Positions 1 through 64,000 of a stretch of DNA of 64,000 nucleotides are shown here, piece by piece. Every line of letters begins with the position of its first letter. Positions within the stretch are counted from its first letter, which is position 1. This DNA is from Sphingorhabdus sp. 109 (lineage in GTDB: Bacteria; Pseudomonadota; Alphaproteobacteria; Sphingomonadales; Sphingomonadaceae). The position numbers and the translations under genes are program-made. The stretch spans positions 3,365,899 through 3,429,898 of the forward strand of contig NZ_LR732707.1 of the NCBI RefSeq assembly GCF_902506555.1. Direction: 5' to 3'. The notes beneath the pieces are model-generated. The model did not search any database. It was not told the origin of the DNA and was given only the letters and a program-made list of their open reading frames with translations.

Positions 1-102
1 ACCGGCGAAGGAGTTGATCATATCGAACTAGAACCGCGCAACTTTTTGCGCTACGAGTATCAAAATGACGATTTCCAGTGCTCTAGAACCTCTTGTCCCT
101 AA
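1..102 (+). CDS. Possible 3' end of a gene entering from the left edge
   Basis: Frame 1 is open from the window edge to a TAA at 100-102 and gives 33 residues ending in ...CSRTSCP. The peptide is mixed in composition and could be the C-terminus of a protein that starts outside the window. I do not recognise a family, and 33 codons without a stop can occur by chance in this DNA. Confidence 0.2.
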   Translation, partial: TGEGVDHIELEPRNFLRYEYQNDDFQCSRTSCP

Positions 103-425
103 CTCTAAAAGCTTTTGTCCCGCTACATTGTGCCGAACCCATTGCTGTTACTGCGTATCACATGCCATTTGGTTGCTGTACCAGCGATGAACCGTTTCTT
201 TTGGTAGATGAAATGATAGTTATGCTGTCCGGAAACGATAGGATATTTTCGTCATTTCCCGGTGATGTTTAACACAGGACCGGGCAATTGCCTGTCTTTG
301 AATGGAAATTATTCACAATTTTACACGCCATCTGGTCATTATCGATGGGTCGGTGCGGTTGCTGCCGTTTGGTCAGCACAATGGGGCCGGCGATCCCGCT
401 GGACTCCGGAAAAGCGCTGCCCGTA
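103..425. other. Gene-poor stretch
   Basis: I see no supported gene, RNA or clear terminator here. It is more AT-rich than the genes that follow. The open frames that run through its right part are continuations of antisense frames of the carboxyltransferase gene. Confidence 0.5.
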
Positions 426-1949
426 TCAGCTGGCGTCCAGCTTCCGCCAGGCCAGATCGGCAAATTCACACAGCAGGGGCCGGGTTTCGCGCGGATCGAT
501 GATATCCTCGACGCTGAACTGCTCGGCGGTGCGGAAAGGCGAGGTAACCTTGTCGAGCTTGGCCCTGATCTCGGCCAGTCGCGCGGCCGGATCAGCAGCG
601 CTTTCGATATCGCTCTTGTAGGCGACCTCGAGGCCACCGGCGATCGGCAGCGAGCCCCAGTCGCCCGAGGGCCAGGCAAAGCGGTACTGGAAATTCTCGG
701 CATTGCTCATCGCGCTGCCGGCGATGCCATAGGCGCGGCGGACGATGACACTGGCCCATGGCACGGTCGCTTTATAGACCGCGTTCATCGCCTGCACGCC
801 ATAGCGGATGGTGCCGGTGCGCTCGGCGTCGCCGCCGATCATGAAGCCGGGATTGTCGATCAGGTGGACGACCGGCAGTTGGAATTGCTCGGCCAGCTTG
901 GCAAAGCGCTCGACCTTTTCCGATGATTTGGCTTCCCAGGATCCGCCCAGGAACGACGGATCGTTGGCGAGTACCGCCACCGGCCAGCCGTCGAGCCGGG
1001 CAAAGGCGGTGATCGCGGCCCGGCCCCAGCGCTTGCCCATTTCAAATACCGAGCCTTCGTCGAATACCGATGTCATGATCTTGCGCATCGAATAGACCTG
1101 CTTGTCCTCCCGCGGCACGGCAGAAAGCAGGCTTTCGTCCTTGCGATCGACCGGGTCCCAGTTCTCGGTCCGGGCGGCCAGCTGGTTCACGTTGCTCGGC
1201 AAGTAGGACAGGAATTTGCGGGCGGTGACAAAGGCCTCGGTCTCGCTGGCGACCTCTTCGTCAACCACGCCGTTGGTGGTGTGGATCTCTGAGCCGCCCA
1301 ATTGCTCCTTGCTGAGATCATCGCCAATCGCGGCGGCGACCGCGGGACCGGCAGCGAAAATCTGGGACAGTCCCTTGACCATGATCGAATAATGACTGGC
1401 GACGGTGCGCGCCGCGCCCATGCCCGCCGTCGGTCCGAGCGCCAGGGCCACCACCGGAACCGTATCTTGGTTCTTGATGATATCTTCCCAGCCCGGCACT
1501 GCCGGGACATAGGTAAATCCCATATCCTCGAGGCTTTTGACCGAACCACCGCCGCCGGTGCCGTCGATCATCCGGATCATCGGAATGCCCAGCGTATGGG
1601 CCATTTTTTCGCACTGGGTGAATTTCCGGTGCAGGGCGGCATCAGCGGCTCCGCCGCGCACCGTGAAATCATCGGCAGAAGCAACCACTGGACGGCCTTC
1701 GATATTGGCGCGACCGAAGATCAGATTGCTCGGCGCGAAATCCTCGAACGTCCCGTCCTCGGCATAGGTCCCGCGCCCTGCAATCTTGCCGATCTCGCGG
1801 AAGCTGCCTTCATCGACAATCCCCGCAATCCGCGCCCGCGCATCAAGTTTTCCGCGGCCATGCTGGCGGGAGACTTTTTCCTCGCCGCCCATTTTTTCGG
1901 CCAGCCGCTGGCGCTCGGCCAGTTCTTCCAGTTCGGGTTTCCATGTCAT
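426..1949 (-). CDS. Acyl-CoA carboxylase, carboxyltransferase subunit
   Basis: 507 residues, the usual length for the biotin-dependent carboxyltransferase (AccD5/PccB/MccB-like) family. The N-terminal half carries the acyl-CoA site region (DGTGGGGSVKSLEDMG, then the GPTAGMGAARTVASHYSIM stretch). The C-terminal half holds the carboxybiotin-side crotonase fold with LIDNPGFMIGGDAERTG and a VIVRRAYGIAGSAM segment. The enzyme would move CO2 from carboxybiotin to an acyl-CoA such as propionyl- or methylcrotonyl-CoA in the cytoplasm. No biotin carboxylase or carrier gene lies in the window, so the exact substrate cannot be read from context. Strong family match; substrate open. Confidence 0.85.
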   Translation of the reverse strand: MTWKPELEELAERQRLAEKMGGEEKVSRQHGRGKLDARARIAGIVDEGSFREIGKIAGRGTYAEDGTFEDFAPSNLIFGRANIEGRPVVASADDFTVRGGAADAALHRKFTQCEKMAHTLGIPMIRMIDGTGGGGSVKSLEDMGFTYVPAVPGWEDIIKNQDTVPVVALALGPTAGMGAARTVASHYSIMVKGLSQIFAAGPAVAAAIGDDLSKEQLGGSEIHTTNGVVDEEVASETEAFVTARKFLSYLPSNVNQLAARTENWDPVDRKDESLLSAVPREDKQVYSMRKIMTSVFDEGSVFEMGKRWGRAAITAFARLDGWPVAVLANDPSFLGGSWEAKSSEKVERFAKLAEQFQLPVVHLIDNPGFMIGGDAERTGTIRYGVQAMNAVYKATVPWASVIVRRAYGIAGSAMSNAENFQYRFAWPSGDWGSLPIAGGLEVAYKSDIESAADPAARLAEIRAKLDKVTSPFRTAEQFSVEDIIDPRETRPLLCEFADLAWRKLDAS

Positions 1950-2004
1950 ATCCTGCGTTTAACCGACTGGTTAAGGCAGGGGAAGCGGGAATCGCGCCCT
2001 GGCA

Positions 2005-3297
2005 TCAAGACCTGTCCAATTCGCGCCCGAGATATTCCAGCGCGCTGCGCATGGCGGGATCGTTGCCATCGGCATCACGGTCTGCCGATTCCAGTTTCAT
2101 ATCGGCGATATAATCCTCGCGCGGCGTGCCATTGACGTGAAACAGCGTTTCTGTCCCGAGATCCATGCGCGCTCCGGATTTCGCAAGAGTGATATTGGAG
2201 AGGGCGCCCAGCAGATCCGCCATGTCGGAGGCAATCGTATGGGCACCGGCCGCCGCATCCAGACCGATGACCAGCCCTTCGCCCATGCTGCCGGTCCAGC
2301 GACCGCCGAGCACGACGAGCGGCCCCTGATATTGCGGGTTGCGCGGCTTGACCTGCTCGATGAAACGGCGGGGCACGGTAAATTCCCGCTCTAGACTGGG
2401 AATTTCGTGAATCTGGTAGGATCGTGTGTCCGTCACGAAATGACCAATGATGCTGCGCGCGACCTCGGTATTGCCGCCGCTGGGCGTGTTGCGCAGGTCG
2501 ATGATCATCGCCCGCGTGTCGGACAGGCTGGCAACAGCCCGGTCGAAAGCCGGGATCAGGTCATTATTGCCCAGCGCATTGTTGATGCGGATGATGCCGA
2601 TATCGCCATTCCTGTGCGTCTCGAGCAACGGGCCGGCGCTTATGGATTTGCCGAGATCATAGCTGGCCGGCAGGTTGATCGTGCGGTTCTTCCCGTCGAC
2701 CTCAAAGACGAGAGTGCGCGGCTGATTGCGCAAGCCGCTGACCGCGAGCATCGCGCCGTAATTTCTCTGCCGGTCCGTCGGCTCGGGCAGCAGTTTCCCG
2801 TAAGGCCGGATCGCGGCGGCGCTCATTGCGATTCCGTCCGCCGAGACAATTTGCCAGCCGGGGCGGATGCCGGCCTTGTCCGCAGCGGAACCGGCGCGGA
2901 CATCGGCGACATGAAAGCGGCCACCGGCATAGCGGGTCGCGATATCCGATCCGGTGGGAATGATCGAATAGTCGGTCTCGTCAAAGGGGCCGACTATGAA
3001 ATGCGGGTCGGAAAAGGTTAGCGCTGTCTGGTGCAGGATCTTCCGAAATATGTCGCGGTCAGGGGCTTGCACGGCCAGAGCCTTCGATCGTGCAAGCTGC
3101 GCCTCGACGTCGATGTCGCTACGCTGCGCATAAGCGTAGAACAGACGGAACTGGTCTTCAAACTCCTGCCAGGCTTGCCCGGCATCAAAAGTTTCGGCGC
3201 TCTTGGTCTGCTCGGACGGTGCCTGCACCCCTGCATATACCGGCGCGACTATGAAAAGCGCCAGCACCGGTGAAATCGCTTTGGCCAGTTTTTTCAT
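2005..3297 (-). CDS. Exported S41 (tail-specific) protease-like protein with PDZ domain
   Basis: 430 residues with a Sec signal peptide (MKKLAKAISPVLALFIVAPVYAG). A PDZ-like segment sits around residues 130-180 (VADVRAGSAADKAGIRPGWQIVSADG). It is followed by an S41 peptidase fold with AMIIDLRNTPSGGN and a TGSMGEGLVIGLDAAAGA segment, where the Ser of GSMGEG is the expected nucleophile. Likely a periplasmic peptidase of the C-terminal-processing type; the physiological substrate is unknown. It lies 55 bp upstream of the carboxyltransferase on the same strand, with no functional link evident. Confidence 0.75.
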   Translation of the reverse strand: MKKLAKAISPVLALFIVAPVYAGVQAPSEQTKSAETFDAGQAWQEFEDQFRLFYAYAQRSDIDVEAQLARSKALAVQAPDRDIFRKILHQTALTFSDPHFIVGPFDETDYSIIPTGSDIATRYAGGRFHVADVRAGSAADKAGIRPGWQIVSADGIAMSAAAIRPYGKLLPEPTDRQRNYGAMLAVSGLRNQPRTLVFEVDGKNRTINLPASYDLGKSISAGPLLETHRNGDIGIIRINNALGNNDLIPAFDRAVASLSDTRAMIIDLRNTPSGGNTEVARSIIGHFVTDTRSYQIHEIPSLEREFTVPRRFIEQVKPRNPQYQGPLVVLGGRWTGSMGEGLVIGLDAAAGAHTIASDMADLLGALSNITLAKSGARMDLGTETLFHVNGTPREDYIADMKLESADRDADGNDPAMRSALEYLGRELDRS

Positions 3298-3733
3298 TCT
3301 TGTTCCTCAGGCATTGCGAAATTTTTCCTGTCTCCGTCGCAAGTCCGCCCGTCTATTGCAACATCCTCTTTCAGGATTATTGCCGGTCCAGGCGAACTTT
3401 AAACAAAGAGGCCTGGTTATTTTCTGTGACCTTTGGCTGGATAGCGCAGAAAACCGGTGTGCACTCCAAGGTCGGGATCCGCCGAGTGTAACCTTTCAAA
3501 AAAGGCAGCCTTGATCGCATAGTCTCATCCTGCGTCAACCATCTGACCGGTATAACGCGTTGCAGCAATGTAGGACAGGATCACTGGATGCTAGCTATTC
3601 TTCCGACTTAAACTGGCATGTTCCATTGACTGCTATCCCACCGCCTCGTTGCACATCCAGTGGCGTGAACGGCTGCACAGGCGTTGCTTGTACCGCTATT
3701 GTATTTTGCATCTTTCGTTTTTACTTCCTTAGC
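3298..3733. other. Intergenic region between divergent genes
   Basis: 436 bp between the divergently read S41 protease and mtfA. The frame upstream of mtfA stays open to about 3560, but its peptide has no resemblance to the MtfA family and no ribosome site supports it. I see no RNA gene. The region should hold both promoters, but I could not pick out convincing -35/-10 pairs. Confidence 0.4.
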
Positions 3734-4549
3734 ATGAGCTGGTTGTTCTTCCTCCTTGGTGCATTGGCAATTGTCGCAGTGCTTTCATATCGGAACTGGG
3801 CGAGGAAGCGTCGGCGCGAACAACTGTTGGCGACACCGCTGACTTCAGAACAGCGCGAAGTGATCGCTAGGCTGGTGCCGATTGTGCGCCGGCTACCGGA
3901 AACATTGCGTCCCAAGTTGGAAGGGAAAATCAATCTATTTCTCGATCAGGTCACCTTCCGAGGCAATCAAGGTCTCGAGATAACCGAGGAAATCAGGCTC
4001 TCGATCGCCGCTCAAGCCTGCTTGTTAATTGCCAACAGTCCGGCCTGGTACAATACGATCAGAAACGTGTTGGTCCATCCTTCCGCTTTTCACATACACC
4101 GCAACTCTCATGACGGACTTGTCGTCCATGAGGGCAGGCACTCGATGCTTGGCGAAAGCTGGGCCAGGGGGCCGGTTATCTTGTCATGGGAGCATGCGCT
4201 TCACGGGGGGCTCGGTGAAGACGATGGACACAATGTCGTCATCCACGAATTTGCGCACCAGCTGGACAGCCTGACCGGCGACACCAATGGCATACCGATC
4301 TTGCGCAAGGGGCAAGCGTACGAGGGCTGGGAAAAAGCCATGCTGGATGCCTTCCACAAGCATGTGGAACGTGTTGAACGTGGACACAACACCCTCATCG
4401 ATCCCTATGGCGCAAACAACCATCAGGAGTTTTTTGCCGAAGCGATTGTCGCGTTTTTTGAAAAACCACGGTTGATGCATCGCGAGGAGCCAGCGCTCTA
4501 TGCGCAGCTGTCGGAACTGCTGGCGCTAGATCCCGCGCATTGGGATTAG
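3734..4549 (+). CDS. mtfA: Zinc-dependent peptidase, MtfA family (M90)
   Basis: From ATG 3734 the protein is 271 residues, the usual MtfA length; the frame is open further upstream but that part looks non-coding. An N-terminal membrane-associated helix (MSWLFFLLGALAIVAVL) precedes the catalytic domain, which has the HEFAHQLD zinc motif and a downstream NNHQEFFAEA segment supplying the third ligand. In enterobacteria MtfA binds the Mlc repressor and affects glucose PTS expression; in an alphaproteobacterium the role may be different. The N-terminal helix suggests inner-membrane attachment. Confidence 0.85.
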   Translation: MSWLFFLLGALAIVAVLSYRNWARKRRREQLLATPLTSEQREVIARLVPIVRRLPETLRPKLEGKINLFLDQVTFRGNQGLEITEEIRLSIAAQACLLIANSPAWYNTIRNVLVHPSAFHIHRNSHDGLVVHEGRHSMLGESWARGPVILSWEHALHGGLGEDDGHNVVIHEFAHQLDSLTGDTNGIPILRKGQAYEGWEKAMLDAFHKHVERVERGHNTLIDPYGANNHQEFFAEAIVAFFEKPRLMHREEPALYAQLSELLALDPAHWD

Positions 4550-4800
4550 GCTAGGCTGACTGTGAATCCCGGCTATCGAGCAATGCAGTCAATGTTGGAG
4601 ACCCGATAACCGGGTCATGAGTGAACATATTATCCGAGTATTTCCGACGTCCCTTTTGCGTCCTTAACAGCCATTAAATCGTGCCAACGCCGGCGACCGC
4701 TAGCGTGGCGAAAGCCGATGTTGCTCACGCGCGATTCGCAACGCCCGTTTTTTGCGTCTTCAGCGGATATTGGATTTCGTATTTCTATGCTGTCGCCTGT

Positions 4801-5910
4801 TCATTCTTCATCCCCGTAAATTGCGACACTTGGTTCGCGCTCGCTGGTTGCGCGTCCGCGATACATACCGGCGGTGTTGAAACTATAGCCGACCTGTCCC
4901 CATGGTGTTGCATAGATGATGCCGCCGTCGCCACCCAGTTCGCCCAGTTCGGCGATTACATCATCGGCTATTTGTTGGATTTCCGAATCGGATGACATGA
5001 ATTCGCTGGCGTGGACGACATAAGTGTCATTGCCGTCGGCATCTTTCGGCACCGCCCGTTGCGCTTCCTTGATCGCCTCGGGAAAGCGCATCCGGATGCG
5101 GGCGCAGATTTCGTGGGCGACGCCGAGACGGATGAAATATTCGCCCGAGCCGGTGGCGGAAATCGCGCAGCTACGGTTGTCGGCATAGGTGCCGGCGCCG
5201 ATCACCGGACTGTCGCCGATCCGGCCCCAGCGCTTGCCGGTCATGCCGCCGGTCGACGTGCCCGCGGCCATATGGCCCTGCCGGTCCATGGCGACCGCTC
5301 CAACCGTGCCGAACTTGTAATCCACATCGGCGGCGCTGACCTTTTTGGCGCGCAGGTCGTCGATCTGTTTCAGGCGATAGGGCGTGGCGTAATAATCCGG
5401 TGACACCTGTTCCAGCCCCTGTTCGCGGCTGAACTGGTTAGCGCCTTCGCCGGACAGCATCACATGCGGGCTTTTATCCTTGACCGCGCGGGCCAGCAGT
5501 ATCGGGTTTTTCGTGCCGTTGATCCCGGCAACGGCGCCAGCAGACAGGTCGCTGCCGTCCATGATGCTGCTGTCGAGCTCGTTGGTCTTGTCCCAAGTGA
5601 ACACCGCGCCTTTGCCAGCGTTGAAATTGGGATTGTTCTCCAGCGAGACGATGGTGGCGGTGACAGCGTCCATTGCGGTGCCGCCGTTTCTCAATATGTC
5701 CGAGCCGATTGTCAGGGCCGCGTTCAGTGCTGTCCTGATTTCCGCATCTTTCTCAGGCGTGATCCTGTCTCGTTCGATCGTCCCCGCGCCGCCATGAATG
5801 GCGATGGACCAATCTGCTTCCCCGTCCAGCCGATCCTGCGCATTCACCGTTGTTGTCGCTGCCGAGAGCGCGAGGGACAGGCCCAGCCTTTTGAGTAAAT
5901 AGCGAATCAT
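4801..5910 (-). CDS. Isoaspartyl peptidase / L-asparaginase (Ntn hydrolase, T2 family)
   Basis: 369 residues from the ATG at 5910, chosen because GGGAGAG lies 7 nt upstream and a Sec signal peptide follows ([24 protein letters not shown]). The frame extends 20 codons further upstream without support. The alpha part begins with [13 protein letters not shown]. The autocleavage site is at the Thr of [12 protein letters not shown], and [28 protein letters not shown] follows, as in plant-type asparaginases. It should cleave isoaspartyl dipeptides or asparagine in the periplasm after self-processing. It is divergent from ispG. Confidence 0.88.
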
Positions 5911-5997
5911 ATCGATGCTCTCCCGATTGGCACTTATCATTTGGCGGTGGACAGCGTATATGTTCGGCAAACGAGCCCTTCTGACAAGAGCAAAGAT

Positions 5998-7125
5998 ATG
6001 ACTTCAGACAATCCGTCGCTGCGACCCTGGCGCGATATTGACCGGCGCAAGTCCCGCCAGATCATGGTCGGTGATGTTCCGGTCGGTGGCGATGCGCCGA
6101 TTACCGTGCAGACGATGACCAATACGCTGACGTCCGACGCCAAGGCGACGATCGACCAGATCCGCCGCTGCGAAGAGGCGGGCGTTGATATCATCCGCGT
6201 GTCCTGTCCCGATGTCGAGAGCACGGCGGCGCTGAAGCAAATTGTCCGGGCGAGCAATGTACCGATCGTCGCGGATATCCATTTCCACTATAAGCGCGGG
6301 ATCGAAGCGGCGGAGGCGGGCGCGGCCTGTCTGCGGATCAATCCGGGCAATATCGGTTCTTCGGCGCGGGTGCGGGAAGTTATCGACGCGGCAAAGTCCA
6401 ACGGTTGCGCGATCCGGATTGGCGTGAACGCGGGCAGTCTGGAAAAGGACCTGCTCGAAAAATATGGCGAGCCCTGTCCCGAGGCTTTGGTCGAAAGCGC
6501 GCTCGACCATATCAAGATTTTGCAGGACCATGATTTTCACGAGTTCAAGGTCGCGGTGAAGGCGTCGGACGTGTTTCTTGCCGTCGCGGCCTATTCTCAG
6601 CTGGCTGACGCGGTGGACTGCCCGCTGCATCTCGGCATCACCGAGGCCGGGGGTCTGATCGGCGGCACGGTGAAAAGCTCGATCGGCATGGGCAATCTGC
6701 TCTGGGCCGGGATTGGCGACACGATCCGGGTAAGCCTGTCGGCCGAACCCGAGGAGGAAGTGCGCGTCGGTTATGAGATGCTCAAGGCGCTCGGTCTGCG
6801 AACGCGCGGCGTCCGGGTGGTCAGCTGCCCTAGTTGCGCGCGGCAGGGTTTCGACGTGATCCGCACGGTGCAGAAGCTCGAGGAACGGCTACAACATATC
6901 CGCACGCCGCTGTCACTCTCGGTACTGGGCTGCGTCGTCAACGGCCCGGGCGAGGCGCGCGAGACCGACATCGGCATCACCGGCGGCGGCAAGGGCAAGC
7001 ATATGGTCTATCTGTCCGGTGTTACCGATCACCATGTCGCGGACGAAGATATGGTCGATCATATTGTGAAGTTGGTCGAGGCGAAGGCAGCGGAGATCGA
7101 AGCGGGGGTCAGCGAGGCGGCCTGA
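5998..7125 (+). CDS. ispG: 4-hydroxy-3-methylbut-2-enyl diphosphate synthase
   Basis: 375 residues from ATG 5998; an in-frame TTG at 5941 would add 19 residues with no similarity to the family. IspG makes HMBPP from MEcPP in the penultimate step of the non-mevalonate isoprenoid pathway, using a [4Fe-4S] cluster. The TIM-barrel half contains [22 protein letters not shown] and INPGNIGS. The C-terminal half carries the cluster cysteines in [10 protein letters not shown] and [11 protein letters not shown]. It is complete and of normal bacterial length. It is divergent from the isoaspartyl peptidase gene with a gap of about 90 bp. Confidence 0.96.
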
Positions 7126-7147
7126 AGGGTTGCGCGGTCAGAATGAC

Positions 7148-7241
7148 CGTTCATCCTGAGCTAGCTGCAGGAATTCTCTAGGCTCGCACTTCTTCAGTGC
7201 TGGAGGAATCAGGGCGCTTCGACAGGCTCAACAAGAACGGG
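7148..7241. repeat. Imperfect inverted repeat of the dispersed sphingomonad intergenic type
   Basis: The left arm begins with ccgttcatcctgagc (7148). The right arm ends in cttcgacaggctcaacaagaacgg (7218-7241), whose reverse complement begins ccgttcttgttgagcctgtcg. The arms are about 50 bp apart. Sequences of this kind (CCGTTCGTCCTGAGCCTGTCGAAGG and relatives) are widely scattered between genes in sphingomonad genomes. It lies between ispG and the dienelactone hydrolase gene and may also act as a weak transcript end. Confidence 0.45.
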
Positions 7242-7311
7242 ATTTTCAATGATTCATTCTATGCTATGCTCGGGCAAGATTCTGCCCATTTTCGCTGAAG
7301 GATGATCCATC

Positions 7312-8208
7312 ATGACTTCGACCCGCAAGCGCGCAAGCGACTTCCACCCCCATATTCTCGAGATATTCGACGGCTATGTGCATGGCATGATCTCGAAGCG
7401 GGACTTTATCAGACAGGCGGGGAAATTTGCCGCAGCGGGCGTGACCGGGGCGATGATCCTCGATCAGTTGCAGCCCGATTATGCCTGGGCAGCGCAGGTC
7501 GAGCCGAACGACCCGGCGATCACGGTCGAGCGGATCAGCTACGACAGCCCGGAAGGTCATGGCAAGATTAACGCGCTGATGGCGAAACCGGTTGGAGCGA
7601 CGGGCAAGCTGCCTGCTGTGCTGGTGATCCACGAAAATCGCGGTCTGAATCCCTATATCGAGGATGTCGCGCGGCGGGTTGCCAAGGCCGGCTATCTGGC
7701 GCTGGCACCCGACGGCCTGTCCCCCTTGGGTGGCTATCCCGGCAATGACGACGACGGACGGACAATGCAGCGGACGCTGGACGGCGCCAAGCTGATGGAA
7801 GATTTTTTCGCCGCTTTTGAATTTCTGCGCGATCATGACGGTTCGACCGGCAATGTGGGTGCGGTCGGTTTCTGCTACGGCGGAGGCGTGTGCAATGCGC
7901 TGGCGGTGGCTTATCCCGATCTTGCCGCGTCGGTGCCTTATTACGGACGCCAGCCGGAAGCCGCCGATGCTCCGGCGATCGAGGCGCCGCTGATGATCCA
8001 TCATGCCGGAAATGACGAACGGATCAACGCCGGCTGGCCAGCTTATGAGGCGGCTCTTTCCGAGCACCAGAAAGAATATAGCGTGCATTTCTATCCCGAT
8101 GTGAACCACGGTTTCCACAATGACACGACCCCGCGTTACGACGAGGAAGCGGCAACGCTGTCGTGGCGGCGGACGCTGGCGTTTTTCGATACGCATCTAC
8201 GCGGCTAG
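7312..8208 (+). CDS. Dienelactone hydrolase family protein, exported type
   Basis: 298 residues; ATG at 7312 has GAAGGATGATCC just upstream. The N-terminus (residues 25-50) contains KRDFIRQAGKFAAAGVTGAMIL, which resembles a Tat-like or long signal region. The alpha/beta-hydrolase domain shows VLVIHENRGLNPYIEDVARR and the nucleophile-elbow cysteine in VGFCYGGGVCNAL, and ends with the HGFHND histidine. Family members hydrolyse dienelactones or related esters in aromatic breakdown, but many exported homologues have no known substrate. It stands alone, with no catechol pathway genes nearby. Confidence 0.8.
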   Translation: MTSTRKRASDFHPHILEIFDGYVHGMISKRDFIRQAGKFAAAGVTGAMILDQLQPDYAWAAQVEPNDPAITVERISYDSPEGHGKINALMAKPVGATGKLPAVLVIHENRGLNPYIEDVARRVAKAGYLALAPDGLSPLGGYPGNDDDGRTMQRTLDGAKLMEDFFAAFEFLRDHDGSTGNVGAVGFCYGGGVCNALAVAYPDLAASVPYYGRQPEAADAPAIEAPLMIHHAGNDERINAGWPAYEAALSEHQKEYSVHFYPDVNHGFHNDTTPRYDEEAATLSWRRTLAFFDTHLRG

Positions 8209-8294
8209 CGGGTACGGGGGCAGTCCGTTGCTGCACGGCCCCGGCCTGACAAAAGCCTGTTCCCTCACACCGCTGGAAGTGTAATAGCCGGTGG

Positions 8295-8780
8295 ATGAGA
8301 TTCTTGCTGCTTGTTCTGGCCAGTCTGGCCCTTGTTCCGCTCTCCGCTTTATCGGCCGTTCCGCATGGCGGTGATCATCCGGAAGCCCGGCCGTTCGAGC
8401 AGGAAGCCAACGCATCGGCGCTGATCGACGCCGCGCTGGCGCGTGCGCTGTCTTCAGAAAAACGAGTGATTGTCGTTATGGGTGCCAACTGGTGCCATGA
8501 CAGCCGCGGTCTGGCCGGGTGGTTTGCCGAGCCGCGTTTCGCCGCGATGCTGCAGGATAAATATGAGCTTGTCTATGTCGATGTCGGTTACAAAGACCGG
8601 AATATCGATATCGCCCGGCGTTTTGGTATCAAATCGATCGAGGGCACGCCAACGGTGCTGATATTGTCGGCGGACGGGGTGTTGCTCAACCGCAAGTCTG
8701 CTCCGAAATGGCGCAATGCCGCGAGCCGCGCGGAAGCCGATATTTTTGCCTATTTCGACCAATTTTCTCTCGAACCCTGA
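8295..8780 (+). CDS. Exported thioredoxin-fold protein with a one-cysteine WCHDS motif
   Basis: 161 residues with a cleavable signal (MRFLLLVLASLALVPLSALSAV). The thioredoxin fold is indicated by VIVVMGANWCHDSRGLAGWF, a central VDVGYKDRNIDIARRFGIKSIEGTPTVLIL, and the cis-Pro of GTPT. The active-site position reads CHDS rather than CxxC, so a normal dithiol cycle is not possible. Proteins of this type may act as monothiol reductases or as non-redox chaperones. It is followed 15 bp later by gspN and the two are probably cotranscribed. Confidence 0.75.
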   Translation: MRFLLLVLASLALVPLSALSAVPHGGDHPEARPFEQEANASALIDAALARALSSEKRVIVVMGANWCHDSRGLAGWFAEPRFAAMLQDKYELVYVDVGYKDRNIDIARRFGIKSIEGTPTVLILSADGVLLNRKSAPKWRNAASRAEADIFAYFDQFSLEP

Positions 8781-8795
8781 ACCGAAGGAAAGCAG

Positions 8796-9515
8796 GTGCC
8801 CCGCGCATTGACCTATGTTCTGATCCTGTTGGCGGTGATCGCCGTGGCCTTGTTCTTCCTGCCGCTAAGACTAGCCGTAGGCATGGCGGGGCTGGAAGGT
8901 TCGCGTTTCTCGGCCAAGGCGATCAGCGGATCGGTCTGGAACGGCCGGATCGAGGGCGCGCAGCTCGGACCGTTCCCCTTGGGCGATCTCGATGCCGGGG
9001 TTCGGGTACTGCCGTTGCTGACTGGTCGAATATTGATGGACCTGGAACGGCCGCCGGTCGCCGGCGATGCCGGACTGGTCGCTACTGTCGGCAAGTCCGG
9101 GAATAGCCTGCTGGTGCAGGATGCCACGACCGTGCTGAATCTTGGCAGTCAGCTTGCGCCTCTGCCGGCCTCGGTTATGGAGCTGCAGGCGGTCAGCATC
9201 AGCTTTGCCGGTGGCCGTTGCCAGTCGGCGAGCGGTCAGGTGCGGGTTTCCCTCGACGCAAATATTCCGGGATTGAACCTCAAACAGGGGCTGCTCGGCA
9301 ATGCCCAATGTCAGGACGGGGTGCTGGTGCTGCCGCTGCAAAGCGGATCGGGCATGGAACAGCTGACGCTCAAGCTGCAGGGAAACGGCTTTTACACCGC
9401 GCGTCTGTTCCTATCGGGCAACGACCGTGCCTGGACATTGCTGCTCCCGACGCTCGGCTTTCGTTCGGTGCCGGACGGCTATGCGATAAAGGTGGCGGGT
9501 CAACTGGCGCGTTGA
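8796..9515 (+). CDS. gspN: Type II secretion system protein N-like
   Basis: 239 residues from GTG 8796 with AAGGAAAG upstream. One N-terminal membrane helix (LTYVLILLAVIAVALFFLPLRLAVGM) is followed by the hallmark GSVWNGRIEGAQLGPFPLGDL segment of GspN and a mainly beta periplasmic domain. GspN is an accessory inner-membrane part of some type II secretion systems. No other secretion genes are in the window, so it is either separated from its system or used on its own. The short spacing suggests an operon with the thioredoxin-like gene. Confidence 0.7.
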   Translation: MPRALTYVLILLAVIAVALFFLPLRLAVGMAGLEGSRFSAKAISGSVWNGRIEGAQLGPFPLGDLDAGVRVLPLLTGRILMDLERPPVAGDAGLVATVGKSGNSLLVQDATTVLNLGSQLAPLPASVMELQAVSISFAGGRCQSASGQVRVSLDANIPGLNLKQGLLGNAQCQDGVLVLPLQSGSGMEQLTLKLQGNGFYTARLFLSGNDRAWTLLLPTLGFRSVPDGYAIKVAGQLAR

Positions 9516-9544
9516 TTCTTGCCGGCGGAACGCGGCTCGTCCCG

Positions 9545-9838
9545 TCAGCTGCCGAAGAAAAAGGCGTGATATTTTCTTTTGCGGAAGGTCTTTTTCCCCG
9601 ACAGCTTCTCAAACAGGAATCGTAACAGACGGGTCGGATAGAGGATCAGGTACCAGAGCATTTTCAGCAGAAGTACGACAATGGCTATGAGGGGAATGGC
9701 GGGAAAAATATAGAAATGGCGCCGGATTGACTTTGACAGGGAGGACTGGCCGAAAAAACGTACCAGCAGTGCGGAAAAGAAAAAGGCCAGAACCAGATAG
9801 AGACCAATTACGACTTCGACGCTGACTGGAGATGGCAT
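9545..9838 (-). CDS. Small membrane protein, unknown function
   Basis: 97 residues with two predicted membrane helices (about 9-28 and 45-67) and a basic C-terminus (KLSGKKTFRKRKY). The frame is supported by its clear membrane-protein composition and by filling the gap between gspN and the oxidoreductase. I do not recognise a family. The start at 9838 has AAGGAAG upstream on the coding strand. Confidence 0.55.
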   Translation of the reverse strand: MPSPVSVEVVIGLYLVLAFFFSALLVRFFGQSSLSKSIRRHFYIFPAIPLIAIVVLLLKMLWYLILYPTRLLRFLFEKLSGKKTFRKRKYHAFFFGS

Positions 9839-9913
9839 AGAGAGCTTCCTTCCAACTGTGTTCGCACGGCTCTCCTGGTCACAGAGTGTATCGAATCGTT
9901 CGCAAAATTCTGT

Positions 9914-9932
9914 AATTTACATGAATTTACAT
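9914..9932. promoter_or_regulatory. Tandem 10-bp repeat, possible operator
   Basis: aatttacat occurs at 9914-9922 and again at 9924-9932, one helical turn apart, in the AT-rich gap between the small membrane protein and the flavin oxidoreductase. Spacing of this kind is common for regulator binding sites. No regulator gene lies nearby, so this is only suggestive. Confidence 0.25.
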
Positions 9933-10040
9933 AGTTGAAATCCGAAGATAAAGCCATTTCTCCCCCGCCGGTCGGTTTAGCCGGGAGTTGATATCGGAAG
10001 ATGCAGACCTCATTTGAAGGTTCAGGAGTAACATAAACCC

Positions 10041-11042
10041 ATGGCAAACAAACTGAAATTTTCTATTCTCGATCTTTCCCCGGTACCGCAGGGCAGTGAT
10101 GTCCAAACCGCGCTTGACCGGTCGCTGGCGCTTGCCCGGCATGCTGAGGCGCTGGGCTACGAGCGGTTCTGGATGGCCGAACATCACGGGATGGAGGGCA
10201 TTGCCAGTGCCGCCACAGCCGTCGCTCTGTCGCATATCGGCCACGGGACCAAGACAATCCGCATCGGTGCCGGAGGCATCATGCTGCCCAATCACGCACC
10301 GATGGTCATTGCCGAACAGTTCGGGACGCTGGAAGCGCTGTTTCCGGGGCGGGTTGATCTGGGGCTGGGCCGTGCGCCGGGATCGGACCAGCGGACAGCG
10401 CAGGCCTTGCGCCGCAATCTTAACAGCGATGCCAATGAATTTCCGCGCGATGTTCTGGAGCTGCAGGCGTTTCTGGCGGGAGACGACCGGCTGGGCATTC
10501 AGGCCACACCGGGGCAGGGCAGCCATATCCCGCTCTATATTCTCGGCAGCAGCCTGTTTGGTGCGCAACTGGCGGCGGCTCTTGGCCTGCCTTATGCCTT
10601 TGCGTCGCATTTCGCACCGCAGATGCTCGACGAGGCGCTGACAATTTATCGCCGTGATTTCAAGCCGTCGGAGCAGCTCGCCGAGCCCTATGTCCTGTGC
10701 GGCTTCAATATTTTTGCCGCAGACAGCGATGCAGAAGCGGAATATTTGGCCAGTTCGATGATGCAGAGCTTTGTTGCGCTGCGCACCGGCAATCCGGGCA
10801 AGATGCCACCACCGGTGGAAGGCTATCGCGAAAGCCTGCCGCCGCAGGCGCAATCGATGCTCGGACAGATCATGCAGGGCAGCGCCATCGGCGCGCCGGA
10901 GGCAGTGAAACAGGGAGTCGAAAGCTTTGTGAAGCGGACCGGTGCCGATGAGCTGATCATCTCCGGGTCGATCTTCGATCAGGCGGCACGGGAAAAAAGC
11001 TATACCATTGCCGCTGAAGTTCGCGATCTGCTTGTTGCCTAG
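10041..11042 (+). CDS. LLM-class flavin-dependent oxidoreductase (MsnO8 type)
   Basis: 333 residues starting at ATG 10041, with CAGGAGTAA upstream. It has the single-component luciferase-like pattern: the opening FSILDLSPVPQG, RFWMAEHHGMEGIASAATAV, GTKTIRIGAGGIMLPNHAPMVIAEQFGTLEALFPGRVDLGLGRAPG, and a C-terminal region with ADELIISGSIFDQAARE. Members bind reduced flavin and oxidise small substrates, but the substrate of this subgroup is not known. It sits alone, about 100 bp before nhaA. Confidence 0.88.
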   Translation: MANKLKFSILDLSPVPQGSDVQTALDRSLALARHAEALGYERFWMAEHHGMEGIASAATAVALSHIGHGTKTIRIGAGGIMLPNHAPMVIAEQFGTLEALFPGRVDLGLGRAPGSDQRTAQALRRNLNSDANEFPRDVLELQAFLAGDDRLGIQATPGQGSHIPLYILGSSLFGAQLAAALGLPYAFASHFAPQMLDEALTIYRRDFKPSEQLAEPYVLCGFNIFAADSDAEAEYLASSMMQSFVALRTGNPGKMPPPVEGYRESLPPQAQSMLGQIMQGSAIGAPEAVKQGVESFVKRTGADELIISGSIFDQAAREKSYTIAAEVRDLLVA

Positions 11043-11143
11043 AGCTCAATTCCCTGCACACAGGTCTTGATTTTACCACCGGGCCTGCGCATGACCCGGA
11101 AAATCGAAATTCCGAGACAGACCCCCCAAGGGAGAAGAAAATA

Positions 11144-12421
11144 GTGCCACGCTCAGGTAGAAATTCAGCGCTTCGCGACTTTCTGAAAAGCGAAGCGGCG
11201 GGCGGCATATTGCTGATGGCCGCTGCCGCGCTGGCGATGATCGTCGCCAATAGTCCGCTGTACGACATGTATCACCATTTTCTGCACGAGATAAAGGGCC
11301 CAACCCTGTCGAGCAAATTGGGCCCGATGACGCCGCATCTGTGGATCAATGATGGATTGATGGCAATTTTCTTCCTGCTGGTGGGGCTGGAAATCAAACG
11401 GGAATTTGTCGATGGACGGCTCAATAGCTGGGACCGTCGGCGTCTGCCAGTGGTCGCTGCTGTGGCAGGGATGGCGGTTCCGGCCCTGATCTATCTGTTG
11501 ATCGTCAAGGACGTTCCGGCACTCTACAATGGCTGGGCCATTCCCGCGGCGACTGACATTGCTTTCGCTATCGGTGTGCTCGCCCTGCTAGGGCCGCGCG
11601 CACCCACCTCGCTCAAACTGTTTCTGGTCACTGTCGCGATCGTCGACGACATGGGGGCAGTGGCGATCATCGCTCTGGTCTACACGGCCGAGATCAACGG
11701 TGCAGCCCTGCTTGCTAGCGCCGCAATATTGGCGATCATGTACACGATGAACCGCAATGGGGTGCTCAAGCTCTGGCCTTATCTGATCTTTGCCGCATTG
11801 CTCTGGTATGCGGTACTGATGTCCGGCGTCCACGCGACAATAGCCGGCGTATTGGCGGCTATGGTCATTCCGATTGTGGTCACGCCGACCTCTCCGGACG
11901 CGGAAAATTCTCCGCTTCACCGGCTTGAACATGCGATTGCGCCATGGAGCGCGTTTCTGATCGTGCCGGTGTTTGGCTTTGCCAACGCCGGTGTCTCGCT
12001 CCAGGGCATTGGTATCGAACATATTTTCGCGCCTTTACCGCTCGGCATTGCAGCCGGTCTGTTCTTCGGCAAGCAGATCGCCATTTTTGCCAGCGTCTGG
12101 ATCTCGGTCAAAACCGGTTTTGCCGGACGGCTGGGCGGTGCCAGCTGGCTGCAGGTCTATGGCGTCGCAATGCTGTGTGGTATCGGTTTCACGATGAGTC
12201 TGTTCATCGGCGCGCTGGCCTTTCCCGGCAATGAATTGCTGATCGAGGAAGCCAAGATCGGTGTGCTTGGCGGATCGTTGCTGTCGGCTGTTGTCGGCTA
12301 TTGTATTCTCCGATTTGCCCCGCAGGATCGCCATCTGGAATCGCTGGAGGATGGCGAGGCCGAAGAACTGCTGGACGTGCTGCCGGATGCTACAGTAGAA
12401 AAACTGAAAGACAATCTGTGA
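11144..12421 (+). CDS. nhaA: Na+/H+ antiporter NhaA
   Basis: 425 residues from GTG 11144 with GGGAGAAG upstream. About twelve membrane helices are visible. Signature parts include LWINDGLMAIFFLLVGLEIKREF, the assembly-region GWAIPAATDIAFAIGVLALLG with the first ion-binding aspartates, and VAIVDDMGAVAIIA with the paired aspartates of the transport site. It exchanges cytoplasmic Na+ for H+ at the inner membrane. The polar C-terminal tail (about 390-425) is acidic. Its stop overlaps the GTG of the next gene (GTGA), so the two are translationally coupled. Confidence 0.95.
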   Translation: MPRSGRNSALRDFLKSEAAGGILLMAAAALAMIVANSPLYDMYHHFLHEIKGPTLSSKLGPMTPHLWINDGLMAIFFLLVGLEIKREFVDGRLNSWDRRRLPVVAAVAGMAVPALIYLLIVKDVPALYNGWAIPAATDIAFAIGVLALLGPRAPTSLKLFLVTVAIVDDMGAVAIIALVYTAEINGAALLASAAILAIMYTMNRNGVLKLWPYLIFAALLWYAVLMSGVHATIAGVLAAMVIPIVVTPTSPDAENSPLHRLEHAIAPWSAFLIVPVFGFANAGVSLQGIGIEHIFAPLPLGIAAGLFFGKQIAIFASVWISVKTGFAGRLGGASWLQVYGVAMLCGIGFTMSLFIGALAFPGNELLIEEAKIGVLGGSLLSAVVGYCILRFAPQDRHLESLEDGEAEELLDVLPDATVEKLKDNL

Positions 12422-13764
12422 AGTCTATCGGGCTTGCTGCTGTTGCCTGTCTGGTCCTTGCCGGGGCAGCAGCGGAGGCAGGACCGGCAACACCGTCGAT
12501 CATCACCGACGCAACCGGTCTGAACGCGGGGAACGCGCTCGATGCCATCGCAACCGACTATGTAAAGCTGACGCTCGCCCTGGGTGAGCAGGAAGCTGGC
12601 TATGTCGATGCCTATTATGGCCCGTCGCAATGGGCGGAGGCCGCGAAATCCGATCCGCGTGACATGCGCGAACTGGGCAATGCAATTGTTGTTCTGATGG
12701 AACGGCTGGATACCTTGCCGGTCAGCGACGACCCTCTGAACGAAACGCGCAAGCGCTTCCTAATGGCGCAACTTGAAGCGGCCATGACCCGCCACGCGAT
12801 GATATTGGGAGAGACATTTTCCTTTGCTGACGAGGCCAGGGGACTGTTTGGAGTGGTGCCGGCCCTCAAGCCGCTGGCGGAATTTGACCCGGTGCTGGAA
12901 GAGATTGAAAATATCGTTCCAGGCGACGGACCACTCAGCCAGCGGGTCGCGGCATTTGAAAGCGGCTATATCATTCCGAAGGACCGGCTGCAGGTGGTGT
13001 TCGACACCGCGATTGCCGAGTGCAAGGCGCGGACCGCGCATTATTTTGATCTGCCCGCTGGAGAGAATTTCAAACTGGAATTTGTCACCGGCAAAAGCTG
13101 GAGCGGCTATAATTATTATCAGGGAGACTACCAAAGCCTGATCCAGGTCAATACCGACCTGCCGATTTTCATCGGTCGCGCCGTCGATCTCGGCTGCCAC
13201 GAAGGCTATCCCGGCCATCATGTCTACAACATGCTGCTCGAGCAAAATCTCACCAATGGCCATGGTTGGCGCGAATTTTCCATCTACCCGCTCTACAGTC
13301 CGCAGAGCCTGATCGCCGAGGGTTCTGCCAATTATGGCATCGAACTCGCGTTCAGCGGCCAGGAGCGGCTGGAATACGAGCGCGACATACTCTACCCGCT
13401 CGCCGGCCTCGATCCGGACACGGCGGCGGCTTACTGGGCGTTGCAAATTGCCAAACAGGCGCTGAGCGGCGCGCGGATGACAATCGCGCAGCAATATCTC
13501 GATGGCGGGATCTCCCGCGAGGAGGCCATTGCGCTCAACCAGAAATATCAGTTGGTCTCCCGTGAACGGGCCGAGCAGATGACCGATTTCAACGAACAAT
13601 ATCGCAGCTATGTGATCAACTATGGCCTCGGCATGGAAATGGTCCGCGACTGGATCGAAACCCAGGGCGACGCGTCGGTGTGGCGTTGGAAAGCGATGGA
13701 GCGGTTGCTCAGCGAACCGATGTTACCGGCGGATCTGGTGGAGGGCCGGTTGCCCGATGAGTGA
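12418..13764 (+). CDS. DUF885 family exported metallopeptidase-like protein
   Basis: 448 residues if it begins at GTG 12418, which overlaps the nhaA stop and is followed at once by a signal peptide (VKSIGLAAVACLVLAGAAAEA). The open frame extends upstream inside nhaA, but that part is the wrong frame of the antiporter. The DUF885 hallmark HEGYPGHHVYN (HExxxxHH-like zinc motif) and a later EGSANYGIELAF glutamate region are present. Such proteins are thought to be periplasmic zinc peptidases. The coupling to nhaA is odd because no shared function is known. Confidence 0.78.
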   Translation: MKSIGLAAVACLVLAGAAAEAGPATPSIITDATGLNAGNALDAIATDYVKLTLALGEQEAGYVDAYYGPSQWAEAAKSDPRDMRELGNAIVVLMERLDTLPVSDDPLNETRKRFLMAQLEAAMTRHAMILGETFSFADEARGLFGVVPALKPLAEFDPVLEEIENIVPGDGPLSQRVAAFESGYIIPKDRLQVVFDTAIAECKARTAHYFDLPAGENFKLEFVTGKSWSGYNYYQGDYQSLIQVNTDLPIFIGRAVDLGCHEGYPGHHVYNMLLEQNLTNGHGWREFSIYPLYSPQSLIAEGSANYGIELAFSGQERLEYERDILYPLAGLDPDTAAAYWALQIAKQALSGARMTIAQQYLDGGISREEAIALNQKYQLVSRERAEQMTDFNEQYRSYVINYGLGMEMVRDWIETQGDASVWRWKAMERLLSEPMLPADLVEGRLPDE

Positions 13765-14059
13765 CTTCGCCAAGCTGGACCCGTTTCGGCATCATAGCGG
13801 CAATAGCATTTCTCCTTTGCCCCCGGCGGGTGCTGATCAATACCAGCGCGGGGCAGGAATGCTTGGCTGATATTACCGGTCCGGGGCGGAATTTGTACAT
13901 ATATGGTTACCGAATCAGTCGGGAGAGCTAGCGGCATTGCAAGCGGCGGCCGTAAATTTCACGACGGCATTAACTCTCTGCTAACCAATTTCGTTCACTC
14001 CGGTTTCTGAAACATGAACGGCGCGGTTATGCGCGCACCATGAACAGGGAACGGACCTT

Positions 14060-15646
14060 ATGACCAGACAGATCACGCCCGCCAATGAACCGGTAGATGT
14101 CGCCATTATTGGCGCAGGGCCAGCGGGCCTGACAGCCGCCTATTTGCTTTCCAAGAAAGGCTATTCGGTCACCGTGATCGAAAAGGACCCGAAATATGTC
14201 GGCGGTATCAGCCGGACGGTGGAGCATGAAGGCTTCCGCTTCGATATCGGCGGGCACCGCTTCTTTTCGAAAAGCCAGGAAGTGGTTGATCTGTGGAACG
14301 AGATCCTGCCCGATGACTTCATCCAGCGACCGCGGATGAGCCGCATCTATTATGAAGGCAAATTCTACAGCTATCCGCTGCGCGCCTTTGAGGCCTTGTG
14401 GAACCTCGGCATCTGGCGCTCGACCTTGTGCATGGCGAGCTATGCCAAGGCGAAGGTCTTCCCGAACAAGAATGTGAAGAGTTTTGAAGACTGGACGGTG
14501 AACCAGTTCGGATACAAGCTCTATTCCATCTTCTTCAAGACCTATACCGAGAAGGTTTGGGGCATGCCCTGCGACGAGATGTCGGCAGACTGGGCGGCCC
14601 AGCGGATCAAGGGCCTTAGCCTCTGGAACGCGGTGACCGATGGTCTGAAGCGCTCGCTCGGTCTCAACAAGAAGCCCAATGACGGACAGGAAGTCAAAAC
14701 CCTGCTCGAAACCTTCCGCTATCCTCGCCTCGGCCCCGGTATGATGTGGGACGCAGCCAAGGGTCATGTCGAGGCCAAGGGCAATGCAGTGTTGATGGGC
14801 CATAGCCTGAAACAGCTCGCCCAGGATGCCGAAGGAAACTGGCGGGTGAGCGCGACGAGCGCCGACGGCGAAACCATCATCAATGCGAAACATGTGATTT
14901 CAAGCGCGCCGATGCGCGAGCTTGCCACCCGTATTCACCCGCTGCCGCAGTCTTTGCCGGAAGCGCAGGATCTCAACTATCGCGATTTCCTGACTGTGGC
15001 GATCAAGGTCAAGTCGGAAGACCTGTTCCCCGACAACTGGATCTATATCCATGATGATCGGGTGCAGGTGGGCCGGGTGCAGAATTTCCGCAGCTGGTCA
15101 CCGGAAATGGTGCCCGACGAGACGATTGCCTGCGTTGGTCTGGAATATTTCTGTTTCGAAAATGACGGCCTCTGGTCCTCTTCCGACGAGGATCTGATCG
15201 AACTGGCCAAGAAGGAAATGGCGATACTCGGCCTGTGCAAGCCCGAAGACGTCGTTGGCGGCTCGGTTGTCCGCCAGGAAAAGGCCTATCCGGTCTATGA
15301 TGACGCCTATGAGCAGAATGTCGCAACCATGCGCGATGATCTGGAAAAGCGTTTCCCGACGCTGCACATGGTCGGCCGCAACGGCATGCACCGCTATAAT
15401 AATCAGGATCACGCGATGATGACGGCGATGCTGACGGTGGAAAATATCGAGGCCGGTACCCGCAAATGGAATGTCTGGAACGTCAACGAGGACGCTGAAT
15501 ATCACGAGGCGGGCGATGAAGGTGCGCAGCAGGCCATTACCGAGGAGCTTGGCGAGGACCGCGTTGCGGCGCTTGAAAGCATGCGCGATGTACCGACGCG
15601 CATCGAGGAAAGCGTGCCCGAAGCCAAACCATCCAAAGCGGCGTAA
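14060..15646 (+). CDS. FAD-dependent oxidoreductase, UDP-galactopyranose mutase/amine-oxidase-like
   Basis: 528 residues from ATG 14060. The N-terminus has the dinucleotide fold VDVAIIGAGPAGLTAAYLLSKKGYSVTVIEKD, then GGISRTVEHEGFRFDIGGHRFFSKS, typical of UGM-like and protoporphyrinogen-oxidase-like flavoproteins. The C-terminus carries the second FAD contact (LHMVGRNGMHRYNNQDHAMMTAML). It heads a tight run with GtrA, a sulfatase-fold protein and a GT-C-like protein. A role in making or altering a lipid-linked sugar for surface glycans is therefore likely (inference). The acidic tail after residue 490 is unusual for the fold. Confidence 0.8.
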   Translation: MTRQITPANEPVDVAIIGAGPAGLTAAYLLSKKGYSVTVIEKDPKYVGGISRTVEHEGFRFDIGGHRFFSKSQEVVDLWNEILPDDFIQRPRMSRIYYEGKFYSYPLRAFEALWNLGIWRSTLCMASYAKAKVFPNKNVKSFEDWTVNQFGYKLYSIFFKTYTEKVWGMPCDEMSADWAAQRIKGLSLWNAVTDGLKRSLGLNKKPNDGQEVKTLLETFRYPRLGPGMMWDAAKGHVEAKGNAVLMGHSLKQLAQDAEGNWRVSATSADGETIINAKHVISSAPMRELATRIHPLPQSLPEAQDLNYRDFLTVAIKVKSEDLFPDNWIYIHDDRVQVGRVQNFRSWSPEMVPDETIACVGLEYFCFENDGLWSSSDEDLIELAKKEMAILGLCKPEDVVGGSVVRQEKAYPVYDDAYEQNVATMRDDLEKRFPTLHMVGRNGMHRYNNQDHAMMTAMLTVENIEAGTRKWNVWNVNEDAEYHEAGDEGAQQAITEELGEDRVAALESMRDVPTRIEESVPEAKPSKAA

Positions 15647-15651
15647 GCAGT

Positions 15652-16104
15652 ATGGACCGCAGCGGCACAGACAGACGGTCAGCCGTCGGCGCCTGGGTCG
15701 GCAATTTGCCTGCCCCGCTGGCGCTCCTCAACCGGTTTTCGATCACGCGCTATTTGCTGGCGAGCATCGTTAGCCTGGCGTTTGACGTGGCTCTTTTCAT
15801 GATATTGGTGGCGTTCCTCATCGATCCCGGTTGGGCATCGGCTGCAGGATATAGCGCCGGCATTGTCGTCCACTGGTTCATCTCTTCAAATTTCGTGTTT
15901 CCCGGCAAGCGCCGCGAGGGGGCGGCGTTGCAGGTGCAGCGCTTTGGTTTCATCGCCACTGCCCTGCTCGGTCTGGGCATCACCGTCAGCATGGTCAGCG
16001 GACTGACCAGTGCAGGCGTGTTGCCGGTTCTGGCCAAGGCGGCGGCCGTTGCCGTCAGTTTTTTCGCGGTTTATCTCACCCGCAAATATGGAGTGTTCCG
16101 GTGA
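15652..16104 (+). CDS. GtrA family membrane protein
   Basis: 150 residues with four membrane helices. GtrA features include FSITRYLLASIVSLAFDVALFMIL near the N-terminus, VVHWFISSNFVF in the middle, and FFAVYLTRKYGVFR at the end. GtrA proteins are thought to flip or present polyprenyl-phosphate sugars across the inner membrane for glycosylation of surface polymers. It begins 5 nt after the oxidoreductase, and its stop overlaps the GTG of the next gene (GTGA). Confidence 0.85.
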   Translation: MDRSGTDRRSAVGAWVGNLPAPLALLNRFSITRYLLASIVSLAFDVALFMILVAFLIDPGWASAAGYSAGIVVHWFISSNFVFPGKRREGAALQVQRFGFIATALLGLGITVSMVSGLTSAGVLPVLAKAAAVAVSFFAVYLTRKYGVFR

Positions 16105-17480
16105 GCTATATGGATATGGCCATCGAAGCGCCCGCAGTCAGGAACCGCTTCAGCCCGGATTTCAGGAAATTCCTCAACTGGGCACTGGTCTGGATCGTGC
16201 TGGCCAATATTCCGTTCATGGCCATGTGGATGGTCGGCGCGCCGCCGCGCGCCATTCCGATTGTGCTGGCAGGTCTCGTCGGCCTGATCGTCAAGCGTAT
16301 GCCGAGAGGGGCGCAATGGATCGCCTTTGCCGGCGTGATGACCTATTCTCTTCTTTCCTTTGTTTCCGGACTGTTCAGCCTGACGCTGGATTCGCTGGTC
16401 TATTCGCTGCAGTTTTTCGCGGAAATCAAGCCAGGCAATTCGATGGAATATATTGCCGCGACGGTGGTGCTGTTCGGCATATTGATCGGCAGCTGGTTTT
16501 TGCTCAAGCGCGACACCAATTTCTCCAGACCGCTCCATATATTGCTTGGCGGAGCGCTGGTTTTCGGTCTTGTCGGCGCAGATGCAGCCGTGGGCGAGGG
16601 GATGCGCGGCCATTATTTTCGTCCCGCTCCAGTGGGGGCAAGTTTTGAATCTGCGGTCGGCAAGTCGGGTTTCGCCGCACGCGCCGACGGCAAGCGCCAT
16701 CTGGTGCTGATCATGGTGGAATCGCTGGGTGTTCCGAAGGACAACCAGGCGATGTCCGACAAGCTGTTCGCATATTATAACAGCAGTGCCATCAAGGCAC
16801 GCTACGAAGTCAGTCAGGGCACGAGCCTTTATTATAACAGCACCACCGCCGGCGAGATGCGCGAGCTTTGCGGTCGCTGGGGCGATTATTATGAACTGCT
16901 CGAGAGCGATAATCCCGAGACGCTGGACTGCCTGCCGGCACAGCTTGCCGGCAAGGGCTATGCGGCCCAGGCGATGCACAGTTTCAAGGGGCCATTTTTC
17001 AAACGGGAAAAATGGTATCCCAAGATCGGATTCGAAAAGCGCGAATTTGCGAGCGATCTGGAAAAGCGCGGCGCCGAATGGTGTGGCGGTGTCTTCGCCG
17101 GTGTCTGCGACCGCCAGATACCGAAAATGCTGGCAGAAAATCTGAAAGGCGCGACGCAGCCGACTTTCCAGTACTGGCTAACGCTGAACACCCATTTGCC
17201 GGTTCCGACCGGGCAGAATCTCAACGCCGACCATTGCGAGAAAGTGTCGGCAGATCTGGCCCGCGATTATCCGATGATCTGCCGCCAGTTCGCGATATTT
17301 GACGATATCGACAGGGCACTGATCGCCGAAATTACTGCGAGCGACTTCCCCGAAGCGGATATATTACTGGTCGGCGACCATATGCCGCCGTTTTTCGACC
17401 GCCATCACCGTTCGCAATTTGACCCGGAACGTGTTCCCTGGCTTTATCTGAAAGCCAAGGGCGCAACATCCGAAGGATAA
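16101..17480 (+). CDS. Membrane-anchored sulfatase-fold transferase (LTA-synthase/phosphoethanolamine-transferase-like)
   Basis: 459 residues from GTG 16101. Four to five N-terminal membrane helices (about 30-155) precede a periplasmic alkaline-phosphatase-superfamily domain. This starts at KRHLVLIMVESLG, includes YNSTTAGEMRELCGRW around the expected nucleophilic Thr/Ser, has a cysteine-rich middle (WCGGVFAGVCDRQ), and ends with DILLVGDHMPPFFDRHH for the metal site. The family transfers phosphoglycerol or phosphoethanolamine from phospholipids to lipid A or glycans. It is coupled to gtrA and followed 4 nt later by the GT-C-like gene. Confidence 0.75.
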   Translation: MSYMDMAIEAPAVRNRFSPDFRKFLNWALVWIVLANIPFMAMWMVGAPPRAIPIVLAGLVGLIVKRMPRGAQWIAFAGVMTYSLLSFVSGLFSLTLDSLVYSLQFFAEIKPGNSMEYIAATVVLFGILIGSWFLLKRDTNFSRPLHILLGGALVFGLVGADAAVGEGMRGHYFRPAPVGASFESAVGKSGFAARADGKRHLVLIMVESLGVPKDNQAMSDKLFAYYNSSAIKARYEVSQGTSLYYNSTTAGEMRELCGRWGDYYELLESDNPETLDCLPAQLAGKGYAAQAMHSFKGPFFKREKWYPKIGFEKREFASDLEKRGAEWCGGVFAGVCDRQIPKMLAENLKGATQPTFQYWLTLNTHLPVPTGQNLNADHCEKVSADLARDYPMICRQFAIFDDIDRALIAEITASDFPEADILLVGDHMPPFFDRHHRSQFDPERVPWLYLKAKGATSEG

Positions 17481-17484
17481 GAAT

Positions 17485-19257
17485 TTGGAACGCGTGCGCG
17501 GCAATCTGCCAATATTGTTGATCTGGATCGCTGTCAGCGCGTTGCTGATACTGATAACCCGTGGCCAGATCGCGACCGGCATGGGCTGGGATCCCGACGA
17601 TCAACTGCGTTTGGTGCAGTTGCGGGACTGGCTCGGTGGACAGAGCTGGTTTGACACGACGCAATATCGGATAGGCGAGCCCGACAGCCAGCCCATGCAT
17701 TGGCCACGCTGGGTTGAGGTGCCACTGGCATTGCTGGTTCTTTTGCTGAACCCGTTGATCGGACCGGCGGCAGCGGAAACCACGGCGATGGTCGTCGTGC
17801 CGCTAATCACGCTGGGCCTGGCCATGTGGCTGGTAGCGAGGATCACCGAACAGGTGTTTGACCGCCCCGTCGCGATCCTGGCGGCGACCTTGACGGCGAC
17901 ATCGGTTCCAATCGTTGCCCAGATCCGTCCCATGCGGGTGGATCATCATGGCTGGCAGATCGTGCTCGCGCTGACCGCATTATGGACCATGTTCTGGCCC
18001 GACAAGCGCAAGGGCGGTATTGCTCTGGGCGCGGCGCTGGCGCTCTGGCTCTCGATATCGCTCGAAGGGCTGCCTATATCGGCTGCCTTCATTGTCCTTC
18101 TGGTCTGGCGCTGGGTTTTCCAAACTGAAGAAGGCGTTCGTCTGTTCTGGACTTTGCTCAGTTTTCTGAGCGTGAGCGTTCTGCTCTATCTCGGCAGCCA
18201 GGGCGGGTTTGACATCGCGATCAACTATTGCGACGCGCTTTCACCATCGCATTTGCTGGCCTGCACTGCTGGCGCCGCGGTCATTTTGCCGGCGATCAAA
18301 TGGCTGCCCGCCAATATCCCGATGCGGGTTGCCTGCCTCGGCCTGGCCGGCGTTCCGGCACTCGCAATCTTTTACAGCCTCTCGCCGCAATGTGTTGGCG
18401 GGGCGTTTAATACGATGGATCCGCTGGTCCGCGAATATTGGCTGGTCAATGTTCTGGAAGGTCTGCCGATCTGGTACCAGAATGGCAAGACAATGGTCAC
18501 TTTGCTTGGCGGCTCGATCATCGTCGGTCTGGGCAGTCTGATCTATATCGCACGGGTACGACCCGAGCGAATTGATCGCGACCGTCTATTTGTTCTGGTC
18601 TATGCCTTTCTCTGGGCACTGGTGCTGTCCCTGTTGGTTCAGCGTGCGACGGCGGTTGCTGCGGCCTTTGCACTGCCATTTCTCGCCTGGGTTGTGCGTC
18701 AGGCTTTTCTAAGGGCGCGGGGCATCAAAAATGGGCTGACACGCATATTCGCTACCGCCGCGGTTGTGTTGCTGATCATGCCGGGACCGCTCGCGATCGC
18801 ATTGTTCAACAGCGTCAGTGTCGAGGATGAGAAAATCGAGGACGAAGCGGAAAATACCATGTGCAAGAGTGACGAGTCGCTCCACCGGCTCAATGCCTTG
18901 CCGCGCGCCAATATTCTGTCACCCTTCGATTATGGTCCGCGCATCCTGCTGCTGACACCGCACAGCGTACTTGCCACCAGCCATCATCGCAATGATCAGG
19001 CGATGGGCGACCAGATCAGGATATTCACCGCATCGCCAAACATGGCCCGTTCCTTGCTGGAGGCCCATAATATCCGATATATCGTCGCCTGCGACGGCGA
19101 AGCGGAGCTGGGCATCTATGCGAAGCGGCATCCCGAAGGCCTGTGGGCCCGACTGGTCGAAGACGAAAAGCCGGATTGGCTGCAGCCTGTCCACATTCGG
19201 GACAATGATCTGCATATCTGGCGCGTGATGGCAAAAGACTTGCCTAATGATTTCTAA
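17485..19257 (+). CDS. Polytopic GT-C-like glycosyltransferase, putative
   Basis: 590 residues if TTG 17485 is used; AAGGATAA stands just upstream, and GTG 17494 is an alternative. About eleven membrane helices are followed by a soluble C-terminal domain (after about residue 440). Loop 1 has the acidic GWDPDDQLRLVQLRDW, which fits the catalytic Asp of GT-C enzymes that use polyprenyl-phosphate sugars, and a second loop has QIRPMRVDHHGWQ, as in STT3/PglB-type proteins. It closes the four-gene surface glycan module. The family is inferred from topology and motifs, not from a firm match. Confidence 0.6.
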   Translation: MERVRGNLPILLIWIAVSALLILITRGQIATGMGWDPDDQLRLVQLRDWLGGQSWFDTTQYRIGEPDSQPMHWPRWVEVPLALLVLLLNPLIGPAAAETTAMVVVPLITLGLAMWLVARITEQVFDRPVAILAATLTATSVPIVAQIRPMRVDHHGWQIVLALTALWTMFWPDKRKGGIALGAALALWLSISLEGLPISAAFIVLLVWRWVFQTEEGVRLFWTLLSFLSVSVLLYLGSQGGFDIAINYCDALSPSHLLACTAGAAVILPAIKWLPANIPMRVACLGLAGVPALAIFYSLSPQCVGGAFNTMDPLVREYWLVNVLEGLPIWYQNGKTMVTLLGGSIIVGLGSLIYIARVRPERIDRDRLFVLVYAFLWALVLSLLVQRATAVAAAFALPFLAWVVRQAFLRARGIKNGLTRIFATAAVVLLIMPGPLAIALFNSVSVEDEKIEDEAENTMCKSDESLHRLNALPRANILSPFDYGPRILLLTPHSVLATSHHRNDQAMGDQIRIFTASPNMARSLLEAHNIRYIVACDGEAELGIYAKRHPEGLWARLVEDEKPDWLQPVHIRDNDLHIWRVMAKDLPNDF

Positions 19258-19327
19258 ACCCTGATAGCTATGGCTTGATGGTCGCACATCGAGATGGTCG
19301 CAGATAAAAAGAACCACGGAGTTTAGA

Positions 19328-19705
19328 ATGGCAAGGATCACCGGTCTCGGTGGGATCTTTCACAAGGTGAAAGACCCGGCAGCAACACGGAAATGGTACA
19401 AGGACTTTTTAGAGCTGGATGGGGAATATGGCCCGATGCTCAACTGGTCGGATGAAAAGGGTGACCGCCCCTATAGCCTGATCAGCCATTTCCCCGAAGA
19501 TACCGAATATCTCAAACCCAGCGCAGCGCCGTTCATGATCAATCTCAGGGTTGATGATCTGGATGCCTATGTCGAAAAGCTCAAGGACAAGGGTCTGGAA
19601 ATTCTTGGCCATGTCGACGAAGGCTATGGCAAATTTGCTTGGATCCTCGATTGTGACGGGATCAAACTGGAATTCTGGCAGCAGGTCGACGCGCCGGACA
19701 GCTGA
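19328..19705 (+). CDS. VOC (glyoxalase/bleomycin-resistance) family protein
   Basis: 125 residues from ATG 19328. The vicinal-oxygen-chelate pattern is clear: ITGLGGIFHKVKDPAATRKWYKDFLEL at the start, INLRVDDLDAYVEKLKDKGLEI in the middle and KFAWILDCDGIKLEFWQ with the metal Glu at the end. The substrate cannot be inferred. It stands alone and converges on msrB, with only a few bases between the stops. Confidence 0.85.
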   Translation: MARITGLGGIFHKVKDPAATRKWYKDFLELDGEYGPMLNWSDEKGDRPYSLISHFPEDTEYLKPSAAPFMINLRVDDLDAYVEKLKDKGLEILGHVDEGYGKFAWILDCDGIKLEFWQQVDAPDS

Positions 19706-19714
19706 TAGCTGACA

Positions 19715-20221
19715 TCAGGCAGGGATGAATTTCAGCGCAAGCCCGTTGATGCAATGCCGCTTGCCCGACGGTTTCGGGCCATCGTTGAAAATATGGCCGA
19801 GATGCCCACCGCAGCGGGCGCAATGGACTTCCGTGCGTGGATAGCCAATTTTATAATCTCGCGATGTACCGATCCGGTCCCCGGCAATCGGTGCCCAGAA
19901 ACTCGGCCACCCGGTGCCGCTGTCATATTTTTTGTCCGATTTATACAGGCCGAGATTGCAGCCGGCGCAGGCATAGACGCCTTCGCGCTTTTCCTTGTTC
20001 AATGGACTGGAATAGGCGCGTTCGGTGCCTTCTTGGCGCAAGATACGGTAGCGGGCCGGACCCAGCCGGCGCTTCCATTCCTCGGCCGAACGATTGATCG
20101 CGAATTTGCCTGCCGAACGGGCTTCTGCATTGCCGAACAGCCCCGAGAGGCTGGCAGCGCCTATCGCTCCAGCGGCAATCAATGTTCCGGATATGACAGT
20201 GCGCCGATCAATCGCTTTCAT
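19715..20221 (-). CDS. msrB: Peptide-methionine (R)-S-oxide reductase, Tat-exported
   Basis: 168 residues with a Tat signal (DRRTVISGTLIAAGAIGAASLSG, twin Arg at 6-7). The MsrB domain carries the two zinc CxxC pairs (CAGCNLGLY and CARCGGHLGH) and the catalytic cysteine in RHCINGLALKF. It reduces methionine-R-sulfoxide in proteins and here should act in the periplasm. The start is supported by AAGGA 7 nt upstream of 20221. It lies 80 bp downstream of the P450 gene on the same strand, with a stem-loop between them. Confidence 0.92.
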   Translation of the reverse strand: MKAIDRRTVISGTLIAAGAIGAASLSGLFGNAEARSAGKFAINRSAEEWKRRLGPARYRILRQEGTERAYSSPLNKEKREGVYACAGCNLGLYKSDKKYDSGTGWPSFWAPIAGDRIGTSRDYKIGYPRTEVHCARCGGHLGHIFNDGPKPSGKRHCINGLALKFIPA

Positions 20222-20275
20222 CTGTAGTCCTTTCCGTCCTGCCTATATCTTTCGCAGCAGGACCGGGATTGGTTA

Positions 20276-20300
20276 CAGTTTCATGCCTGAACGGAAACTG
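20276..20300 (-). terminator. Stem-loop just after the P450 gene
   Basis: CAGTTTC (20276-20282) and GAAACTG (20294-20300) form a perfect 7-bp stem with an 11-nt loop directly after the P450 stop. There is no long T-run, so it may only slow or attenuate transcription into msrB. Confidence 0.3.
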
Positions 20301-20301
20301 A

Positions 20302-21618
20302 TCAATATTTGGAAAGCTCGACTTCCAATTCGCGGAAGCCGTGGACGAAACAGGCATGGACGCGGCGATGCTTGCCGGTCGGATTGACCTGCATCCGGCG
20401 CTTGTGCATTTCCTCCAGCAATATCCGGATCTGGAGTTCGGCGAGACGGGCCCCGACACAGCGGTGGATACCGTAGCCGAAGGCGAGATGGCGCCGCGCA
20501 TTTTCACGGTCGACCTTGATCTTGTCGGCTTCCGGAAAAACTTCTTCGTCGCGGTTGGCGGAAATATACCATAGAACAACCTTGTCGCCCTTCTTGATCT
20601 GGTTGCCGAACAGGTCATGGTCTTCCAGGGCGGTGCGCCGCATATGGGCGAGCGGGGTCTGCCAGCGGATGATTTCCTGCACGGCATTGGGGATCAGGTC
20701 CGGGTTCTCCTGCAGCTTTTTCCGCTCTTCGGGGAATTGCCCAAGACCATAAGCAACACCAGACATGGTATTGCGGGTCGTGTCATTGCCGCCGACGATC
20801 AGCAGCACCAGATTGCCCATGAATTCCATGTGATCCATGTCGCGCATATGTTCCGAATGGATCATCATCGAGATCAGGTCGGGTGTCGGCTCGGCATTGA
20901 CCCGCTCGTTCCAGAGCTTGGTGAAATAGGCGCCCATTTCGAACAGAATCTGGCGACGCTGTTCGGTCAGGTCTTCCGCGACCGACAATTCGACATCGCC
21001 AGCCCAGTCGGACCAGTAGGTCAGCAGCCTGCGGTCTTCCCAGGGGAAGCCGAACAGGATCGCCAGCATGCCGGTCGTCAGTTCGATCGATACCTTGTCG
21101 ACCCAGTCGAATTTTTCACCCCATGGCAGGCTGTCGAGCACTTCTTCGGTGCGTTGGCGGATCTCGTCCTCCATCCGCTTCATCTCGGTCGGCGTGAAGG
21201 CCGGCGCTACGGTGCGGCGCTGTCCGGTGTGCTTGGGCCGGTCCATTGCAATGAACATCGGCAGCTGGAAATCGGAATCGTCGAAATCGGGCTCGGCGAT
21301 AGTGATGCCGCCATGGGAAACGTCGGACGAATAAATGTCGGGCAGCGCCTCGACATGCTGAATCGGCTTGTAGGTGGTGATATTCCAGAAATCACCGTGC
21401 ACACCGCCCTCGATCTTGTTGATCGGTGCCTGTTCCCGCATTTCGGCGAAAGGCTTGCGCCACAGATCCTTGCTGTACAGTTCCGCGCGGCTGACATCCC
21501 AAGGGTTGGCGTCACTGTCCGCGATCGAAGGATGGGTCTTGTACCATTCTTCCAGCGCCTCATCGGCGGTAGGGGATGTGGTCAGATTATTGAGGTCAAT
21601 TTGCGGTACGGATGCCAT
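20302..21618 (-). CDS. Cytochrome P450, CYP153-like
   Basis: 438 residues from the ATG at 21618, which has GGAGAG upstream. P450 landmarks: the I-helix LLIVGGNDTTRNTMSG, the K-helix EIIRW, and the heme loop LAFGYGIHRCVGARLAELQ with the heme-ligand Cys near residue 387. IAMDRPKHTGQRRTVAPAFTP resembles the CYP153 alkane/fatty-acid hydroxylase group. No ferredoxin or ferredoxin reductase gene is nearby, so electrons must come from partners elsewhere. Family certain; subgroup tentative. Confidence 0.9.
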   Translation of the reverse strand: MASVPQIDLNNLTTSPTADEALEEWYKTHPSIADSDANPWDVSRAELYSKDLWRKPFAEMREQAPINKIEGGVHGDFWNITTYKPIQHVEALPDIYSSDVSHGGITIAEPDFDDSDFQLPMFIAMDRPKHTGQRRTVAPAFTPTEMKRMEDEIRQRTEEVLDSLPWGEKFDWVDKVSIELTTGMLAILFGFPWEDRRLLTYWSDWAGDVELSVAEDLTEQRRQILFEMGAYFTKLWNERVNAEPTPDLISMMIHSEHMRDMDHMEFMGNLVLLIVGGNDTTRNTMSGVAYGLGQFPEERKKLQENPDLIPNAVQEIIRWQTPLAHMRRTALEDHDLFGNQIKKGDKVVLWYISANRDEEVFPEADKIKVDRENARRHLAFGYGIHRCVGARLAELQIRILLEEMHKRRMQVNPTGKHRRVHACFVHGFRELEVELSKY

Positions 21619-21733
21619 AAGTCTCTCCTGCCGTTGCTTGTGTCAGCAATCGGTTGCGTTTCAAAACTCGTTCAATCTGCCGCTATTGACAGTAATGTCA
21701 ATGTCTTTTCGGCAAATGGCGTGAATCGCGCGA

Positions 21734-22933
21734 CTATTTTCCGGTGATGCGGGCGAGCAGGCCATTTTTCCGCGCCGCCTGTCCGGATTTCATGACATTG
21801 CGGCGGAACAGCATCACCGAAAAGCGGATGATGATTATCGTGAAAACGGCCTGCCAGACCAGCGCCAGACCATGCTGCCAGATATTGTCCATTTGCGCCG
21901 CCCGCGCAATCATCGCGAACGGCGAGCTGAACGGGAACAATACGGCAAACCATTCGACCGGTTCTCCCAGCTTGGTGATCGAGGAATAGGCGAGGAAGAA
22001 GACCAGCAATTGCCCCATGGTTACCGGCATCGACAAGGTTTGCACCTCGCGAACCGTGGTGGCCATCGCACCAATCCCGAGAAACAGCGAGCCCAGCAGC
22101 AGATAGGCCATGGAAAAATAAAGGATCAGCAACAGGCAGAACAGGGGCCAGCCGACGGCGGGTGACGGCAGCGCAGCCCAGTTGCCGCCAACAAGAAGCG
22201 CCACGGACAAGCCCATGGTGCTCCACACCGTGATTCCGACGAGCGCCATACCCAGCATCGCGAAAAGCTTGCCGAGAAATATCGCGTCCATCGGAATCGC
22301 TGCGGCCAGGATCTCGATGATCTTGTTGGTCTTTTCCTCCACCAGGTTGGATAGCACCATGCCCGCGAGGATCATCGTCAGCAATATCAGGATTGCCTGA
22401 CCCGCCTGCGCCGTCAGCAACTGGTTGCGCTCGCTGGAACTGCTCGTCTGTTCGACAAATGTTGTTCTGATTTCAACCGGAGCGGGCTGCGCCAGTGCGG
22501 TTTCCGCGAGCAGGGCAATCTTGCCCTGCCATCGCTGGACGTCGCGTTCGGAACCAGTCAGCACGGGGGCGGCCAATGATCCGGTGACAATGGCGGTCAG
22601 CGATTTCTCGCTGTGCAGCGTTGCAATAATGTCGTCTTCCCGCCCGGAAAAATCGTCCAGCACAAAAAGCTCCGGCAGGGCTCTTGTACCGAGGCTGCCG
22701 GACAGATGTGCATGCGCCGCGAGCAAGCGATCCGATTCTGCCGCGCTCATGGCAACCCCGATGACCGGACTGTCTATATCCTGGGAAACCTGCGCGCCCA
22801 ATCCGCCAGCGGCCACCGCGATGCCAATCGGAAACAGCGGGCCGAGCAGGAAGAAGAAAAAGGATTTGGAAAAGATGATCGCGGTGAAATCGCGGCGGGC
22901 GATGACAAAGGCGGCGCGGATGGTTTCGATCAT
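21734..22933 (-). CDS. ABC transporter permease, NatB/YhaP type
   Basis: 399 residues. A first helix at about 21-43 precedes a large extracytoplasmic domain of roughly 140 residues. A cluster of five to six helices follows (about 175-375), including LIEILAAAIPMDAIFLGKLFAMLG-type ABC-2 sequence (TNKIIEILAAAIPMDAIF). It forms the membrane half of an exporter with the ATPase encoded just upstream; the ATGA overlap at 22930-22933 couples them. NatAB-type systems export Na+ or small toxic compounds, but the cargo here is unknown. Confidence 0.85.
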   Translation of the reverse strand: MIETIRAAFVIARRDFTAIIFSKSFFFFLLGPLFPIGIAVAAGGLGAQVSQDIDSPVIGVAMSAAESDRLLAAHAHLSGSLGTRALPELFVLDDFSGREDDIIATLHSEKSLTAIVTGSLAAPVLTGSERDVQRWQGKIALLAETALAQPAPVEIRTTFVEQTSSSSERNQLLTAQAGQAILILLTMILAGMVLSNLVEEKTNKIIEILAAAIPMDAIFLGKLFAMLGMALVGITVWSTMGLSVALLVGGNWAALPSPAVGWPLFCLLLILYFSMAYLLLGSLFLGIGAMATTVREVQTLSMPVTMGQLLVFFLAYSSITKLGEPVEWFAVLFPFSSPFAMIARAAQMDNIWQHGLALVWQAVFTIIIIRFSVMLFRRNVMKSGQAARKNGLLARITGK

Positions 22934-23892
22934 GCTGCTGGGTCTCCGTCATCTTCCGCGGCGTCTGCGTCCATTCTGCGGGCCACTGCTTCGCCGGCGA
23001 TCTGGACGAAAGCATCGTGCAGGCCGGGCCGTTCGATGGACAGAGATTCAATCCCGGCTCCGCCCTCAACCAGCGCGTGAAGTAGCGGTTCGACACCAGT
23101 TTCCGGTAGAGTGAAATGCCAGTTGTGGCCGAGCGGCTGGCAGTCCGGCGGGATGGCCGAGCGCCAGGGGCCTTCGAGGTTGCGGGTTTCGAGATGGACT
23201 TGCGGGCGCAGTCGGTCCCGTGCAGCGGAGACTTTGCCTCTGAAAGGGATTTTCCCGTCGGCGACGATAGCGATTTCTTCGCACAATCGTTCGGCATGGG
23301 CGATCACATGGGTCGAGAAAATCACTGTCACCCCCTTGTCTGCCTGCGCCCGGATCAACCGTTCCAACTTGCCCTGATTGAGCGCGTCCAGTCCGGAAAA
23401 GGGCTCGTCGAGAATGATCAGATCCGGCTCATGTACCAGCGTACCAAGCAATTGCACCGTCTGGGCCATGCCTTTGGACAATTGCCGGATTTGCTTGTCG
23501 GCGGCGTCGCCGAGCCCGTGCTCCTCCATCATCCGGCGACCGCGCTTGCGCCCCTCGGCCAGCGGCAGTCCGCGCAGGGCACCCATGAAGGCGATCGCGT
23601 CATAGGCTTTCATCGACTGATAGAGGCCACGCTCTTCCGGCAGATAGCCGACCTGATGGGCCATCGAAATCGGGTCCGGCGATCCGAGCAGGAAGCGCTC
23701 GCCCTCGTCGGGATCAATAATCCCCAGAAGCATCCGCAAAGTCGTCGTCTTGCCGGCTCCATTGGGCCCTAATATGCCGAATATACTGCCCCTGCCGATG
23801 GTCAGGTTGATACCATCAACAGCTGTCTCACCATCAAATCTCTTGACGATATTGCGGGCCTCGATGGCCAGTTCAGATTGGGTTGCGCGCAT
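22930..23892 (-). CDS. ABC transporter ATP-binding protein, NatA type
   Basis: 320 residues. Walker A (GPNGAGKTTT), a Q-loop at YLPEERGLYQSM, the signature QLSKGMAQTVQLL, Walker B (DLIILDEPFSGLD) and the switch His (FSTHVIAHAE) are all present. The YLPEERGLY Q-loop is typical of the NatA/YhaQ group. The C-terminal 90 residues (after about 225) form an accessory domain. It is coupled to the permease gene. Its start at 23892 is 44 bp from the divergent queG start. Confidence 0.92.
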   Translation of the reverse strand: MRATQSELAIEARNIVKRFDGETAVDGINLTIGRGSIFGILGPNGAGKTTTLRMLLGIIDPDEGERFLLGSPDPISMAHQVGYLPEERGLYQSMKAYDAIAFMGALRGLPLAEGRKRGRRMMEEHGLGDAADKQIRQLSKGMAQTVQLLGTLVHEPDLIILDEPFSGLDALNQGKLERLIRAQADKGVTVIFSTHVIAHAERLCEEIAIVADGKIPFRGKVSAARDRLRPQVHLETRNLEGPWRSAIPPDCQPLGHNWHFTLPETGVEPLLHALVEGGAGIESLSIERPGLHDAFVQIAGEAVARRMDADAAEDDGDPAA

Positions 23893-23936
23893 TTACGGCT
23901 TTCATCTCGGACGTTACTGTTTGATAGGGACAGCCT

Positions 23937-24992
23937 ATGCCGGATGACAAGTTAAGATTGACCAAAGCGCTGGAAAACAGAGCGCAGGAAGAGGGCTTTG
24001 GCGCGGTCGGCATCGCCCCGGCCAAACTGGCGCCGAAAACAGGTCAGCGTCTCCGGCAATGGCTCGACGATGGCCGCCAGGGTGACATGCTCTGGATGGT
24101 CAACCGGGCGGATGAGCGGTCTGATCCGACAACGTTGTGGCCGGACGTGCAGACGGTTGTCATGCTGGGCATGAGCTACGCCCCCGCTGTCGATCCTTTT
24201 GCGCTCGAGGCAGTTCCCGATCACGGCCGCATTTCTGTCTATGCGCAGGGCAAAGATTATCATGACGTGGTGAAAGGCGCGCTCAAGCGCACTGCCCGCT
24301 GGCTGGTCGAGCAGGCGGACTGTGAGGTGAAGGTGTTCGTCGATACCGCACCGGTGATGGAAAAGCCGCTGGCCGAGGCCGCCGGTCTGGGCTGGCAGGG
24401 TAAGCATACCAATATCGTCAGCCGCGACCACGGCAGCTGGCTGTTTCTCGGCGCGATTTACACGACGCTCGATCTCGAGCCTTCAAAACCGGGAAGGGAC
24501 AGTTGCGGCAGCTGTTCGGCCTGTCAGGATATCTGTCCTACAGGGGCGTTCCCGGCGCCCTATCAACTCGATGCGCGGGCCTGTATTTCCTATCTGACGA
24601 TCGAGCATAAGGGACCGATTCCGCACCGGTATCGCAAGGCAATCGGCAACCATATCTATGGCTGTGATGACTGTCTCGCTGTCTGTCCATGGAACAAATT
24701 TGCCAAGGCGGGCGCGGCGAACAGGGCGTTCTTGCCGCGTGCGGAACTGGCGGCGCCGGCTCTTGTCGATATTCTTGCGCTCGACGATGCCAGCTTTCGT
24801 CAGGTATTCTCCGGATCACCGATCAAACGGACGGGCCGTGACCGCATGGTACGCAACGCGCTGATCGCGGCCGGCAACAGTGGTGACGCAGACCTGATGG
24901 TACCCGTCGAGGCTTTGCTGGACGATGATGATGCTACGATCAGGGATGCCGCCGGCTGGGCGCTGGATCAATTAAAGTCAGCGCAGCCTTAG
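23937..24992 (+). CDS. queG: Epoxyqueuosine reductase
   Basis: 351 residues. QueG reduces epoxyqueuosine to queuosine in tRNA using cobalamin and two [4Fe-4S] clusters. The cluster cysteines are visible as CGSCSACQDICPTGAF and CDDCLAVCPWNKFA, and VDTAPVMEKPLAEAAGLGWQGKHTN is the conserved central segment. The C-terminal HEAT-like part includes DDATIRDAAGWALDQL. Length is normal. Its last 15 nt overlap the end of the convergent lipoprotein gene. Confidence 0.95.
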   Translation: MPDDKLRLTKALENRAQEEGFGAVGIAPAKLAPKTGQRLRQWLDDGRQGDMLWMVNRADERSDPTTLWPDVQTVVMLGMSYAPAVDPFALEAVPDHGRISVYAQGKDYHDVVKGALKRTARWLVEQADCEVKVFVDTAPVMEKPLAEAAGLGWQGKHTNIVSRDHGSWLFLGAIYTTLDLEPSKPGRDSCGSCSACQDICPTGAFPAPYQLDARACISYLTIEHKGPIPHRYRKAIGNHIYGCDDCLAVCPWNKFAKAGAANRAFLPRAELAAPALVDILALDDASFRQVFSGSPIKRTGRDRMVRNALIAAGNSGDADLMVPVEALLDDDDATIRDAAGWALDQLKSAQP

Positions 24993-25346
24993 CGCATTGA
25001 CACAGCTGGCCCGGTCGACCGCTGCGCCGTCGCTGCGGCGAGTGTCAATATGGGTCACTCTCTGGGTTCCGCCGTTTTCCTGCGGATAAAGATAGGCGTC
25101 GAGGATACAGGCGCCGCTTGAGAATTGCAGTTTTCGCGCAGGTGGTTCCGATATGTCCAGTTGGGGATTGCCGAACAGGCGGGTCAGTTGATCGGCGGTC
25201 TTGCCCATGACGATTTCCAGCCCTGCCACATTATTGAGTGGCGACCCCGAAACAGCGGGCAAGCCCGTGCTTCTTGGGGTTGTGGCGGTCGAGGCACAGG
25301 CGGCCAGCGCAGGCAGGCTGAACAGGACCAGAAAATTGGCTTTCAT
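24978..25346 (-). CDS. Small lipoprotein, unknown function
   Basis: 122 residues with a lipoprotein signal (LPALAAC, lipid cysteine at 17). The middle part, MGKTADQLTRLFGNPQLD, resembles the short helix-beta repeat of SmpA/OmlA-like lipoproteins, followed by a C-terminal domain with two cysteines. It is encoded with a 4-nt overlap downstream of the EI24-type membrane protein. The role is unknown; envelope location is likely from the signal. Confidence 0.65.
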   Translation of the reverse strand: MKANFLVLFSLPALAACASTATTPRSTGLPAVSGSPLNNVAGLEIVMGKTADQLTRLFGNPQLDISEPPARKLQFSSGACILDAYLYPQENGGTQRVTHIDTRRSDGAAVDRASCVNALRLR

Positions 25347-26032
25347 GCAGATCTTTCTTTCTTCTTCCCGTGTACCAGATGGCTAGCCATAGCGGCTGCC
25401 AGAACCGGCGCAAGAAAATTGACAAAGGGGACAGCGAGCAGCAGGGCGGCGATCAGGCCCAGAATGAAGCGCTGCAATTTGGACAGGCTCCAGTCTGCCG
25501 ACAGGGCTCGATAATCATCGACATGGCGGGCTGCAACCATGTCTTGCAGGTCCCTTCCCAGCAAGACGGCGTTGATGGTGAAAAAGGCGACGGGTAGGCC
25601 GACGCCGGTTACCAGCAGCAGCACATAGAGCGGTATCGCCAGAATATTATAGCCAAGCGCGCGACCGGCGGATGCGAGCCCCATCCGGATTCCCAATGCG
25701 TAGCCGGGTGGTTTCGCCTGTTCGGCAAATTCCGGATAATATCGCTGTTCTACCGCATCGACGATGTCGTCCGAAAAAATGTTGAGCACGAATATGGCGA
25801 CGATCCGGAACAACAGGACACCGGTCAGGATGGCGATGATCGCGGCGGCAGCGGCAGCTGCAAATCCGCCGTCGGTCCAGCCAAGCCACGTGAACAGCCA
25901 GACCAGCCCGAAATAGGCCGCGACACCGAACAAAGCGAAAAGGAGAATGGTCAGCAGGACAACCCTCAGCAGGATCACCAGTATCTTGCGGTCGGTGAGC
26001 TGCGCGAGCGCGCGGGTGAAGGCCTCTATCAT
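25343..26032 (-). CDS. EI24/CysZ-like membrane protein
   Basis: 229 residues with four to five membrane helices (about 17-50, 58-86, 130-150, 190-215). The loop LLGRDLQDMVAARH and the overall layout match the EI24 domain, which includes the sulfate permease CysZ. AAGGAAGA precedes the ATG at 26032. No sulfur-assimilation genes are nearby, so sulfate transport is not established. The gene overlaps the following lipoprotein gene by 4 nt. Confidence 0.7.
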   Translation of the reverse strand: MIEAFTRALAQLTDRKILVILLRVVLLTILLFALFGVAAYFGLVWLFTWLGWTDGGFAAAAAAAIIAILTGVLLFRIVAIFVLNIFSDDIVDAVEQRYYPEFAEQAKPPGYALGIRMGLASAGRALGYNILAIPLYVLLLVTGVGLPVAFFTINAVLLGRDLQDMVAARHVDDYRALSADWSLSKLQRFILGLIAALLLAVPFVNFLAPVLAAAMASHLVHGKKKERSA

Positions 26033-26138
26033 TCTTCCTTCATGTCACGATTGCCGATCCGGCGTCAATTCTGCTTGATGGTCCAGAGCCAAATCCCTAA
26101 CGAACCTCAAATAGAGCAACCAGCCCGAAGGTATATAT

Positions 26139-27137
26139 ATGACCACCGAAGCCCGCTATGATATCGTCGCCATCGGCAACGCGATTGTCGACGTAATCTC
26201 CCAGTCCAGCGATGAATTTCTCGAAGAGGAGCAGCTGGTCAAGGGAAGCATGGCGCTGATCGATGCCAACAGGGCGCAGGAATTGTACCGCGACATGGGG
26301 CCCGCACGCGAAATCAGCGGCGGTTCGGGTTCCAACACGCTGGCCGGCGCTTCCACCCTGGGTCGCCAGTGCGCGCTGATCGCGCAAGTGGCAGACGACC
26401 AGCTTGGCGAGGTTTTCGCTCATGACATCCGCGCAACCGGGATCGATTTTGACGTGCCGCCGCTGGGCAAGGAGCCGCCGACGGCGCGCTGCCTGATTTT
26501 CGTTACACCCGACGCGCAGCGGACGATGAACACCTTTCTCGGCGCATCGCAATTCCTGCCGCCCGCTGCGGTTGACGCCGATCTGATTGCCAGCGGCGCG
26601 ATTCTCTATCTTGAAGGCTATCTGTGGGATGCCGATGAACCCAAGGCCGCGATGGCTTTGGGGATCGACATTGCCCGGGAAAATGGCCGGAAGGTTGCCT
26701 TCACCCTGTCCGACACTTTCTGTGTCGACCGGCACCGGGCGGAATTTGTCGGTCTGATCGATGGCGGCAAGATTGACATTCTCTTCGCCAATGAAGCGGA
26801 AATCATGATGCTGGCCGAAACCGAGGATTTTGACGCTGCGGTCGCGCAAACGGCTGCCAAGGTCGAGACGCTGGTCGTCACGCGAAGCGAAAAAGGGGCG
26901 ATCGCGGTCCGGGACGGCAAGACCACCGCTGTTGCCGCCGAGCCGGTTGAACAGATTGTCGATACCACGGGTGCCGGTGACCTTTTTGCCGCCGGCTTCC
27001 TCAGCGGCTATATCGAAGAACGCCCGATGGCGGAATGTCTGACCATCGGCGCGGTCGCTGCAGCCGAGGTGATTTCCCATTATGGCGCGCGTCCGGAAGC
27101 CGATCTGCGGGCGCTGGTGGAAAAACGGCTGGGCTAA
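26139..27137 (+). CDS. Adenosine kinase-like PfkB-family sugar kinase
   Basis: 332 residues. PfkB signatures: an N-terminal ISGGSGSNTLAGASTLGRQCALI and the C-terminal anion-hole VDTTGAGDLFAAGFLSGY with the catalytic Asp. The substrate-side segment YDIVAIGNAIVDVI is typical of bacterial proteins annotated as adenosine kinase. It phosphorylates a nucleoside or sugar with ATP in the cytoplasm; adenosine is likely but not proven. It ends directly against the convergent flippase gene. Confidence 0.82.
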   Translation: MTTEARYDIVAIGNAIVDVISQSSDEFLEEEQLVKGSMALIDANRAQELYRDMGPAREISGGSGSNTLAGASTLGRQCALIAQVADDQLGEVFAHDIRATGIDFDVPPLGKEPPTARCLIFVTPDAQRTMNTFLGASQFLPPAAVDADLIASGAILYLEGYLWDADEPKAAMALGIDIARENGRKVAFTLSDTFCVDRHRAEFVGLIDGGKIDILFANEAEIMMLAETEDFDAAVAQTAAKVETLVVTRSEKGAIAVRDGKTTAVAAEPVEQIVDTTGAGDLFAAGFLSGYIEERPMAECLTIGAVAAAEVISHYGARPEADLRALVEKRLG

Positions 27138-28661
27138 TCAGCCTTTCATTTTGAAAAGCGTCCGGTCGTCCGGTCCAAAGCCCCATTTCCAGATAACCCA
27201 GGCGTAGCTGCCGAGGATCATGGGTATGCCGACGATCAGTTCTGCCCATTCGGGTAGGCGGGTCGCGAGAAAGCCGACGGCGCTGGCAACGCCTATGGCG
27301 ATCAGCAGGGTCCAGCGCCAGCCGTTGACCGGCGCATCGAGCAGCTTTGACAGGAAAATTGCCTTCACCACCGAGGCATAGGCGAGGGCGACCATCAAGG
27401 CCGCCGCGACCGCCGCTGCCTGATACAGGGGGCCAAGGCCGAGATAGACGCAGATCTGGATGAAGGCGACGCTGAGCGCAGCCTGCAGCAGCAACATCGA
27501 CAGTGAAATCAGCAGATTGCGATGGCGGGCGATATAGACCAGTGCGGATTCGCTGACCACGGCGGTTGCGGCCACGGCTTCGGCTGCCAGCAGGAAGGCC
27601 AGCGCGCCGGTGCCGCCGACAAATCCCGGACCGACAAGGCCCATCACGGCTTCGCCTGGAATCGCCAGCGCCAGGGCAATGCCGACCTGCGCTGCAATGA
27701 TCCAGAATCCGACCTGACTGACCTGGCTGGCGATAGCCTTCATATTGCCGGCTTCGAGATTGCGGGTGATGACCGGGCCGAGAATGGGGTCGAAGCTTGT
27801 CTTGAGCTTCTGTGGCAGGCTCGCCACCTGCTGGGCGATATAATAGATGCCCACGATCGCCGGCGATGCGAACAGGCCGAGGATCGCCAGATCGAGACGG
27901 CGCGAACCCCATTCGGCTGCGTCGGCCGCGGCAAGGGGCATGTTGCGGCGTGCCATCCGCGCGATTTTCAACGGTTCCGGTCGCCAGCCGTGCGGCAGGC
28001 CATAGCTTTTGAACAGGGGCCACAAAGAGGCCGCCAGTGCGGCGATCATCGACACGACATAGGAAAGGATCAGGCCGTCGCGCAGCGAATAATAGGAAAA
28101 GAGAAAGGCGGCGATGCTGATCGTCCACGGCTCGACAATCGACCGGGCGCGCACCGTCGAGGCAATATCGTAGCGGTAGGCGAGCGCAGCGAGCGCGATA
28201 TCGGCGCCGACAACCGTGAATATGACCAAGGGCAAAAACCGGTCGAGACCGTTGATCTCGCTGTTCGGGAACATGATGAAGGGAAAAGCGATAAGAATGC
28301 CTGCCGCGACCGCCGAAGCCAGAAAACTTACCAGCAGCCCGTCCCAGACGACATGGACATGAGGTCTCTGGGTCCGGCTCAACTGCGCTGCGAGGCCGCG
28401 CTTGAGCCCGAGTGTCGCCAGTTGAGCGGCAAATTCAACCACCAGTATCGCATAAGCGAAGCGGCCCAGCGCTTCTGCACCATAGATCCGGCCGGCGATG
28501 AACAGAAAGGGCAGGCGCGCGGCGAGGCGCAGCAGAAAGCCGAAAATATTGGTCCGCCCGCCTTTGGCCAGCGCGGCAATATCGTCCTTGCTCTTGTCGG
28601 CGGGTGTGTCGCCATCAATTGGCGGTGCACCAGCCGTGCCTGATGATTCAGGACTGTTCAA
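27138..28661 (-). CDS. Polysaccharide/lipopolysaccharide flippase (MATE/Wzx-like)
   Basis: 507 residues from TTG 28661, which has GGAGAG 6 nt upstream. A polar N-terminal tail (1-35) precedes about twelve to fourteen membrane helices. The first (FGFLLRLAARLPFLFIAGRIYGAEALGRFAYAILV) matches the opening of Wzx/RfbX-type exporters. It should move lipid-linked glycans across the inner membrane. No glycosyltransferase genes adjoin it, although the surface glycan module at 14-19 kb could supply a substrate (speculation). Confidence 0.8.
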   Translation of the reverse strand: MNSPESSGTAGAPPIDGDTPADKSKDDIAALAKGGRTNIFGFLLRLAARLPFLFIAGRIYGAEALGRFAYAILVVEFAAQLATLGLKRGLAAQLSRTQRPHVHVVWDGLLVSFLASAVAAGILIAFPFIMFPNSEINGLDRFLPLVIFTVVGADIALAALAYRYDIASTVRARSIVEPWTISIAAFLFSYYSLRDGLILSYVVSMIAALAASLWPLFKSYGLPHGWRPEPLKIARMARRNMPLAAADAAEWGSRRLDLAILGLFASPAIVGIYYIAQQVASLPQKLKTSFDPILGPVITRNLEAGNMKAIASQVSQVGFWIIAAQVGIALALAIPGEAVMGLVGPGFVGGTGALAFLLAAEAVAATAVVSESALVYIARHRNLLISLSMLLLQAALSVAFIQICVYLGLGPLYQAAAVAAALMVALAYASVVKAIFLSKLLDAPVNGWRWTLLIAIGVASAVGFLATRLPEWAELIVGIPMILGSYAWVIWKWGFGPDDRTLFKMKG

Positions 28662-28740
28662 ATCGCTCTCCGGCTGGTCCGCTCCAGGACAGACTGTCTA
28701 TAGCAGTTTCGGTATTTTGTCATCATCATGGCTCGCCGGT

Positions 28741-29736
28741 CTATCTGCGTTCGGAAACCAGCGGCCTTTTCATGAGCTGGGTGACTACAGACTGAACATC
28801 GGCCTTGCCGGCAAGCAGGGCGCAGACGGCGTCGACGATCGGCATATCGACCTGGCGTGCTCTTGCGTCCTGCTGGAGGACCGGGGCCGTGGAAGCTCCT
28901 TCGGCAACCGTTGTCCGGTCCGACAGAAGCGATTCGGCTGACTGGCCCTCTCCCAGCCCACGGCCGAGCGAGAAATTGCGCGAACTGGTCGAGGAACAGG
29001 TGAGCACCAGATCGCCAAGGCCGCAAAGCCCGGCAAGCGTGTCCGCCCGGGCGCCGCGCGCTGCCCCATAGCGGAGCATTTCGGCAAAGCCGCGACTGAT
29101 CAGGGAGGCGCGGGCATTTTGCCCCAGCCCCGCCCCGTCGACCACGCCGCAGCCAATCGCCAGCACATTCTTGACCGCGCCGCCGATTTCCGCGCCGACG
29201 ACATCGTCGGAATAATAAGGCCGGAAACGCGACTTGGCGATCAGTGGTTTGAGCCGCTCCCAGAGCGCTTCGCTTTCGCAGGCCAGCGTCAGGGCGGTCG
29301 GCAGGCCTTGCGCCACTTCATGGGCGAAGGTCGGACCGGACAAGACAGCGAGGTCGTTGTCCGGTCGCACGATCTTGGCAACTTCGCTTAACAGCAAGCG
29401 GCTGCTTGCCTCGATCCCCTTGCAGCACAGGATCAGCGCGGCACCGGAATCGGGTAGCGCCTGCAATGTGGTGCGCAGATGTTGTGCCGGCGTGACCAGC
29501 AGCAGCACATCGCAGGCCGCCATTGTGCCTAAATCCTGCGTTGCGCGGATATTGTCGCGGAGCCGATGGCCCGCCAGAAAGGATTTATTCTCGTGGGTGT
29601 GGTTGATCTGGTCGACAACTTCAGGCTCGCGGGCCCATAGCAGGAGTTCGTCCTGATCTTCCGACAGGACCTGCGCCAGGGCCGTGCCCCATGCGCCCGC
29701 GCCGATGACGCCTATTCTGGTGGTTATAACATTCAT
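28741..29736 (-). CDS. gpsA: Glycerol-3-phosphate dehydrogenase [NAD(P)+]
   Basis: 331 residues. The N-terminal Rossmann motif is GVIGAGAWGTALAQVL. Later conserved parts are LCCKGIE, LSGPTFAHEVAQGLPTA and GAVKNVLAIGCGVVDG with the catalytic Lys. The product makes sn-glycerol-3-phosphate for phospholipids. It overlaps the end of tsaD by 4 nt (ATGA), the usual coupling of these two genes in this lineage. Confidence 0.95.
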   Translation of the reverse strand: MNVITTRIGVIGAGAWGTALAQVLSEDQDELLLWAREPEVVDQINHTHENKSFLAGHRLRDNIRATQDLGTMAACDVLLLVTPAQHLRTTLQALPDSGAALILCCKGIEASSRLLLSEVAKIVRPDNDLAVLSGPTFAHEVAQGLPTALTLACESEALWERLKPLIAKSRFRPYYSDDVVGAEIGGAVKNVLAIGCGVVDGAGLGQNARASLISRGFAEMLRYGAARGARADTLAGLCGLGDLVLTCSSTSSRNFSLGRGLGEGQSAESLLSDRTTVAEGASTAPVLQQDARARQVDMPIVDAVCALLAGKADVQSVVTQLMKRPLVSERR

Positions 29737-30767
29737 GCCTTCACTCCCGCTCCGCGCGCTTTTTCTGCCTTAGGGTCCAGCGGCCAGCGTGGCCTCGCGA
29801 CGAAATCGAGGGAATCGGTCAGGCCGGCAGCAAAGCGCTCGGCACCGGCCCAGGCGATCATCGCGGCATTGTCGGTGCACAGCCACTGGGGCGGCGCGGT
29901 GAAGACCATGTCATGCTTCCCCGCGACCCGTTCGAGCATGGATCGGATCGGAGTATTGGCGCCGACTCCGCCTGCGACCACGAGATTGGCGCAGCGGCCG
30001 TGATCGCCAATGGCCTTCTCCAGCCGGTCGCGCAGGCAATCGACCACCGCCTGCTGGAAGGACGCGGCAATATCTTCCGGCCGGTAGGCCCCGTTTTGGT
30101 ATGCGCGGACCACCGCGCTTTTTAGTCCGGCGAAGGAGAAATGCGGCTCTTTTGACTTGAGCAGGGGGCGGGGCAGCGGCACCGCTTGGGCATCGCCCTG
30201 TTCGGCAAGCGCCTGCACCTTTGGACCGCCCGGGTAGCCGAGACCGAGTATCTTGGCGGTCTTGTCAAATGCTTCACCGGCCGCATCGTCGATTGTCGTC
30301 GCCAGTCGGCGATATTCCCCCGGTCCTTCGACTCGTAAAATCTGGCAATGGCCGCCGGACACCAGCATCAACAAATAGGGGAAGCCGAGATTCGGGTTGA
30401 CCAGACGCGGGGAAAGCGCATGGCCTTCCAGATGGTTGACGGCAATTAGTGGCTTGTCTGCCGCCATCGCCAGTGCCTTGCCGGTGACCAGGCCGACCAT
30501 TACCCCGCCGATCAGACCGGGGCCGGCGGTCGCGGCAATGGCATCGACGTCATCCAGAGACTTTCCTGCTTCGTCGAGTGCTGCGGCAATCAGCGGTGTC
30601 AGAATTTCGGCATGGGCGCGCGCGGCGATCTCGGGAACCACGCCGCCATAGGGGGCGTGTTCGGCCTCCTGGCCGGCCAGTTTGTGCGCCAGAATCTCGC
30701 GATCAGACGTCACTAGCGCGGCTGCCGTTTCATCGCAGCTCGATTCAATTCCCAAGATCAGGCTCAT
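29733..30767 (-). CDS. tsaD: tRNA N6-adenosine threonylcarbamoyltransferase
   Basis: 344 residues. ASKHA fold with GIESSCDETAAALV at the start and the metal histidines in NHLEGHALSPRL; the C-terminal AGGVGANTPIRSML and CTDNAAMIAWAG are typical. With TsaB, TsaC and TsaE it makes t6A37 in ANN-decoding tRNAs. Its start lies 44 bp from the divergent hemC gene, the common hemC/tsaD arrangement in alphaproteobacteria. Confidence 0.96.
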   Translation of the reverse strand: MSLILGIESSCDETAAALVTSDREILAHKLAGQEAEHAPYGGVVPEIAARAHAEILTPLIAAALDEAGKSLDDVDAIAATAGPGLIGGVMVGLVTGKALAMAADKPLIAVNHLEGHALSPRLVNPNLGFPYLLMLVSGGHCQILRVEGPGEYRRLATTIDDAAGEAFDKTAKILGLGYPGGPKVQALAEQGDAQAVPLPRPLLKSKEPHFSFAGLKSAVVRAYQNGAYRPEDIAASFQQAVVDCLRDRLEKAIGDHGRCANLVVAGGVGANTPIRSMLERVAGKHDMVFTAPPQWLCTDNAAMIAWAGAERFAAGLTDSLDFVARPRWPLDPKAEKARGAGVKA

Positions 30768-30811
30768 GACGCTTTTACTTAGGCGCTCAAGCCATTAGGA
30801 CAAGCGCTATC

Positions 30812-31765
30812 ATGAGTGAACACGCCAAAAAAGAAATTCTCGCCGGTCTGGATCGCCCCTTGCGTATCGGTACGCGCCAATCCCCGCTGGCGATGGCGCA
30901 GGCGGAAATGACGGCCAATGCGCTGCGTTCCACCCATGGCTGGCGATCGGATCAGGTCGAGCTGGTGCCGATGATTGCTACAGGCGACAGAATTCAGGAT
31001 CGCGCGCTCGCCGATGTGGGTGGCAAAGCCTTGTGGACCAAGGAGCTGGATCACGCGCTTGGCAACGGTGAAATCGACTGTGCGGTGCACAGCATGAAGG
31101 ATGTGGAAACCATCCGTCCAGAGGAATTCATCCTCGCCGCGATGCTGGAACGGGCCGATATCCATGACCGGCTGGTTGGAGCGGATTCGATCGATGCGCT
31201 GGCCGAATGCGCTATCGTCGGCACCGCATCCCCGCGCCGCAAGGCGCAGCTTTTGCGGCAGCGGCCCGATCTGGATATCCGTCTGATCCGTGGCAACGTG
31301 CAATCCCGGCTGCAGAAAATCGATAAGGGCGAATATGACGCGACTCTGCTCGCGGCCGCCGGTCTGAAGCGCCTTGATATGGATGATCTGGGCCATGAAA
31401 TTTCTGACGAAATCATGCTGCCGGCACCGGCACAGGGTGCGATCGGCATCGAGGCCCGATCCAGTGACCCGCATGTCCGAAAGCTGATGCACGCGATCTC
31501 TTCGACCAATACATTTCGTGCCGTCATCGCCGAACGCATGTTTCTGAAACAACTGACCGCAGATTGTCACAGCCCGGTGGCGGCGCTGGCGACGATAGAC
31601 GGGTCAACCATTCATCTGCGCGCAGAAATTTTGCTGCCCGATGGATCGGAGCATGTCGAAGGATCATCCACTTTCGATACCGGAGATGTTTCTGCTCCCG
31701 CCATATTGGCCGACAAGCTGCTGGGTCAGGCAAGCGCGGAGCTCAAGGCCATATTTGGCCGATGA
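30812..31765 (+). CDS. hemC: Hydroxymethylbilane synthase (porphobilinogen deaminase)
   Basis: 317 residues. The enzyme links four porphobilinogens into hydroxymethylbilane for heme. Motifs: IGTRQSPLAMAQA, the catalytic region AVHSMKDVET, GTASPRRKAQLL, RGNVQSRL, and the dipyrromethane-cofactor Cys252 in ADCHSPVAALA. Its stop overlaps the ATG of hemD (ATGA). Confidence 0.95.
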   Translation: MSEHAKKEILAGLDRPLRIGTRQSPLAMAQAEMTANALRSTHGWRSDQVELVPMIATGDRIQDRALADVGGKALWTKELDHALGNGEIDCAVHSMKDVETIRPEEFILAAMLERADIHDRLVGADSIDALAECAIVGTASPRRKAQLLRQRPDLDIRLIRGNVQSRLQKIDKGEYDATLLAAAGLKRLDMDDLGHEISDEIMLPAPAQGAIGIEARSSDPHVRKLMHAISSTNTFRAVIAERMFLKQLTADCHSPVAALATIDGSTIHLRAEILLPDGSEHVEGSSTFDTGDVSAPAILADKLLGQASAELKAIFGR

Positions 31766-32448
31766 CGCTGCCGCTGCTGATCCTCCGGCCGCTGGACGGC
31801 GCGCGGCAGACCGAACGGCGAGCGAAGGATCTGGGGCTGCGAACAGTTGTGGATCCGCTATTCAACGTTGAACCGATTGCATGGACCGCTCCGCTGCCGG
31901 AGAATTTTGACGGCTTGCTGCTGACCAGTGCCAATGCCGTGGCCCATGCAGGAGCCCGCTTGAAATCCTTTAGAACGCTTCCGGTTCTGGCCGTTGGACA
32001 AGCGACCGCCCGGGCTGCGGGGGATGCCGGATTTCATGTTGTGGAAACCGGCAGATCCAGTGGGCAGCAGTTGCTGGATGATCTGCAGGCAGACTGTTAC
32101 CGCCGCATATTGTGGCTGGCCGGCGAACAGCATAGCGCGCTCAATCCGGGCGAGCGGGAGATGACAGTCGTTCCGATATATCGCTCGCGGGCCATCGCAT
32201 TGGGAGAGAAAGCTGTCGCCTGCCTGAAACAGGAAGCGGCGGTGCTTCTGCACTCGGCGCGGGCGGCAAGGCATCTCGTTGCGGAACTCGAAAGACTGCG
32301 CATAACGCCTGACCAGCATCATTTACTGGCCTTCTCCGAAAAAGTTGCCGACGCAGCAGGAAGAGGATGGAAAAGCCTGCAGATCGCGGACCGTCCGGAT
32401 GACGAGTCTTTACTGTCTCTGGCGACCGGACTATGCCAAAGTGGATAA
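31762..32448 (+). CDS. hemD: Uroporphyrinogen-III synthase
   Basis: 228 residues from the ATG at 31762, which overlaps the hemC stop. The frame is open further upstream inside hemC but that part is not hemD. HemD sequences vary strongly. The recognisable parts are LLILRPLDGARQTERRAKDLG at the start, GLLLTSANAVAHAG, and AVLLHSARAARHLVAELE. It closes hydroxymethylbilane to uroporphyrinogen III. Position directly after hemC makes the call secure. Confidence 0.88.
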   Translation: MTLPLLILRPLDGARQTERRAKDLGLRTVVDPLFNVEPIAWTAPLPENFDGLLLTSANAVAHAGARLKSFRTLPVLAVGQATARAAGDAGFHVVETGRSSGQQLLDDLQADCYRRILWLAGEQHSALNPGEREMTVVPIYRSRAIALGEKAVACLKQEAAVLLHSARAARHLVAELERLRITPDQHHLLAFSEKVADAAGRGWKSLQIADRPDDESLLSLATGLCQSG

Positions 32449-32493
32449 AAATATTTGGTTCGCATTGAGGCCGGGCCGGGAAGGAACGCCGGA

Positions 32494-33462
32494 ATGAGTC
32501 GCGATTATGAAAGGCTTTCGCCATCTGCTGGCAAGAGCAATTTGACGCGTAATGTCCTGATTTTGATGGTGGTTGCCTTTATCGGCGGGGTGATTTTGAC
32601 CGGATGGATATTGTCCCGCTATAATCCGTTCGACAGCGAATCCGACACTGAAGCTGCGACGGTTGTCGATGGAGATGGCGCACAGGCTGTTGCCGATCCG
32701 GCGACCGCGCTGGCCAATCGCATTGACGCCGATGGCAGCGTCCTACCGGCGCCGGCACAGACCGCAGAGGCCAGTCCTGCAGCAACCCTGACCCCCGACC
32801 TGGAGCGTGCGCTCGCTGTCCGCGTTGCCGATCTGGAAGACCGTTTGTCGCGGATCAATGTGCAGGCCCAGGCTGCGTCCGGCAATGCGGCCCGGGCCGA
32901 GGGTCTGCTGATCGCTTTTGCCGCTCGGCGGGCGCTGGATCGCGGATCGCCGCTCGGCTATATCGATCCGCAGCTGCGGCTGCGTTTCGGCGACGCCCAG
33001 CCCAAGGCGGTGACGACGATTGTCAACGCCTCCCGTCAGCCGGTGACACTGGAAGAATTGTCTGCTGGGCTGGACGAACTCGGTCCCACGCTGATGACCG
33101 GCTCGAGCGGTGCAGGCTTCTGGGCCGATTTCCAGCGGGAATTGTCGGAACTGTTCGTGATCCGTCGTGAAGGCACCCCCTCGCCGGCGCCGCAACAACG
33201 ACTGACCCGGGCGAAACGCTATGTCGAAACCGGAAATGTCGATGCGGCTATTGCGGAAATAGAGAAACTGGCCGGCGTTCAGGATGATGAAGATGCGGCA
33301 GAATGGATGGAAAAGGCGCGCCGGTATAATGAAGCACGCCGGGCGCTCGACGTCATCGAAACCGCCGCGATCTTGGAGCCGCAGCAATTGCGCACCGCGG
33401 AAGGGGAAAAGGTCGACCAGCCTTCTCCGCTGGCGCCGGCCGCGCCGATACCGGCACCCTAG
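32494..33462 (+). CDS. Membrane-anchored protein downstream of hemD, mitofilin/HemX-like
   Basis: 322 residues from ATG 32494 with GGAAGGAAC upstream. One membrane helix (NVLILMVVAFIGGVILTGWIL, about 17-37) is followed by a Pro/Ala-rich linker, a coiled-coil-like stretch (RALAVRVADLEDRLSRINVQAQAASGNAARAEGLL), and a helical domain. This layout matches the COG4223/mitofilin-type protein that often follows hemC-hemD in alphaproteobacteria. Function in heme synthesis is by position only. Its stop overlaps that of the convergent thioesterase gene by 4 nt. Confidence 0.6.
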   Translation: MSRDYERLSPSAGKSNLTRNVLILMVVAFIGGVILTGWILSRYNPFDSESDTEAATVVDGDGAQAVADPATALANRIDADGSVLPAPAQTAEASPAATLTPDLERALAVRVADLEDRLSRINVQAQAASGNAARAEGLLIAFAARRALDRGSPLGYIDPQLRLRFGDAQPKAVTTIVNASRQPVTLEELSAGLDELGPTLMTGSSGAGFWADFQRELSELFVIRREGTPSPAPQQRLTRAKRYVETGNVDAAIAEIEKLAGVQDDEDAAEWMEKARRYNEARRALDVIETAAILEPQQLRTAEGEKVDQPSPLAPAAPIPAP

Positions 33463-33866
33463 TCATTCAGGAATAGATCTGCGAGCGCATTGGGGACGCG
33501 GACCGCCCGGCCCTTGTCCCTGTCAATAATCGCCCAGTTGGTTTTTGCGATCACCTTGATCTTGTCATCCGGGCCCGTGAAGCAGACATTGCGCCAGAAG
33601 CGCGCACCCCTGGGCGGGTCGGAAATCCACGTATGTCCGGTGACCGTGTCGCCGGCCCCGACATTGCCGCGATAGTCGATTTCGTGCCGGGTCACGACCC
33701 AGATATATTGATCGATCGCGTCTTTCGGGGCGACGGCGTTCCAATGGGCTGTCGCCATATCCTGAATCCAGCGCACCCACACCGCATTATTGACATGACC
33801 CAGTTCGTCTATGTCTTCGCATTGAGCGGTGATCGAGAGGGTAAAGGCCGTTTCCGGTGGTATCAC
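33459..33866 (-). CDS. Hotdog-fold acyl-CoA thioesterase
   Basis: 135 residues if it begins at GTG 33866, which overlaps the stop of the upstream peptidase (GTGA) and has GGGGGTGG before it; GTG 33887 is the alternative. The 4-HBT motif is clear: DIDELGHVNNAVWVRWIQDMATAHW. This is followed by VVTRHEIDYRGNVGAGDTV. It hydrolyses an acyl-CoA of unknown chain. The tight coupling to the prolyl oligopeptidase suggests cotranscription. Confidence 0.82.
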   Translation of the reverse strand: MIPPETAFTLSITAQCEDIDELGHVNNAVWVRWIQDMATAHWNAVAPKDAIDQYIWVVTRHEIDYRGNVGAGDTVTGHTWISDPPRGARFWRNVCFTGPDDKIKVIAKTNWAIIDRDKGRAVRVPNALADLFLND

Positions 33867-36025
33867 TCGGCCACCCCCATTTGCCACAGGATGAAGGCGA
33901 ATTCCTCGGCGGTTTCCTCCAGTGCATTCCAGCGTCCGGATTTGCCGCCGTGGCCAGCGCCCATATTGGTCTTCAGCAACAGCATATTATCGTCGGTCTT
34001 GGTGGCGCGCAGCCTGGCGGTCCATTTTGCCGGTTCCCAATAGGTCACGCGCGGATCATTGAGTCCGCCGGTGATCAGCATCGGCGGATAGGCCTGCGCC
34101 GTCACATTGTCATAGGGCGAATAGCTGCGGATATATTCAAACGCTGCCTTGTCGGTTATCGGGTTGCCCCATTCCGGCCATTCACCGGGGGTCAGCGGCA
34201 GACTCTCGTCCTGCATGGTGTTGAGCACATCGACAAAGGGCACATGCGCGACCACCGCGCCCCATAGTTCGGGATCGCTGTTGACGATCGCTCCCATCAG
34301 CTCGCCGCCGGCAGAGCCGCCTGATGCGGTGATCCGGCCTTCGCTGCTATAGCCCTGTGCAATCAGTCCCTTGGCGACATCGACGAAATCGTTAAAAGTA
34401 TTGGTCCGCTTGGTCAGCTTGCCGTCCAGATACCAGTTCCGGCCCAGGTCATCACCACCGCGGATATGGGCAATCGCATAGACAAAGCCGCGATCAACCA
34501 GACTGAGCCGCGTGGTGGAGAAGCTTGGCGGCACAGCATAGCCATAGGCACCGTAGGAATAGAGGTGAAGCGGCGCGCTGCCGTCGAGTCTGGTCTCGTT
34601 GTGATAGACCAGCGACACGGGCACCATCGTACCGTCGCGTACTTCGATCATCAGCCGCTCGGTGACGTATTGGCTGGCATCATAGCCCGACGGGATTTCC
34701 TGTACCTTGAGCGTTTCGAGCGACTGGTCGCTAAGGTGATAGTCAAAGACGGTGGCTGGCGTGACCATCGAATCATAGCTGAGCCGCAGCTTGGAGACTT
34801 CATATTCCGGATTGTCGTCGAGCCCGGCGCTGTAGCTTGCCTCGGGGAAGGCGATGCGCTGGACCTTGGCGGGATCGTCATAGGACCGAATTTCGACCTG
34901 ATCGAGGCCGTTTTCGCGGCCCTCGGTGACATAGAAGTCCTTGAAGGTAGAGACGTCGGTCAGATAAAATTCGTCCGAACCGTCAATCAGGGTCGTCCAA
35001 TTGTCGGGATCGGCGACCGGTGCCGTCGCCAGCCGGAAATTCACATGCTCGTCATTGGTCAGGATATAGAGCGTATCGTCATGCTCCTCGACCTCATATT
35101 CGCGACTGGTCTTCCGTGCGGACACCAGAATGGGGTCGGCCAGCGGATTGTCCGTTGGCAGCAGCCGCACTTCGCTGGTTTCGTGATCACCGGTGGAGAT
35201 CACGATATATTTTTCCGAATGGGTGAGGCCGATGCCGACGCGAAAGCCCTCGTCATCCTCGTGATAAAGCTCGACATCGTCGGCAATGTCGGTGCCCAGA
35301 ACATGCAGCCGCGCGTTGTCGGTGCGCCATTGTTCATTGGCGAGGCCGTAGAGCAGCATTTTGGAGTCGGCGGACCAGACCAGACTCGACAGGGTGCCGG
35401 GAATGATGTCGGGCAGTAATTCGCCGCTCGCCAGGTCCTTGATCCGCGCCTCGAACCGCTCGGACCCATTATCATCATAGGAATAAGCCAGCAGACGGCC
35501 GTCGGGGGATACCGATGCCGCGCCCAGCCGGAAATATTCCTTGCCTTCGGCCAGAACATTCTCGTCCAGCATCAGCTGATTTTCGTCGCCCGAAACCGCT
35601 TTGCGCCAGTGCTGGCGATATTGCATACCTTCTTCGAACTTGCTCCAGTAGAGCCAGTCGCCGTCCTTTTGTGGCACCGAACTGTCGTCTTCCCTGATCC
35701 GCGCCTTCATTTCGGCGAACAGGGATTTGGTCAGCTCTTTCCGGTCTTCCATATTCTGTTCGAACCAGCGGTTTTCCGCTTTTAGATAATCGAGCACATC
35801 TTCATCATCGACAGTGGGATAGCCTTGGTCTTTCAGCCAGTGATAAGGGTCGCTCACTGTGTAGCCGTGGCGTTGGTAGCTGTAGGGCCGCCGATCGGCG
35901 GTCGGAGGTTTTTCCATTTTTTCGGTCATGGTCTTTTCTGTTTCCGTTTGAGCGATGGCAGCAGCCGGTGAAAGGGCTGGGACCAAAATGGTGATTGCCA
36001 TCAGTGAGAAGAATATCTGTTTCAT
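33863..36025 (-). CDS. Prolyl oligopeptidase family serine peptidase (S9A, protease II-like), exported
   Basis: 720 residues with a signal peptide (MKQIFFSLMAITILVPALSPAAAIA). The N-terminal half is the seven-blade propeller. The C-terminal alpha/beta-hydrolase has the nucleophile in ASGGSAGGELMGA (Ser571), the acid in GGLNDPRVTYWEPAKW (Asp657) and the His in GAGHGGKSGR (His692). This is the PtrB-like pattern, cutting oligopeptides after basic or Pro residues. A secreted form is common in sphingomonads. It is followed by the coupled thioesterase gene. Confidence 0.93.
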   Translation of the reverse strand: MKQIFFSLMAITILVPALSPAAAIAQTETEKTMTEKMEKPPTADRRPYSYQRHGYTVSDPYHWLKDQGYPTVDDEDVLDYLKAENRWFEQNMEDRKELTKSLFAEMKARIREDDSSVPQKDGDWLYWSKFEEGMQYRQHWRKAVSGDENQLMLDENVLAEGKEYFRLGAASVSPDGRLLAYSYDDNGSERFEARIKDLASGELLPDIIPGTLSSLVWSADSKMLLYGLANEQWRTDNARLHVLGTDIADDVELYHEDDEGFRVGIGLTHSEKYIVISTGDHETSEVRLLPTDNPLADPILVSARKTSREYEVEEHDDTLYILTNDEHVNFRLATAPVADPDNWTTLIDGSDEFYLTDVSTFKDFYVTEGRENGLDQVEIRSYDDPAKVQRIAFPEASYSAGLDDNPEYEVSKLRLSYDSMVTPATVFDYHLSDQSLETLKVQEIPSGYDASQYVTERLMIEVRDGTMVPVSLVYHNETRLDGSAPLHLYSYGAYGYAVPPSFSTTRLSLVDRGFVYAIAHIRGGDDLGRNWYLDGKLTKRTNTFNDFVDVAKGLIAQGYSSEGRITASGGSAGGELMGAIVNSDPELWGAVVAHVPFVDVLNTMQDESLPLTPGEWPEWGNPITDKAAFEYIRSYSPYDNVTAQAYPPMLITGGLNDPRVTYWEPAKWTARLRATKTDDNMLLLKTNMGAGHGGKSGRWNALEETAEEFAFILWQMGVAE

Positions 36026-36119
36026 GACGCCTCTTTCGGGGAATTGGGTGGCGGAAAACGTCTAGAATACCTATGTGTTTGGCAAGCATCTAATTCAAGG
36101 AGTTTCACAGCCGGTGTTG

Positions 36120-37901
36120 ATGTCTACCTACGAAGCCCGCCTCAAGGCGTTGCGGGAACAAATGCAAAAAGACGGTCTCGACGGCTTTGTCGTGCCGATC
36201 TGTGACGAGCATATGAGCGAATATGTCGGCGAATATGCGCAGCGGCTGGCATGGCTCACCGGCTTTGGCGGCTCTGCCGGCACTGCGATCGTGCTGAAAG
36301 ACAAGGCCGCGATGTTTATTGACGGGCGCTATGTCGTGCAGGTCCGCGACCAGGTCGACGGGAAGCTTTACGGATATGTCAATATAGCGGACCAGAAGCC
36401 GCACGAGTGGCTGGCTGTCAATGCGCCGCAAGGCTCCAGAATTGGCTATGACAGCTGGCTGCACACCCGCGAATGGGCGGAAACGGCCAGCAAGGCGTTG
36501 ACCAAGTCGGGTGCGGAACTGGTCGCAGTGCAGCACAACCCCGTCGACGCGGTCTGGGAAGATCAGCCGCCGCGGTCTCCAGAGAAGCTCACGGTGCATA
36601 GCGATCAATATGCCGGAAAATCAGCGCGCGACAAGCGGCGGGATGTCGCGACATGGCTTAAGGACAAGGGCTATGATGCCACCGTCATCGCGGCGCTGGA
36701 TTCGGTCGCCTGGTTCTTCAACATTCGCGGCAAGGATATCGCCAATACGCCGGTGCCTCTGGCCTATGCAATCGTGCGCGCAGACGAAACAGCGACCCTG
36801 TTTGTTGCGCCGGAAAAGCTGACCGACGTAGTGCGCGATCATCTTGGCAATCAGGTCGAGATTCGCGACTATGACGAACTGGCCGACGCCCTGTCGGACA
36901 TGGCCGGCCAAACCGTTGCGGTTGATCCCGAGCGTTCCGTTGCCGCCATTTTCGAGGCGCTCGACAATGCCGGAGCGAAAATCGTCAAGGATCGCGATCC
37001 GACCATTCTCGCCAAGGCGATCAAGAATGAATCCGAAATTGCCGGCCACAAGGCGGCGCAGAAGCGCGATGGCGCAGCGCTGACCAAATTCCTGCACTGG
37101 ATGGCGAACGAGGCTCCCAAGGGCGGACTGGACGAATTGTCGGCCGCCGCCCGGTTGCGCCAGTTTCGCGAAGAAAATTCCGAGTTGAAGGATCTCTCGT
37201 TCAACACGATTTCTGCCGCTGGCGACCACGGCGCGCTGCCGCATTATAGCGTGAACGAGGAAACCAATCAGCCGATCGAAATGAACTCCCTCTACCTGGT
37301 CGACAGCGGCGGGCAATATCTCGACGGCACCACCGATGTCACCCGCGTGGTTGCTGTCGGCGAGCCGACCGCGGAAATGCGCAAGCGTTATACCCAGGTG
37401 CTGCAGGGCCATATCGCTCTCGATCAGGCGGTGATCACCAAGGGAACGACCGGCGGGCAGCTCGACATATTGGCCCGCCAATATCTCTGGGCCGATGGCG
37501 TGGACTATGGCCATGGTACCGGTCACGGCGTCGGCAGCTATCTATCGGTACACGAAGGACCGCAGCGGATATCCGGCGCAGGCGGTCTGAGCGAAGCGCT
37601 GCAGCCGGGCATGATCCTGTCCAACGAGCCGGGCTATTACAAGGCTGGCGAATTTGGTATCCGCATCGAGAATCTTCTCCTCGTCGAGGAACGGGAGATT
37701 GAAGGCGGTGAACAGGTGATGCTCGGCTTCGAGACGCTGACCTTTGCGCCGCTCGAGCGGAAGCTGATCGAGGTCGACAGGCTCTCGCAAAACCAGCGCC
37801 AGTGGGTTGATGGCTATCATGCCAAGGTCCGTGCGGTGATCGCGCCGCAGCTGGATGGTGAGGCGCTGGAGTGGTTGGAGGCACAGACGGCTCCGCTCTG
37901 A
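36120..37901 (+). CDS. pepP: Xaa-Pro aminopeptidase (M24B)
   Basis: 593 residues from ATG 36120. AAGGAG at 36097-36102 is rather far away, so GTG 36114 is possible; the frame also opens at 36075. Two N-terminal creatinase-like domains precede the pita-bread domain, which carries the metal ligands in YLVDSGGQYLDGTTDVTRV, HGTGHGVGSYLSVHEGP, LSNEPGYY and RIENLLLVEE. The three-domain length near 600 fits the long eukaryote-like Xaa-Pro aminopeptidases common in alphaproteobacteria. Cytoplasmic, removing N-terminal residues before Pro. Confidence 0.93.
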   Translation: MSTYEARLKALREQMQKDGLDGFVVPICDEHMSEYVGEYAQRLAWLTGFGGSAGTAIVLKDKAAMFIDGRYVVQVRDQVDGKLYGYVNIADQKPHEWLAVNAPQGSRIGYDSWLHTREWAETASKALTKSGAELVAVQHNPVDAVWEDQPPRSPEKLTVHSDQYAGKSARDKRRDVATWLKDKGYDATVIAALDSVAWFFNIRGKDIANTPVPLAYAIVRADETATLFVAPEKLTDVVRDHLGNQVEIRDYDELADALSDMAGQTVAVDPERSVAAIFEALDNAGAKIVKDRDPTILAKAIKNESEIAGHKAAQKRDGAALTKFLHWMANEAPKGGLDELSAAARLRQFREENSELKDLSFNTISAAGDHGALPHYSVNEETNQPIEMNSLYLVDSGGQYLDGTTDVTRVVAVGEPTAEMRKRYTQVLQGHIALDQAVITKGTTGGQLDILARQYLWADGVDYGHGTGHGVGSYLSVHEGPQRISGAGGLSEALQPGMILSNEPGYYKAGEFGIRIENLLLVEEREIEGGEQVMLGFETLTFAPLERKLIEVDRLSQNQRQWVDGYHAKVRAVIAPQLDGEALEWLEAQTAPL

Positions 37902-37961
37902 GCCGGTTGACTCGACCGGTATGTTCCCGTAATGTTCTCTCTTGTACGAGGAGGGAAGATT

Positions 37962-38348
37962 ATGATCGGCTATGTAACATTGGGCACCAATGATCTGGAG
38001 AAGGCGGCGCAATTCTATGATGCGCTCGCCGGCGAAATGGGTTTCGGGCGGATGATGGATACCGACCAGTTCATCGCCTGGGGCGAAATGGGCGGTGCGC
38101 CCGGAATTGCCGCGACCATACCCTTTGACGGACAGTCCGCCAGCGTTGGCAATGGCGTGATGGTTGCGCTGGAAGTAAAGGACATAGAGCAGGTGCAGCG
38201 GCTCCACGATATCGCGCTCGCCAATGGCGGTAGCGACGAGGGCGCGCCGGGGCCGCGCGGCGACGAGGGCTTCTACGCCGGTTATTTCCGTGATCCCGAC
38301 GGCAACAAGCTCAACGCCTTTTGCATGACCGCAGCCAAAGCCGGTTGA
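37962..38348 (+). CDS. VOC family protein (glyoxalase-like)
   Basis: 128 residues from ATG 37962; GAGGAGGGAAG lies immediately upstream and decides the start over an in-frame codon at 37932. The opening IGYVTLGTNDLEKAAQFYDALAGEMG and the ending GYFRDPDGNKLNAFCM are the standard single-domain VOC pattern. No substrate can be given. Confidence 0.88.
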   Translation: MIGYVTLGTNDLEKAAQFYDALAGEMGFGRMMDTDQFIAWGEMGGAPGIAATIPFDGQSASVGNGVMVALEVKDIEQVQRLHDIALANGGSDEGAPGPRGDEGFYAGYFRDPDGNKLNAFCMTAAKAG

Positions 38349-38381
38349 CAGCCAGACGGCGCTGGGGAAAGAGCCAGCGCC

Positions 38382-38873
38382 ATGACTGAACCAAAAAACC
38401 TCCGCGACGGCTTTCGCCTGATCACACCGATTCGCGTGCGCTATGCCGAATGCGATTTACAGGGCATCGTTTTCAACGCCCATTATCTTGCTTTCGCGGA
38501 TGTCGGCATGACCGAATATATGCGCGCGCTGGTGGCTGCGGACAGACCGCAGGACGAGCGTGATATGCTTGGCAGTTTCACGCGGCATTTCGGCGGTGAT
38601 AACTGGGTGCGTCACGCCGATGTCGATTATCGCGCGTCGGCAATGGCCGATGACCTTCTCGACATAGCGGTGCGAATCACCCGATTCGGCCGCACCAGCT
38701 ATTCGCTACTCGTCCATCTGCTGCGCGCCGACGAACTGATCAATGTGGTGAAGCTGACCTATGTCTGGTTTGATCCGGCTACCGGCGAGGTGGTGCCGGT
38801 CGCCACGAAATTTATCGACGCGGTCAATGATTTCGAGCTCATCAAGCCGGAACGGACGGTGATGAACGCCTAG
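38382..38873 (+). CDS. 4-hydroxybenzoyl-CoA thioesterase-family protein
   Basis: 163 residues from ATG 38382, with GGGGAAAGAG upstream. It has the YbgC/4-HBT pattern PIRVRYAECDLQGIVFNAHYLAFADVGMTEYM, with the catalytic Asp/Glu region at YAECD. It hydrolyses an unidentified acyl-CoA. It lies on the same strand as the VOC gene, 33 bp later. Confidence 0.85.
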   Translation: MTEPKNLRDGFRLITPIRVRYAECDLQGIVFNAHYLAFADVGMTEYMRALVAADRPQDERDMLGSFTRHFGGDNWVRHADVDYRASAMADDLLDIAVRITRFGRTSYSLLVHLLRADELINVVKLTYVWFDPATGEVVPVATKFIDAVNDFELIKPERTVMNA

Positions 38874-38888
38874 TTTGCGATTCCCGGG

Positions 38889-39035
38889 CTAGGCTTTGGT
38901 TTCAACCTCGTCTGGCCCCATCTGTTTTGCCTGGGCCTTGCGGAGACGCAGATTGGCGCGCAGCTGTGCTGCCAATCGCTCGGCTTTCTCCGCTTCCTTG
39001 CGCTTTTTTTCGGATTTCGGCTGGGGTTTTGGCAT
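38889..39035 (-). CDS. Small basic-helix protein, unknown function
   Basis: 48 residues beginning MPKPQPKSEKKRKEAEKAER. It is highly charged and probably one long helix ending in LRANLRLRKAQAKQ. Short proteins of this type are widespread in Sphingomonadales. The longer frame reaching to 39245 runs antisense across the tRNA and is not believable. The role is unknown; nucleic-acid or ribosome association would fit the charge. Confidence 0.5.
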   Translation of the reverse strand: MPKPQPKSEKKRKEAEKAERLAAQLRANLRLRKAQAKQMGPDEVETKA

Positions 39036-39075
39036 GGCTTCTGATTGCATTATCCGGGGAAAAACGCAACTCCGC

Positions 39076-39104
39076 TTGACAAGATCGCACGCATTTGGTC
39101 TTAG
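39076..39104 (+). promoter_or_regulatory. Candidate promoter for tRNA-Thr
   Basis: TTGACA at 39076-39081 is followed after 17 bp by tcttag, a weak -10. It lies about 60 bp before the tRNA, and no other gene could use it. Confidence 0.35.
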
Positions 39105-39123
39105 CGCGTCGGTTCGGTCGAAA

Positions 39124-39139
39124 CCGCCCGGTCGGGCGG
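39124..39139. other. GC-rich hairpin ahead of tRNA-Thr
   Basis: CCGCCC-GGTC-GGGCGG forms a perfect 6-bp stem (7 bp with a 2-nt loop). It is placed between the candidate promoter and the tRNA. It has no T-run and could be a processing feature or chance. Confidence 0.3.
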
Positions 39140-39166
39140 CTGGCGCCGACACCTCAAAATGGTCCG

Positions 39167-39241
39167 GCTGCTGTAGCTCAGTGGTAGAGCGCGTCATTGG
39201 TAATGACGAGGTCGAGAGTTCAATTCTCTCTAGCAGCACCA
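39167..39241 (+). tRNA. tRNA-Thr (anticodon GGT)
   Basis: The acceptor stem GCTGCTG (39167-39173) pairs with TAGCAGC (39231-39237) with one G-T pair. The D-arm has GCTCAGTGGTAGAGC. The anticodon arm CGTCA-TTGGTAA-TGACG places GGT in the loop, and the T-arm has GAGAG-TTCAATT-CTCTC. CCA is encoded at 39239-39241. The accessory island begins right after its 3' end, a classic integration site. Confidence 0.96.
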
Positions 39242-39249
39242 CCATTTTT
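39236..39249 (+). repeat. tRNA-Thr 3' tail direct repeat, copy 1 (att-like)
   Basis: gcaccaccattttt covers the last bases of the tRNA, its CCA and 8 nt beyond. The same 14 nt recur at 39676-39689. This is the geometry left when an element integrates at a tRNA 3' end. Confidence 0.45.
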
Positions 39250-39309
39250 ATTCTTTTATATCAATTACTTAGCCTCAGGGCTGCCCTCTAATATAGTCCC
39301 GCAATGTCC

Positions 39310-39475
39310 GGGGGTTACGCGCCGTTGGTGCAACGGCTGCGGTGCCAGAGACGCTCTGGAAGCCGCGGATATACTGAGTTATCACGGATTATCTCTATGG
39401 CCCAAATATTGGAGTCCAGATGCAGATGGATGGATTTGGCGTAGAGATCATTTTCGGGGAGGCTTCTCCCCTGAT
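39310..39475 (+). repeat. Diverged repeat, copy A
   Basis: From 39319 to 39475 this aligns without gaps to 58025-58181, at roughly 70% identity by eye. The first 90 nt (from 39310) also align without gaps to copy C at 39749. Shared landmarks are ccagagacgctct and gattatctctatgg. In one frame both long copies keep a related peptide (CNG..ARDALE.ADI...H.LSLW), so it may once have been coding. The stretch 39476-39675 holds nothing I can name. Confidence 0.5.
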
Positions 39476-39675
39476 TTTTCCGATCATTGCCACGCCACGC
39501 AAGCCATACAATTCGGTTCGAATCCAGAGTTCTTTTTTTGGTTCTCTGCCTTCTTGTGCTGAGCTCCTTCGGCTATTATTTCAAAAATTGGTCTCTCGGA
39601 AGCGCTGCTCCCAATTAAATCCCGTAAATACAGTGGGTTACCGAGGCGATGCTGACAGTTTGTTTCCTTCATGGT

Positions 39676-39689
39676 GCACCACCATTTTT
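39676..39689 (+). repeat. tRNA-Thr 3' tail direct repeat, copy 2 (att-like)
   Basis: An exact copy of the 14 nt at 39236-39249, 440 bp downstream. The repeat family copy C follows it at nearly the same distance as copy A follows copy 1, so the two form tandem units. Confidence 0.4.
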
Positions 39690-39748
39690 CCCAGATTTCA
39701 GTATCTCTAGGATACGGCTCTGAGTGCGAAATTAGTGTCTATATATCA

Positions 39749-39885
39749 GGCGGTTACGGCTAGGTGCTTCGCTGCTCCTATCCACAGAGACCATTTGGCA
39801 CCCGTGATACCGGCGCAAAATAGCCATTGATCTCGATGGCCCAAAACGCTGGCACGGGATGCACTTTCAGATTGTGATGAATTAA
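39749..39885 (+). repeat. Diverged repeat, copy C
   Basis: ggcggttacg and cagagac align in register with copy A, and atctcgatggcccaaa matches copy A at 15 of 16. The rest is strongly diverged. It ends beside the stop of the recombinase fragment. The offset from copy A (439 bp) matches the 440-bp offset of the tRNA-tail repeats. Confidence 0.35.
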
Positions 39886-39889
39886 GGGC

Positions 39890-40903
39890 TTAGTTGAACC
39901 CTAGCATGGCGCGTTGAGCCTTCCAGCAAAGCGGCACATTGCCCATACGCAATATTCTGCGCCCCGTGAGATTTTCCGGTTGCGATCCATCAATGATGGC
40001 CGAAATGATATCGGGCGCCAGATAACTGAGCCTGGTCAATTTCTGAAGATGAGCCTTACTGTATTCTGCGATCATTGGAGATGGTGTTCCATCAACCAAG
40101 AAATCACGTGCCGCAAATGCATGCGCGACCAATCGCAGCAGTATCGGGTCAGGATCTCGTTTTGAAATTCCATCGCTTGGAGCAATAGCTAACTTCACAT
40201 CCGAGCCTCTGCTAACGAGTTCTGCATTTACGGTTACGGATACGGGGTCAGTGTTATCAGATGGTTTGAAGACTATTTCTATCGCAGCTTCTTTGATCTG
40301 AACTTTGGTTTGATAGTTAAGCAATATCTCGCGCTGCTTGGTTATGCACATATCAGGCAAGGCATCCGCCATATCTGATTGATCGTCGATTTGCTTGGAA
40401 AGGTCGGCTGCGGTTTCGCCGCCGTTTGATTCCAAGGAGCGGAGATGGTCCGCAATCGCATTGATCACCAGTCGTTCGATTTCTCCGCACGGCATCCTCC
40501 AGACCGAGTTTTTCTTTTCTCCTGGTTCTAGGCGGGTTGTATAATAGCGGTAGAGCCTCGCTCCTTTGCGAGCCTGCGTTGGTGACATGGGTCGGCCCTC
40601 TGGATCGGTGATGAGGCCGGTCAACAGACTTGGGTTCTCAGATTTCTTGCCGAGGGCATTGTCGCGGCGATTGGACGCAAAGGTTTTTTGCACCTCATCG
40701 AACAGCGCCTGATCTATGATAGCTTCATGCTCGCCATCATAGATGGTGTCCTTGTGCCTGACCTTTCCGATATAGACCGGGTTGTGCAGCAGTTTTGTCA
40801 GCGAACCGGCCCGGAACGGAATGTTCCCGACAATCCGTTCGCCTTTGTACAGGCGCGGCTTTGTCCGATAACCATCGGCCGCAAGCTCATCGACCAGCTG
40901 CGG
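39890..40903 (-). pseudogene. Large serine recombinase, N-terminus missing
   Basis: The frame is open from about 40903 and reads PQLVDELAADGYRTKPRLYKG, GSLTKLLHNPVYIGKVRHKDTIYDGEHEAIIDQALFDEVQKTF (in short pieces), and the typical end LSYLAPDIISAIIDG...ILRMGNVPLCWKAQRAMLGF. This is the recombinase and coiled-coil part of a site-specific serine recombinase, with a zinc-ribbon-like middle. The catalytic N-terminal domain (about 180 residues) is absent: homology stops where the IS remnant begins at 40904. It points toward the tRNA, as an integrase next to its att site would. Confidence 0.8.
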
Positions 40904-41580
40904 TGTCCCCCGTCAGCGTTCGATAGACAGATTGCGGTTCATTAACATGTGAGTGTTTTGGTATCATCGTAGTGACGCAAGGAACGAAGATGAGACCAAA
41001 ACAGAAAAATTCCAAAGCTAGTGCTGAACAAACAACAGACTTTTAAAAAACGCCGCTTGCTTCACAGCAAGCTGGCAGCTTAATATCAACCAGATGGTGC
41101 CAAACACTCAACAAAGTGAATGACACATCTGTCTCAATTTATCTGACGACGGACAGCTGTTCTCACCGAGTTGTTCACCCGGTACGGGCCGCCAGCGCAT
41201 ATCAGATCAGACAACGGCGCTGAGTTTACCGCCCACGCTGTGCGCGACTGGTTGGGCCGGATCGGTGTCAAAACACTTTACATCGAACCGGGTAGCCTAT
41301 GGGAGAATGGCTATAACGAGAGCTTCAACGGCAAACTCCGCGATGAGCTGCTGAACGGAGAAACTTCTACAGTCTAAAGGAGGCAATTATCGTGATCGAA
41401 TGCTGGAGACAGCATTACAATACCGTGAGACCGTACAGCTCATTGGGCGGTAAACCACCCGCACCACAAACAATCTTGCCTTGTCCAACTGAACTGCCCG
41501 ACGCTGCGCTCCGGTCAGTCCAGATGGATGGCTTTAACCGCCGTGCTCTAACTTGAGCACTGAACCACCTACTGGGGGCA
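40904..41580 (+). mobile_element. IS3-family element, internally deleted and frameshifted
   Basis: The ends TGTCCCCCGTCAGCG (left) and the reverse complement of the right end, TGCCCCCAGTAGGTG, match at 10 of 15 and give the TG...CA form of IS3 elements. An orfA start (MRPKQKNSKASAEQ) at 40990 stops early. OrfB's integrase end is at 41158-41555 with [43 protein letters not shown], then a one-base frameshift (near 41360) and FYSLKEA...HYNTVRPYSSLGGKPPAPQ. At 677 bp it is about half of a normal IS3 element and cannot move by itself. Confidence 0.75.
41054..41156 (+). repeat. Diverged repeat shared with 57906-58012
   Basis: It starts at cgcttgc and ends at ggacag, with tgtctcaatttatctgac near its end. 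It aligns over about 105 nt with 57906-58012, at roughly 65% by eye. It fills the place where the IS lost its middle part. Confidence 0.35.
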
Positions 41581-41800
41581 GGTCATCCCGACTTCGAAGA
41601 CGACACCGGAGCCCCCGTGACCTAAAACTGCAGCAGAAGGAAAAATCGCTTCTCCAGCATCGCGGACCAACATATTCGTATGATAAACGACCGTATTGGC
41701 GATCTTTACCAGAATTTCATCGTTGCGGCGGCTTGATTTCGATTTCCTGAACATTGAGATCCTTGCTGTTGATCTGCGCGACTGCGGCCAAGATGCCCAT
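41581..41800 (-). pseudogene. Zinc-type alcohol dehydrogenase, N-terminal remnant
   Basis: Read on the minus strand from ATG 41800: MGILAAVAQINSKDLNVQEI, EIKPPQR, then a frameshift, then DEILVKIANTVVYHTNML, VRDAGEAIFPSAAVLGHGGSGVVFEVG. This is the GroES-like start of an aryl/allyl-alcohol dehydrogenase (family form: CHTD...LGHEGSGVV). The usual zinc Cys is a Tyr and the usual Glu of GHEG is Gly, so it decayed further. Homology ends at the IS border. Confidence 0.7.
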
Positions 41801-41944
41801 GCAATATTCACCGGTTCTGGATTGTGAATTTAAATCCGACTAGAACAGAAACGCTCACCCTGAATAATCATACTATTGGCAGTTGTAATTCATTTGAGAC
41901 CCGGAAAGAACATCCATCTGTTATTTTGCTCTATCGGGAAGAAG

Positions 41945-43372
41945 ATGAAAAAATTTACGCATTTCATTCATGGGAAACCGTTTGCCGACCCGAAGGCGAG
42001 TATCTTTGTAAGCAACTGTCCGCACTCCCGTCGCGCTGTAGCCGAGATCGCACTGGGCGACGCGGAAACGGTTGACAGGTCAATACGTTCCAATCTGGAG
42101 GCATTTGCCGAATGGCGAGACGTGGAACCTTTGCGGCGCGGACGGATATTGATTGATATCGGGCGCAAGATCAGAGAATCTGCCGATATGCTCGGCAAAC
42201 TCGATGCAGAGCAAGCGGGAAAGGTACCGAAGCAGGGACCGATAGAGGTGGAAGCGGCCGCGCAATATTTTGAATTTTATGGCGGCTTGACCACGCTGGA
42301 TATGGGGGCAGTGATCAATAATGGTTCGGGCTATCATGCCTTCACCATGCGTGTACCCTATGGCGCGATTGGGGTGGTGACCCCTTGGAATGTTCCTCTG
42401 AACCAGAGCGCCCGCGGTATCGCGCCGGCGTTGGCGGCTGGCAACGTGGTGACTTGTAAGCCTTCGGAATATACATCCGGTACGGCCGTTGAACTCGCTA
42501 AAATCGCTGTGGAATGCGGATTGCCCCCCGGCGTTCTGAACGTGGTTTTGGGCACCGGGGCCGAATGCGGAAAAGCATTGGTTTCTCATCCCGATATCAG
42601 TAAGGTCACCTTTACGGGAAGCGTCCGCACCGGTCAGGAAATTGGCCATATCGCAGCCGACAGGATCATCCCATTAACCCTCGAACTGGGAGGGAAGTCA
42701 GCCAATATCATTTTTGAAGATGCCGATATCGATCTCGCCATCAAGGGCTCGCTAGCGGCTTTTACCAGCAATGCTGGCCAGATTTGTAGTGCAGGTTCAA
42801 GGCTGCTGGTAGCCCGCCCAATCTACGATGAGGTCGTCAAAAAAATCGTCGTAGCAGCAAGAAAACTGAAGATTGGTTCGAGTGATGATGCAGACGTGGG
42901 TGCAATTACGACCGAAGACCAGTTTCGCCGCATACAGGGGTTTTTTGCGATTGCCGAAAAGGATGGCGCGCGGCTGGAATGTGGCGGCGCGGATATGGGC
43001 GAAAAGGATTGGGGGGACGGTGCCTATATACCGGTTACGATTTATTCCGGTGTCACGCCCACAATGCGGATTGCACGGGAAGAAATATTTGGTCCGGTAC
43101 TTGGTATTATCCCGTTCGATACCGAGGAAGATGCAATCGAGATCGCAAATGATAGCGACTATGGTCTGGCAGCAGGCTTGTGGACAGAGAATTTGCGCAA
43201 GGCCCATCGCGTGGCGGCATCTATTGATGCCGGCTATATTACAGTAAACCACTATGACCCTTGTGTTCTTCTTCCATTCGGAGGCTTCAAGAAAAGTGGT
43301 TACGGGCGCGAGAAGGGCATTGAAGCGCTCCACCATTATTGTCAGATCAAAAGCATCAATATCAAGTTGTGA
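41945..43372 (+). CDS. Aldehyde dehydrogenase (NAD(P)+)
   Basis: 475 residues from ATG 41945 with GGGAAGAAG just before; an upstream in-frame start at 41876 has no support. ALDH features: the cofactor region VVTPWNVPLN, CKPSEYTSGTAVELAK, the base Glu248 in LELGGKS and the nucleophile Cys281 in NAGQICSAGSR. It oxidises an aldehyde to the acid. It is next to an alcohol dehydrogenase remnant and followed 53 bp later by a CoA-transferase, which suggests an alcohol-aldehyde-acid-acyl-CoA sequence. Codon use is less GC-rich than the left part of the window. Confidence 0.92.
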   Translation: MKKFTHFIHGKPFADPKASIFVSNCPHSRRAVAEIALGDAETVDRSIRSNLEAFAEWRDVEPLRRGRILIDIGRKIRESADMLGKLDAEQAGKVPKQGPIEVEAAAQYFEFYGGLTTLDMGAVINNGSGYHAFTMRVPYGAIGVVTPWNVPLNQSARGIAPALAAGNVVTCKPSEYTSGTAVELAKIAVECGLPPGVLNVVLGTGAECGKALVSHPDISKVTFTGSVRTGQEIGHIAADRIIPLTLELGGKSANIIFEDADIDLAIKGSLAAFTSNAGQICSAGSRLLVARPIYDEVVKKIVVAARKLKIGSSDDADVGAITTEDQFRRIQGFFAIAEKDGARLECGGADMGEKDWGDGAYIPVTIYSGVTPTMRIAREEIFGPVLGIIPFDTEEDAIEIANDSDYGLAAGLWTENLRKAHRVAASIDAGYITVNHYDPCVLLPFGGFKKSGYGREKGIEALHHYCQIKSINIKL

Positions 43373-43425
43373 TGCGATATCGTTATGCCAAGGGCAGACC
43401 AGCAGGTTTTTTTGGAGAACGGATA

Positions 43426-44604
43426 ATGCAGCCTCTCGAAGGAATTACCATTCTGGCCTTTGAACATGCTATCGCGGCACCATTTGCGTCGCGTCAGCTT
43501 GCAGAGCTTGGTGCGCGGGTTATCAAGGTAGAACGACCAGAGATCGGGGATTTTGCGCGAGGATATGATACGCGGGTCGACGGACTTGCTTCTCATTTCG
43601 TCTGGACGAACAGATCGAAAGAGAGTTTGGCGCTGAATATCAAACATCCCGAGGCAGACAATATTCTGCACAGACTGCTGGAAAAATCCGACGTTCTTTT
43701 GCAGAATTTGGCGCCTGGCGCTGCAGCTCGGCTCGGGCTGTCTTTTGAATCGCTCCACGCCCAATATCCACAGCTTATCGTTTGCGATATTTCCGGATAC
43801 GGAAATGACGGCCCCGACAAGATGCGCAAGGCATACGACCTACTCATTCAGTCTGAATCGGGCTTCTTGTCGATCACCGGGACAGAAGGGGAGACCGCCA
43901 AGGCGGGCATTTCCATCGCTGATATTGCAGCGGGAATGTATGCCTACACCAATATCCTGACTGCAATTATCCAGCGTGGAAAAACCGGCAGGGGCAGCCA
44001 TATAGATATATCCATGCTTGAAGCGATGGCGGAATGGATGTCCTATCCCATGTATTATGCCTATCAGGGTGCTCCTCCACCGCCGCGTGCGGGGTCCTCC
44101 CACGCCACGATATTCCCCTATGGAGCATTCCCTGCTCGCGATAGCAAAAGTGTTTTTATCGGACTTCAGAATGAGCGGGAATGGGCGGTTTTTTGTGAAG
44201 AAATTCTCAGCCGCAAAGATCTGCTGGAGGACTCCCGTTTCAAAGGGAATAGTCTGCGCCTCGAACATAAGGACGATTTGACAGAGATTATTGTCGAAGT
44301 TTTTTCGGGGATAGATTCCGATGATCTGATTAACATGCTGGATGAAGCGGGTATCGCCAATGCACGGATGAACGATATGGCAGGGCTTTGGGAGCACGCT
44401 CAGTTAAAGGCACGCGACCGCTGGCGAGAAGTTTCAACGTCAGCCGGTTTGATCCCGGCGCTAAGGCCACCCGGCGGACTGGATGGAATGGAACCAGATA
44501 TGGGAGCTGTTCCCGATGTTGGCGAGCATAGCCAGACGATATTGCTGGAACTTGGCTACTCGGCGAGCGAGATCGACGCGCTCGCCGAGGCAGGAGCAAT
44601 ATAG
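43426..44604 (+). CDS. CaiB/BaiF family (family III) CoA-transferase
   Basis: 392 residues from ATG 43426 with GGAG upstream; the frame begins earlier at 43339 inside the ALDH gene. The N-terminal Rossmann part GITILAFEHAIAAPFASRQLAELGARVIKVERPEIGD and the active-site segment KAYDLLIQSESGFLSITG (Asp138 expected to form the acyl-anhydride) are typical. It would move CoA from one carboxylic acid to another. It is probably in one operon with the ALDH and converges on the amidohydrolase gene, 5 bp apart. Confidence 0.92.
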   Translation: MQPLEGITILAFEHAIAAPFASRQLAELGARVIKVERPEIGDFARGYDTRVDGLASHFVWTNRSKESLALNIKHPEADNILHRLLEKSDVLLQNLAPGAAARLGLSFESLHAQYPQLIVCDISGYGNDGPDKMRKAYDLLIQSESGFLSITGTEGETAKAGISIADIAAGMYAYTNILTAIIQRGKTGRGSHIDISMLEAMAEWMSYPMYYAYQGAPPPPRAGSSHATIFPYGAFPARDSKSVFIGLQNEREWAVFCEEILSRKDLLEDSRFKGNSLRLEHKDDLTEIIVEVFSGIDSDDLINMLDEAGIANARMNDMAGLWEHAQLKARDRWREVSTSAGLIPALRPPGGLDGMEPDMGAVPDVGEHSQTILLELGYSASEIDALAEAGAI

Positions 44605-44609
44605 CGCGC

Positions 44610-46367
44610 CTAGCTGCGTACCAGTCTTCCGGGGCGCTCTCCCGTATCCTGGTCATTCTCGCGGATCATTACGCCGTTGCAAAATGTCGCCTTATAGCCG
44701 GTTATCGGCTGCATCAATCGCGTACCGCCTGCGGGCAGGTCATGGTGCGCCACGGGCGGGGCAACCGACAGATTTTGATAATCAATCACGTTGATATCTG
44801 CGCGCTTGCCCACCTCCAGCGACCCGCGATCATTAAATCCATAGAGCGCAGCATTGCGGGCGGTTTGCTTGTGAACCAGATATTCAACCGGAATTGTATT
44901 CCCTTTTTTGCGGTCTCTTGACCAGTAACTGAGTTGGGTCGACGGCATCGTCGCATCGCAAATCAGTGTCACATGAGCGCCGGCATCGCTAAGACCCGTG
45001 ACCGTATCGGGATGTGTCAGCATTTCGCCAATCACGTCAAGGCTTTCGGGCAGGTTCGCGCGACTGAAAGATGCAAATTGAGTGCCGTCGCCTTCGACCA
45101 TATAATCGTACAGATATTCTAGCGGTTCCTTATTTACCGCTTTTGCAAGATGACCGATCGAAGATTCTGGACCAGCCTCCAGATCGATAGGATTGGCCAT
45201 CGGATATAATATGTCGGCATTTTGCCGAAACAGACCCGCAACATGTTCCATCGACCCTGGAGCTTCATGAGGCACGGCCTTTTCAGACATGATGATCCGT
45301 TTCATCTCTGGATCCCGCATGGCTTTGGCCCGTTCGGCAATCGGCAACTTCGCCATTTTCTCCATATATGTCGGCGCGCGCATGAAGGCGTGATAGGAAC
45401 TCAGCCCATGCAAATAACCGATAATCCGGGATGGCACCTGGGGAAACAATTGCGCGCCTGCGGCATTAGCCTGATGAGTTTTTTCCAGCAGGTGGCGCCA
45501 TAGGTCCGGATAATAATCGCGAGTCTCAACCAGCGTGAATGTTACCGGTCGACCACTTTCCTCGGAACATCGTCTCAGTAACTCAAGCTCTTCTTCAGGC
45601 GCATTGCGCTCGCCGCCCAGCATGGCCAGTTCACCAACCGCTCCGGCGGGAATGGCTTCAATCACGCCCTTGCCAAGCTTTTTCATCCGGCGCGCGATCT
45701 CCAGCAATTCCTCGTCAGCGGCAAATGTTCCCGGAACCGGCTCTCCCCAAAGAGAACGATGCCCGATGGTGCGGGAAGTCGAGAAACCGACGGCACCTGC
45801 ATCGATAGCCTCTTCGACCAGCGTCGCTATATTGTTAATTTCCTCGGGCGTGGCATCTTCGTTTGTTCGGCCGCGTTCGCCCATGGCATAGTATCGGACG
45901 GCGCCATGGGCAATCTGGGCGCCGACATCAATCGCATATTCCCGCGATCCGATATAATCCATGTAATCGCCAAAACTTTCCCATTTGCCCCATTCTATGC
46001 CCTCGTAAAGTGCCGTGCCGGGAATGTCCTCGACGCCCTCCATGAGCTCGATCAGCGCCTGTTCTTCCCCGGGTCTGACCGGAGCAAAGCCAACGCCGCA
46101 ATTGCCCATGACGACGGTTGTCGTACCGTTGTGGGAAGACGGAGCAAGTTCATCGTCCCAGCTTACCTGCCCGTCATAATGGGTGTGAACGTCGACCCAG
46201 CCGGGGGTGACCATAGCGCCTTCGGCATCAATCGTGCGTTTGGCTTCGCCTTTTACCGAAGGGCCAACGGCGGATATCGTTCCACCGGTAATGGCAATGT
46301 CGCCGATATACGGAGCGCCGCCTAGACCGTCGACTATTTTGCCGCCGCGAATAATTACATCATACAT
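44610..46367 (-). CDS. N-acyl-D-amino-acid deacylase-like amidohydrolase (copy 1)
   Basis: 585 residues. It starts with the beta-sandwich [19 protein letters not shown]. The metal site HTH is at residues 61-63 (DVHTHYDGQ), the bridging-type Cys90 is in [10 protein letters not shown], and the catalytic Asp lies in [12 protein letters not shown]. This is the D-aminoacylase (amidohydrolase family 3) layout, longer than the 480-residue classical enzyme. It should hydrolyse an N-acyl or cyclic amide bond. It is paralogous to the protein at 52340-54094, colinear through most of its length. It ends the minus-strand series, downstream of ALDH 2. Confidence 0.85.
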
Positions 46368-46393
46368 AGTGTGGATCCTGTCTAGATAGTCGA

Positions 46394-47809
46394 TTAGCGC
46401 GCGAGATAAACGGCTTGCGGCGCCATATATTCCAGCAGCCCATCCATGCCGTTTTCAACGCCAAAGCCGCTTTGTTTATGTCCGCCAAAGGCTGTGTCGG
46501 GGCGCAACATAAGGTTCTGGTTGATCCAGACAGTACCCGTCTCAATACGCCGAGCGATCTCCATCGCCTTGTCGGTGTCTTTTGACCATATCGCCCCAGC
46601 AAGACCATAGTCGCTGTTGTTGGCGCGTTCGATGACGTCATCAATATCAGAGAATTTCAGCATCGGCAAAATCGGTCCGAAGGCTTCTTCCTGCACTACC
46701 CTGGAGTCTTCAGGTGGATTATCGACAATCGTGATTGGAATGAAATAGCCACCATTTTTCGGGACTGCCGACCCCTGAATCATCGTGAGCTCGGTGTCGC
46801 GGGCGTCTTTCATCAAATCAAGTACCCGCTCATACTGCCGTTGATTCTGGATCGGTCCGAGCGCAGTTCCCTGTTCTGTGCCATCACCTACCCTTGTGGC
46901 CTCAGCAATGGCGGCGAGCCGGTCGCGCAAATCTTCATAGATTATCTCGTGCACATAGAGCCGCTTTGTCGCAACACAGATTTGTGATGTGTTAAAAAAT
47001 GCGCCAAAGAAAATTTTCGCTGCCACCTCATCCAGATCAACGTCCGGCATGACAATCGCTGCATCGTTCCCGCCGAGTTCCAATGTGAGCCTTTTTAGCC
47101 CTTTTGACGCGGATTGCATCACTCGCTTTCCGGTGGCAGTCGAGCCCGTGAATGATATTTTCGCAAAGCCGGGATGCGATGTCATCATTGGCCCCAAATC
47201 ATCACCACCAGAGATGACGTTGAAAACGCCGGGGGGGAATATTCCGTTGAGCAACTGTCCGATTTTCAATGTGCACAGGGGCGTAAATGGCGATGGTTTC
47301 AAAACCATCGTGTTCCCTGCTACAAGAGCGGGCGCAACTTTCCACATCGCGAGATTAACCGGAAAATTCCATGGCGCAATAGCGCAAATAACGCCCAATG
47401 GAACATAGCGTGTCTCGACAAACTCTGTTTCCGTATCCGCCGAGACGTGCACCGGCGGGGTCATTTCCGCCACGGCATGCATCCAAGTGCCTGCACCTTG
47501 GATCTCCATTGCGGCCGCATCAACAGGCCGTCCCTGTTCGCGGGTAAACAAGCGGCTAAGTTCCGCGGCGTGTTCGATCAACAGATCACCCGCCTTGCGA
47601 ACCATTGCCTGGCGCTCCTTAATCGGCGTATCGCGCCAGTTCCTGAAAGCAGATTGAGCGGCGGTGACGGCTTCATCCAGTTGTTCGGCGGAACAGTCAG
47701 GCGCTTCGGCAAATATTTTGCCATTGGCCGGATTAATGACTTTTATCACCTTCTCAGATAGCACCGCCTTGCCGTCGATCGTCATTGCATAATCGTCATT
47801 CACAGTCAT
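46394..47809 (-). CDS. Aldehyde dehydrogenase, second copy
   Basis: 471 residues from the ATG at 47809, with GGAGA upstream. It has the cofactor segment IAPWNFPVNLAMWKVAPALVAGN, Glu244 in LELGGNDA and Cys278 in NTSQICVATKR. It resembles the betaine/salicylaldehyde-like branch more than the ALDH at 41945 and is not a close duplicate. It lies between the MFS gene and amidohydrolase copy 1, with gaps of 15 and 26 bp, so they are one transcription unit. Confidence 0.92.
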   Translation of the reverse strand: MTVNDDYAMTIDGKAVLSEKVIKVINPANGKIFAEAPDCSAEQLDEAVTAAQSAFRNWRDTPIKERQAMVRKAGDLLIEHAAELSRLFTREQGRPVDAAAMEIQGAGTWMHAVAEMTPPVHVSADTETEFVETRYVPLGVICAIAPWNFPVNLAMWKVAPALVAGNTMVLKPSPFTPLCTLKIGQLLNGIFPPGVFNVISGGDDLGPMMTSHPGFAKISFTGSTATGKRVMQSASKGLKRLTLELGGNDAAIVMPDVDLDEVAAKIFFGAFFNTSQICVATKRLYVHEIIYEDLRDRLAAIAEATRVGDGTEQGTALGPIQNQRQYERVLDLMKDARDTELTMIQGSAVPKNGGYFIPITIVDNPPEDSRVVQEEAFGPILPMLKFSDIDDVIERANNSDYGLAGAIWSKDTDKAMEIARRIETGTVWINQNLMLRPDTAFGGHKQSGFGVENGMDGLLEYMAPQAVYLAR

Positions 47810-47824
47810 TCTCCATGGGTAATT

Positions 47825-49237
47825 TCATCGTTGGAAAGGTCTATCCGGATCACTTTTGGTCAGAGTCGCTTTCATTCGGATTTGCGCACGCCAGAAGTGA
47901 AACGCGCCCCAGATGTTGAACAGCGCCAATATTGCCAAGGCTTTCTGCAAAGAACTTGCTTCTACCTCCGCCGCCCCGCCTGAAAAAATATCCGATACGA
48001 CACCCACAAAAACCGGGCCTAGGCCCAAACCGAACAAGCCTGCGAAGAGCAGCCAGATGGCCATCGCTAATGCCCGTGTCTGATCGCTGGCAAGCAGTTG
48101 GATAGTGGAAAAATTGGGGCCGTAATTGAAGGTGAAAGCAAAGGTGGGGATTGCGAGCAGCAGAAAAGCGATATTGGCCGATGGGGCATAGATTGCAAAA
48201 TACATTCCAGGCGTAGCTGCGAGGAGGATAACGGCGCTGGCAAGCAAGGATCCTGCGGGCATTCTGACGTTCAAATAATCGCCGACCTTACCGCCTATCC
48301 AAGCTCCGCCGCTTCCGGATATTGCGACCATGACCCCGAGCTTCCATCCCAGTTCCGTATAGCCAATGCCGTGCACGCGGACGAACAGCCCAGCATAAAA
48401 ACTAGCGAGGCCATAGGACACGAACGAAATGATGATGCCGGCACCAACCAGATGCCAATAGGCTGGTTTTCTGGACAGTTCTGAAATCGCCGTGCGCAGG
48501 CTAGTCTCGCTCTCCTTCGGCTTGAAAGCGTCCGCTAGGCGCGGCTTTCCCCTAGGGTCTGGTACGGTAAACCACATCAGCGCGGCAATGAAAAGTCCCG
48601 GTATTCCGGCAATGACGAAAGCCATGCGCCAGCCGATGTTTTCCACCATCCATCCACCGCCGGTATAGGCAATGAACGAGCCAATCGGTACCGACATGCC
48701 CAGAATTCCGAGTGCGCCTGCGCGCCGTTCGGGAGGAAAAAGATCTGCAATCAGTGAATGGGAGGCTGGTGATGATCCCGCTTCTCCGACCCCAACACCA
48801 ATTCTTGCCACAAACAATTGCACGAAGTTGACAGCCACGCCGCACAATATAGTCATGAACGACCAGATCGATATGGCAATTGCAATGATCCGGCTCCGGT
48901 TCCAACGGTCAGCAAGTGCTGCCACGGGTATAGCCAGTGTTGTGTAGAAAAGTGCAAATGACAATCCCGTCATCAAACCGATCTGGCTATCGCTGAGACC
49001 CATATCCCGCTTGATCGCCTCGGCCAGAATCGAGATCATTTGCCGGTCAACAAAGTTGAGCATCGTTACCAGAAAAAGGACTGTCAGCACATAATTAGGG
49101 CGTTTGTTTTTCGCGATATCGAGTGTCTCGGCTGGAAGGGATGAGATTGGGGGGATGACTTTGTTGGGAAGGCTTGATGCTGCTGGTGAACTGCAACCCG
49201 TTCTTGTATCACTGGGATTTTGCTGATGGAATTTCAT
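47825..49237 (-). CDS. MFS transporter (spinster-like), copy 1
   Basis: 470 residues with a polar N-terminal extension (1-48) and twelve membrane helices. The landmarks are MLNFVDRQMISILAEAIKRDMGLSDSQIGLMTGLSFALFYTTLAIPVAALADRWNR and GVGVGEAGSSPASHSLIADLFPPERRAGALG. This subgroup is frequent in sphingomonad catabolic clusters and carries organic acids or amphiphiles. It starts a block with ALDH 2 and amidohydrolase copy 1. The 279 bp before its start contain no gene and may hold a promoter. Confidence 0.88.
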   Translation of the reverse strand: MKFHQQNPSDTRTGCSSPAASSLPNKVIPPISSLPAETLDIAKNKRPNYVLTVLFLVTMLNFVDRQMISILAEAIKRDMGLSDSQIGLMTGLSFALFYTTLAIPVAALADRWNRSRIIAIAISIWSFMTILCGVAVNFVQLFVARIGVGVGEAGSSPASHSLIADLFPPERRAGALGILGMSVPIGSFIAYTGGGWMVENIGWRMAFVIAGIPGLFIAALMWFTVPDPRGKPRLADAFKPKESETSLRTAISELSRKPAYWHLVGAGIIISFVSYGLASFYAGLFVRVHGIGYTELGWKLGVMVAISGSGGAWIGGKVGDYLNVRMPAGSLLASAVILLAATPGMYFAIYAPSANIAFLLLAIPTFAFTFNYGPNFSTIQLLASDQTRALAMAIWLLFAGLFGLGLGPVFVGVVSDIFSGGAAEVEASSLQKALAILALFNIWGAFHFWRAQIRMKATLTKSDPDRPFQR

Positions 49238-49516
49238 ATTCGATTTTCCGATCTCTTGGTGTGTGGTTTAACCACGGGGGCGGAGCGGGATTGCTTGTCC
49301 GTCCAAGGTGATTGTAGGCGTCTCGAAATCGTACAAGTCCCAACGGGCATACTATTAGAACTATATATTCCAGCCTGCGCCGGGCAACGGAATCTCATTA
49401 TAAAACTTGCCGTTAGCGAGGCTCCAGAACGAATGGAATCGAGCAATATCCTGCGATTTGCCTCAAGGGTCGCAGTGATTCCGCCTCCGCCAAATCGATC
49501 TGCGTACTTTTCCGGG

Positions 49517-51037
49517 CTAAGCATGGCCCGACCAATATTTTTTCCTGATTTCCTGTTTATACAGCTTGCCGGTCTCGTGTCGGGGTAGTTGGCGTTCAAA
49601 ATCTATCGACTTGGGACATTTGAAATGACTCAGCTTTTCCCGGCAATAGCTGATCAGCCTATCGGCCAATTCGTCGCCTTGAGCCTCCCAGTGGACAGGT
49701 TGTACGACCGCTTTGACCTCTTCGCCCATTTCGACGTGGGGAATGCCGATAACCGCTACGTCCGTGACCTCCGGATGCTGGATCAGCAGGTTCTCGACCT
49801 CTTGAGGATAAATATTGACGCCACCCGAAATGATCATGAAACTCTTGCGATCTGTCAGATAGAGATAAGAATCCTCATCAACCCTTCCGATATCACCCAT
49901 GGTCGTCCAGCCATTGTGAAACGGATGTCGAGCTTCGCGCGTTTTCTTTTCATCGTTGTAATAAGCAAATTCGTTACCGCCTTCGAAATAGATCAGACCG
50001 GCTTCACCAGTAGGTAATTCATGACCAGATTCATCACAAATGTGGATCGGTCCGTTGTCCGATTTTCCGACCGACCCTGGCTTGCGCAGCCATTCCTCGG
50101 GACCGATTGACGTGCTCCCATTGCCTTCTGAACCAGCGTAATATTCGTAGATGATCGGCCCCAGCCAATCGAGCATCGCATGCTTCACTTCGATTGGGCA
50201 GGGAGCGGCGGCGTGGAGAACGGCCTTCAGCGACGAAATATCATATTGTTTGCGCGCCTCTTCGGAAAGCTTGAGCAAGCGGATAAACATGGTCGGGACC
50301 ATCTGAATGAATGCAACCCGATATTCTTCGATCCATTGCAGCATTTGCTCCGCATCGAATTTTGGCATCAAAACAATTTTCGATCCCGCTCTTTGCGGCA
50401 TAGTTGAAAATATCAACGGTGCAGCGTGATATAGCGGGGCCGGCGTCAGTAGTACGGCTTTGTCGTCAAACCCATATTGCCGGGCCAGAGCTTCCGCCCG
50501 CGGTACGGCGGCAGTGGCAGGCATGTCAGGTAGAAATATCCTGACGCCTTTCGGCCGGCCGGTGGTGCCGGACGAGTAGACCATCTGCACGCCAGCCAGT
50601 TCGTCGCTGATCGGAGTAATCGGAAACTTGGCAATCGTCTCGCTCCAGTCGCCAAGGTTGAGACGAATTACGTCTGCAATCGACTCTTTTTCATCCTCCA
50701 GAATATGATCGGCGGCACTGACGGCCGGATCACAAATCAGCAATTTCGCGCCGCTGTCATTGATGATATAGAGAGCATCATCGATGGTGAACTGGGTCGA
50801 TACAGGCACGATGAACAGACCGGAGCGCTGTGCCGCCCAGTAAATCTCGAAAAATTCTGTTCTGTTGGTCATCCAGAGCGCCATTGCATCCCGGTTTTGT
50901 AATCCCAGTGAACGGAAATAATGCGCGCCCTGATTGGCTCTGTATTCAAGATCCCGATAGGTGAGGGCGCCAGACCCATCGCCCATTATGGCAGCGATAT
51001 TTTCAGGATGGCTGTTTGCAAATACGCGCGGGTGCAT
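49517..51037 (-). CDS. AMP-forming acyl-CoA synthetase / ligase
   Basis: 506 residues. The phosphate loop VYSSGTTGRPKGV lies at about 154-166, followed by YEYYAGSEGNGSTSI, GWTTMGDIGRVDEDSYLYLTDRKSFMIISGG, and a C-terminal lysine region (RHETGKLYKQEIRKKY). It activates a carboxylic acid to acyl-CoA using ATP. The translation start has its ribosome site inside the end of the upstream MFS gene (3-nt gap), so the two are coupled. In context it could activate the acid made by the ALDHs or by the amidohydrolase. Confidence 0.9.
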   Translation of the reverse strand: MHPRVFANSHPENIAAIMGDGSGALTYRDLEYRANQGAHYFRSLGLQNRDAMALWMTNRTEFFEIYWAAQRSGLFIVPVSTQFTIDDALYIINDSGAKLLICDPAVSAADHILEDEKESIADVIRLNLGDWSETIAKFPITPISDELAGVQMVYSSGTTGRPKGVRIFLPDMPATAAVPRAEALARQYGFDDKAVLLTPAPLYHAAPLIFSTMPQRAGSKIVLMPKFDAEQMLQWIEEYRVAFIQMVPTMFIRLLKLSEEARKQYDISSLKAVLHAAAPCPIEVKHAMLDWLGPIIYEYYAGSEGNGSTSIGPEEWLRKPGSVGKSDNGPIHICDESGHELPTGEAGLIYFEGGNEFAYYNDEKKTREARHPFHNGWTTMGDIGRVDEDSYLYLTDRKSFMIISGGVNIYPQEVENLLIQHPEVTDVAVIGIPHVEMGEEVKAVVQPVHWEAQGDELADRLISYCREKLSHFKCPKSIDFERQLPRHETGKLYKQEIRKKYWSGHA

Positions 51038-51040
51038 GGA

Positions 51041-52339
51041 CTATATCACTCCTTGCAGCTTTGCGTTACGCAAGCTGTCTGCTTTGAAGGTTGCCGTTGC
51101 CATCAGGCTCATTCCAACGGCGAGCATGATTACGACGAACCAGCCCAGAGCACCGAATCCGCTCGCATCAGCAACCGCGCCTGCAGCTACTGGCCCTAGA
51201 GCGCCGCCCATGGTTGCAAAGGCGGGTTGGGCTCCGGCCAGCTTTCCTGTCGGATCAACAACCGAAAGCCCCCCAAGGAAAAACGGCAGCAATATCGCTG
51301 GCAATACCATGATCATCGGTACGCTGAGATAAAAGCCTAATTTGTCACCTCCTGTGGCAACAGCAAGAACGGCCACGCAAAACAGAAAACCAATCAGAAC
51401 CAGGGGCTTCGTAGATCCAAAGCGCGGGCCAACCATACCGGCGGCAATCGGTCCGACAATTGTCAGCAACCCGCTAAAGAAAAAGATCGCTCCTAACGTC
51501 GCCAAGGAAACATCTATTCTGGCACCTATACGCTCGACAAACGCAGCAATGCCCGCTTGTCCGAAAAAGAAAATCCCCAGTCCCAGCAAGGCAATCCAGC
51601 CAGTATGTTCTTGCAGCCTGCCCGATGCTCCTTTGCCGCGCGAAGTGGCTGACGGCATTTCATGAGGAGGTGCCTTGATGTTTGGAACCATCGGGACCAA
51701 GAGCAATGCCAATAGTGAAAGCGTGGTGTACAGGCCATAAGCTCCGTCCAGTCCATCGCGCAAAATGAAATAGGGTACGGTCAACCCCATCATGGAGATA
51801 AAAGCACCTGCGCAACCGTTGACCCATCCAAATGTCATCTCAGGTTTGGGTGTGCGAGCGGCGGTTGCCATAACTGCGCTGATCACTGTTCCTATACCAA
51901 GTCCGGCAACTATCCGGCATCCGATCATGGCCGGAATGCTCTCCGCGACTAGGGTAAGGACATTGCCCGCAGCGACAAAAGCAAGCCCGGCAAATAATAA
52001 TGTTCTCAGATAATATTTGGATATCAGTCGGGAACAGACTAACGCGGCGATCGATACTGCGATCCCTTCTGCCGATATCACCAAGCCAGCTTCTACGCGG
52101 CTGGCACCGAAAGCCGAAATTATGGTCCCGATATTGAACGCCACGGTTAGCGGAGCGGCAAAAGCGCACATAAATAGAACAAGCAAAGCGGCCAGTTGAC
52201 GGGGTTTTAGGGTTACAGTCGATGCCTCGGTCAAAATGCAGGACTTTCGCAGTTCCGGTCGTAGCGATATGTCATGTAAAACCCTTTGTAATAGCTGACC
52301 CAAGTTGGAGAACCCGGCACGCTCCTGAACGCCAGACAT
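51041..52339 (-). CDS. MFS transporter, copy 2
   Basis: 432 residues if it begins at ATG 52339, directly after the amidohydrolase stop; the first 45 residues are soluble, so an internal start is possible. Twelve helices follow, with LVLFMCAFAAPLTVAFNIGTI and a VAGLGIGTVISAVMATAART-type loop. It belongs to a different MFS branch from the spinster-like copy. Its place between the amidohydrolase and ligase genes indicates uptake or release of the pathway substrate. Confidence 0.85.
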   Translation of the reverse strand: MSGVQERAGFSNLGQLLQRVLHDISLRPELRKSCILTEASTVTLKPRQLAALLVLFMCAFAAPLTVAFNIGTIISAFGASRVEAGLVISAEGIAVSIAALVCSRLISKYYLRTLLFAGLAFVAAGNVLTLVAESIPAMIGCRIVAGLGIGTVISAVMATAARTPKPEMTFGWVNGCAGAFISMMGLTVPYFILRDGLDGAYGLYTTLSLLALLLVPMVPNIKAPPHEMPSATSRGKGASGRLQEHTGWIALLGLGIFFFGQAGIAAFVERIGARIDVSLATLGAIFFFSGLLTIVGPIAAGMVGPRFGSTKPLVLIGFLFCVAVLAVATGGDKLGFYLSVPMIMVLPAILLPFFLGGLSVVDPTGKLAGAQPAFATMGGALGPVAAGAVADASGFGALGWFVVIMLAVGMSLMATATFKADSLRNAKLQGVI

Positions 52340-54094
52340 CTAGCCGCGAAGCAGTTGCCCCGGTCTTGCGCCGGTGTCCCTGTCGTTTTCTCTGGTTTTG
52401 ACGCCATTTACGAAGGTTGCGATATAGCCTTTTGCCGGTTGTAATATGCGTTTGCCCCCGGCTGGAAGATCGGCATGAACCTCCAGGCCAAGCAGCTGCA
52501 GCTCTTCAAAATCTATGACATTGATGTCCGCACATTTGCCGACTTCCAGTGATCCCCTATCATGCAAGCCATAAAGCTGGGCGTTCTTGTAACTCTGCTT
52601 CTGCACGATAAACTCAAGCGGGATTCGTTGTCCCCGCGTTCGGTCGCGACTCCAGTGGGTCATTTGATAGGTCGGTGCCACACCGTCGAATATCAGGGTC
52701 ACATGCGCCCCAGCATCGCTAAGGCCTGTTACCGTTTCGGGATGCGACAGCATTTCATAGATCGCATCATGGTTATAGCTGCAGAAATTGCTGCTGAGCA
52801 TGATAGCAAAACGGGAACCGTCATCCTGAATCAGGAAATCATACATATATTCTTCATAGTCCTGATTTGCCCGTTTTGCCCGTTCCGCAAAACTCTTGTC
52901 GGGTGTCGGCTCATAGTCGATTGGATCTTCAATCTCGAACAGAACAGCGCCGGCAATCTTGAAAACCTCGTGCACGTTTTCCATCGTGCCTGGTAACTCC
53001 GGTTTGATGTTCCTGTCGGATAATATCGCCGCACGGACATCCGGTTTTTTCATTTCTGTCAACATTTCATCGAAAGGCAGTTCTGCCAGCCGCAGAAAGG
53101 TCTCGCGCCGTTGAAAGAGGTGGTAGGTCTTGAGGTTGGTTACCAACCCGATTGGGCGCGATGCGACTTGTGGATGAAGATTTGCGCCGTTCTGATTGGC
53201 GGTCGAGACCTGATCCAGTATTCGTCGCCACTCTTCTTGCGCCTCGGCATGCTGGAGCAGTGTGAACGTGACCGGTCTCCCGGTCGCTTTGGAAATCCGA
53301 GTCATCAGATCCAGTTCTTCTTCGGTGCTCCGCTGTTCGCCACCAAATTGTTCGAGATCGCCAATCACACCGGCCGGGATAAGTTCAAAAACTCCCTTAT
53401 CGAGCGACTTCATAGCGTCAGTGAGGGCAATCACCTCCTCTTCCGCAGCAAAGGTGCCAGGAATGGATACTCCTTTGGTCGACCGATGACCGATGGTGCG
53501 TGATGAGGAGAACCCGAGCGCACCTGCCTTCAGGCCTCCGGCTACAATGTCTCTCATTTTCGCAATGTCATCGGCCGTTGCCGGTTCATTGGTACGGCCA
53601 CGCTCGCCCATAACATAGTTGCGCACCGCAGCATGGGGAATCTGGGTCCCAATGTTCAGCGCATATTTACGGGAATCGATATAATCCAGATATTCGGGAA
53701 AAGTCTCCCAGGCTCCCCATTCTATGCCCTCGTAAAGGGCGGTGCCGGGTATGTCTTCAACGCCCTCCATCACTTCGATGAGATCACGTTCCCCACCGGG
53801 AGAGACGGGCGCAAACCCAACCCCGCAATTCCCCATAACGACCGATGTCACGCCGTGACTGGCCGACGGATTCATTTCGTCGTCCCAGCTGATCTGGCCG
53901 TCATAATGCGTGTGAATGTCGACAAAGCCGGGCGTCACTATTGCACCTGCGGCATTGAGAACTGCTTTGGCGTCGGCCACGATGGCGTCCCCCAGTTCGA
54001 CGATCAGCCCATCCTTGATACCGATATCGCCAATCCGGGGCGCGCCGCCCAGGCCATCGACTATCGTGCCGCCTTTTATCAGAGTGTCGAGCAT
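52340..54094 (-). CDS. N-acyl-D-amino-acid deacylase-like amidohydrolase (copy 2)
   Basis: 584 residues from ATG 54094, chosen because AAAGG sits 6 nt upstream; ATG 54100 and GTG 54115 are also in frame. It aligns from the first residue with copy 1: HTH at 61-63, [38 protein letters not shown] and [11 protein letters not shown] are in the same places. The two are clear paralogues, over half identical by eye. It should cleave an amide of related but not identical shape. It leads the run amidohydrolase-MFS-ligase. Confidence 0.86.
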   Translation of the reverse strand: MLDTLIKGGTIVDGLGGAPRIGDIGIKDGLIVELGDAIVADAKAVLNAAGAIVTPGFVDIHTHYDGQISWDDEMNPSASHGVTSVVMGNCGVGFAPVSPGGERDLIEVMEGVEDIPGTALYEGIEWGAWETFPEYLDYIDSRKYALNIGTQIPHAAVRNYVMGERGRTNEPATADDIAKMRDIVAGGLKAGALGFSSSRTIGHRSTKGVSIPGTFAAEEEVIALTDAMKSLDKGVFELIPAGVIGDLEQFGGEQRSTEEELDLMTRISKATGRPVTFTLLQHAEAQEEWRRILDQVSTANQNGANLHPQVASRPIGLVTNLKTYHLFQRRETFLRLAELPFDEMLTEMKKPDVRAAILSDRNIKPELPGTMENVHEVFKIAGAVLFEIEDPIDYEPTPDKSFAERAKRANQDYEEYMYDFLIQDDGSRFAIMLSSNFCSYNHDAIYEMLSHPETVTGLSDAGAHVTLIFDGVAPTYQMTHWSRDRTRGQRIPLEFIVQKQSYKNAQLYGLHDRGSLEVGKCADINVIDFEELQLLGLEVHADLPAGGKRILQPAKGYIATFVNGVKTRENDRDTGARPGQLLRG

Positions 54095-54161
54095 TTTCAT
54101 CCTTTCAATCCGCACTCAACCAACCGAAACCGATTACGGCCACCGGGCGGGAAAGCACGCG

Positions 54162-54836
54162 CTAGTTCACATCGGACAATTTTGTTTTGTCTTGTGCCGA
54201 TTTTTTTGAATCCGTTTGTTCTGTATTTTCGGGTAGCATCATGATCTTGAGCATTGTTTCGATATGCTGTTCGATCACAGCATCATCAAAAACATCAATA
54301 TCAAATGTCCGTTTGATTTCCGGTGCCATTAGAAAGATGTTTTTGGCCGCAGCCACATTGATATAGTGTAAGTGCATCGGAGGTACGTCGCTGTTGTAAA
54401 CGCCTTGTTCCTGGGCAAGCGCAACGCGAGCAATGGCCCGGGATGTAAAAGGCCGGATGAAGTTTTCCGTCAGCCAATCAAGTCGTTCACTTTCGTGCAT
54501 CGTCTCGAAGAATATTATACGGCTCAATTCCGGGTGGTGCGCCGAGAAGCGAATGTAATGCGTGGCGCTGTTGATAACCTGCTCGCGCGGCGTCATGTCT
54601 TTCCATTTTGCTTCATCCTGATGGACCGATTTTTCGAGTTCGCCGTAAAGATAGGCAACGGTGGCTCGCCACAGTTCATCCTTGCTCGAATAATGATATT
54701 TTATCGAACCATGATTGACCCCGGCTTCATCTGCAATCTTGCGTACGGACGTTCCGGCAAAGCCAAATCTTCCAAATTGCACGACGGCTGCTGCCAGCAG
54801 TTTTGAGCGTGTATTGAACTCTAGTCCGGTTTCCAT
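54162..54836 (-). CDS. TetR/AcrR family regulator
   Basis: 224 residues from the ATG at 54836 with GAGGAAATT upstream. The helix-turn-helix domain is at residues 9-55 (KLLAAAVVQFGRFGFAGTSVRKIADEAGVNHGSIKYHYSSKDELW). The ligand domain after it has the TetR_C/CecR-like pattern ARVALAQEQGV. It is placed between the TonB receptor and the amidohydrolase gene on the same strand and is the only regulator of the island. It is the likely substrate sensor of the cluster. Confidence 0.9.
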   Translation of the reverse strand: METGLEFNTRSKLLAAAVVQFGRFGFAGTSVRKIADEAGVNHGSIKYHYSSKDELWRATVAYLYGELEKSVHQDEAKWKDMTPREQVINSATHYIRFSAHHPELSRIIFFETMHESERLDWLTENFIRPFTSRAIARVALAQEQGVYNSDVPPMHLHYINVAAAKNIFLMAPEIKRTFDIDVFDDAVIEQHIETMLKIMMLPENTEQTDSKKSAQDKTKLSDVN

Positions 54837-54882
54837 AATTTCCTCGCAATCGGTGGTAGGTTTCCCCTTCCACCATGCTTTT

Positions 54883-57033
54883 CTAGAATCCCTTTGTCAC
54901 CCGAATACCCCATTGTTGCGGTTCGCCGACTATACGGTTGGAGATACCACCAAACAGACCGAGTGCGACTCCACCAACATAATATTCCTTGTCGAGTATG
55001 TTGGTGCCGAAAACGGCGATGTTGAGGCCGCCCCATTGTTCGACATCAAGATCAATCTGGCCATTTAGAAGGCCAAAAGATGGAACAGACCCTTCTCCTG
55101 GAGCCAATATGGCAATAACCGACGGTGCTGCGAGAACGTCTTCTCCGATCCAGAAATAATTGGCCTGGATTCCAAGCGTCGCTGAATCCGACACATAAAA
55201 TTCATATCGACCGTTCAGGCTATACTGCCATTCTGGGCCGCCCAGCGGTTCGTTTGTACGATCGATCTGGTTGCCGGCCGCATCGAAATCGAGAAATTCG
55301 TCGAACTGGGCATTTGTATAGCCGACGGTGGCGCCAAAAGACAAACCGTCAAATGGGGCGACGTGAAGCTCCCCTTCAAACCCCCATATGGTTGCTTCGG
55401 CGGCGTTGCGCAGGACTGTGGTCGGCACACCGGTCGCGCCAATACTGTCCGGATCAAAAGCGGTGCGCTGAATATCGGTATAGTCGCTATAAAATACTGA
55501 CGAATTGAACCGCACGCGATTGTCCAACAGGTCAGCCTTGAGGCCCAGCTCATAATTCAGGACATATTCCGGATTAACAATCGTCGCCAGATTGTCCTGA
55601 TCCACTGCGCCGCTTCGAAATCCGCGCGATACGCTGGCATATAACAATGTTTCGTCGGTAGGCTTGAAGTCGAGGCTGGCTAGCCATGAAAATGCATCGA
55701 AACTGGCACTATTTTGTAGCAGCCCCGTCACAACTGGGGAAATATCCCGAACTTCGCGATCTTCGTTTGTGTAGCGAAGGCCCAGAGTAAGCTTCAATTG
55801 ATCCGTGATCGCAAAGCTGTTTTGCGTGAACAGAGACCAGCCCTCATTTTTGGCCGCAGTGGTCTGGAAACCGCCAACATTGTCGATATCTTCGCCAGAT
55901 TCCGTCGAGTAAAAGCCCCCGACCTGCCAAGTCAGCCGGTCGTCAAATGTCTGCCCCGACAACCGGATCTCCTGAGCGAACAAATCTGAATTTTGCCCCA
56001 ATGTTACGGAGGTTGATGGCGCAGATTGTACCAGAGTCAAAGAGTTCTGTTTGCGATAGCTGGTAATGGACTCCAGATTGGCATCGCCTATTTCAAGATT
56101 GGCGGTGGCGTTGATATTGAATTCGTCGGAACGCGCAAACGGCGCTTCCGCCCGGAAATCACTGCCGGCGTAAAAATCGGGGTCCGTTGTCTCCAGCGCA
56201 ATCGGTATGACGGCAAATCCGAGATCAAGAAAAGCCGATCTCAGCGATCGGAAAATCGAAATCGATTCATCGACATCATGATAGTCTGCGTTAACGCGAA
56301 CCGAGAATGTGTCGCTCGGCTCGAACAACAGCGAACCGCGGAGAAATATTTCATTGTCATCTGCCAATTCCCGGCCGGTACCTACGCCGCGACCAAAGCC
56401 GTCACGATGTGTCAAGGCGGCACCAAGCCGAATGCCAAGCTGATCCTGCACAAGCGGAATATTGGCTACCAGTTGTGCATCGGTACGATCATATGACCCA
56501 TATGTGAATTGACCATAGCCGTTAATTTCATCCAGCTCGGGGCCCTTGGTCACAACATTGACCGCGCCGCCAGTCGTATTCTTGCCGTAAAGAGTGCCTT
56601 GCGGTCCCTTCAAAACCTCTATCCGTTCGATATCAAAGAGATTTGTGAACAGGCTTGTGCCGCGTGTTATCGGTGCGTTGTTGATGGAAATTCCCACTGC
56701 CTGATCGGCGTTGAGCGTAAGAAAACCGGAGGTCTGTCCGCGAATGGTAAGATTGGCGAACAATGCTCCGGTCGTGCCGCGGGGGCGTACATCAAAATTG
56801 GGAGTCAGTCGTGAAATATCAGAAAATTCGGAGAGTCCGGCTTCTTCAAATGTCTCGCCCGAGAAAGCTGTCACGGCTACCGGCACATCCTGTAGATTTT
56901 CTTCTACCTTCCGCGCAGTCACCACGATTTCGGTGTTTTGCGCAAGGGCAGGTGCGCTCGCCGTCGCTACAACAGTGCCTGCTGCAAGCGCTAAAAGACT
57001 TACATGTATTTTTCTTGTTGATACGTGGTGCAT
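54883..57033 (-). CDS. TonB-dependent outer-membrane receptor
   Basis: 716 residues from ATG 57033, decided by AGGAGG 12-17 nt upstream; the frame opens earlier at 57090. A signal peptide ends near ALAQ, then NTEIVVTARKVEENLQDVPVAVTAFSGETF (in short pieces) begins the plug domain, with KGPQGTLYGKNTTGGAVNVVTKGP as the plug signature. The beta-barrel ends with an aromatic-terminated strand (WGIRVTKGF). The sphingomonad-type receptor imports large or hydrophobic substrates, here probably the compound processed by the amidohydrolases. Confidence 0.94.
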   Translation of the reverse strand: MHHVSTRKIHVSLLALAAGTVVATASAPALAQNTEIVVTARKVEENLQDVPVAVTAFSGETFEEAGLSEFSDISRLTPNFDVRPRGTTGALFANLTIRGQTSGFLTLNADQAVGISINNAPITRGTSLFTNLFDIERIEVLKGPQGTLYGKNTTGGAVNVVTKGPELDEINGYGQFTYGSYDRTDAQLVANIPLVQDQLGIRLGAALTHRDGFGRGVGTGRELADDNEIFLRGSLLFEPSDTFSVRVNADYHDVDESISIFRSLRSAFLDLGFAVIPIALETTDPDFYAGSDFRAEAPFARSDEFNINATANLEIGDANLESITSYRKQNSLTLVQSAPSTSVTLGQNSDLFAQEIRLSGQTFDDRLTWQVGGFYSTESGEDIDNVGGFQTTAAKNEGWSLFTQNSFAITDQLKLTLGLRYTNEDREVRDISPVVTGLLQNSASFDAFSWLASLDFKPTDETLLYASVSRGFRSGAVDQDNLATIVNPEYVLNYELGLKADLLDNRVRFNSSVFYSDYTDIQRTAFDPDSIGATGVPTTVLRNAAEATIWGFEGELHVAPFDGLSFGATVGYTNAQFDEFLDFDAAGNQIDRTNEPLGGPEWQYSLNGRYEFYVSDSATLGIQANYFWIGEDVLAAPSVIAILAPGEGSVPSFGLLNGQIDLDVEQWGGLNIAVFGTNILDKEYYVGGVALGLFGGISNRIVGEPQQWGIRVTKGF

Positions 57034-57569
57034 ATATTTTCCCCTCCTAAAGTTCGCGGTTGATTGTCCAAAATCTCCCTTGTTTGCCAAGTGTCAGATA
57101 TTTGGTGCAACGTGATATGCAGCCGTGAACTATTCGAGCGTTGAGCTATCTTGCCAATTTCCTAACCACCACTAGCATTATTGATACAGATGGATAAATA
57201 TTAGCGGAGATGGTTCAATTTGATCGGGAAGAATGAGGAGGATCTACCAGGATCGGACCCATAAGTTATTCTGACGGAAAGTAATGTGGTCAGTGAATGG
57301 ATTTATTTATTTGGCCTAAGCGTCAGCGCATAGGTGAAGCAGGCATCAATCCATCATCTGATGGGTTGCAGATTTTTTTGCTGGAAAGTGGGTTGGTCAA
57401 CGTTGATTACAGAGGTTGGAAGCGGTGGTTGACCGTAAGTCAATTCGCTCATCCTGTTCAGGAAGCAAAATCTGAAGCCTGAGATATTTATCGCCCGCAC
57501 TCGATTTCCAAACTGTGTGCTTGTCATGGAATTAGCTAAGTTACACAGCAATACTATCCGTTGAACAAA

Positions 57570-57795
57570 GAGGCCCTTCAATGGCGAAACGCGGAACTAC
57601 GGTCTTCGGTGCGAATGGTAGCCACATCTCCACCGGTTTTTCGCGTTGGCCAACCAGAAGCAGACAGTCCGCTACCAGCCCATTTCTTGTTCTCAGGTTG
57701 GCCGTGTTTAAGGCACTTTTCTTTCTATGGGCGCGCGGATCAAGATCTATAGTGCCTCTCGATGGTTGGCTCACAATCTTGGTTGGCTGATGCAC
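57570..57795 (-). pseudogene. Possible IS5-type transposase relic
   Basis: On the minus strand the frame reads GTIDLDPRAHRKKSALNTAN, then LRTRNGLVADCLLLVGQRE. This resembles the STTDPDARLYRK...MENRNGLVVD region of IS5-family transposases. Only about 70 residues remain, with no catalytic motif complete. It could be chance. Confidence 0.2.
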
Positions 57796-57905
57796 CGCAT
57801 CACGAGAACCTGAAACACGTCACACCCGCCAGAGTCTAATGCGGCAGGACAGAATCTATCATCAAACAGCGAGAAAGGATCAGACAAAACGCCATCGAAG
57901 ATCGG

Positions 57906-58012
57906 CGCTTGCGATACCGCACGATTGCTACCTAAAATCGACCAACAGATGAGGCCAAATACTCGCCTCTTCTTAAAACGCCATATGTCTCAAATTATGT
58001 GATGAGCGACAG
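57906..58012 (+). repeat. Diverged repeat shared with 41054-41156
   Basis: cgcttgc at 57906 through gcgacag at 58012, with gccaaatactc and tgtctcaaattatgtgatgag in the same order and spacing as in the left-edge IS remnant. Confidence 0.35.
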
Positions 58013-58024
58013 TCCGAGAGATGC

Positions 58025-58181
58025 GCGCCGCTACTGCAATGGTTCGGTTGCCAGAGACGCTCTTGAGACCGCCGATATATCGGGTTTTCATCGATTATCT
58101 CTATGGTTCAGATCTTGGGGACGAGATGCAGACGGATGGATTCGCTACGGAGATCGTTTCCAGGGCGAATTTCTCCTGAGT
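58025..58181 (+). repeat. Diverged repeat, copy B
   Basis: An ungapped alignment with copy A (39319-39475) over 157 nt, including ttgccagagacgctct and attatctctatgg. Same orientation as copy A, so the two bracket the island as direct repeats. Confidence 0.5.
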
Positions 58182-58433
58182 GCGCGGCTTATGCGAACTC
58201 GAACATGAACCGGTGGCTGGCCCAGGCCAGCGGGAAATTGTTCTTCCGCTTGATCTGGCGTTCTTTCCTCATTGCAGGTGAGGGGGCAAAGGGGCGACAC
58301 AGGCGATCGCCGGCTTGTTAACACGAAGCCCCGGCCCGCTCAGCACCGGTATATCCCGGGCGTTTGATCCATATTCCATCCACAATCATATCCTATCGAC
58401 AACCCCATTCCTGTTGCATGCGGAGAACCGATA

Positions 58434-59459
58434 ATGCTGACTGACATTGAGAAAAGTCTGCCGTTGTGGGCGACTTCAAGCCTGCTGATATTGGCATTGT
58501 CCGGATGCGGGGGCGATGGATCGAGCAGTACGGACGCGTCGGTTACTTTGCCCGGAACATCGACGCCAACGCCGACCCCGACGCCAACTCCCACCCCGAC
58601 CCCGGACAGCGTCAGCACCGCCGATGTGGATTGCCCCTATAGCGGCAGCTATATGGGCGACTATAGCGATGCTGGCATGTTGACCGCGACGTGGAGCTGG
58701 ACCTGCGATGGAACAAATCGCAGCCTGACCGGAAATGGTTTACCCGATCATGGCGTTGGCACATTCCCCAACCCGGGCAATCCGAACACCATCACGACCC
58801 AGACTGTCAGCGGTTCGATGACGCTAACGCCAGTGATGGGCAGTGCTAATACCCAGATAGGAGGCCCGGGCGGAGCCTCGGCCTATGCCCGGAACAGTGT
58901 CAAATTTGATCCCGGAACGGGTGGCACTTGCGCAAGCGATATTGCCGCGACATCCGAGTGTGATCTGGGCGGGAATACCGGTCAGTGGCGGATCGAGGCA
59001 TTGGGGCAGGACACGTTTGATTTTGGCGAAGATGCCAACAATGCCCATGTGCAGCCCGGCGGCATCTATCACTATCACGGGATGCCCGAAGGGCTTCTGA
59101 CCAACGCAGGCGCTTCCGATAGCAACCGGAAAATGGTGTTGATCGGCTGGGCCGGCGACGGCTATCCGATCTACGGGCGCTATTGCTATGCCAGCGCCAT
59201 GGACGCGACCAGCGAACTGAAAGTCTGCACCGGCAGCTACATCAAGGATACGGTCGCCGATTCCGGCCGACCATCGACGAGCCTCGTGCCGCTCGGCGCG
59301 TTCCTCTCGGACTGGACCTATTCCGCGGGCTCGGGTGATCTCGACGATTGCAACGGCCGCACCGGCGTCACGCCGGAATTTCCGGACGGAATCTATTATT
59401 ATATGGCAACCGACAGCTACCCGTACATGAGCCGCTGTCTGAAAGGGAATATCAACTGA
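58434..59459 (+). CDS. YHYH-domain lipoprotein
   Basis: 341 residues from ATG 58434. The lipoprotein signal ends at LALSGC (Cys25). A Thr-Pro repeat linker lies at residues 44-57, encoded by a simple-sequence tract near 58560-58605. The YHYH domain follows: LTGNGLPDHGVGTFPNPGNPN, HVQPGGIYHYHGMPEG (YHYH at 212-215), LIGWAGDGYPIYGRY, and GDLDDCNGRTGVTPEFPDGIYYY. Eight cysteines outside the signal suggest disulfides and an extracytoplasmic place. The family's function is unknown. It heads a five-gene run. Confidence 0.85.
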   Translation: MLTDIEKSLPLWATSSLLILALSGCGGDGSSSTDASVTLPGTSTPTPTPTPTPTPTPDSVSTADVDCPYSGSYMGDYSDAGMLTATWSWTCDGTNRSLTGNGLPDHGVGTFPNPGNPNTITTQTVSGSMTLTPVMGSANTQIGGPGGASAYARNSVKFDPGTGGTCASDIAATSECDLGGNTGQWRIEALGQDTFDFGEDANNAHVQPGGIYHYHGMPEGLLTNAGASDSNRKMVLIGWAGDGYPIYGRYCYASAMDATSELKVCTGSYIKDTVADSGRPSTSLVPLGAFLSDWTYSAGSGDLDDCNGRTGVTPEFPDGIYYYMATDSYPYMSRCLKGNIN

Positions 59460-59460
59460 T

Positions 59461-59766
59461 ATGAAACATGTGAACCAGACGACATTTGGCATCGCCTGTA
59501 TGAGCGCGGCGGCAGCGCTGGCGCTGTTCGGCGCAACCCAGATCAATGCCCAGCGCGATCAGGATCGCGGGCCTCCAGGTGGCGGCAAAAAGCCGACCGA
59601 AGCGATGCTCAAGGCCTGTACCGCAAAAAAGGCCAATGATGCCTGCTCCGCGGAAGGTCCGGATGGCAATGTCGTGGCCGGCAGCTGCTTTGCACCGGCC
59701 GACCTGCCACTAGCCTGCCGGCCCGCTGGCAGGCCGGCGCGAGGAACGGGGCCCGAGGGTCAATGA
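59461..59766 (+). CDS. Small exported four-cysteine protein
   Basis: 101 residues with a signal-like helix (about 9-30). A conserved core has cysteines at 53, 62, 76 and 86 in KACTAKKANDACSAEG and VVAGSCFAPADLPLACRP. The next protein carries the same core, with the cysteines at the same residue numbers, in front of its YHYH domain, so this gene is a free copy of that domain. It begins 1 nt after the first YHYH gene and overlaps the next by 4 nt. Function unknown. Confidence 0.75.
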   Translation: MKHVNQTTFGIACMSAAAALALFGATQINAQRDQDRGPPGGGKKPTEAMLKACTAKKANDACSAEGPDGNVVAGSCFAPADLPLACRPAGRPARGTGPEGQ

Positions 59767-61022
59767 TACAGAAGCGGCGCGCAGCGCTCGGCACGGTGGT
59801 CGTTGGCGCCACGACGGCGCTGGTCATGCTCGGAGCGGTGCAGATCAATGCGCAAAGCGGCCCGGATCGGGGCCCGCCTGGTGGTGGTCAGAAACCCAGC
59901 GAGGCAATGCTCAAGGCCTGCTCTGCCAAACAGGCCGACGATCCCTGCTCGACGGAGGGGCCTGAAGGCAAGGATGTCGCGGGCAGCTGCTTTGCACCGG
60001 CCGGCATGCCACTGGCCTGCCGCCCATCAGGCGGTGCCATGGGGCCCGCCAATCGTCCGCCACAGGGGCAATCCAATCTCGGTACGCCGATTGAATCGAC
60101 CCGGGCCCAGACTTTCGGTGTGCTTTGCGGCGCGCATACCGATATCCCGAACGAGCAAATAGGCCTGCAGAGTGAAGCCAAATGGTCGTGCGAACGTGGC
60201 CAGCGCTTGCTGGTGTCAAATGGTATACCCGATCATGCGATTGGTGTTTTCCCCAATCCGGGAAATCCGAACAGCATCAGTGTACAATCGTTCAACTTTG
60301 CTGTTACGGTCGAGCCGGTGGGGCATACCGGCAGCGGCATCCGGGTCAAGGATTCCGGCTTCGCGCTCAATGGCGTGCCGTTCGATCCGGGAACCGCCGA
60401 GCGCTGCCCCGACGGAGCGACTGATGCGCAGGACTGCAGAGGGCAGGCCGGCAAATGGAGCATCGAGGCACTGGGCCAGTCTGTCTTCGACTTTGGCACG
60501 GACGAAAACCACGCTCACGTCCAGCCGGGTGGCAAATATCATTATCACGGTATTCCCGAAGCGATGCTGTCCGCGCAGACGCGCATGGGAAAATCGATGC
60601 AGCTGATCGGCTGGGCTGCTGACGGATTTCCGATCTATGCGCGCTACGGCCATGATCTGGCAAAGTTCATGACCAGTGCGCTGCGGCCGATGAAGTCGAG
60701 CTATCGCCTGAAGCCGGCGGCTGATGCAGGGCGTCCGAGTACGGCAATTATAGCGATGGGCGCCTTTACCCAGGACTATGAATATGTCGCCGGTCTCGGC
60801 GATCTCGACGAATGTAATGGCCGCTTCGGTGTTACACCCGAATTTCCCGAAGGCATTTATCATTATTATGCGACCGACAGTTTCCCCTTCGTCCAGCGAT
60901 GTGTGAAAGGTTCCACTGACAGTCAGCCGACAGCCCGTCGCGAGCAGCAGCGCGGCGAAGGCGGCGGGAGACGCGGCAAGGGGAACGGAAAGCGTCCGCC
61001 GCGGGGAGAAGGCAGACGATGA
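59763..61022 (+). CDS. YHYH-domain protein with N-terminal four-cysteine domain
   Basis: 419 residues. A signal anchor (9-30) leads into the four-cysteine core (Cys53, 62, 76, 86) and then the YHYH domain: VSNGIPDHAIGVFPNPGNPN, HAHVQPGGKYHYHGIPEAM (YHYH at 259-262), LIGWAADGFPIYARYG and GDLDECNGRFGVTPEFPEGIYHYYATDSFPF. The C-terminal tail (about 385-419) is strongly basic and Gly/Arg-rich (RRGKGNGKRPPRGEGRR). It overlaps both neighbours by 4 nt. It is paralogous to the first YHYH protein. Confidence 0.85.
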   Translation: MIQKRRAALGTVVVGATTALVMLGAVQINAQSGPDRGPPGGGQKPSEAMLKACSAKQADDPCSTEGPEGKDVAGSCFAPAGMPLACRPSGGAMGPANRPPQGQSNLGTPIESTRAQTFGVLCGAHTDIPNEQIGLQSEAKWSCERGQRLLVSNGIPDHAIGVFPNPGNPNSISVQSFNFAVTVEPVGHTGSGIRVKDSGFALNGVPFDPGTAERCPDGATDAQDCRGQAGKWSIEALGQSVFDFGTDENHAHVQPGGKYHYHGIPEAMLSAQTRMGKSMQLIGWAADGFPIYARYGHDLAKFMTSALRPMKSSYRLKPAADAGRPSTAIIAMGAFTQDYEYVAGLGDLDECNGRFGVTPEFPEGIYHYYATDSFPFVQRCVKGSTDSQPTARREQQRGEGGGRRGKGNGKRPPRGEGRR

Positions 61023-62098
61023 AGCGCCTGTTGCTGGCGTTCTGGTTGCTGCTTTTTGCCGGAACCGCGCAGGCCCATCTGTTGCCGAAGCAGAATGCGA
61101 CGATGAAAATCGTCGACAATAGCGCCAATTTTGTTGTGTCTGTTCCGGTTTCGGCCCTGGACAATGTCGACGATGATCAGAACGGGCTGCTATCCGCCCG
61201 GGAAATCCGGCTGCACAACCGGGATATCGAAAGGCAATTTGCCGAACGTTTCGGCGTCACAAATTCCGGCAAGTCCGGCAATGTGTTGATGACATGGGTT
61301 GTGCCGCCCCAGACCGATGGAGACCCGCTGGACAGCGACTATGTGGTTATATTGCACCGCGTGCAGTTTGATGAGCCGCCTCATAATCCGCTGATCGAAA
61401 CCGACATGTTCGGCACTCGTGACGGCGAAGCGCAAATGACGATGCGCGCCACCTTGGATGATGATCAGGAAGTTGCGATTCTTACGGCAGCCAGTGGCAG
61501 ACACCAGTTCTTCCGCGGACCACTGGCGCTATTCGGTGATTTTGTCCGGCTGGGAATTGAGCATATTCTCGGCGGGCTTGATCATTTGCTATTCCTGCTC
61601 ACGATCATTATCGCCGGCGCTGGCTGGCGCTACTGGCTCACTGTGGTGACAAGCTTCACGGTTGCCCACAGCATCACCCTGTCTCTGTCTGCACTGGGCA
61701 TATTCTCCATACCTGCGACAATCGTCGAACCGGCCATTGCTGCCAGCATCATATTGATGGCGGTCCTCAACCTGAAAAATGGCCCTGGTCGCAGCGACCG
61801 GATGGACTGGGGCAGAATAGCCATCGTGTTCGCATGCGGACTGATTCACGGTTTTGGCTTTGCGTCTGCTATAGGCGGGATGCTGGCCGCGAGTGAAAGC
61901 CTATTGGCGACGCTGGCAGGATTCAATATAGGTATCGAGATCGGTCAGTTTCTCTTTCTGACCGGTGTCCTGTTGATCATCCTAACCGTCCGCAAAACCG
62001 GCTTTGGTGATCGGATCCATCTCGTGCCGCATCTGGCATCGTGGATCGCGCTGGTTGCCGGCACGCTGCTCTTCATGCGCCAGACCGAAATGATATGA
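61019..62098 (+). CDS. HupE/UreJ-family membrane protein with extracytoplasmic N-terminal domain
   Basis: 359 residues. A cleaved signal (MKRLLLAFWLLLFAGTAQA) precedes a soluble domain of about 150 residues, which contains an EF-hand-like loop at residues 51-62 (DDDQNGLLSARE; positions 1, 3, 5, 6 and 12 fit). Six or seven helices then carry the HupE/UreJ_2 motifs GIEHILGGLDHLLFLLTIII, TVAHSITLSLSALGI, and CGLIHGFGFASAIGGM, with metal-type histidines. HupE and UreJ proteins are nickel or cobalt permeases; in this longer form the metal is not known. Coupled to the preceding gene by ATGA. Confidence 0.82.
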   Translation: MKRLLLAFWLLLFAGTAQAHLLPKQNATMKIVDNSANFVVSVPVSALDNVDDDQNGLLSAREIRLHNRDIERQFAERFGVTNSGKSGNVLMTWVVPPQTDGDPLDSDYVVILHRVQFDEPPHNPLIETDMFGTRDGEAQMTMRATLDDDQEVAILTAASGRHQFFRGPLALFGDFVRLGIEHILGGLDHLLFLLTIIIAGAGWRYWLTVVTSFTVAHSITLSLSALGIFSIPATIVEPAIAASIILMAVLNLKNGPGRSDRMDWGRIAIVFACGLIHGFGFASAIGGMLAASESLLATLAGFNIGIEIGQFLFLTGVLLIILTVRKTGFGDRIHLVPHLASWIALVAGTLLFMRQTEMI

Positions 62099-62131
62099 AA
62101 GGGCTGGTGCCATCCGGGGGGCGACATTTAA

Positions 62132-63238
62132 ATGGGAAAATATCGGGGCCAAATGATCAGGAACACGCTGCTATTGTCGATATCGTTGCTGCTGGGATCA
62201 TGCGGTGCCAATCCTCCGGCACCGACGGATATCGCGCCGGTTGATCTGGCTGCGCTTTCCGCCGCCGAGCGGGATAGTTATCTGCGGGAAGCTACAGCCT
62301 TTTTCGAAAAGGCCAATATTGTCGGTTCGCCCTCGCTCGTCGAATGCACCCTGTCCGGAGGCGCGAAAACGACCTGTTTTTCAATCACCGTGAAGCCTGT
62401 CCCCGGCGATTACACGCCAGGCCCCTGGTGCCCGCGCAACATCAGCGATGGCAAGGAGAAGTCCGGCATCTGGTTGGATGAAGGCAAGATTTACGATGCC
62501 GACGGAAAGTTCCTGCAGAATTTAAGCGACTTTTACGAGGACGATGAATGGCAACTCTTCGATCCCGCGACTGGTCGCGTCAACGTCACTGACAGCAAGG
62601 AAAAATGCGCGGCTGCGGCAAGGCCTGATGTGGACGAAAAATATAATAATTACTGTGTCGAATGCCAGCTCGACTATATGCCGGCGGAGAGCAGCGTTAC
62701 CTATGTCATTCCCGTAAGACCTGTCGCATCAAGCAACCGTTCGCGCACGCATGGCGGAGCGGGTGTAGCGATAAACGGTATCCGTCTGGATGAACCGGCT
62801 CCTCTCGATGCCATTCTGGATGCGCACACGCTTGCGCCGTTCGATGATTGTGGTGGTCATGTCAATCTGCATGTCGGTTATCACTATCATGCGGTGACGG
62901 ACTGTCTTGTCGACAAGTCGGGCCGGACCTCCGGCAAATATGATGCACCGGTGATCGGGTTGGCGATGGATGGATACAAGATATTGGCGCACAGGCTCGA
63001 CAACGGAGAGCTGCCCGGGCAGCTCGATAGTTGTCAGGGGCACAGTAGCGCCGAATATGGGTATCATTATCACGCGGGTGCTGCGGGTTCCAACCGGATA
63101 CTCGCCTGCCTATCCGGCCAGCAGGGATGCTCGTTCGAGAGCAGCGGTGAAACTTGTGACGCGTCTGTCCGGCGTGGTCCCCCGGGTGGCGGAGGTCCGC
63201 CTCCGGGTGCGACCCGGCCTCCGCCAGAACCCGGCTGA
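62132..63238 (+). CDS. Lipoprotein with two YHYH motifs
   Basis: 368 residues from ATG 62132; ATG 62153 would give a cleaner lipoprotein signal (MIRNTLLLSISLLLGSC). The lipid Cys is in LLGSC. The middle region has many cysteines. Two YHYH motifs occur at 250-253 (HVNLHVGYHYHAVTDC) and 311-314 (EYGYHYHAGAAG), separated by VIGLAMDGYKILAH, the counterpart of GWAGDGYPIYGRY. The end is Gly/Pro-rich. It is a diverged relative of the two other YHYH proteins and the last gene of the run. Confidence 0.78.
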   Translation: MGKYRGQMIRNTLLLSISLLLGSCGANPPAPTDIAPVDLAALSAAERDSYLREATAFFEKANIVGSPSLVECTLSGGAKTTCFSITVKPVPGDYTPGPWCPRNISDGKEKSGIWLDEGKIYDADGKFLQNLSDFYEDDEWQLFDPATGRVNVTDSKEKCAAAARPDVDEKYNNYCVECQLDYMPAESSVTYVIPVRPVASSNRSRTHGGAGVAINGIRLDEPAPLDAILDAHTLAPFDDCGGHVNLHVGYHYHAVTDCLVDKSGRTSGKYDAPVIGLAMDGYKILAHRLDNGELPGQLDSCQGHSSAEYGYHYHAGAAGSNRILACLSGQQGCSFESSGETCDASVRRGPPGGGGPPPGATRPPPEPG

Positions 63239-63264
63239 ACATCGGGCGCGGGGCTGCCAGTCGG

Positions 63265-63948
63265 CTAGCCGCCTTCGAAACGATAGCCGGCACCGTAAAC
63301 CGAGGTGATGCAGCCGGCGTCGGGATCGACTGCCGCAATCTTGCGGCGGATATTCTTGATATGGCTGTCGATCGCCCGGTCGCCCGAACTCAAGGACTGT
63401 TCGCCGATCTTGTCGAGCAATTGATCCCGGGAAAATACCCGGCCCGCATTCTGCATCATTGCCGATAATATGTGATATTCGGATATTGACAGCTTCAGCC
63501 AAGTTCCCTGCCAGGCGATCCGCTGTCCGGCGCTGTCCACCAGATATTTGCTGGCTGCGGGATCGCTGGTTACCCGGCCCTCATATCTGCGGATCAGCGC
63601 GTTCACCCGCGTGACAACTTCCCTTGCGCTAAAGGGCTTGGTGACATAATCATCCGCACCGTCGGTCAGACCTTGCAGCTTGTCCATCTCGTCGGTCCGT
63701 GCGGTCAGCATCAGGATGGGCACGGCGCTGAACTTGCGCAACTCCCGGCAAATCGTCATGCCATCGGAGGCCGGTAACATGAGATCCAGTACAACCGCGC
63801 TGGGCGGGGATGACCGGACGGAAGAAACCACCGAGCGGCCATCGGGAAAAGTTTGCGGATGGTGGCCTGCGCTGCAGAAATAGTCGGACAATATTGCGGC
63901 GATCTTGTGATCATCCTCGACGATGAAAATGCTGCGGTTCTTGATCAT
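63265..63948 (-). CDS. OmpR/PhoB-type response regulator
   Basis: 227 residues. The receiver has the acidic pair ED at 11-12, phosphoacceptor Asp55 (VVLDLMLPASDG) and Lys104 (YVTKPFS). The winged-helix DNA-binding domain follows (about 128-227) with SISEYHILSAMMQNAGRVFSRDQLLDKI and the DNA helix AIDSHIKNIRRKI. It converges on the YHYH run, 26 bp apart. Its start overlaps the stop of the sensor kinase gene by ATGA. The pair may control the neighbouring locus, but no binding site was identified. Confidence 0.93.
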   Translation of the reverse strand: MIKNRSIFIVEDDHKIAAILSDYFCSAGHHPQTFPDGRSVVSSVRSSPPSAVVLDLMLPASDGMTICRELRKFSAVPILMLTARTDEMDKLQGLTDGADDYVTKPFSAREVVTRVNALIRRYEGRVTSDPAASKYLVDSAGQRIAWQGTWLKLSISEYHILSAMMQNAGRVFSRDQLLDKIGEQSLSSGDRAIDSHIKNIRRKIAAVDPDAGCITSVYGAGYRFEGG

Positions 63949-64000
63949 GGTTGGTGCCGCTCCTGTGGCAGGTTCAGTTCAATCGATAATCCCCCCAGTC
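63945..64000 (-). CDS. Sensor histidine kinase, C-terminal end only
   Basis: The last 17 codons of a minus-strand gene, ending LGGLSIELNLPQERHQP, overlap the response regulator start. GGLSIELNLP is the usual ending of the kinase ATP-binding domain. The rest lies beyond the window. Confidence 0.6.
   Translation of the reverse strand, partial: LGGLSIELNLPQERHQP

Follow-up and report, generated by a model that had tools for sequence, protein, structure and literature searches.

The closest described relative of this locus is the anglerase Ang-1 with its HupE/UreJ-2 permease (RbAng-1a, PDB 9gce; Franco Cairo et al. 2025, PMC12537917). The Ang-1 domain binds Cu2+ with a Kd of 73.6 nM and Ni2+ with a Kd of 220 nM. 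Its N-terminal histidine is a copper ligand in the solved structure, and a second copper ligand, Asn41 of RbAng-1a, is not highly conserved (PMC12537917). The locus analyzed here encodes a domain with the same outline: it is exported, starts with a histidine at mature position 1 (His1), is modelled as a beta-sandwich whose second strand is followed by helices, and carries a C-terminal HupE/UreJ-2 permease. It differs from Ang-1 in being paired with YHYH proteins and in occurring without a permease in gammaproteobacteria, and the two are related by fold only. YHYH and EF-hand each have zero occurrences in the main text of PMC12537917. Zinc-binding ZrgA (8f1b) and PA4063 (7bgo) also resemble the exported domain, in predicted fold only. 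Bacillus subtilis YcnI and YcnJ, which share an operon and are described in PMC12154828 as exchanging Cu(II), are an analogy only.

Judging by their titles, PMC7824862 and PMC7029224 treat YHYH as a protein domain. Excerpts of both, and cyanophage records, describe YHYH domains in phage tail and structural proteins as virion-associated; these are similar to the domains studied here in sequence and predicted fold. In the excerpts, PMC7824862 predicts a zinc site (three histidines and an aspartate) and hydrolase activity, given the occurrence in phage tail proteins, and PMC7029224 places phage YHYH among domains for carbohydrate binding and host recognition. A literature search found no tested function for YHYH, and the searched library held no paper on YHYH together with HupE and a single one on anglerases. 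Contrary to the original suggestion of an undescribed system, the metal-binding domain with its permease had been reported as an anglerase in 2025 (PMC12537917). What is new is the pairing of an anglerase-like domain with one YHYH subfamily, recurrent in distant bacteria. A near-constant partner that resembles the copper-binding domain of a solved structure is the first concrete lead on the role of YHYH and makes a testable pair. From sequences and structural models, the pair would exchange metal in the periplasm, with copper as the likeliest metal.

Gene layout

The gene content originally described was confirmed in the window (the whole 64,000-nt stretch of DNA analyzed): three YHYH genes, one gene for a four-cysteine protein and one of HupE/UreJ type, with a two-component system convergent to them (Table 1). 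A genome search identified no further YHYH genes. The plus-strand genes form a single run as predicted, but 4-nt overlaps occur at only two of its four junctions, with gaps of 1 and 33 nt at the other two. The ends of the regulator gene and of YHYH3 lie 26 nt apart, so the two gene runs are convergent, and the sensor-regulator pair said to face the run from the other side is indeed an OmpR-type regulator with a HAMP histidine kinase. Profile matches identify receiver and Trans_reg_C domains in the regulator and HAMP, HisKA, and HATPase domains in the kinase.

Table 1. Features of the YHYH/anglerase-like locus in window coordinates
Feature	Position	Strand	Details
YHYH1	58434..59459	+	341 aa; PF14240 208.8 bits (cut-off 25)
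Four-cysteine small exported protein (C4)	59461..59766	+	101 aa; same domain as YHYH2 N-terminus
YHYH2	59763..61022	+	419 aa; PF14240 218.4 bits (cut-off 25)
Anglerase-like domain + HupE_UreJ_2 permease	61019..62098	+	359 aa; PF13795 144.6 bits (cut-off 24.5)
YHYH3	62132..63238	+	368 aa; PF14240 47.3 bits (cut-off 25), profile positions 2-110 of 193 only
OmpR-family response regulator	63265..63948	-	top NCBIfam match BaeR at 240 bits, under the 380-bit cut-off
HAMP histidine kinase, 3' end	63945..64000	-	remainder past window end (L004:7844-9334)

YHYH1 has a lipobox-like signal (LALSGC, identified by eye) and a cassette-type YHYH domain with the motif D-x4-H-x6-YHYH. YHYH2 consists of a signal, a C4 domain like that of the small protein, and a cassette-type domain that includes D247, H252, Y259-H262, D287, C351, and C380. 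YHYH3 is a diverged YHYH protein, also with a lipobox-like signal by eye. The C4 protein produced no match in a Pfam search; its domain is present in 17 of 80 relative loci (the best 80 of at least 574 confirmed candidates). The HupE protein also passes the PF04955 cut-off, barely.

The anglerase-like domain and its optional permease

The HupE protein joins an exported domain, with a mature N-terminal histidine and an EF-hand-like loop, to a permease. In the window, His1 directly follows AQA (AQA/H, a cleavage site predicted from the pattern). Among the 74 anglerase-like domains scoring at least 90 bits, histidine at mature position 1 (within two residues, as scored by script) is kept in 73, an AxA/H-like signal end in 72, and the 12-residue canonical EF-hand loop D.[DNS].[DNS]G.{5}E in 63. 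This count, like those for permease parts (at least 150 bits) and cassette YHYH domains (at least 400 bits), excludes weaker or split domains such as L087, L031, part of L022, and L088. The loop spans mature residues 32-43 of the window protein, and E43 is invariant in the alignments. Its original identification stands at the profile level, where it matches loops of calmodulin and calcium sensors with a best E of 5e-7, though for this protein Pfam reports no EF-hand up to E 0.1 and gives two relatives 16.6 and 15.9 bits, below the cut-offs.

In the model (mean pLDDT 92.3), the exported domain folds as an Ig-like beta-sandwich, with helices inserted between its second and third strands. Foldseek ranked 9gce first for the HupE model: this Ang-1 structure with bound Cu matched at E 5e-5, with a TM of 0.56 by target length. 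Zinc-binding PA4063 and then ZrgA came next. The resemblance to a copper-bound domain agrees with the metal link first proposed for this part. The likeness to 9gce is one of fold: a sequence search gave no match to it at E up to 1, and it was absent among the 60 matches listed in other profile searches, which weighs against the metal-exchange reading.

HX5DH is an important motif in the membrane part of HupE_UreJ_2 proteins. It occurs in all 33 permease parts of at least 150 bits, and in the window protein as H182-x5-D188-H189 in the membrane part. No fused permease was present in any of 36 gammaproteobacterial pairs, although contig ends truncate two of these, L063 and L071. Apparent "short permeases" in this group were rejected after alignment and are the exported domain alone. 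The constant partner of YHYH is the exported N-terminal domain and the permease is optional, so that the anglerase domain is more than a permease appendage. That the conserved unit is a periplasmic pair argues against uptake as the core role, and the proposal that metal is passed inward as the core function was not upheld. Of 17 permease-free gammaproteobacterial genomes, four have no HupE_UreJ_2 match and 13 have a HupE_UreJ_2 gene elsewhere; metal could still be taken in by the latter, which weighs against a metal-exchanging pair.

Pairing with one YHYH subfamily

The motif D-x4-H-x6-YHYH is kept in all 82 cassette YHYH domains of at least 400 bits. H252 and H260 sit on successive short strands in the predicted structure of YHYH2, which would fit the histidine site suggested for these domains. 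Searches for solved relatives found none by profile (E up to 1) and only chance-level matches by single sequence, and no fold match reached E 0.001; the fold result counts against metal exchange, as does the lack of a metal-binding result for any YHYH protein in the literature searched.

An anglerase-like gene lies directly after YHYH in 73 of 80 loci, which are nearest relatives by design (the best of at least 574 confirmed candidates) and belong to Pseudomonadota, Myxococcota, and Deinococcota. A script identified 71 of these pairs and two (L072 and L090) were added by eye, an overlapping reading-frame start having hidden both; one pair (L087) is a weak match of 31 bits. The partner is missing in the other seven loci, a point against the metal reading. 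It is also missing in all 40 loci of other YHYH proteins, a set that leaves out G334, G668, G630, and two further G698 places and in which the contig of one locus (L134) stops only ~420 nt past YHYH. G040 (L021), taken separately, likewise has no partner. A 5 kb flank rule was applied to the 80 loci (45 left) and not to the 40, and many loci are drafts or metagenome bins. The proposed linkage of YHYH to HupE is therefore recurrent but confined to one YHYH subfamily, and a general association was rejected.

Of 196 genomes from one gammaproteobacterial family, 78 have YHYH. This YHYH type is present in 14, and a high-scoring anglerase-like domain in exactly the same 14, with the two genes always adjacent; several of these genomes are close relatives or are also among the 80. 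Anglerase-like domains without YHYH were identified in G799 (L160, high-scoring) and G745 (L161, truncated), and more distant permease-fused ones in L162 and L163; these too count against the metal-exchanging pair. No single open frame in the locus tables examined encodes both domains. YHYH was also found in 452 phage records. A quick, long-branched tree of 132 YHYH domains requires 7 label changes, where shuffling gives a mean of 40.

Possible roles and regulation of the pair

We consider it about an even chance that the unit is a periplasmic metal-handling pair in which YHYH and the anglerase-like domain exchange metal. The anglerase-like domain would bind a transition metal through its N-terminal histidine, with Cu2+ the likeliest and Ni2+ second, and the bound metal would be exchanged with a D/H/H/H site of the partner YHYH protein. 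Fusion to a HupE-type permease, as in the lineage of the window, could additionally let metal cross the inner membrane; in gammaproteobacteria the pair would work without a fused permease. A broader version is tentative, possible rather than probable: YHYH would be a new class of exported metalloprotein whose D/H/H/H site a dedicated anglerase partner with an N-terminal His loads or empties, and the pair a periplasmic metal-trafficking module common to several phyla, with the permease gained or lost by lineage. If so, the same site would explain YHYH domains on phage tails.

A rather unlikely alternative, though the best placed of those considered, is that YHYH is a secreted metal-dependent cell-envelope hydrolase, with the anglerase-like domain as a dedicated metal-loading chaperone or calcium-gated regulator and the permease fusion as a side branch. 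The zinc site and hydrolase activity predicted from phage tails in the excerpts of PMC7824862 favor it, as do the fold in common with cyanophage YHYH proteins, the frequency of pairs without a fused permease, and the three YHYH copies per anglerase-like protein in the window. The literature search found no activity or substrate for YHYH, however, and such a chaperone is not generally needed because YHYH proteins of other subfamilies occur without the partner in 40 of 40 loci. Nickel or cobalt uptake, as the HupE/UreJ name suggests, fits the PF13795 match, the PF04955 score just over cut-off, the constant HX5DH, and the Ni2+ binding of Ang-1 (PMC12537917). It is improbable, given that the window's genome has neither a [NiFe] hydrogenase large subunit nor a urease alpha subunit (the two enzymes searched) and that the permease is absent from the 36 gammaproteobacterial pairs (two cut by contig ends). 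As a further alternative, these could be adhesion or matrix proteins with a calcium- or surface-related role that carry the domains by chance and are unrelated to transition metals. This would suit the EF-hand-like loop with its invariant E43 and the company of phage YHYH in the excerpts of PMC7029224, and is very improbable in view of the near-invariant N-terminal histidine, which is needless for calcium binding and is a copper ligand in the solved relative.

The original interpretation as a whole is partly supported. Two results on regulation count against metal exchange. An alignment of 25 kinases (one without residues in the region shown) contains no conserved His or Cys in the sensor domains, and metal ligands there were rejected; a riboswitch search of the window and of four relative loci gave nothing at the gathering threshold. 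Co-occurrence with an OmpR-type regulator, a count suggested at the outset, was found: 15 of the 45 loci with enough flank (from the best 80 of at least 574 candidates) have a related two-component system, as detected with kinase and regulator profiles built from these same loci, and control of the genes by this system is probable in some lineages.

The YHYH gene run and its surroundings

The YHYH protein is an added partner to an already known kind of metal-binding domain. Every gene of the original prediction (three YHYH genes, a small cysteine protein, a HupE/UreJ-type gene and a sensor-regulator pair) was found. The 4-nt overlaps described along the run occur at two junctions; at the other two, the genes are separated by 1 and 33 nt. 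The N-terminus of YHYH2 is a second copy of the four-cysteine domain. As predicted, the sensor-regulator pair faces the run convergently: the regulator lies on the opposite strand, and the kinase start is outside the window. A genome search found no YHYH genes beyond these three and one additional HupE_UreJ_2 gene. Judged by eye, dehydrogenase, transporter and CoA-ligase-like genes lie in one stretch with the two amidohydrolase-like genes.

Features of the window and of compared loci
Feature	Location	Strand
YHYH1, 101-aa four-cysteine protein, YHYH2, HupE_UreJ_2 protein, YHYH3 (in order)	window 58434-63238	+
Short tandem repeat encoding Pro-Thr linker of YHYH1	window 58561-58600	
Two similar amidohydrolase-like proteins (names by eye)	window 44610-46367 and 52340-54115	
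Pair of large TonB-dependent-receptor-like genes immediately past the kinase (names by eye)	L004 (locus extending beyond the window end):9626-15929	
Additional HupE_UreJ_2 gene; exported part without N-terminal His or EF-hand-like loop	genome C2:2869035-2869490 (L145)	
Two PEBP-family genes flanked by two YHYH genes	L016 (Loktanella plasmid):7938-11360	
First YHYH gene in two reading frames, possible frameshift; second copy intact	L022:6848-7876	
Lone anglerase-like domain with His1 and EF-hand-like loop	L160:7360-7902	-

YHYH genes paired with an anglerase-like gene

The predicted HupE protein (38 aligned relatives as input, mean pLDDT 92.3) combines an exported domain rich in beta strands with a helical part in the membrane. 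Its top solved match (E 5e-5) was 9gce, in which the Ang-1 domain of a HupE/UreJ-2 protein is bound to Cu; zinc-binding PA4063 and ZrgA came next. PMC12537917 names Ang-1-like domains 'anglerases', reports that Ang-1 binds Cu2+ (Kd 73.6 nM) and Ni2+ (220 nM), places the copper at His1 in the solved structure, and proposes anglerases as feeders of the permease; its main text contains neither YHYH nor EF-hand (0 occurrences each). Among 74 anglerase-like relatives of at least 90 bits, His occupies mature position 1 in 73 (by script, within two residues) and comes right after an AxA-like signal end in 72; the sole relative lacking His at position 1, L066, has a doubtful start. The EF-hand-like loop originally noticed in the HupE/UreJ-type protein was borne out, with a canonical loop in 63 of the 74 and a domain profile that matched the EF-hand loops of calcium sensors and calmodulin (best E 5e-7).

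Relatives of YHYH2 were sought in a one-genome-per-species collection, and the best 80 of 574 were kept. An anglerase-like gene directly follows the YHYH gene in 73 of these 80 (71 by script and two by eye); six-frame searches of the other seven found no trace of one (E ≤ 0.1). Going by record titles, the pairs come from Alphaproteobacteria (13), Betaproteobacteria (18), Gammaproteobacteria (36), Deltaproteobacteria (2), Myxococcia (2), Deinococci (1) and one unassigned genome, and the same pair occurs on a Deinococcus plasmid record. The proposed recurrence of YHYH with HupE thus holds for the nearest loci (73/80, best 80 of 574), but not for 40 control YHYH loci drawn independently of the partner (0/40). 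In the control draws, YHYH genes turned up in 25 of the 240 genomes taken at class level and in 18 of the 299 at phylum level, with the window's genome counted in both. YHYH occurs in five of 199 genomes of the window's own family, and the pair in two of the five (the window's genome and G118). No HupE is among the annotated genes of the Loktanella plasmid stretch. In the literature searched, no publication joining YHYH with HupE was found, and the word 'anglerase' was found only in PMC12537917.

A two-way test used 196 genomes from the family of a Pseudoalteromonas genome (raw genome counts, kin included). Anglerase-like domains were found in 18 genomes at E ≤ 0.001 and in 14 at 165 bits or more. 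YHYH of any kind was found in 78 genomes and exceeded 220 bits in only 14, the next match scoring 183. The two high-scoring sets of 14 genomes are identical, and the genes are adjacent in 14/14. One of them, G799, has a second anglerase-like domain (142 bits) at L160, a 15.5-kb stretch with no YHYH match; G745 has a truncated domain (63 bits), also without a nearby YHYH, and three more genomes match only weakly, at 22 to 29 bits. Permease-fused proteins with a more distant anglerase-like domain (L162 and L163) have no YHYH nearby, so the near subtype, not every anglerase, accompanies YHYH.

Permease, regulators and the predicted metal site

The permease is fused in 10/13 alphaproteobacterial, 17/18 betaproteobacterial, 2/2 myxococcal, 1/1 deinococcal, 1/1 unassigned and 0/2 deltaproteobacterial pairs. 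No fusion is seen in any of the 36 gammaproteobacterial pairs, among which L063 and L071 run into contig ends and are uninformative. In gammaproteobacterial loci the anglerase-like gene stops where the exported domain does, with no match to a permease in the rest of the locus. Of 17 gammaproteobacterial genomes with a free domain, drafts in which HupE_UreJ_2 genes may be missed, 13 have HupE_UreJ_2 elsewhere and four have none seen; none was seen in G898, and G879, with matches that look alike, has one. The conserved part is therefore the periplasmic pair and not a fused importer, which argues against inward passage through the permease as the core of the system.

Association with a regulator was partial. 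Of the 45 loci flanked by 5 kb or more on each side, 15 have a two-component system no more than 6 kb away (alpha 8/11, beta 3/6, gamma 4/27, delta 0/1); among other YHYH loci the count is 2/40, irrespective of flank length. The window kinase aligns nearly full length with 17 alpha- and betaproteobacterial locus kinases (37 to 52% identity) and partly with three more, and the regulators of these classes' loci share 46 to 69% identity with the window regulator; kinases from Colwellia-type loci reach only 26 to 28% with the window kinase. Alphaproteobacterial loci are convergent and most betaproteobacterial loci divergent (L077 is convergent). The kinase sensor domain is proline-rich and has no conserved His or Cys, leaving a direct metal sensor unproven.

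D-x4-H-x6-YHYH is present in 82/82 cassette YHYH domains (those of the subfamily with an anglerase-like partner) of at least 400 bits; among 50 other YHYH domains, YHYH is found in 47, the upstream H in 39 and the upstream D in 39. In the YHYH model (mean pLDDT 87.1), H252 and H260 lie on successive short strands with H262 right behind H260, a placement consistent with one common predicted site. Profile and fold searches found no solved relative; the fold is common to cyanophage YHYH proteins. PMC7824862 predicts a Zn site and hydrolase role for YHYH, and PMC7029224 classes it with carbohydrate-binding domains.

The YHYH and anglerase-like proteins likely exchange metal in the periplasm; we infer their contact, the direction of transfer and the identity of the metal, most likely copper. 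Import would be an optional addition to this exchange. A nickel-supply role is weakened, since neither [NiFe] hydrogenase nor urease was found in the window's genome.

The four-cysteine domain is present in 17 of the best 80 of 574 loci, as a YHYH N-terminus in seven and a separate gene in 10; three separate copies tested matched no Pfam family (E ≤ 0.01). A MipA-like outer-membrane gene is found in seven loci, with a Pfam MipA match in 3/3 tested.
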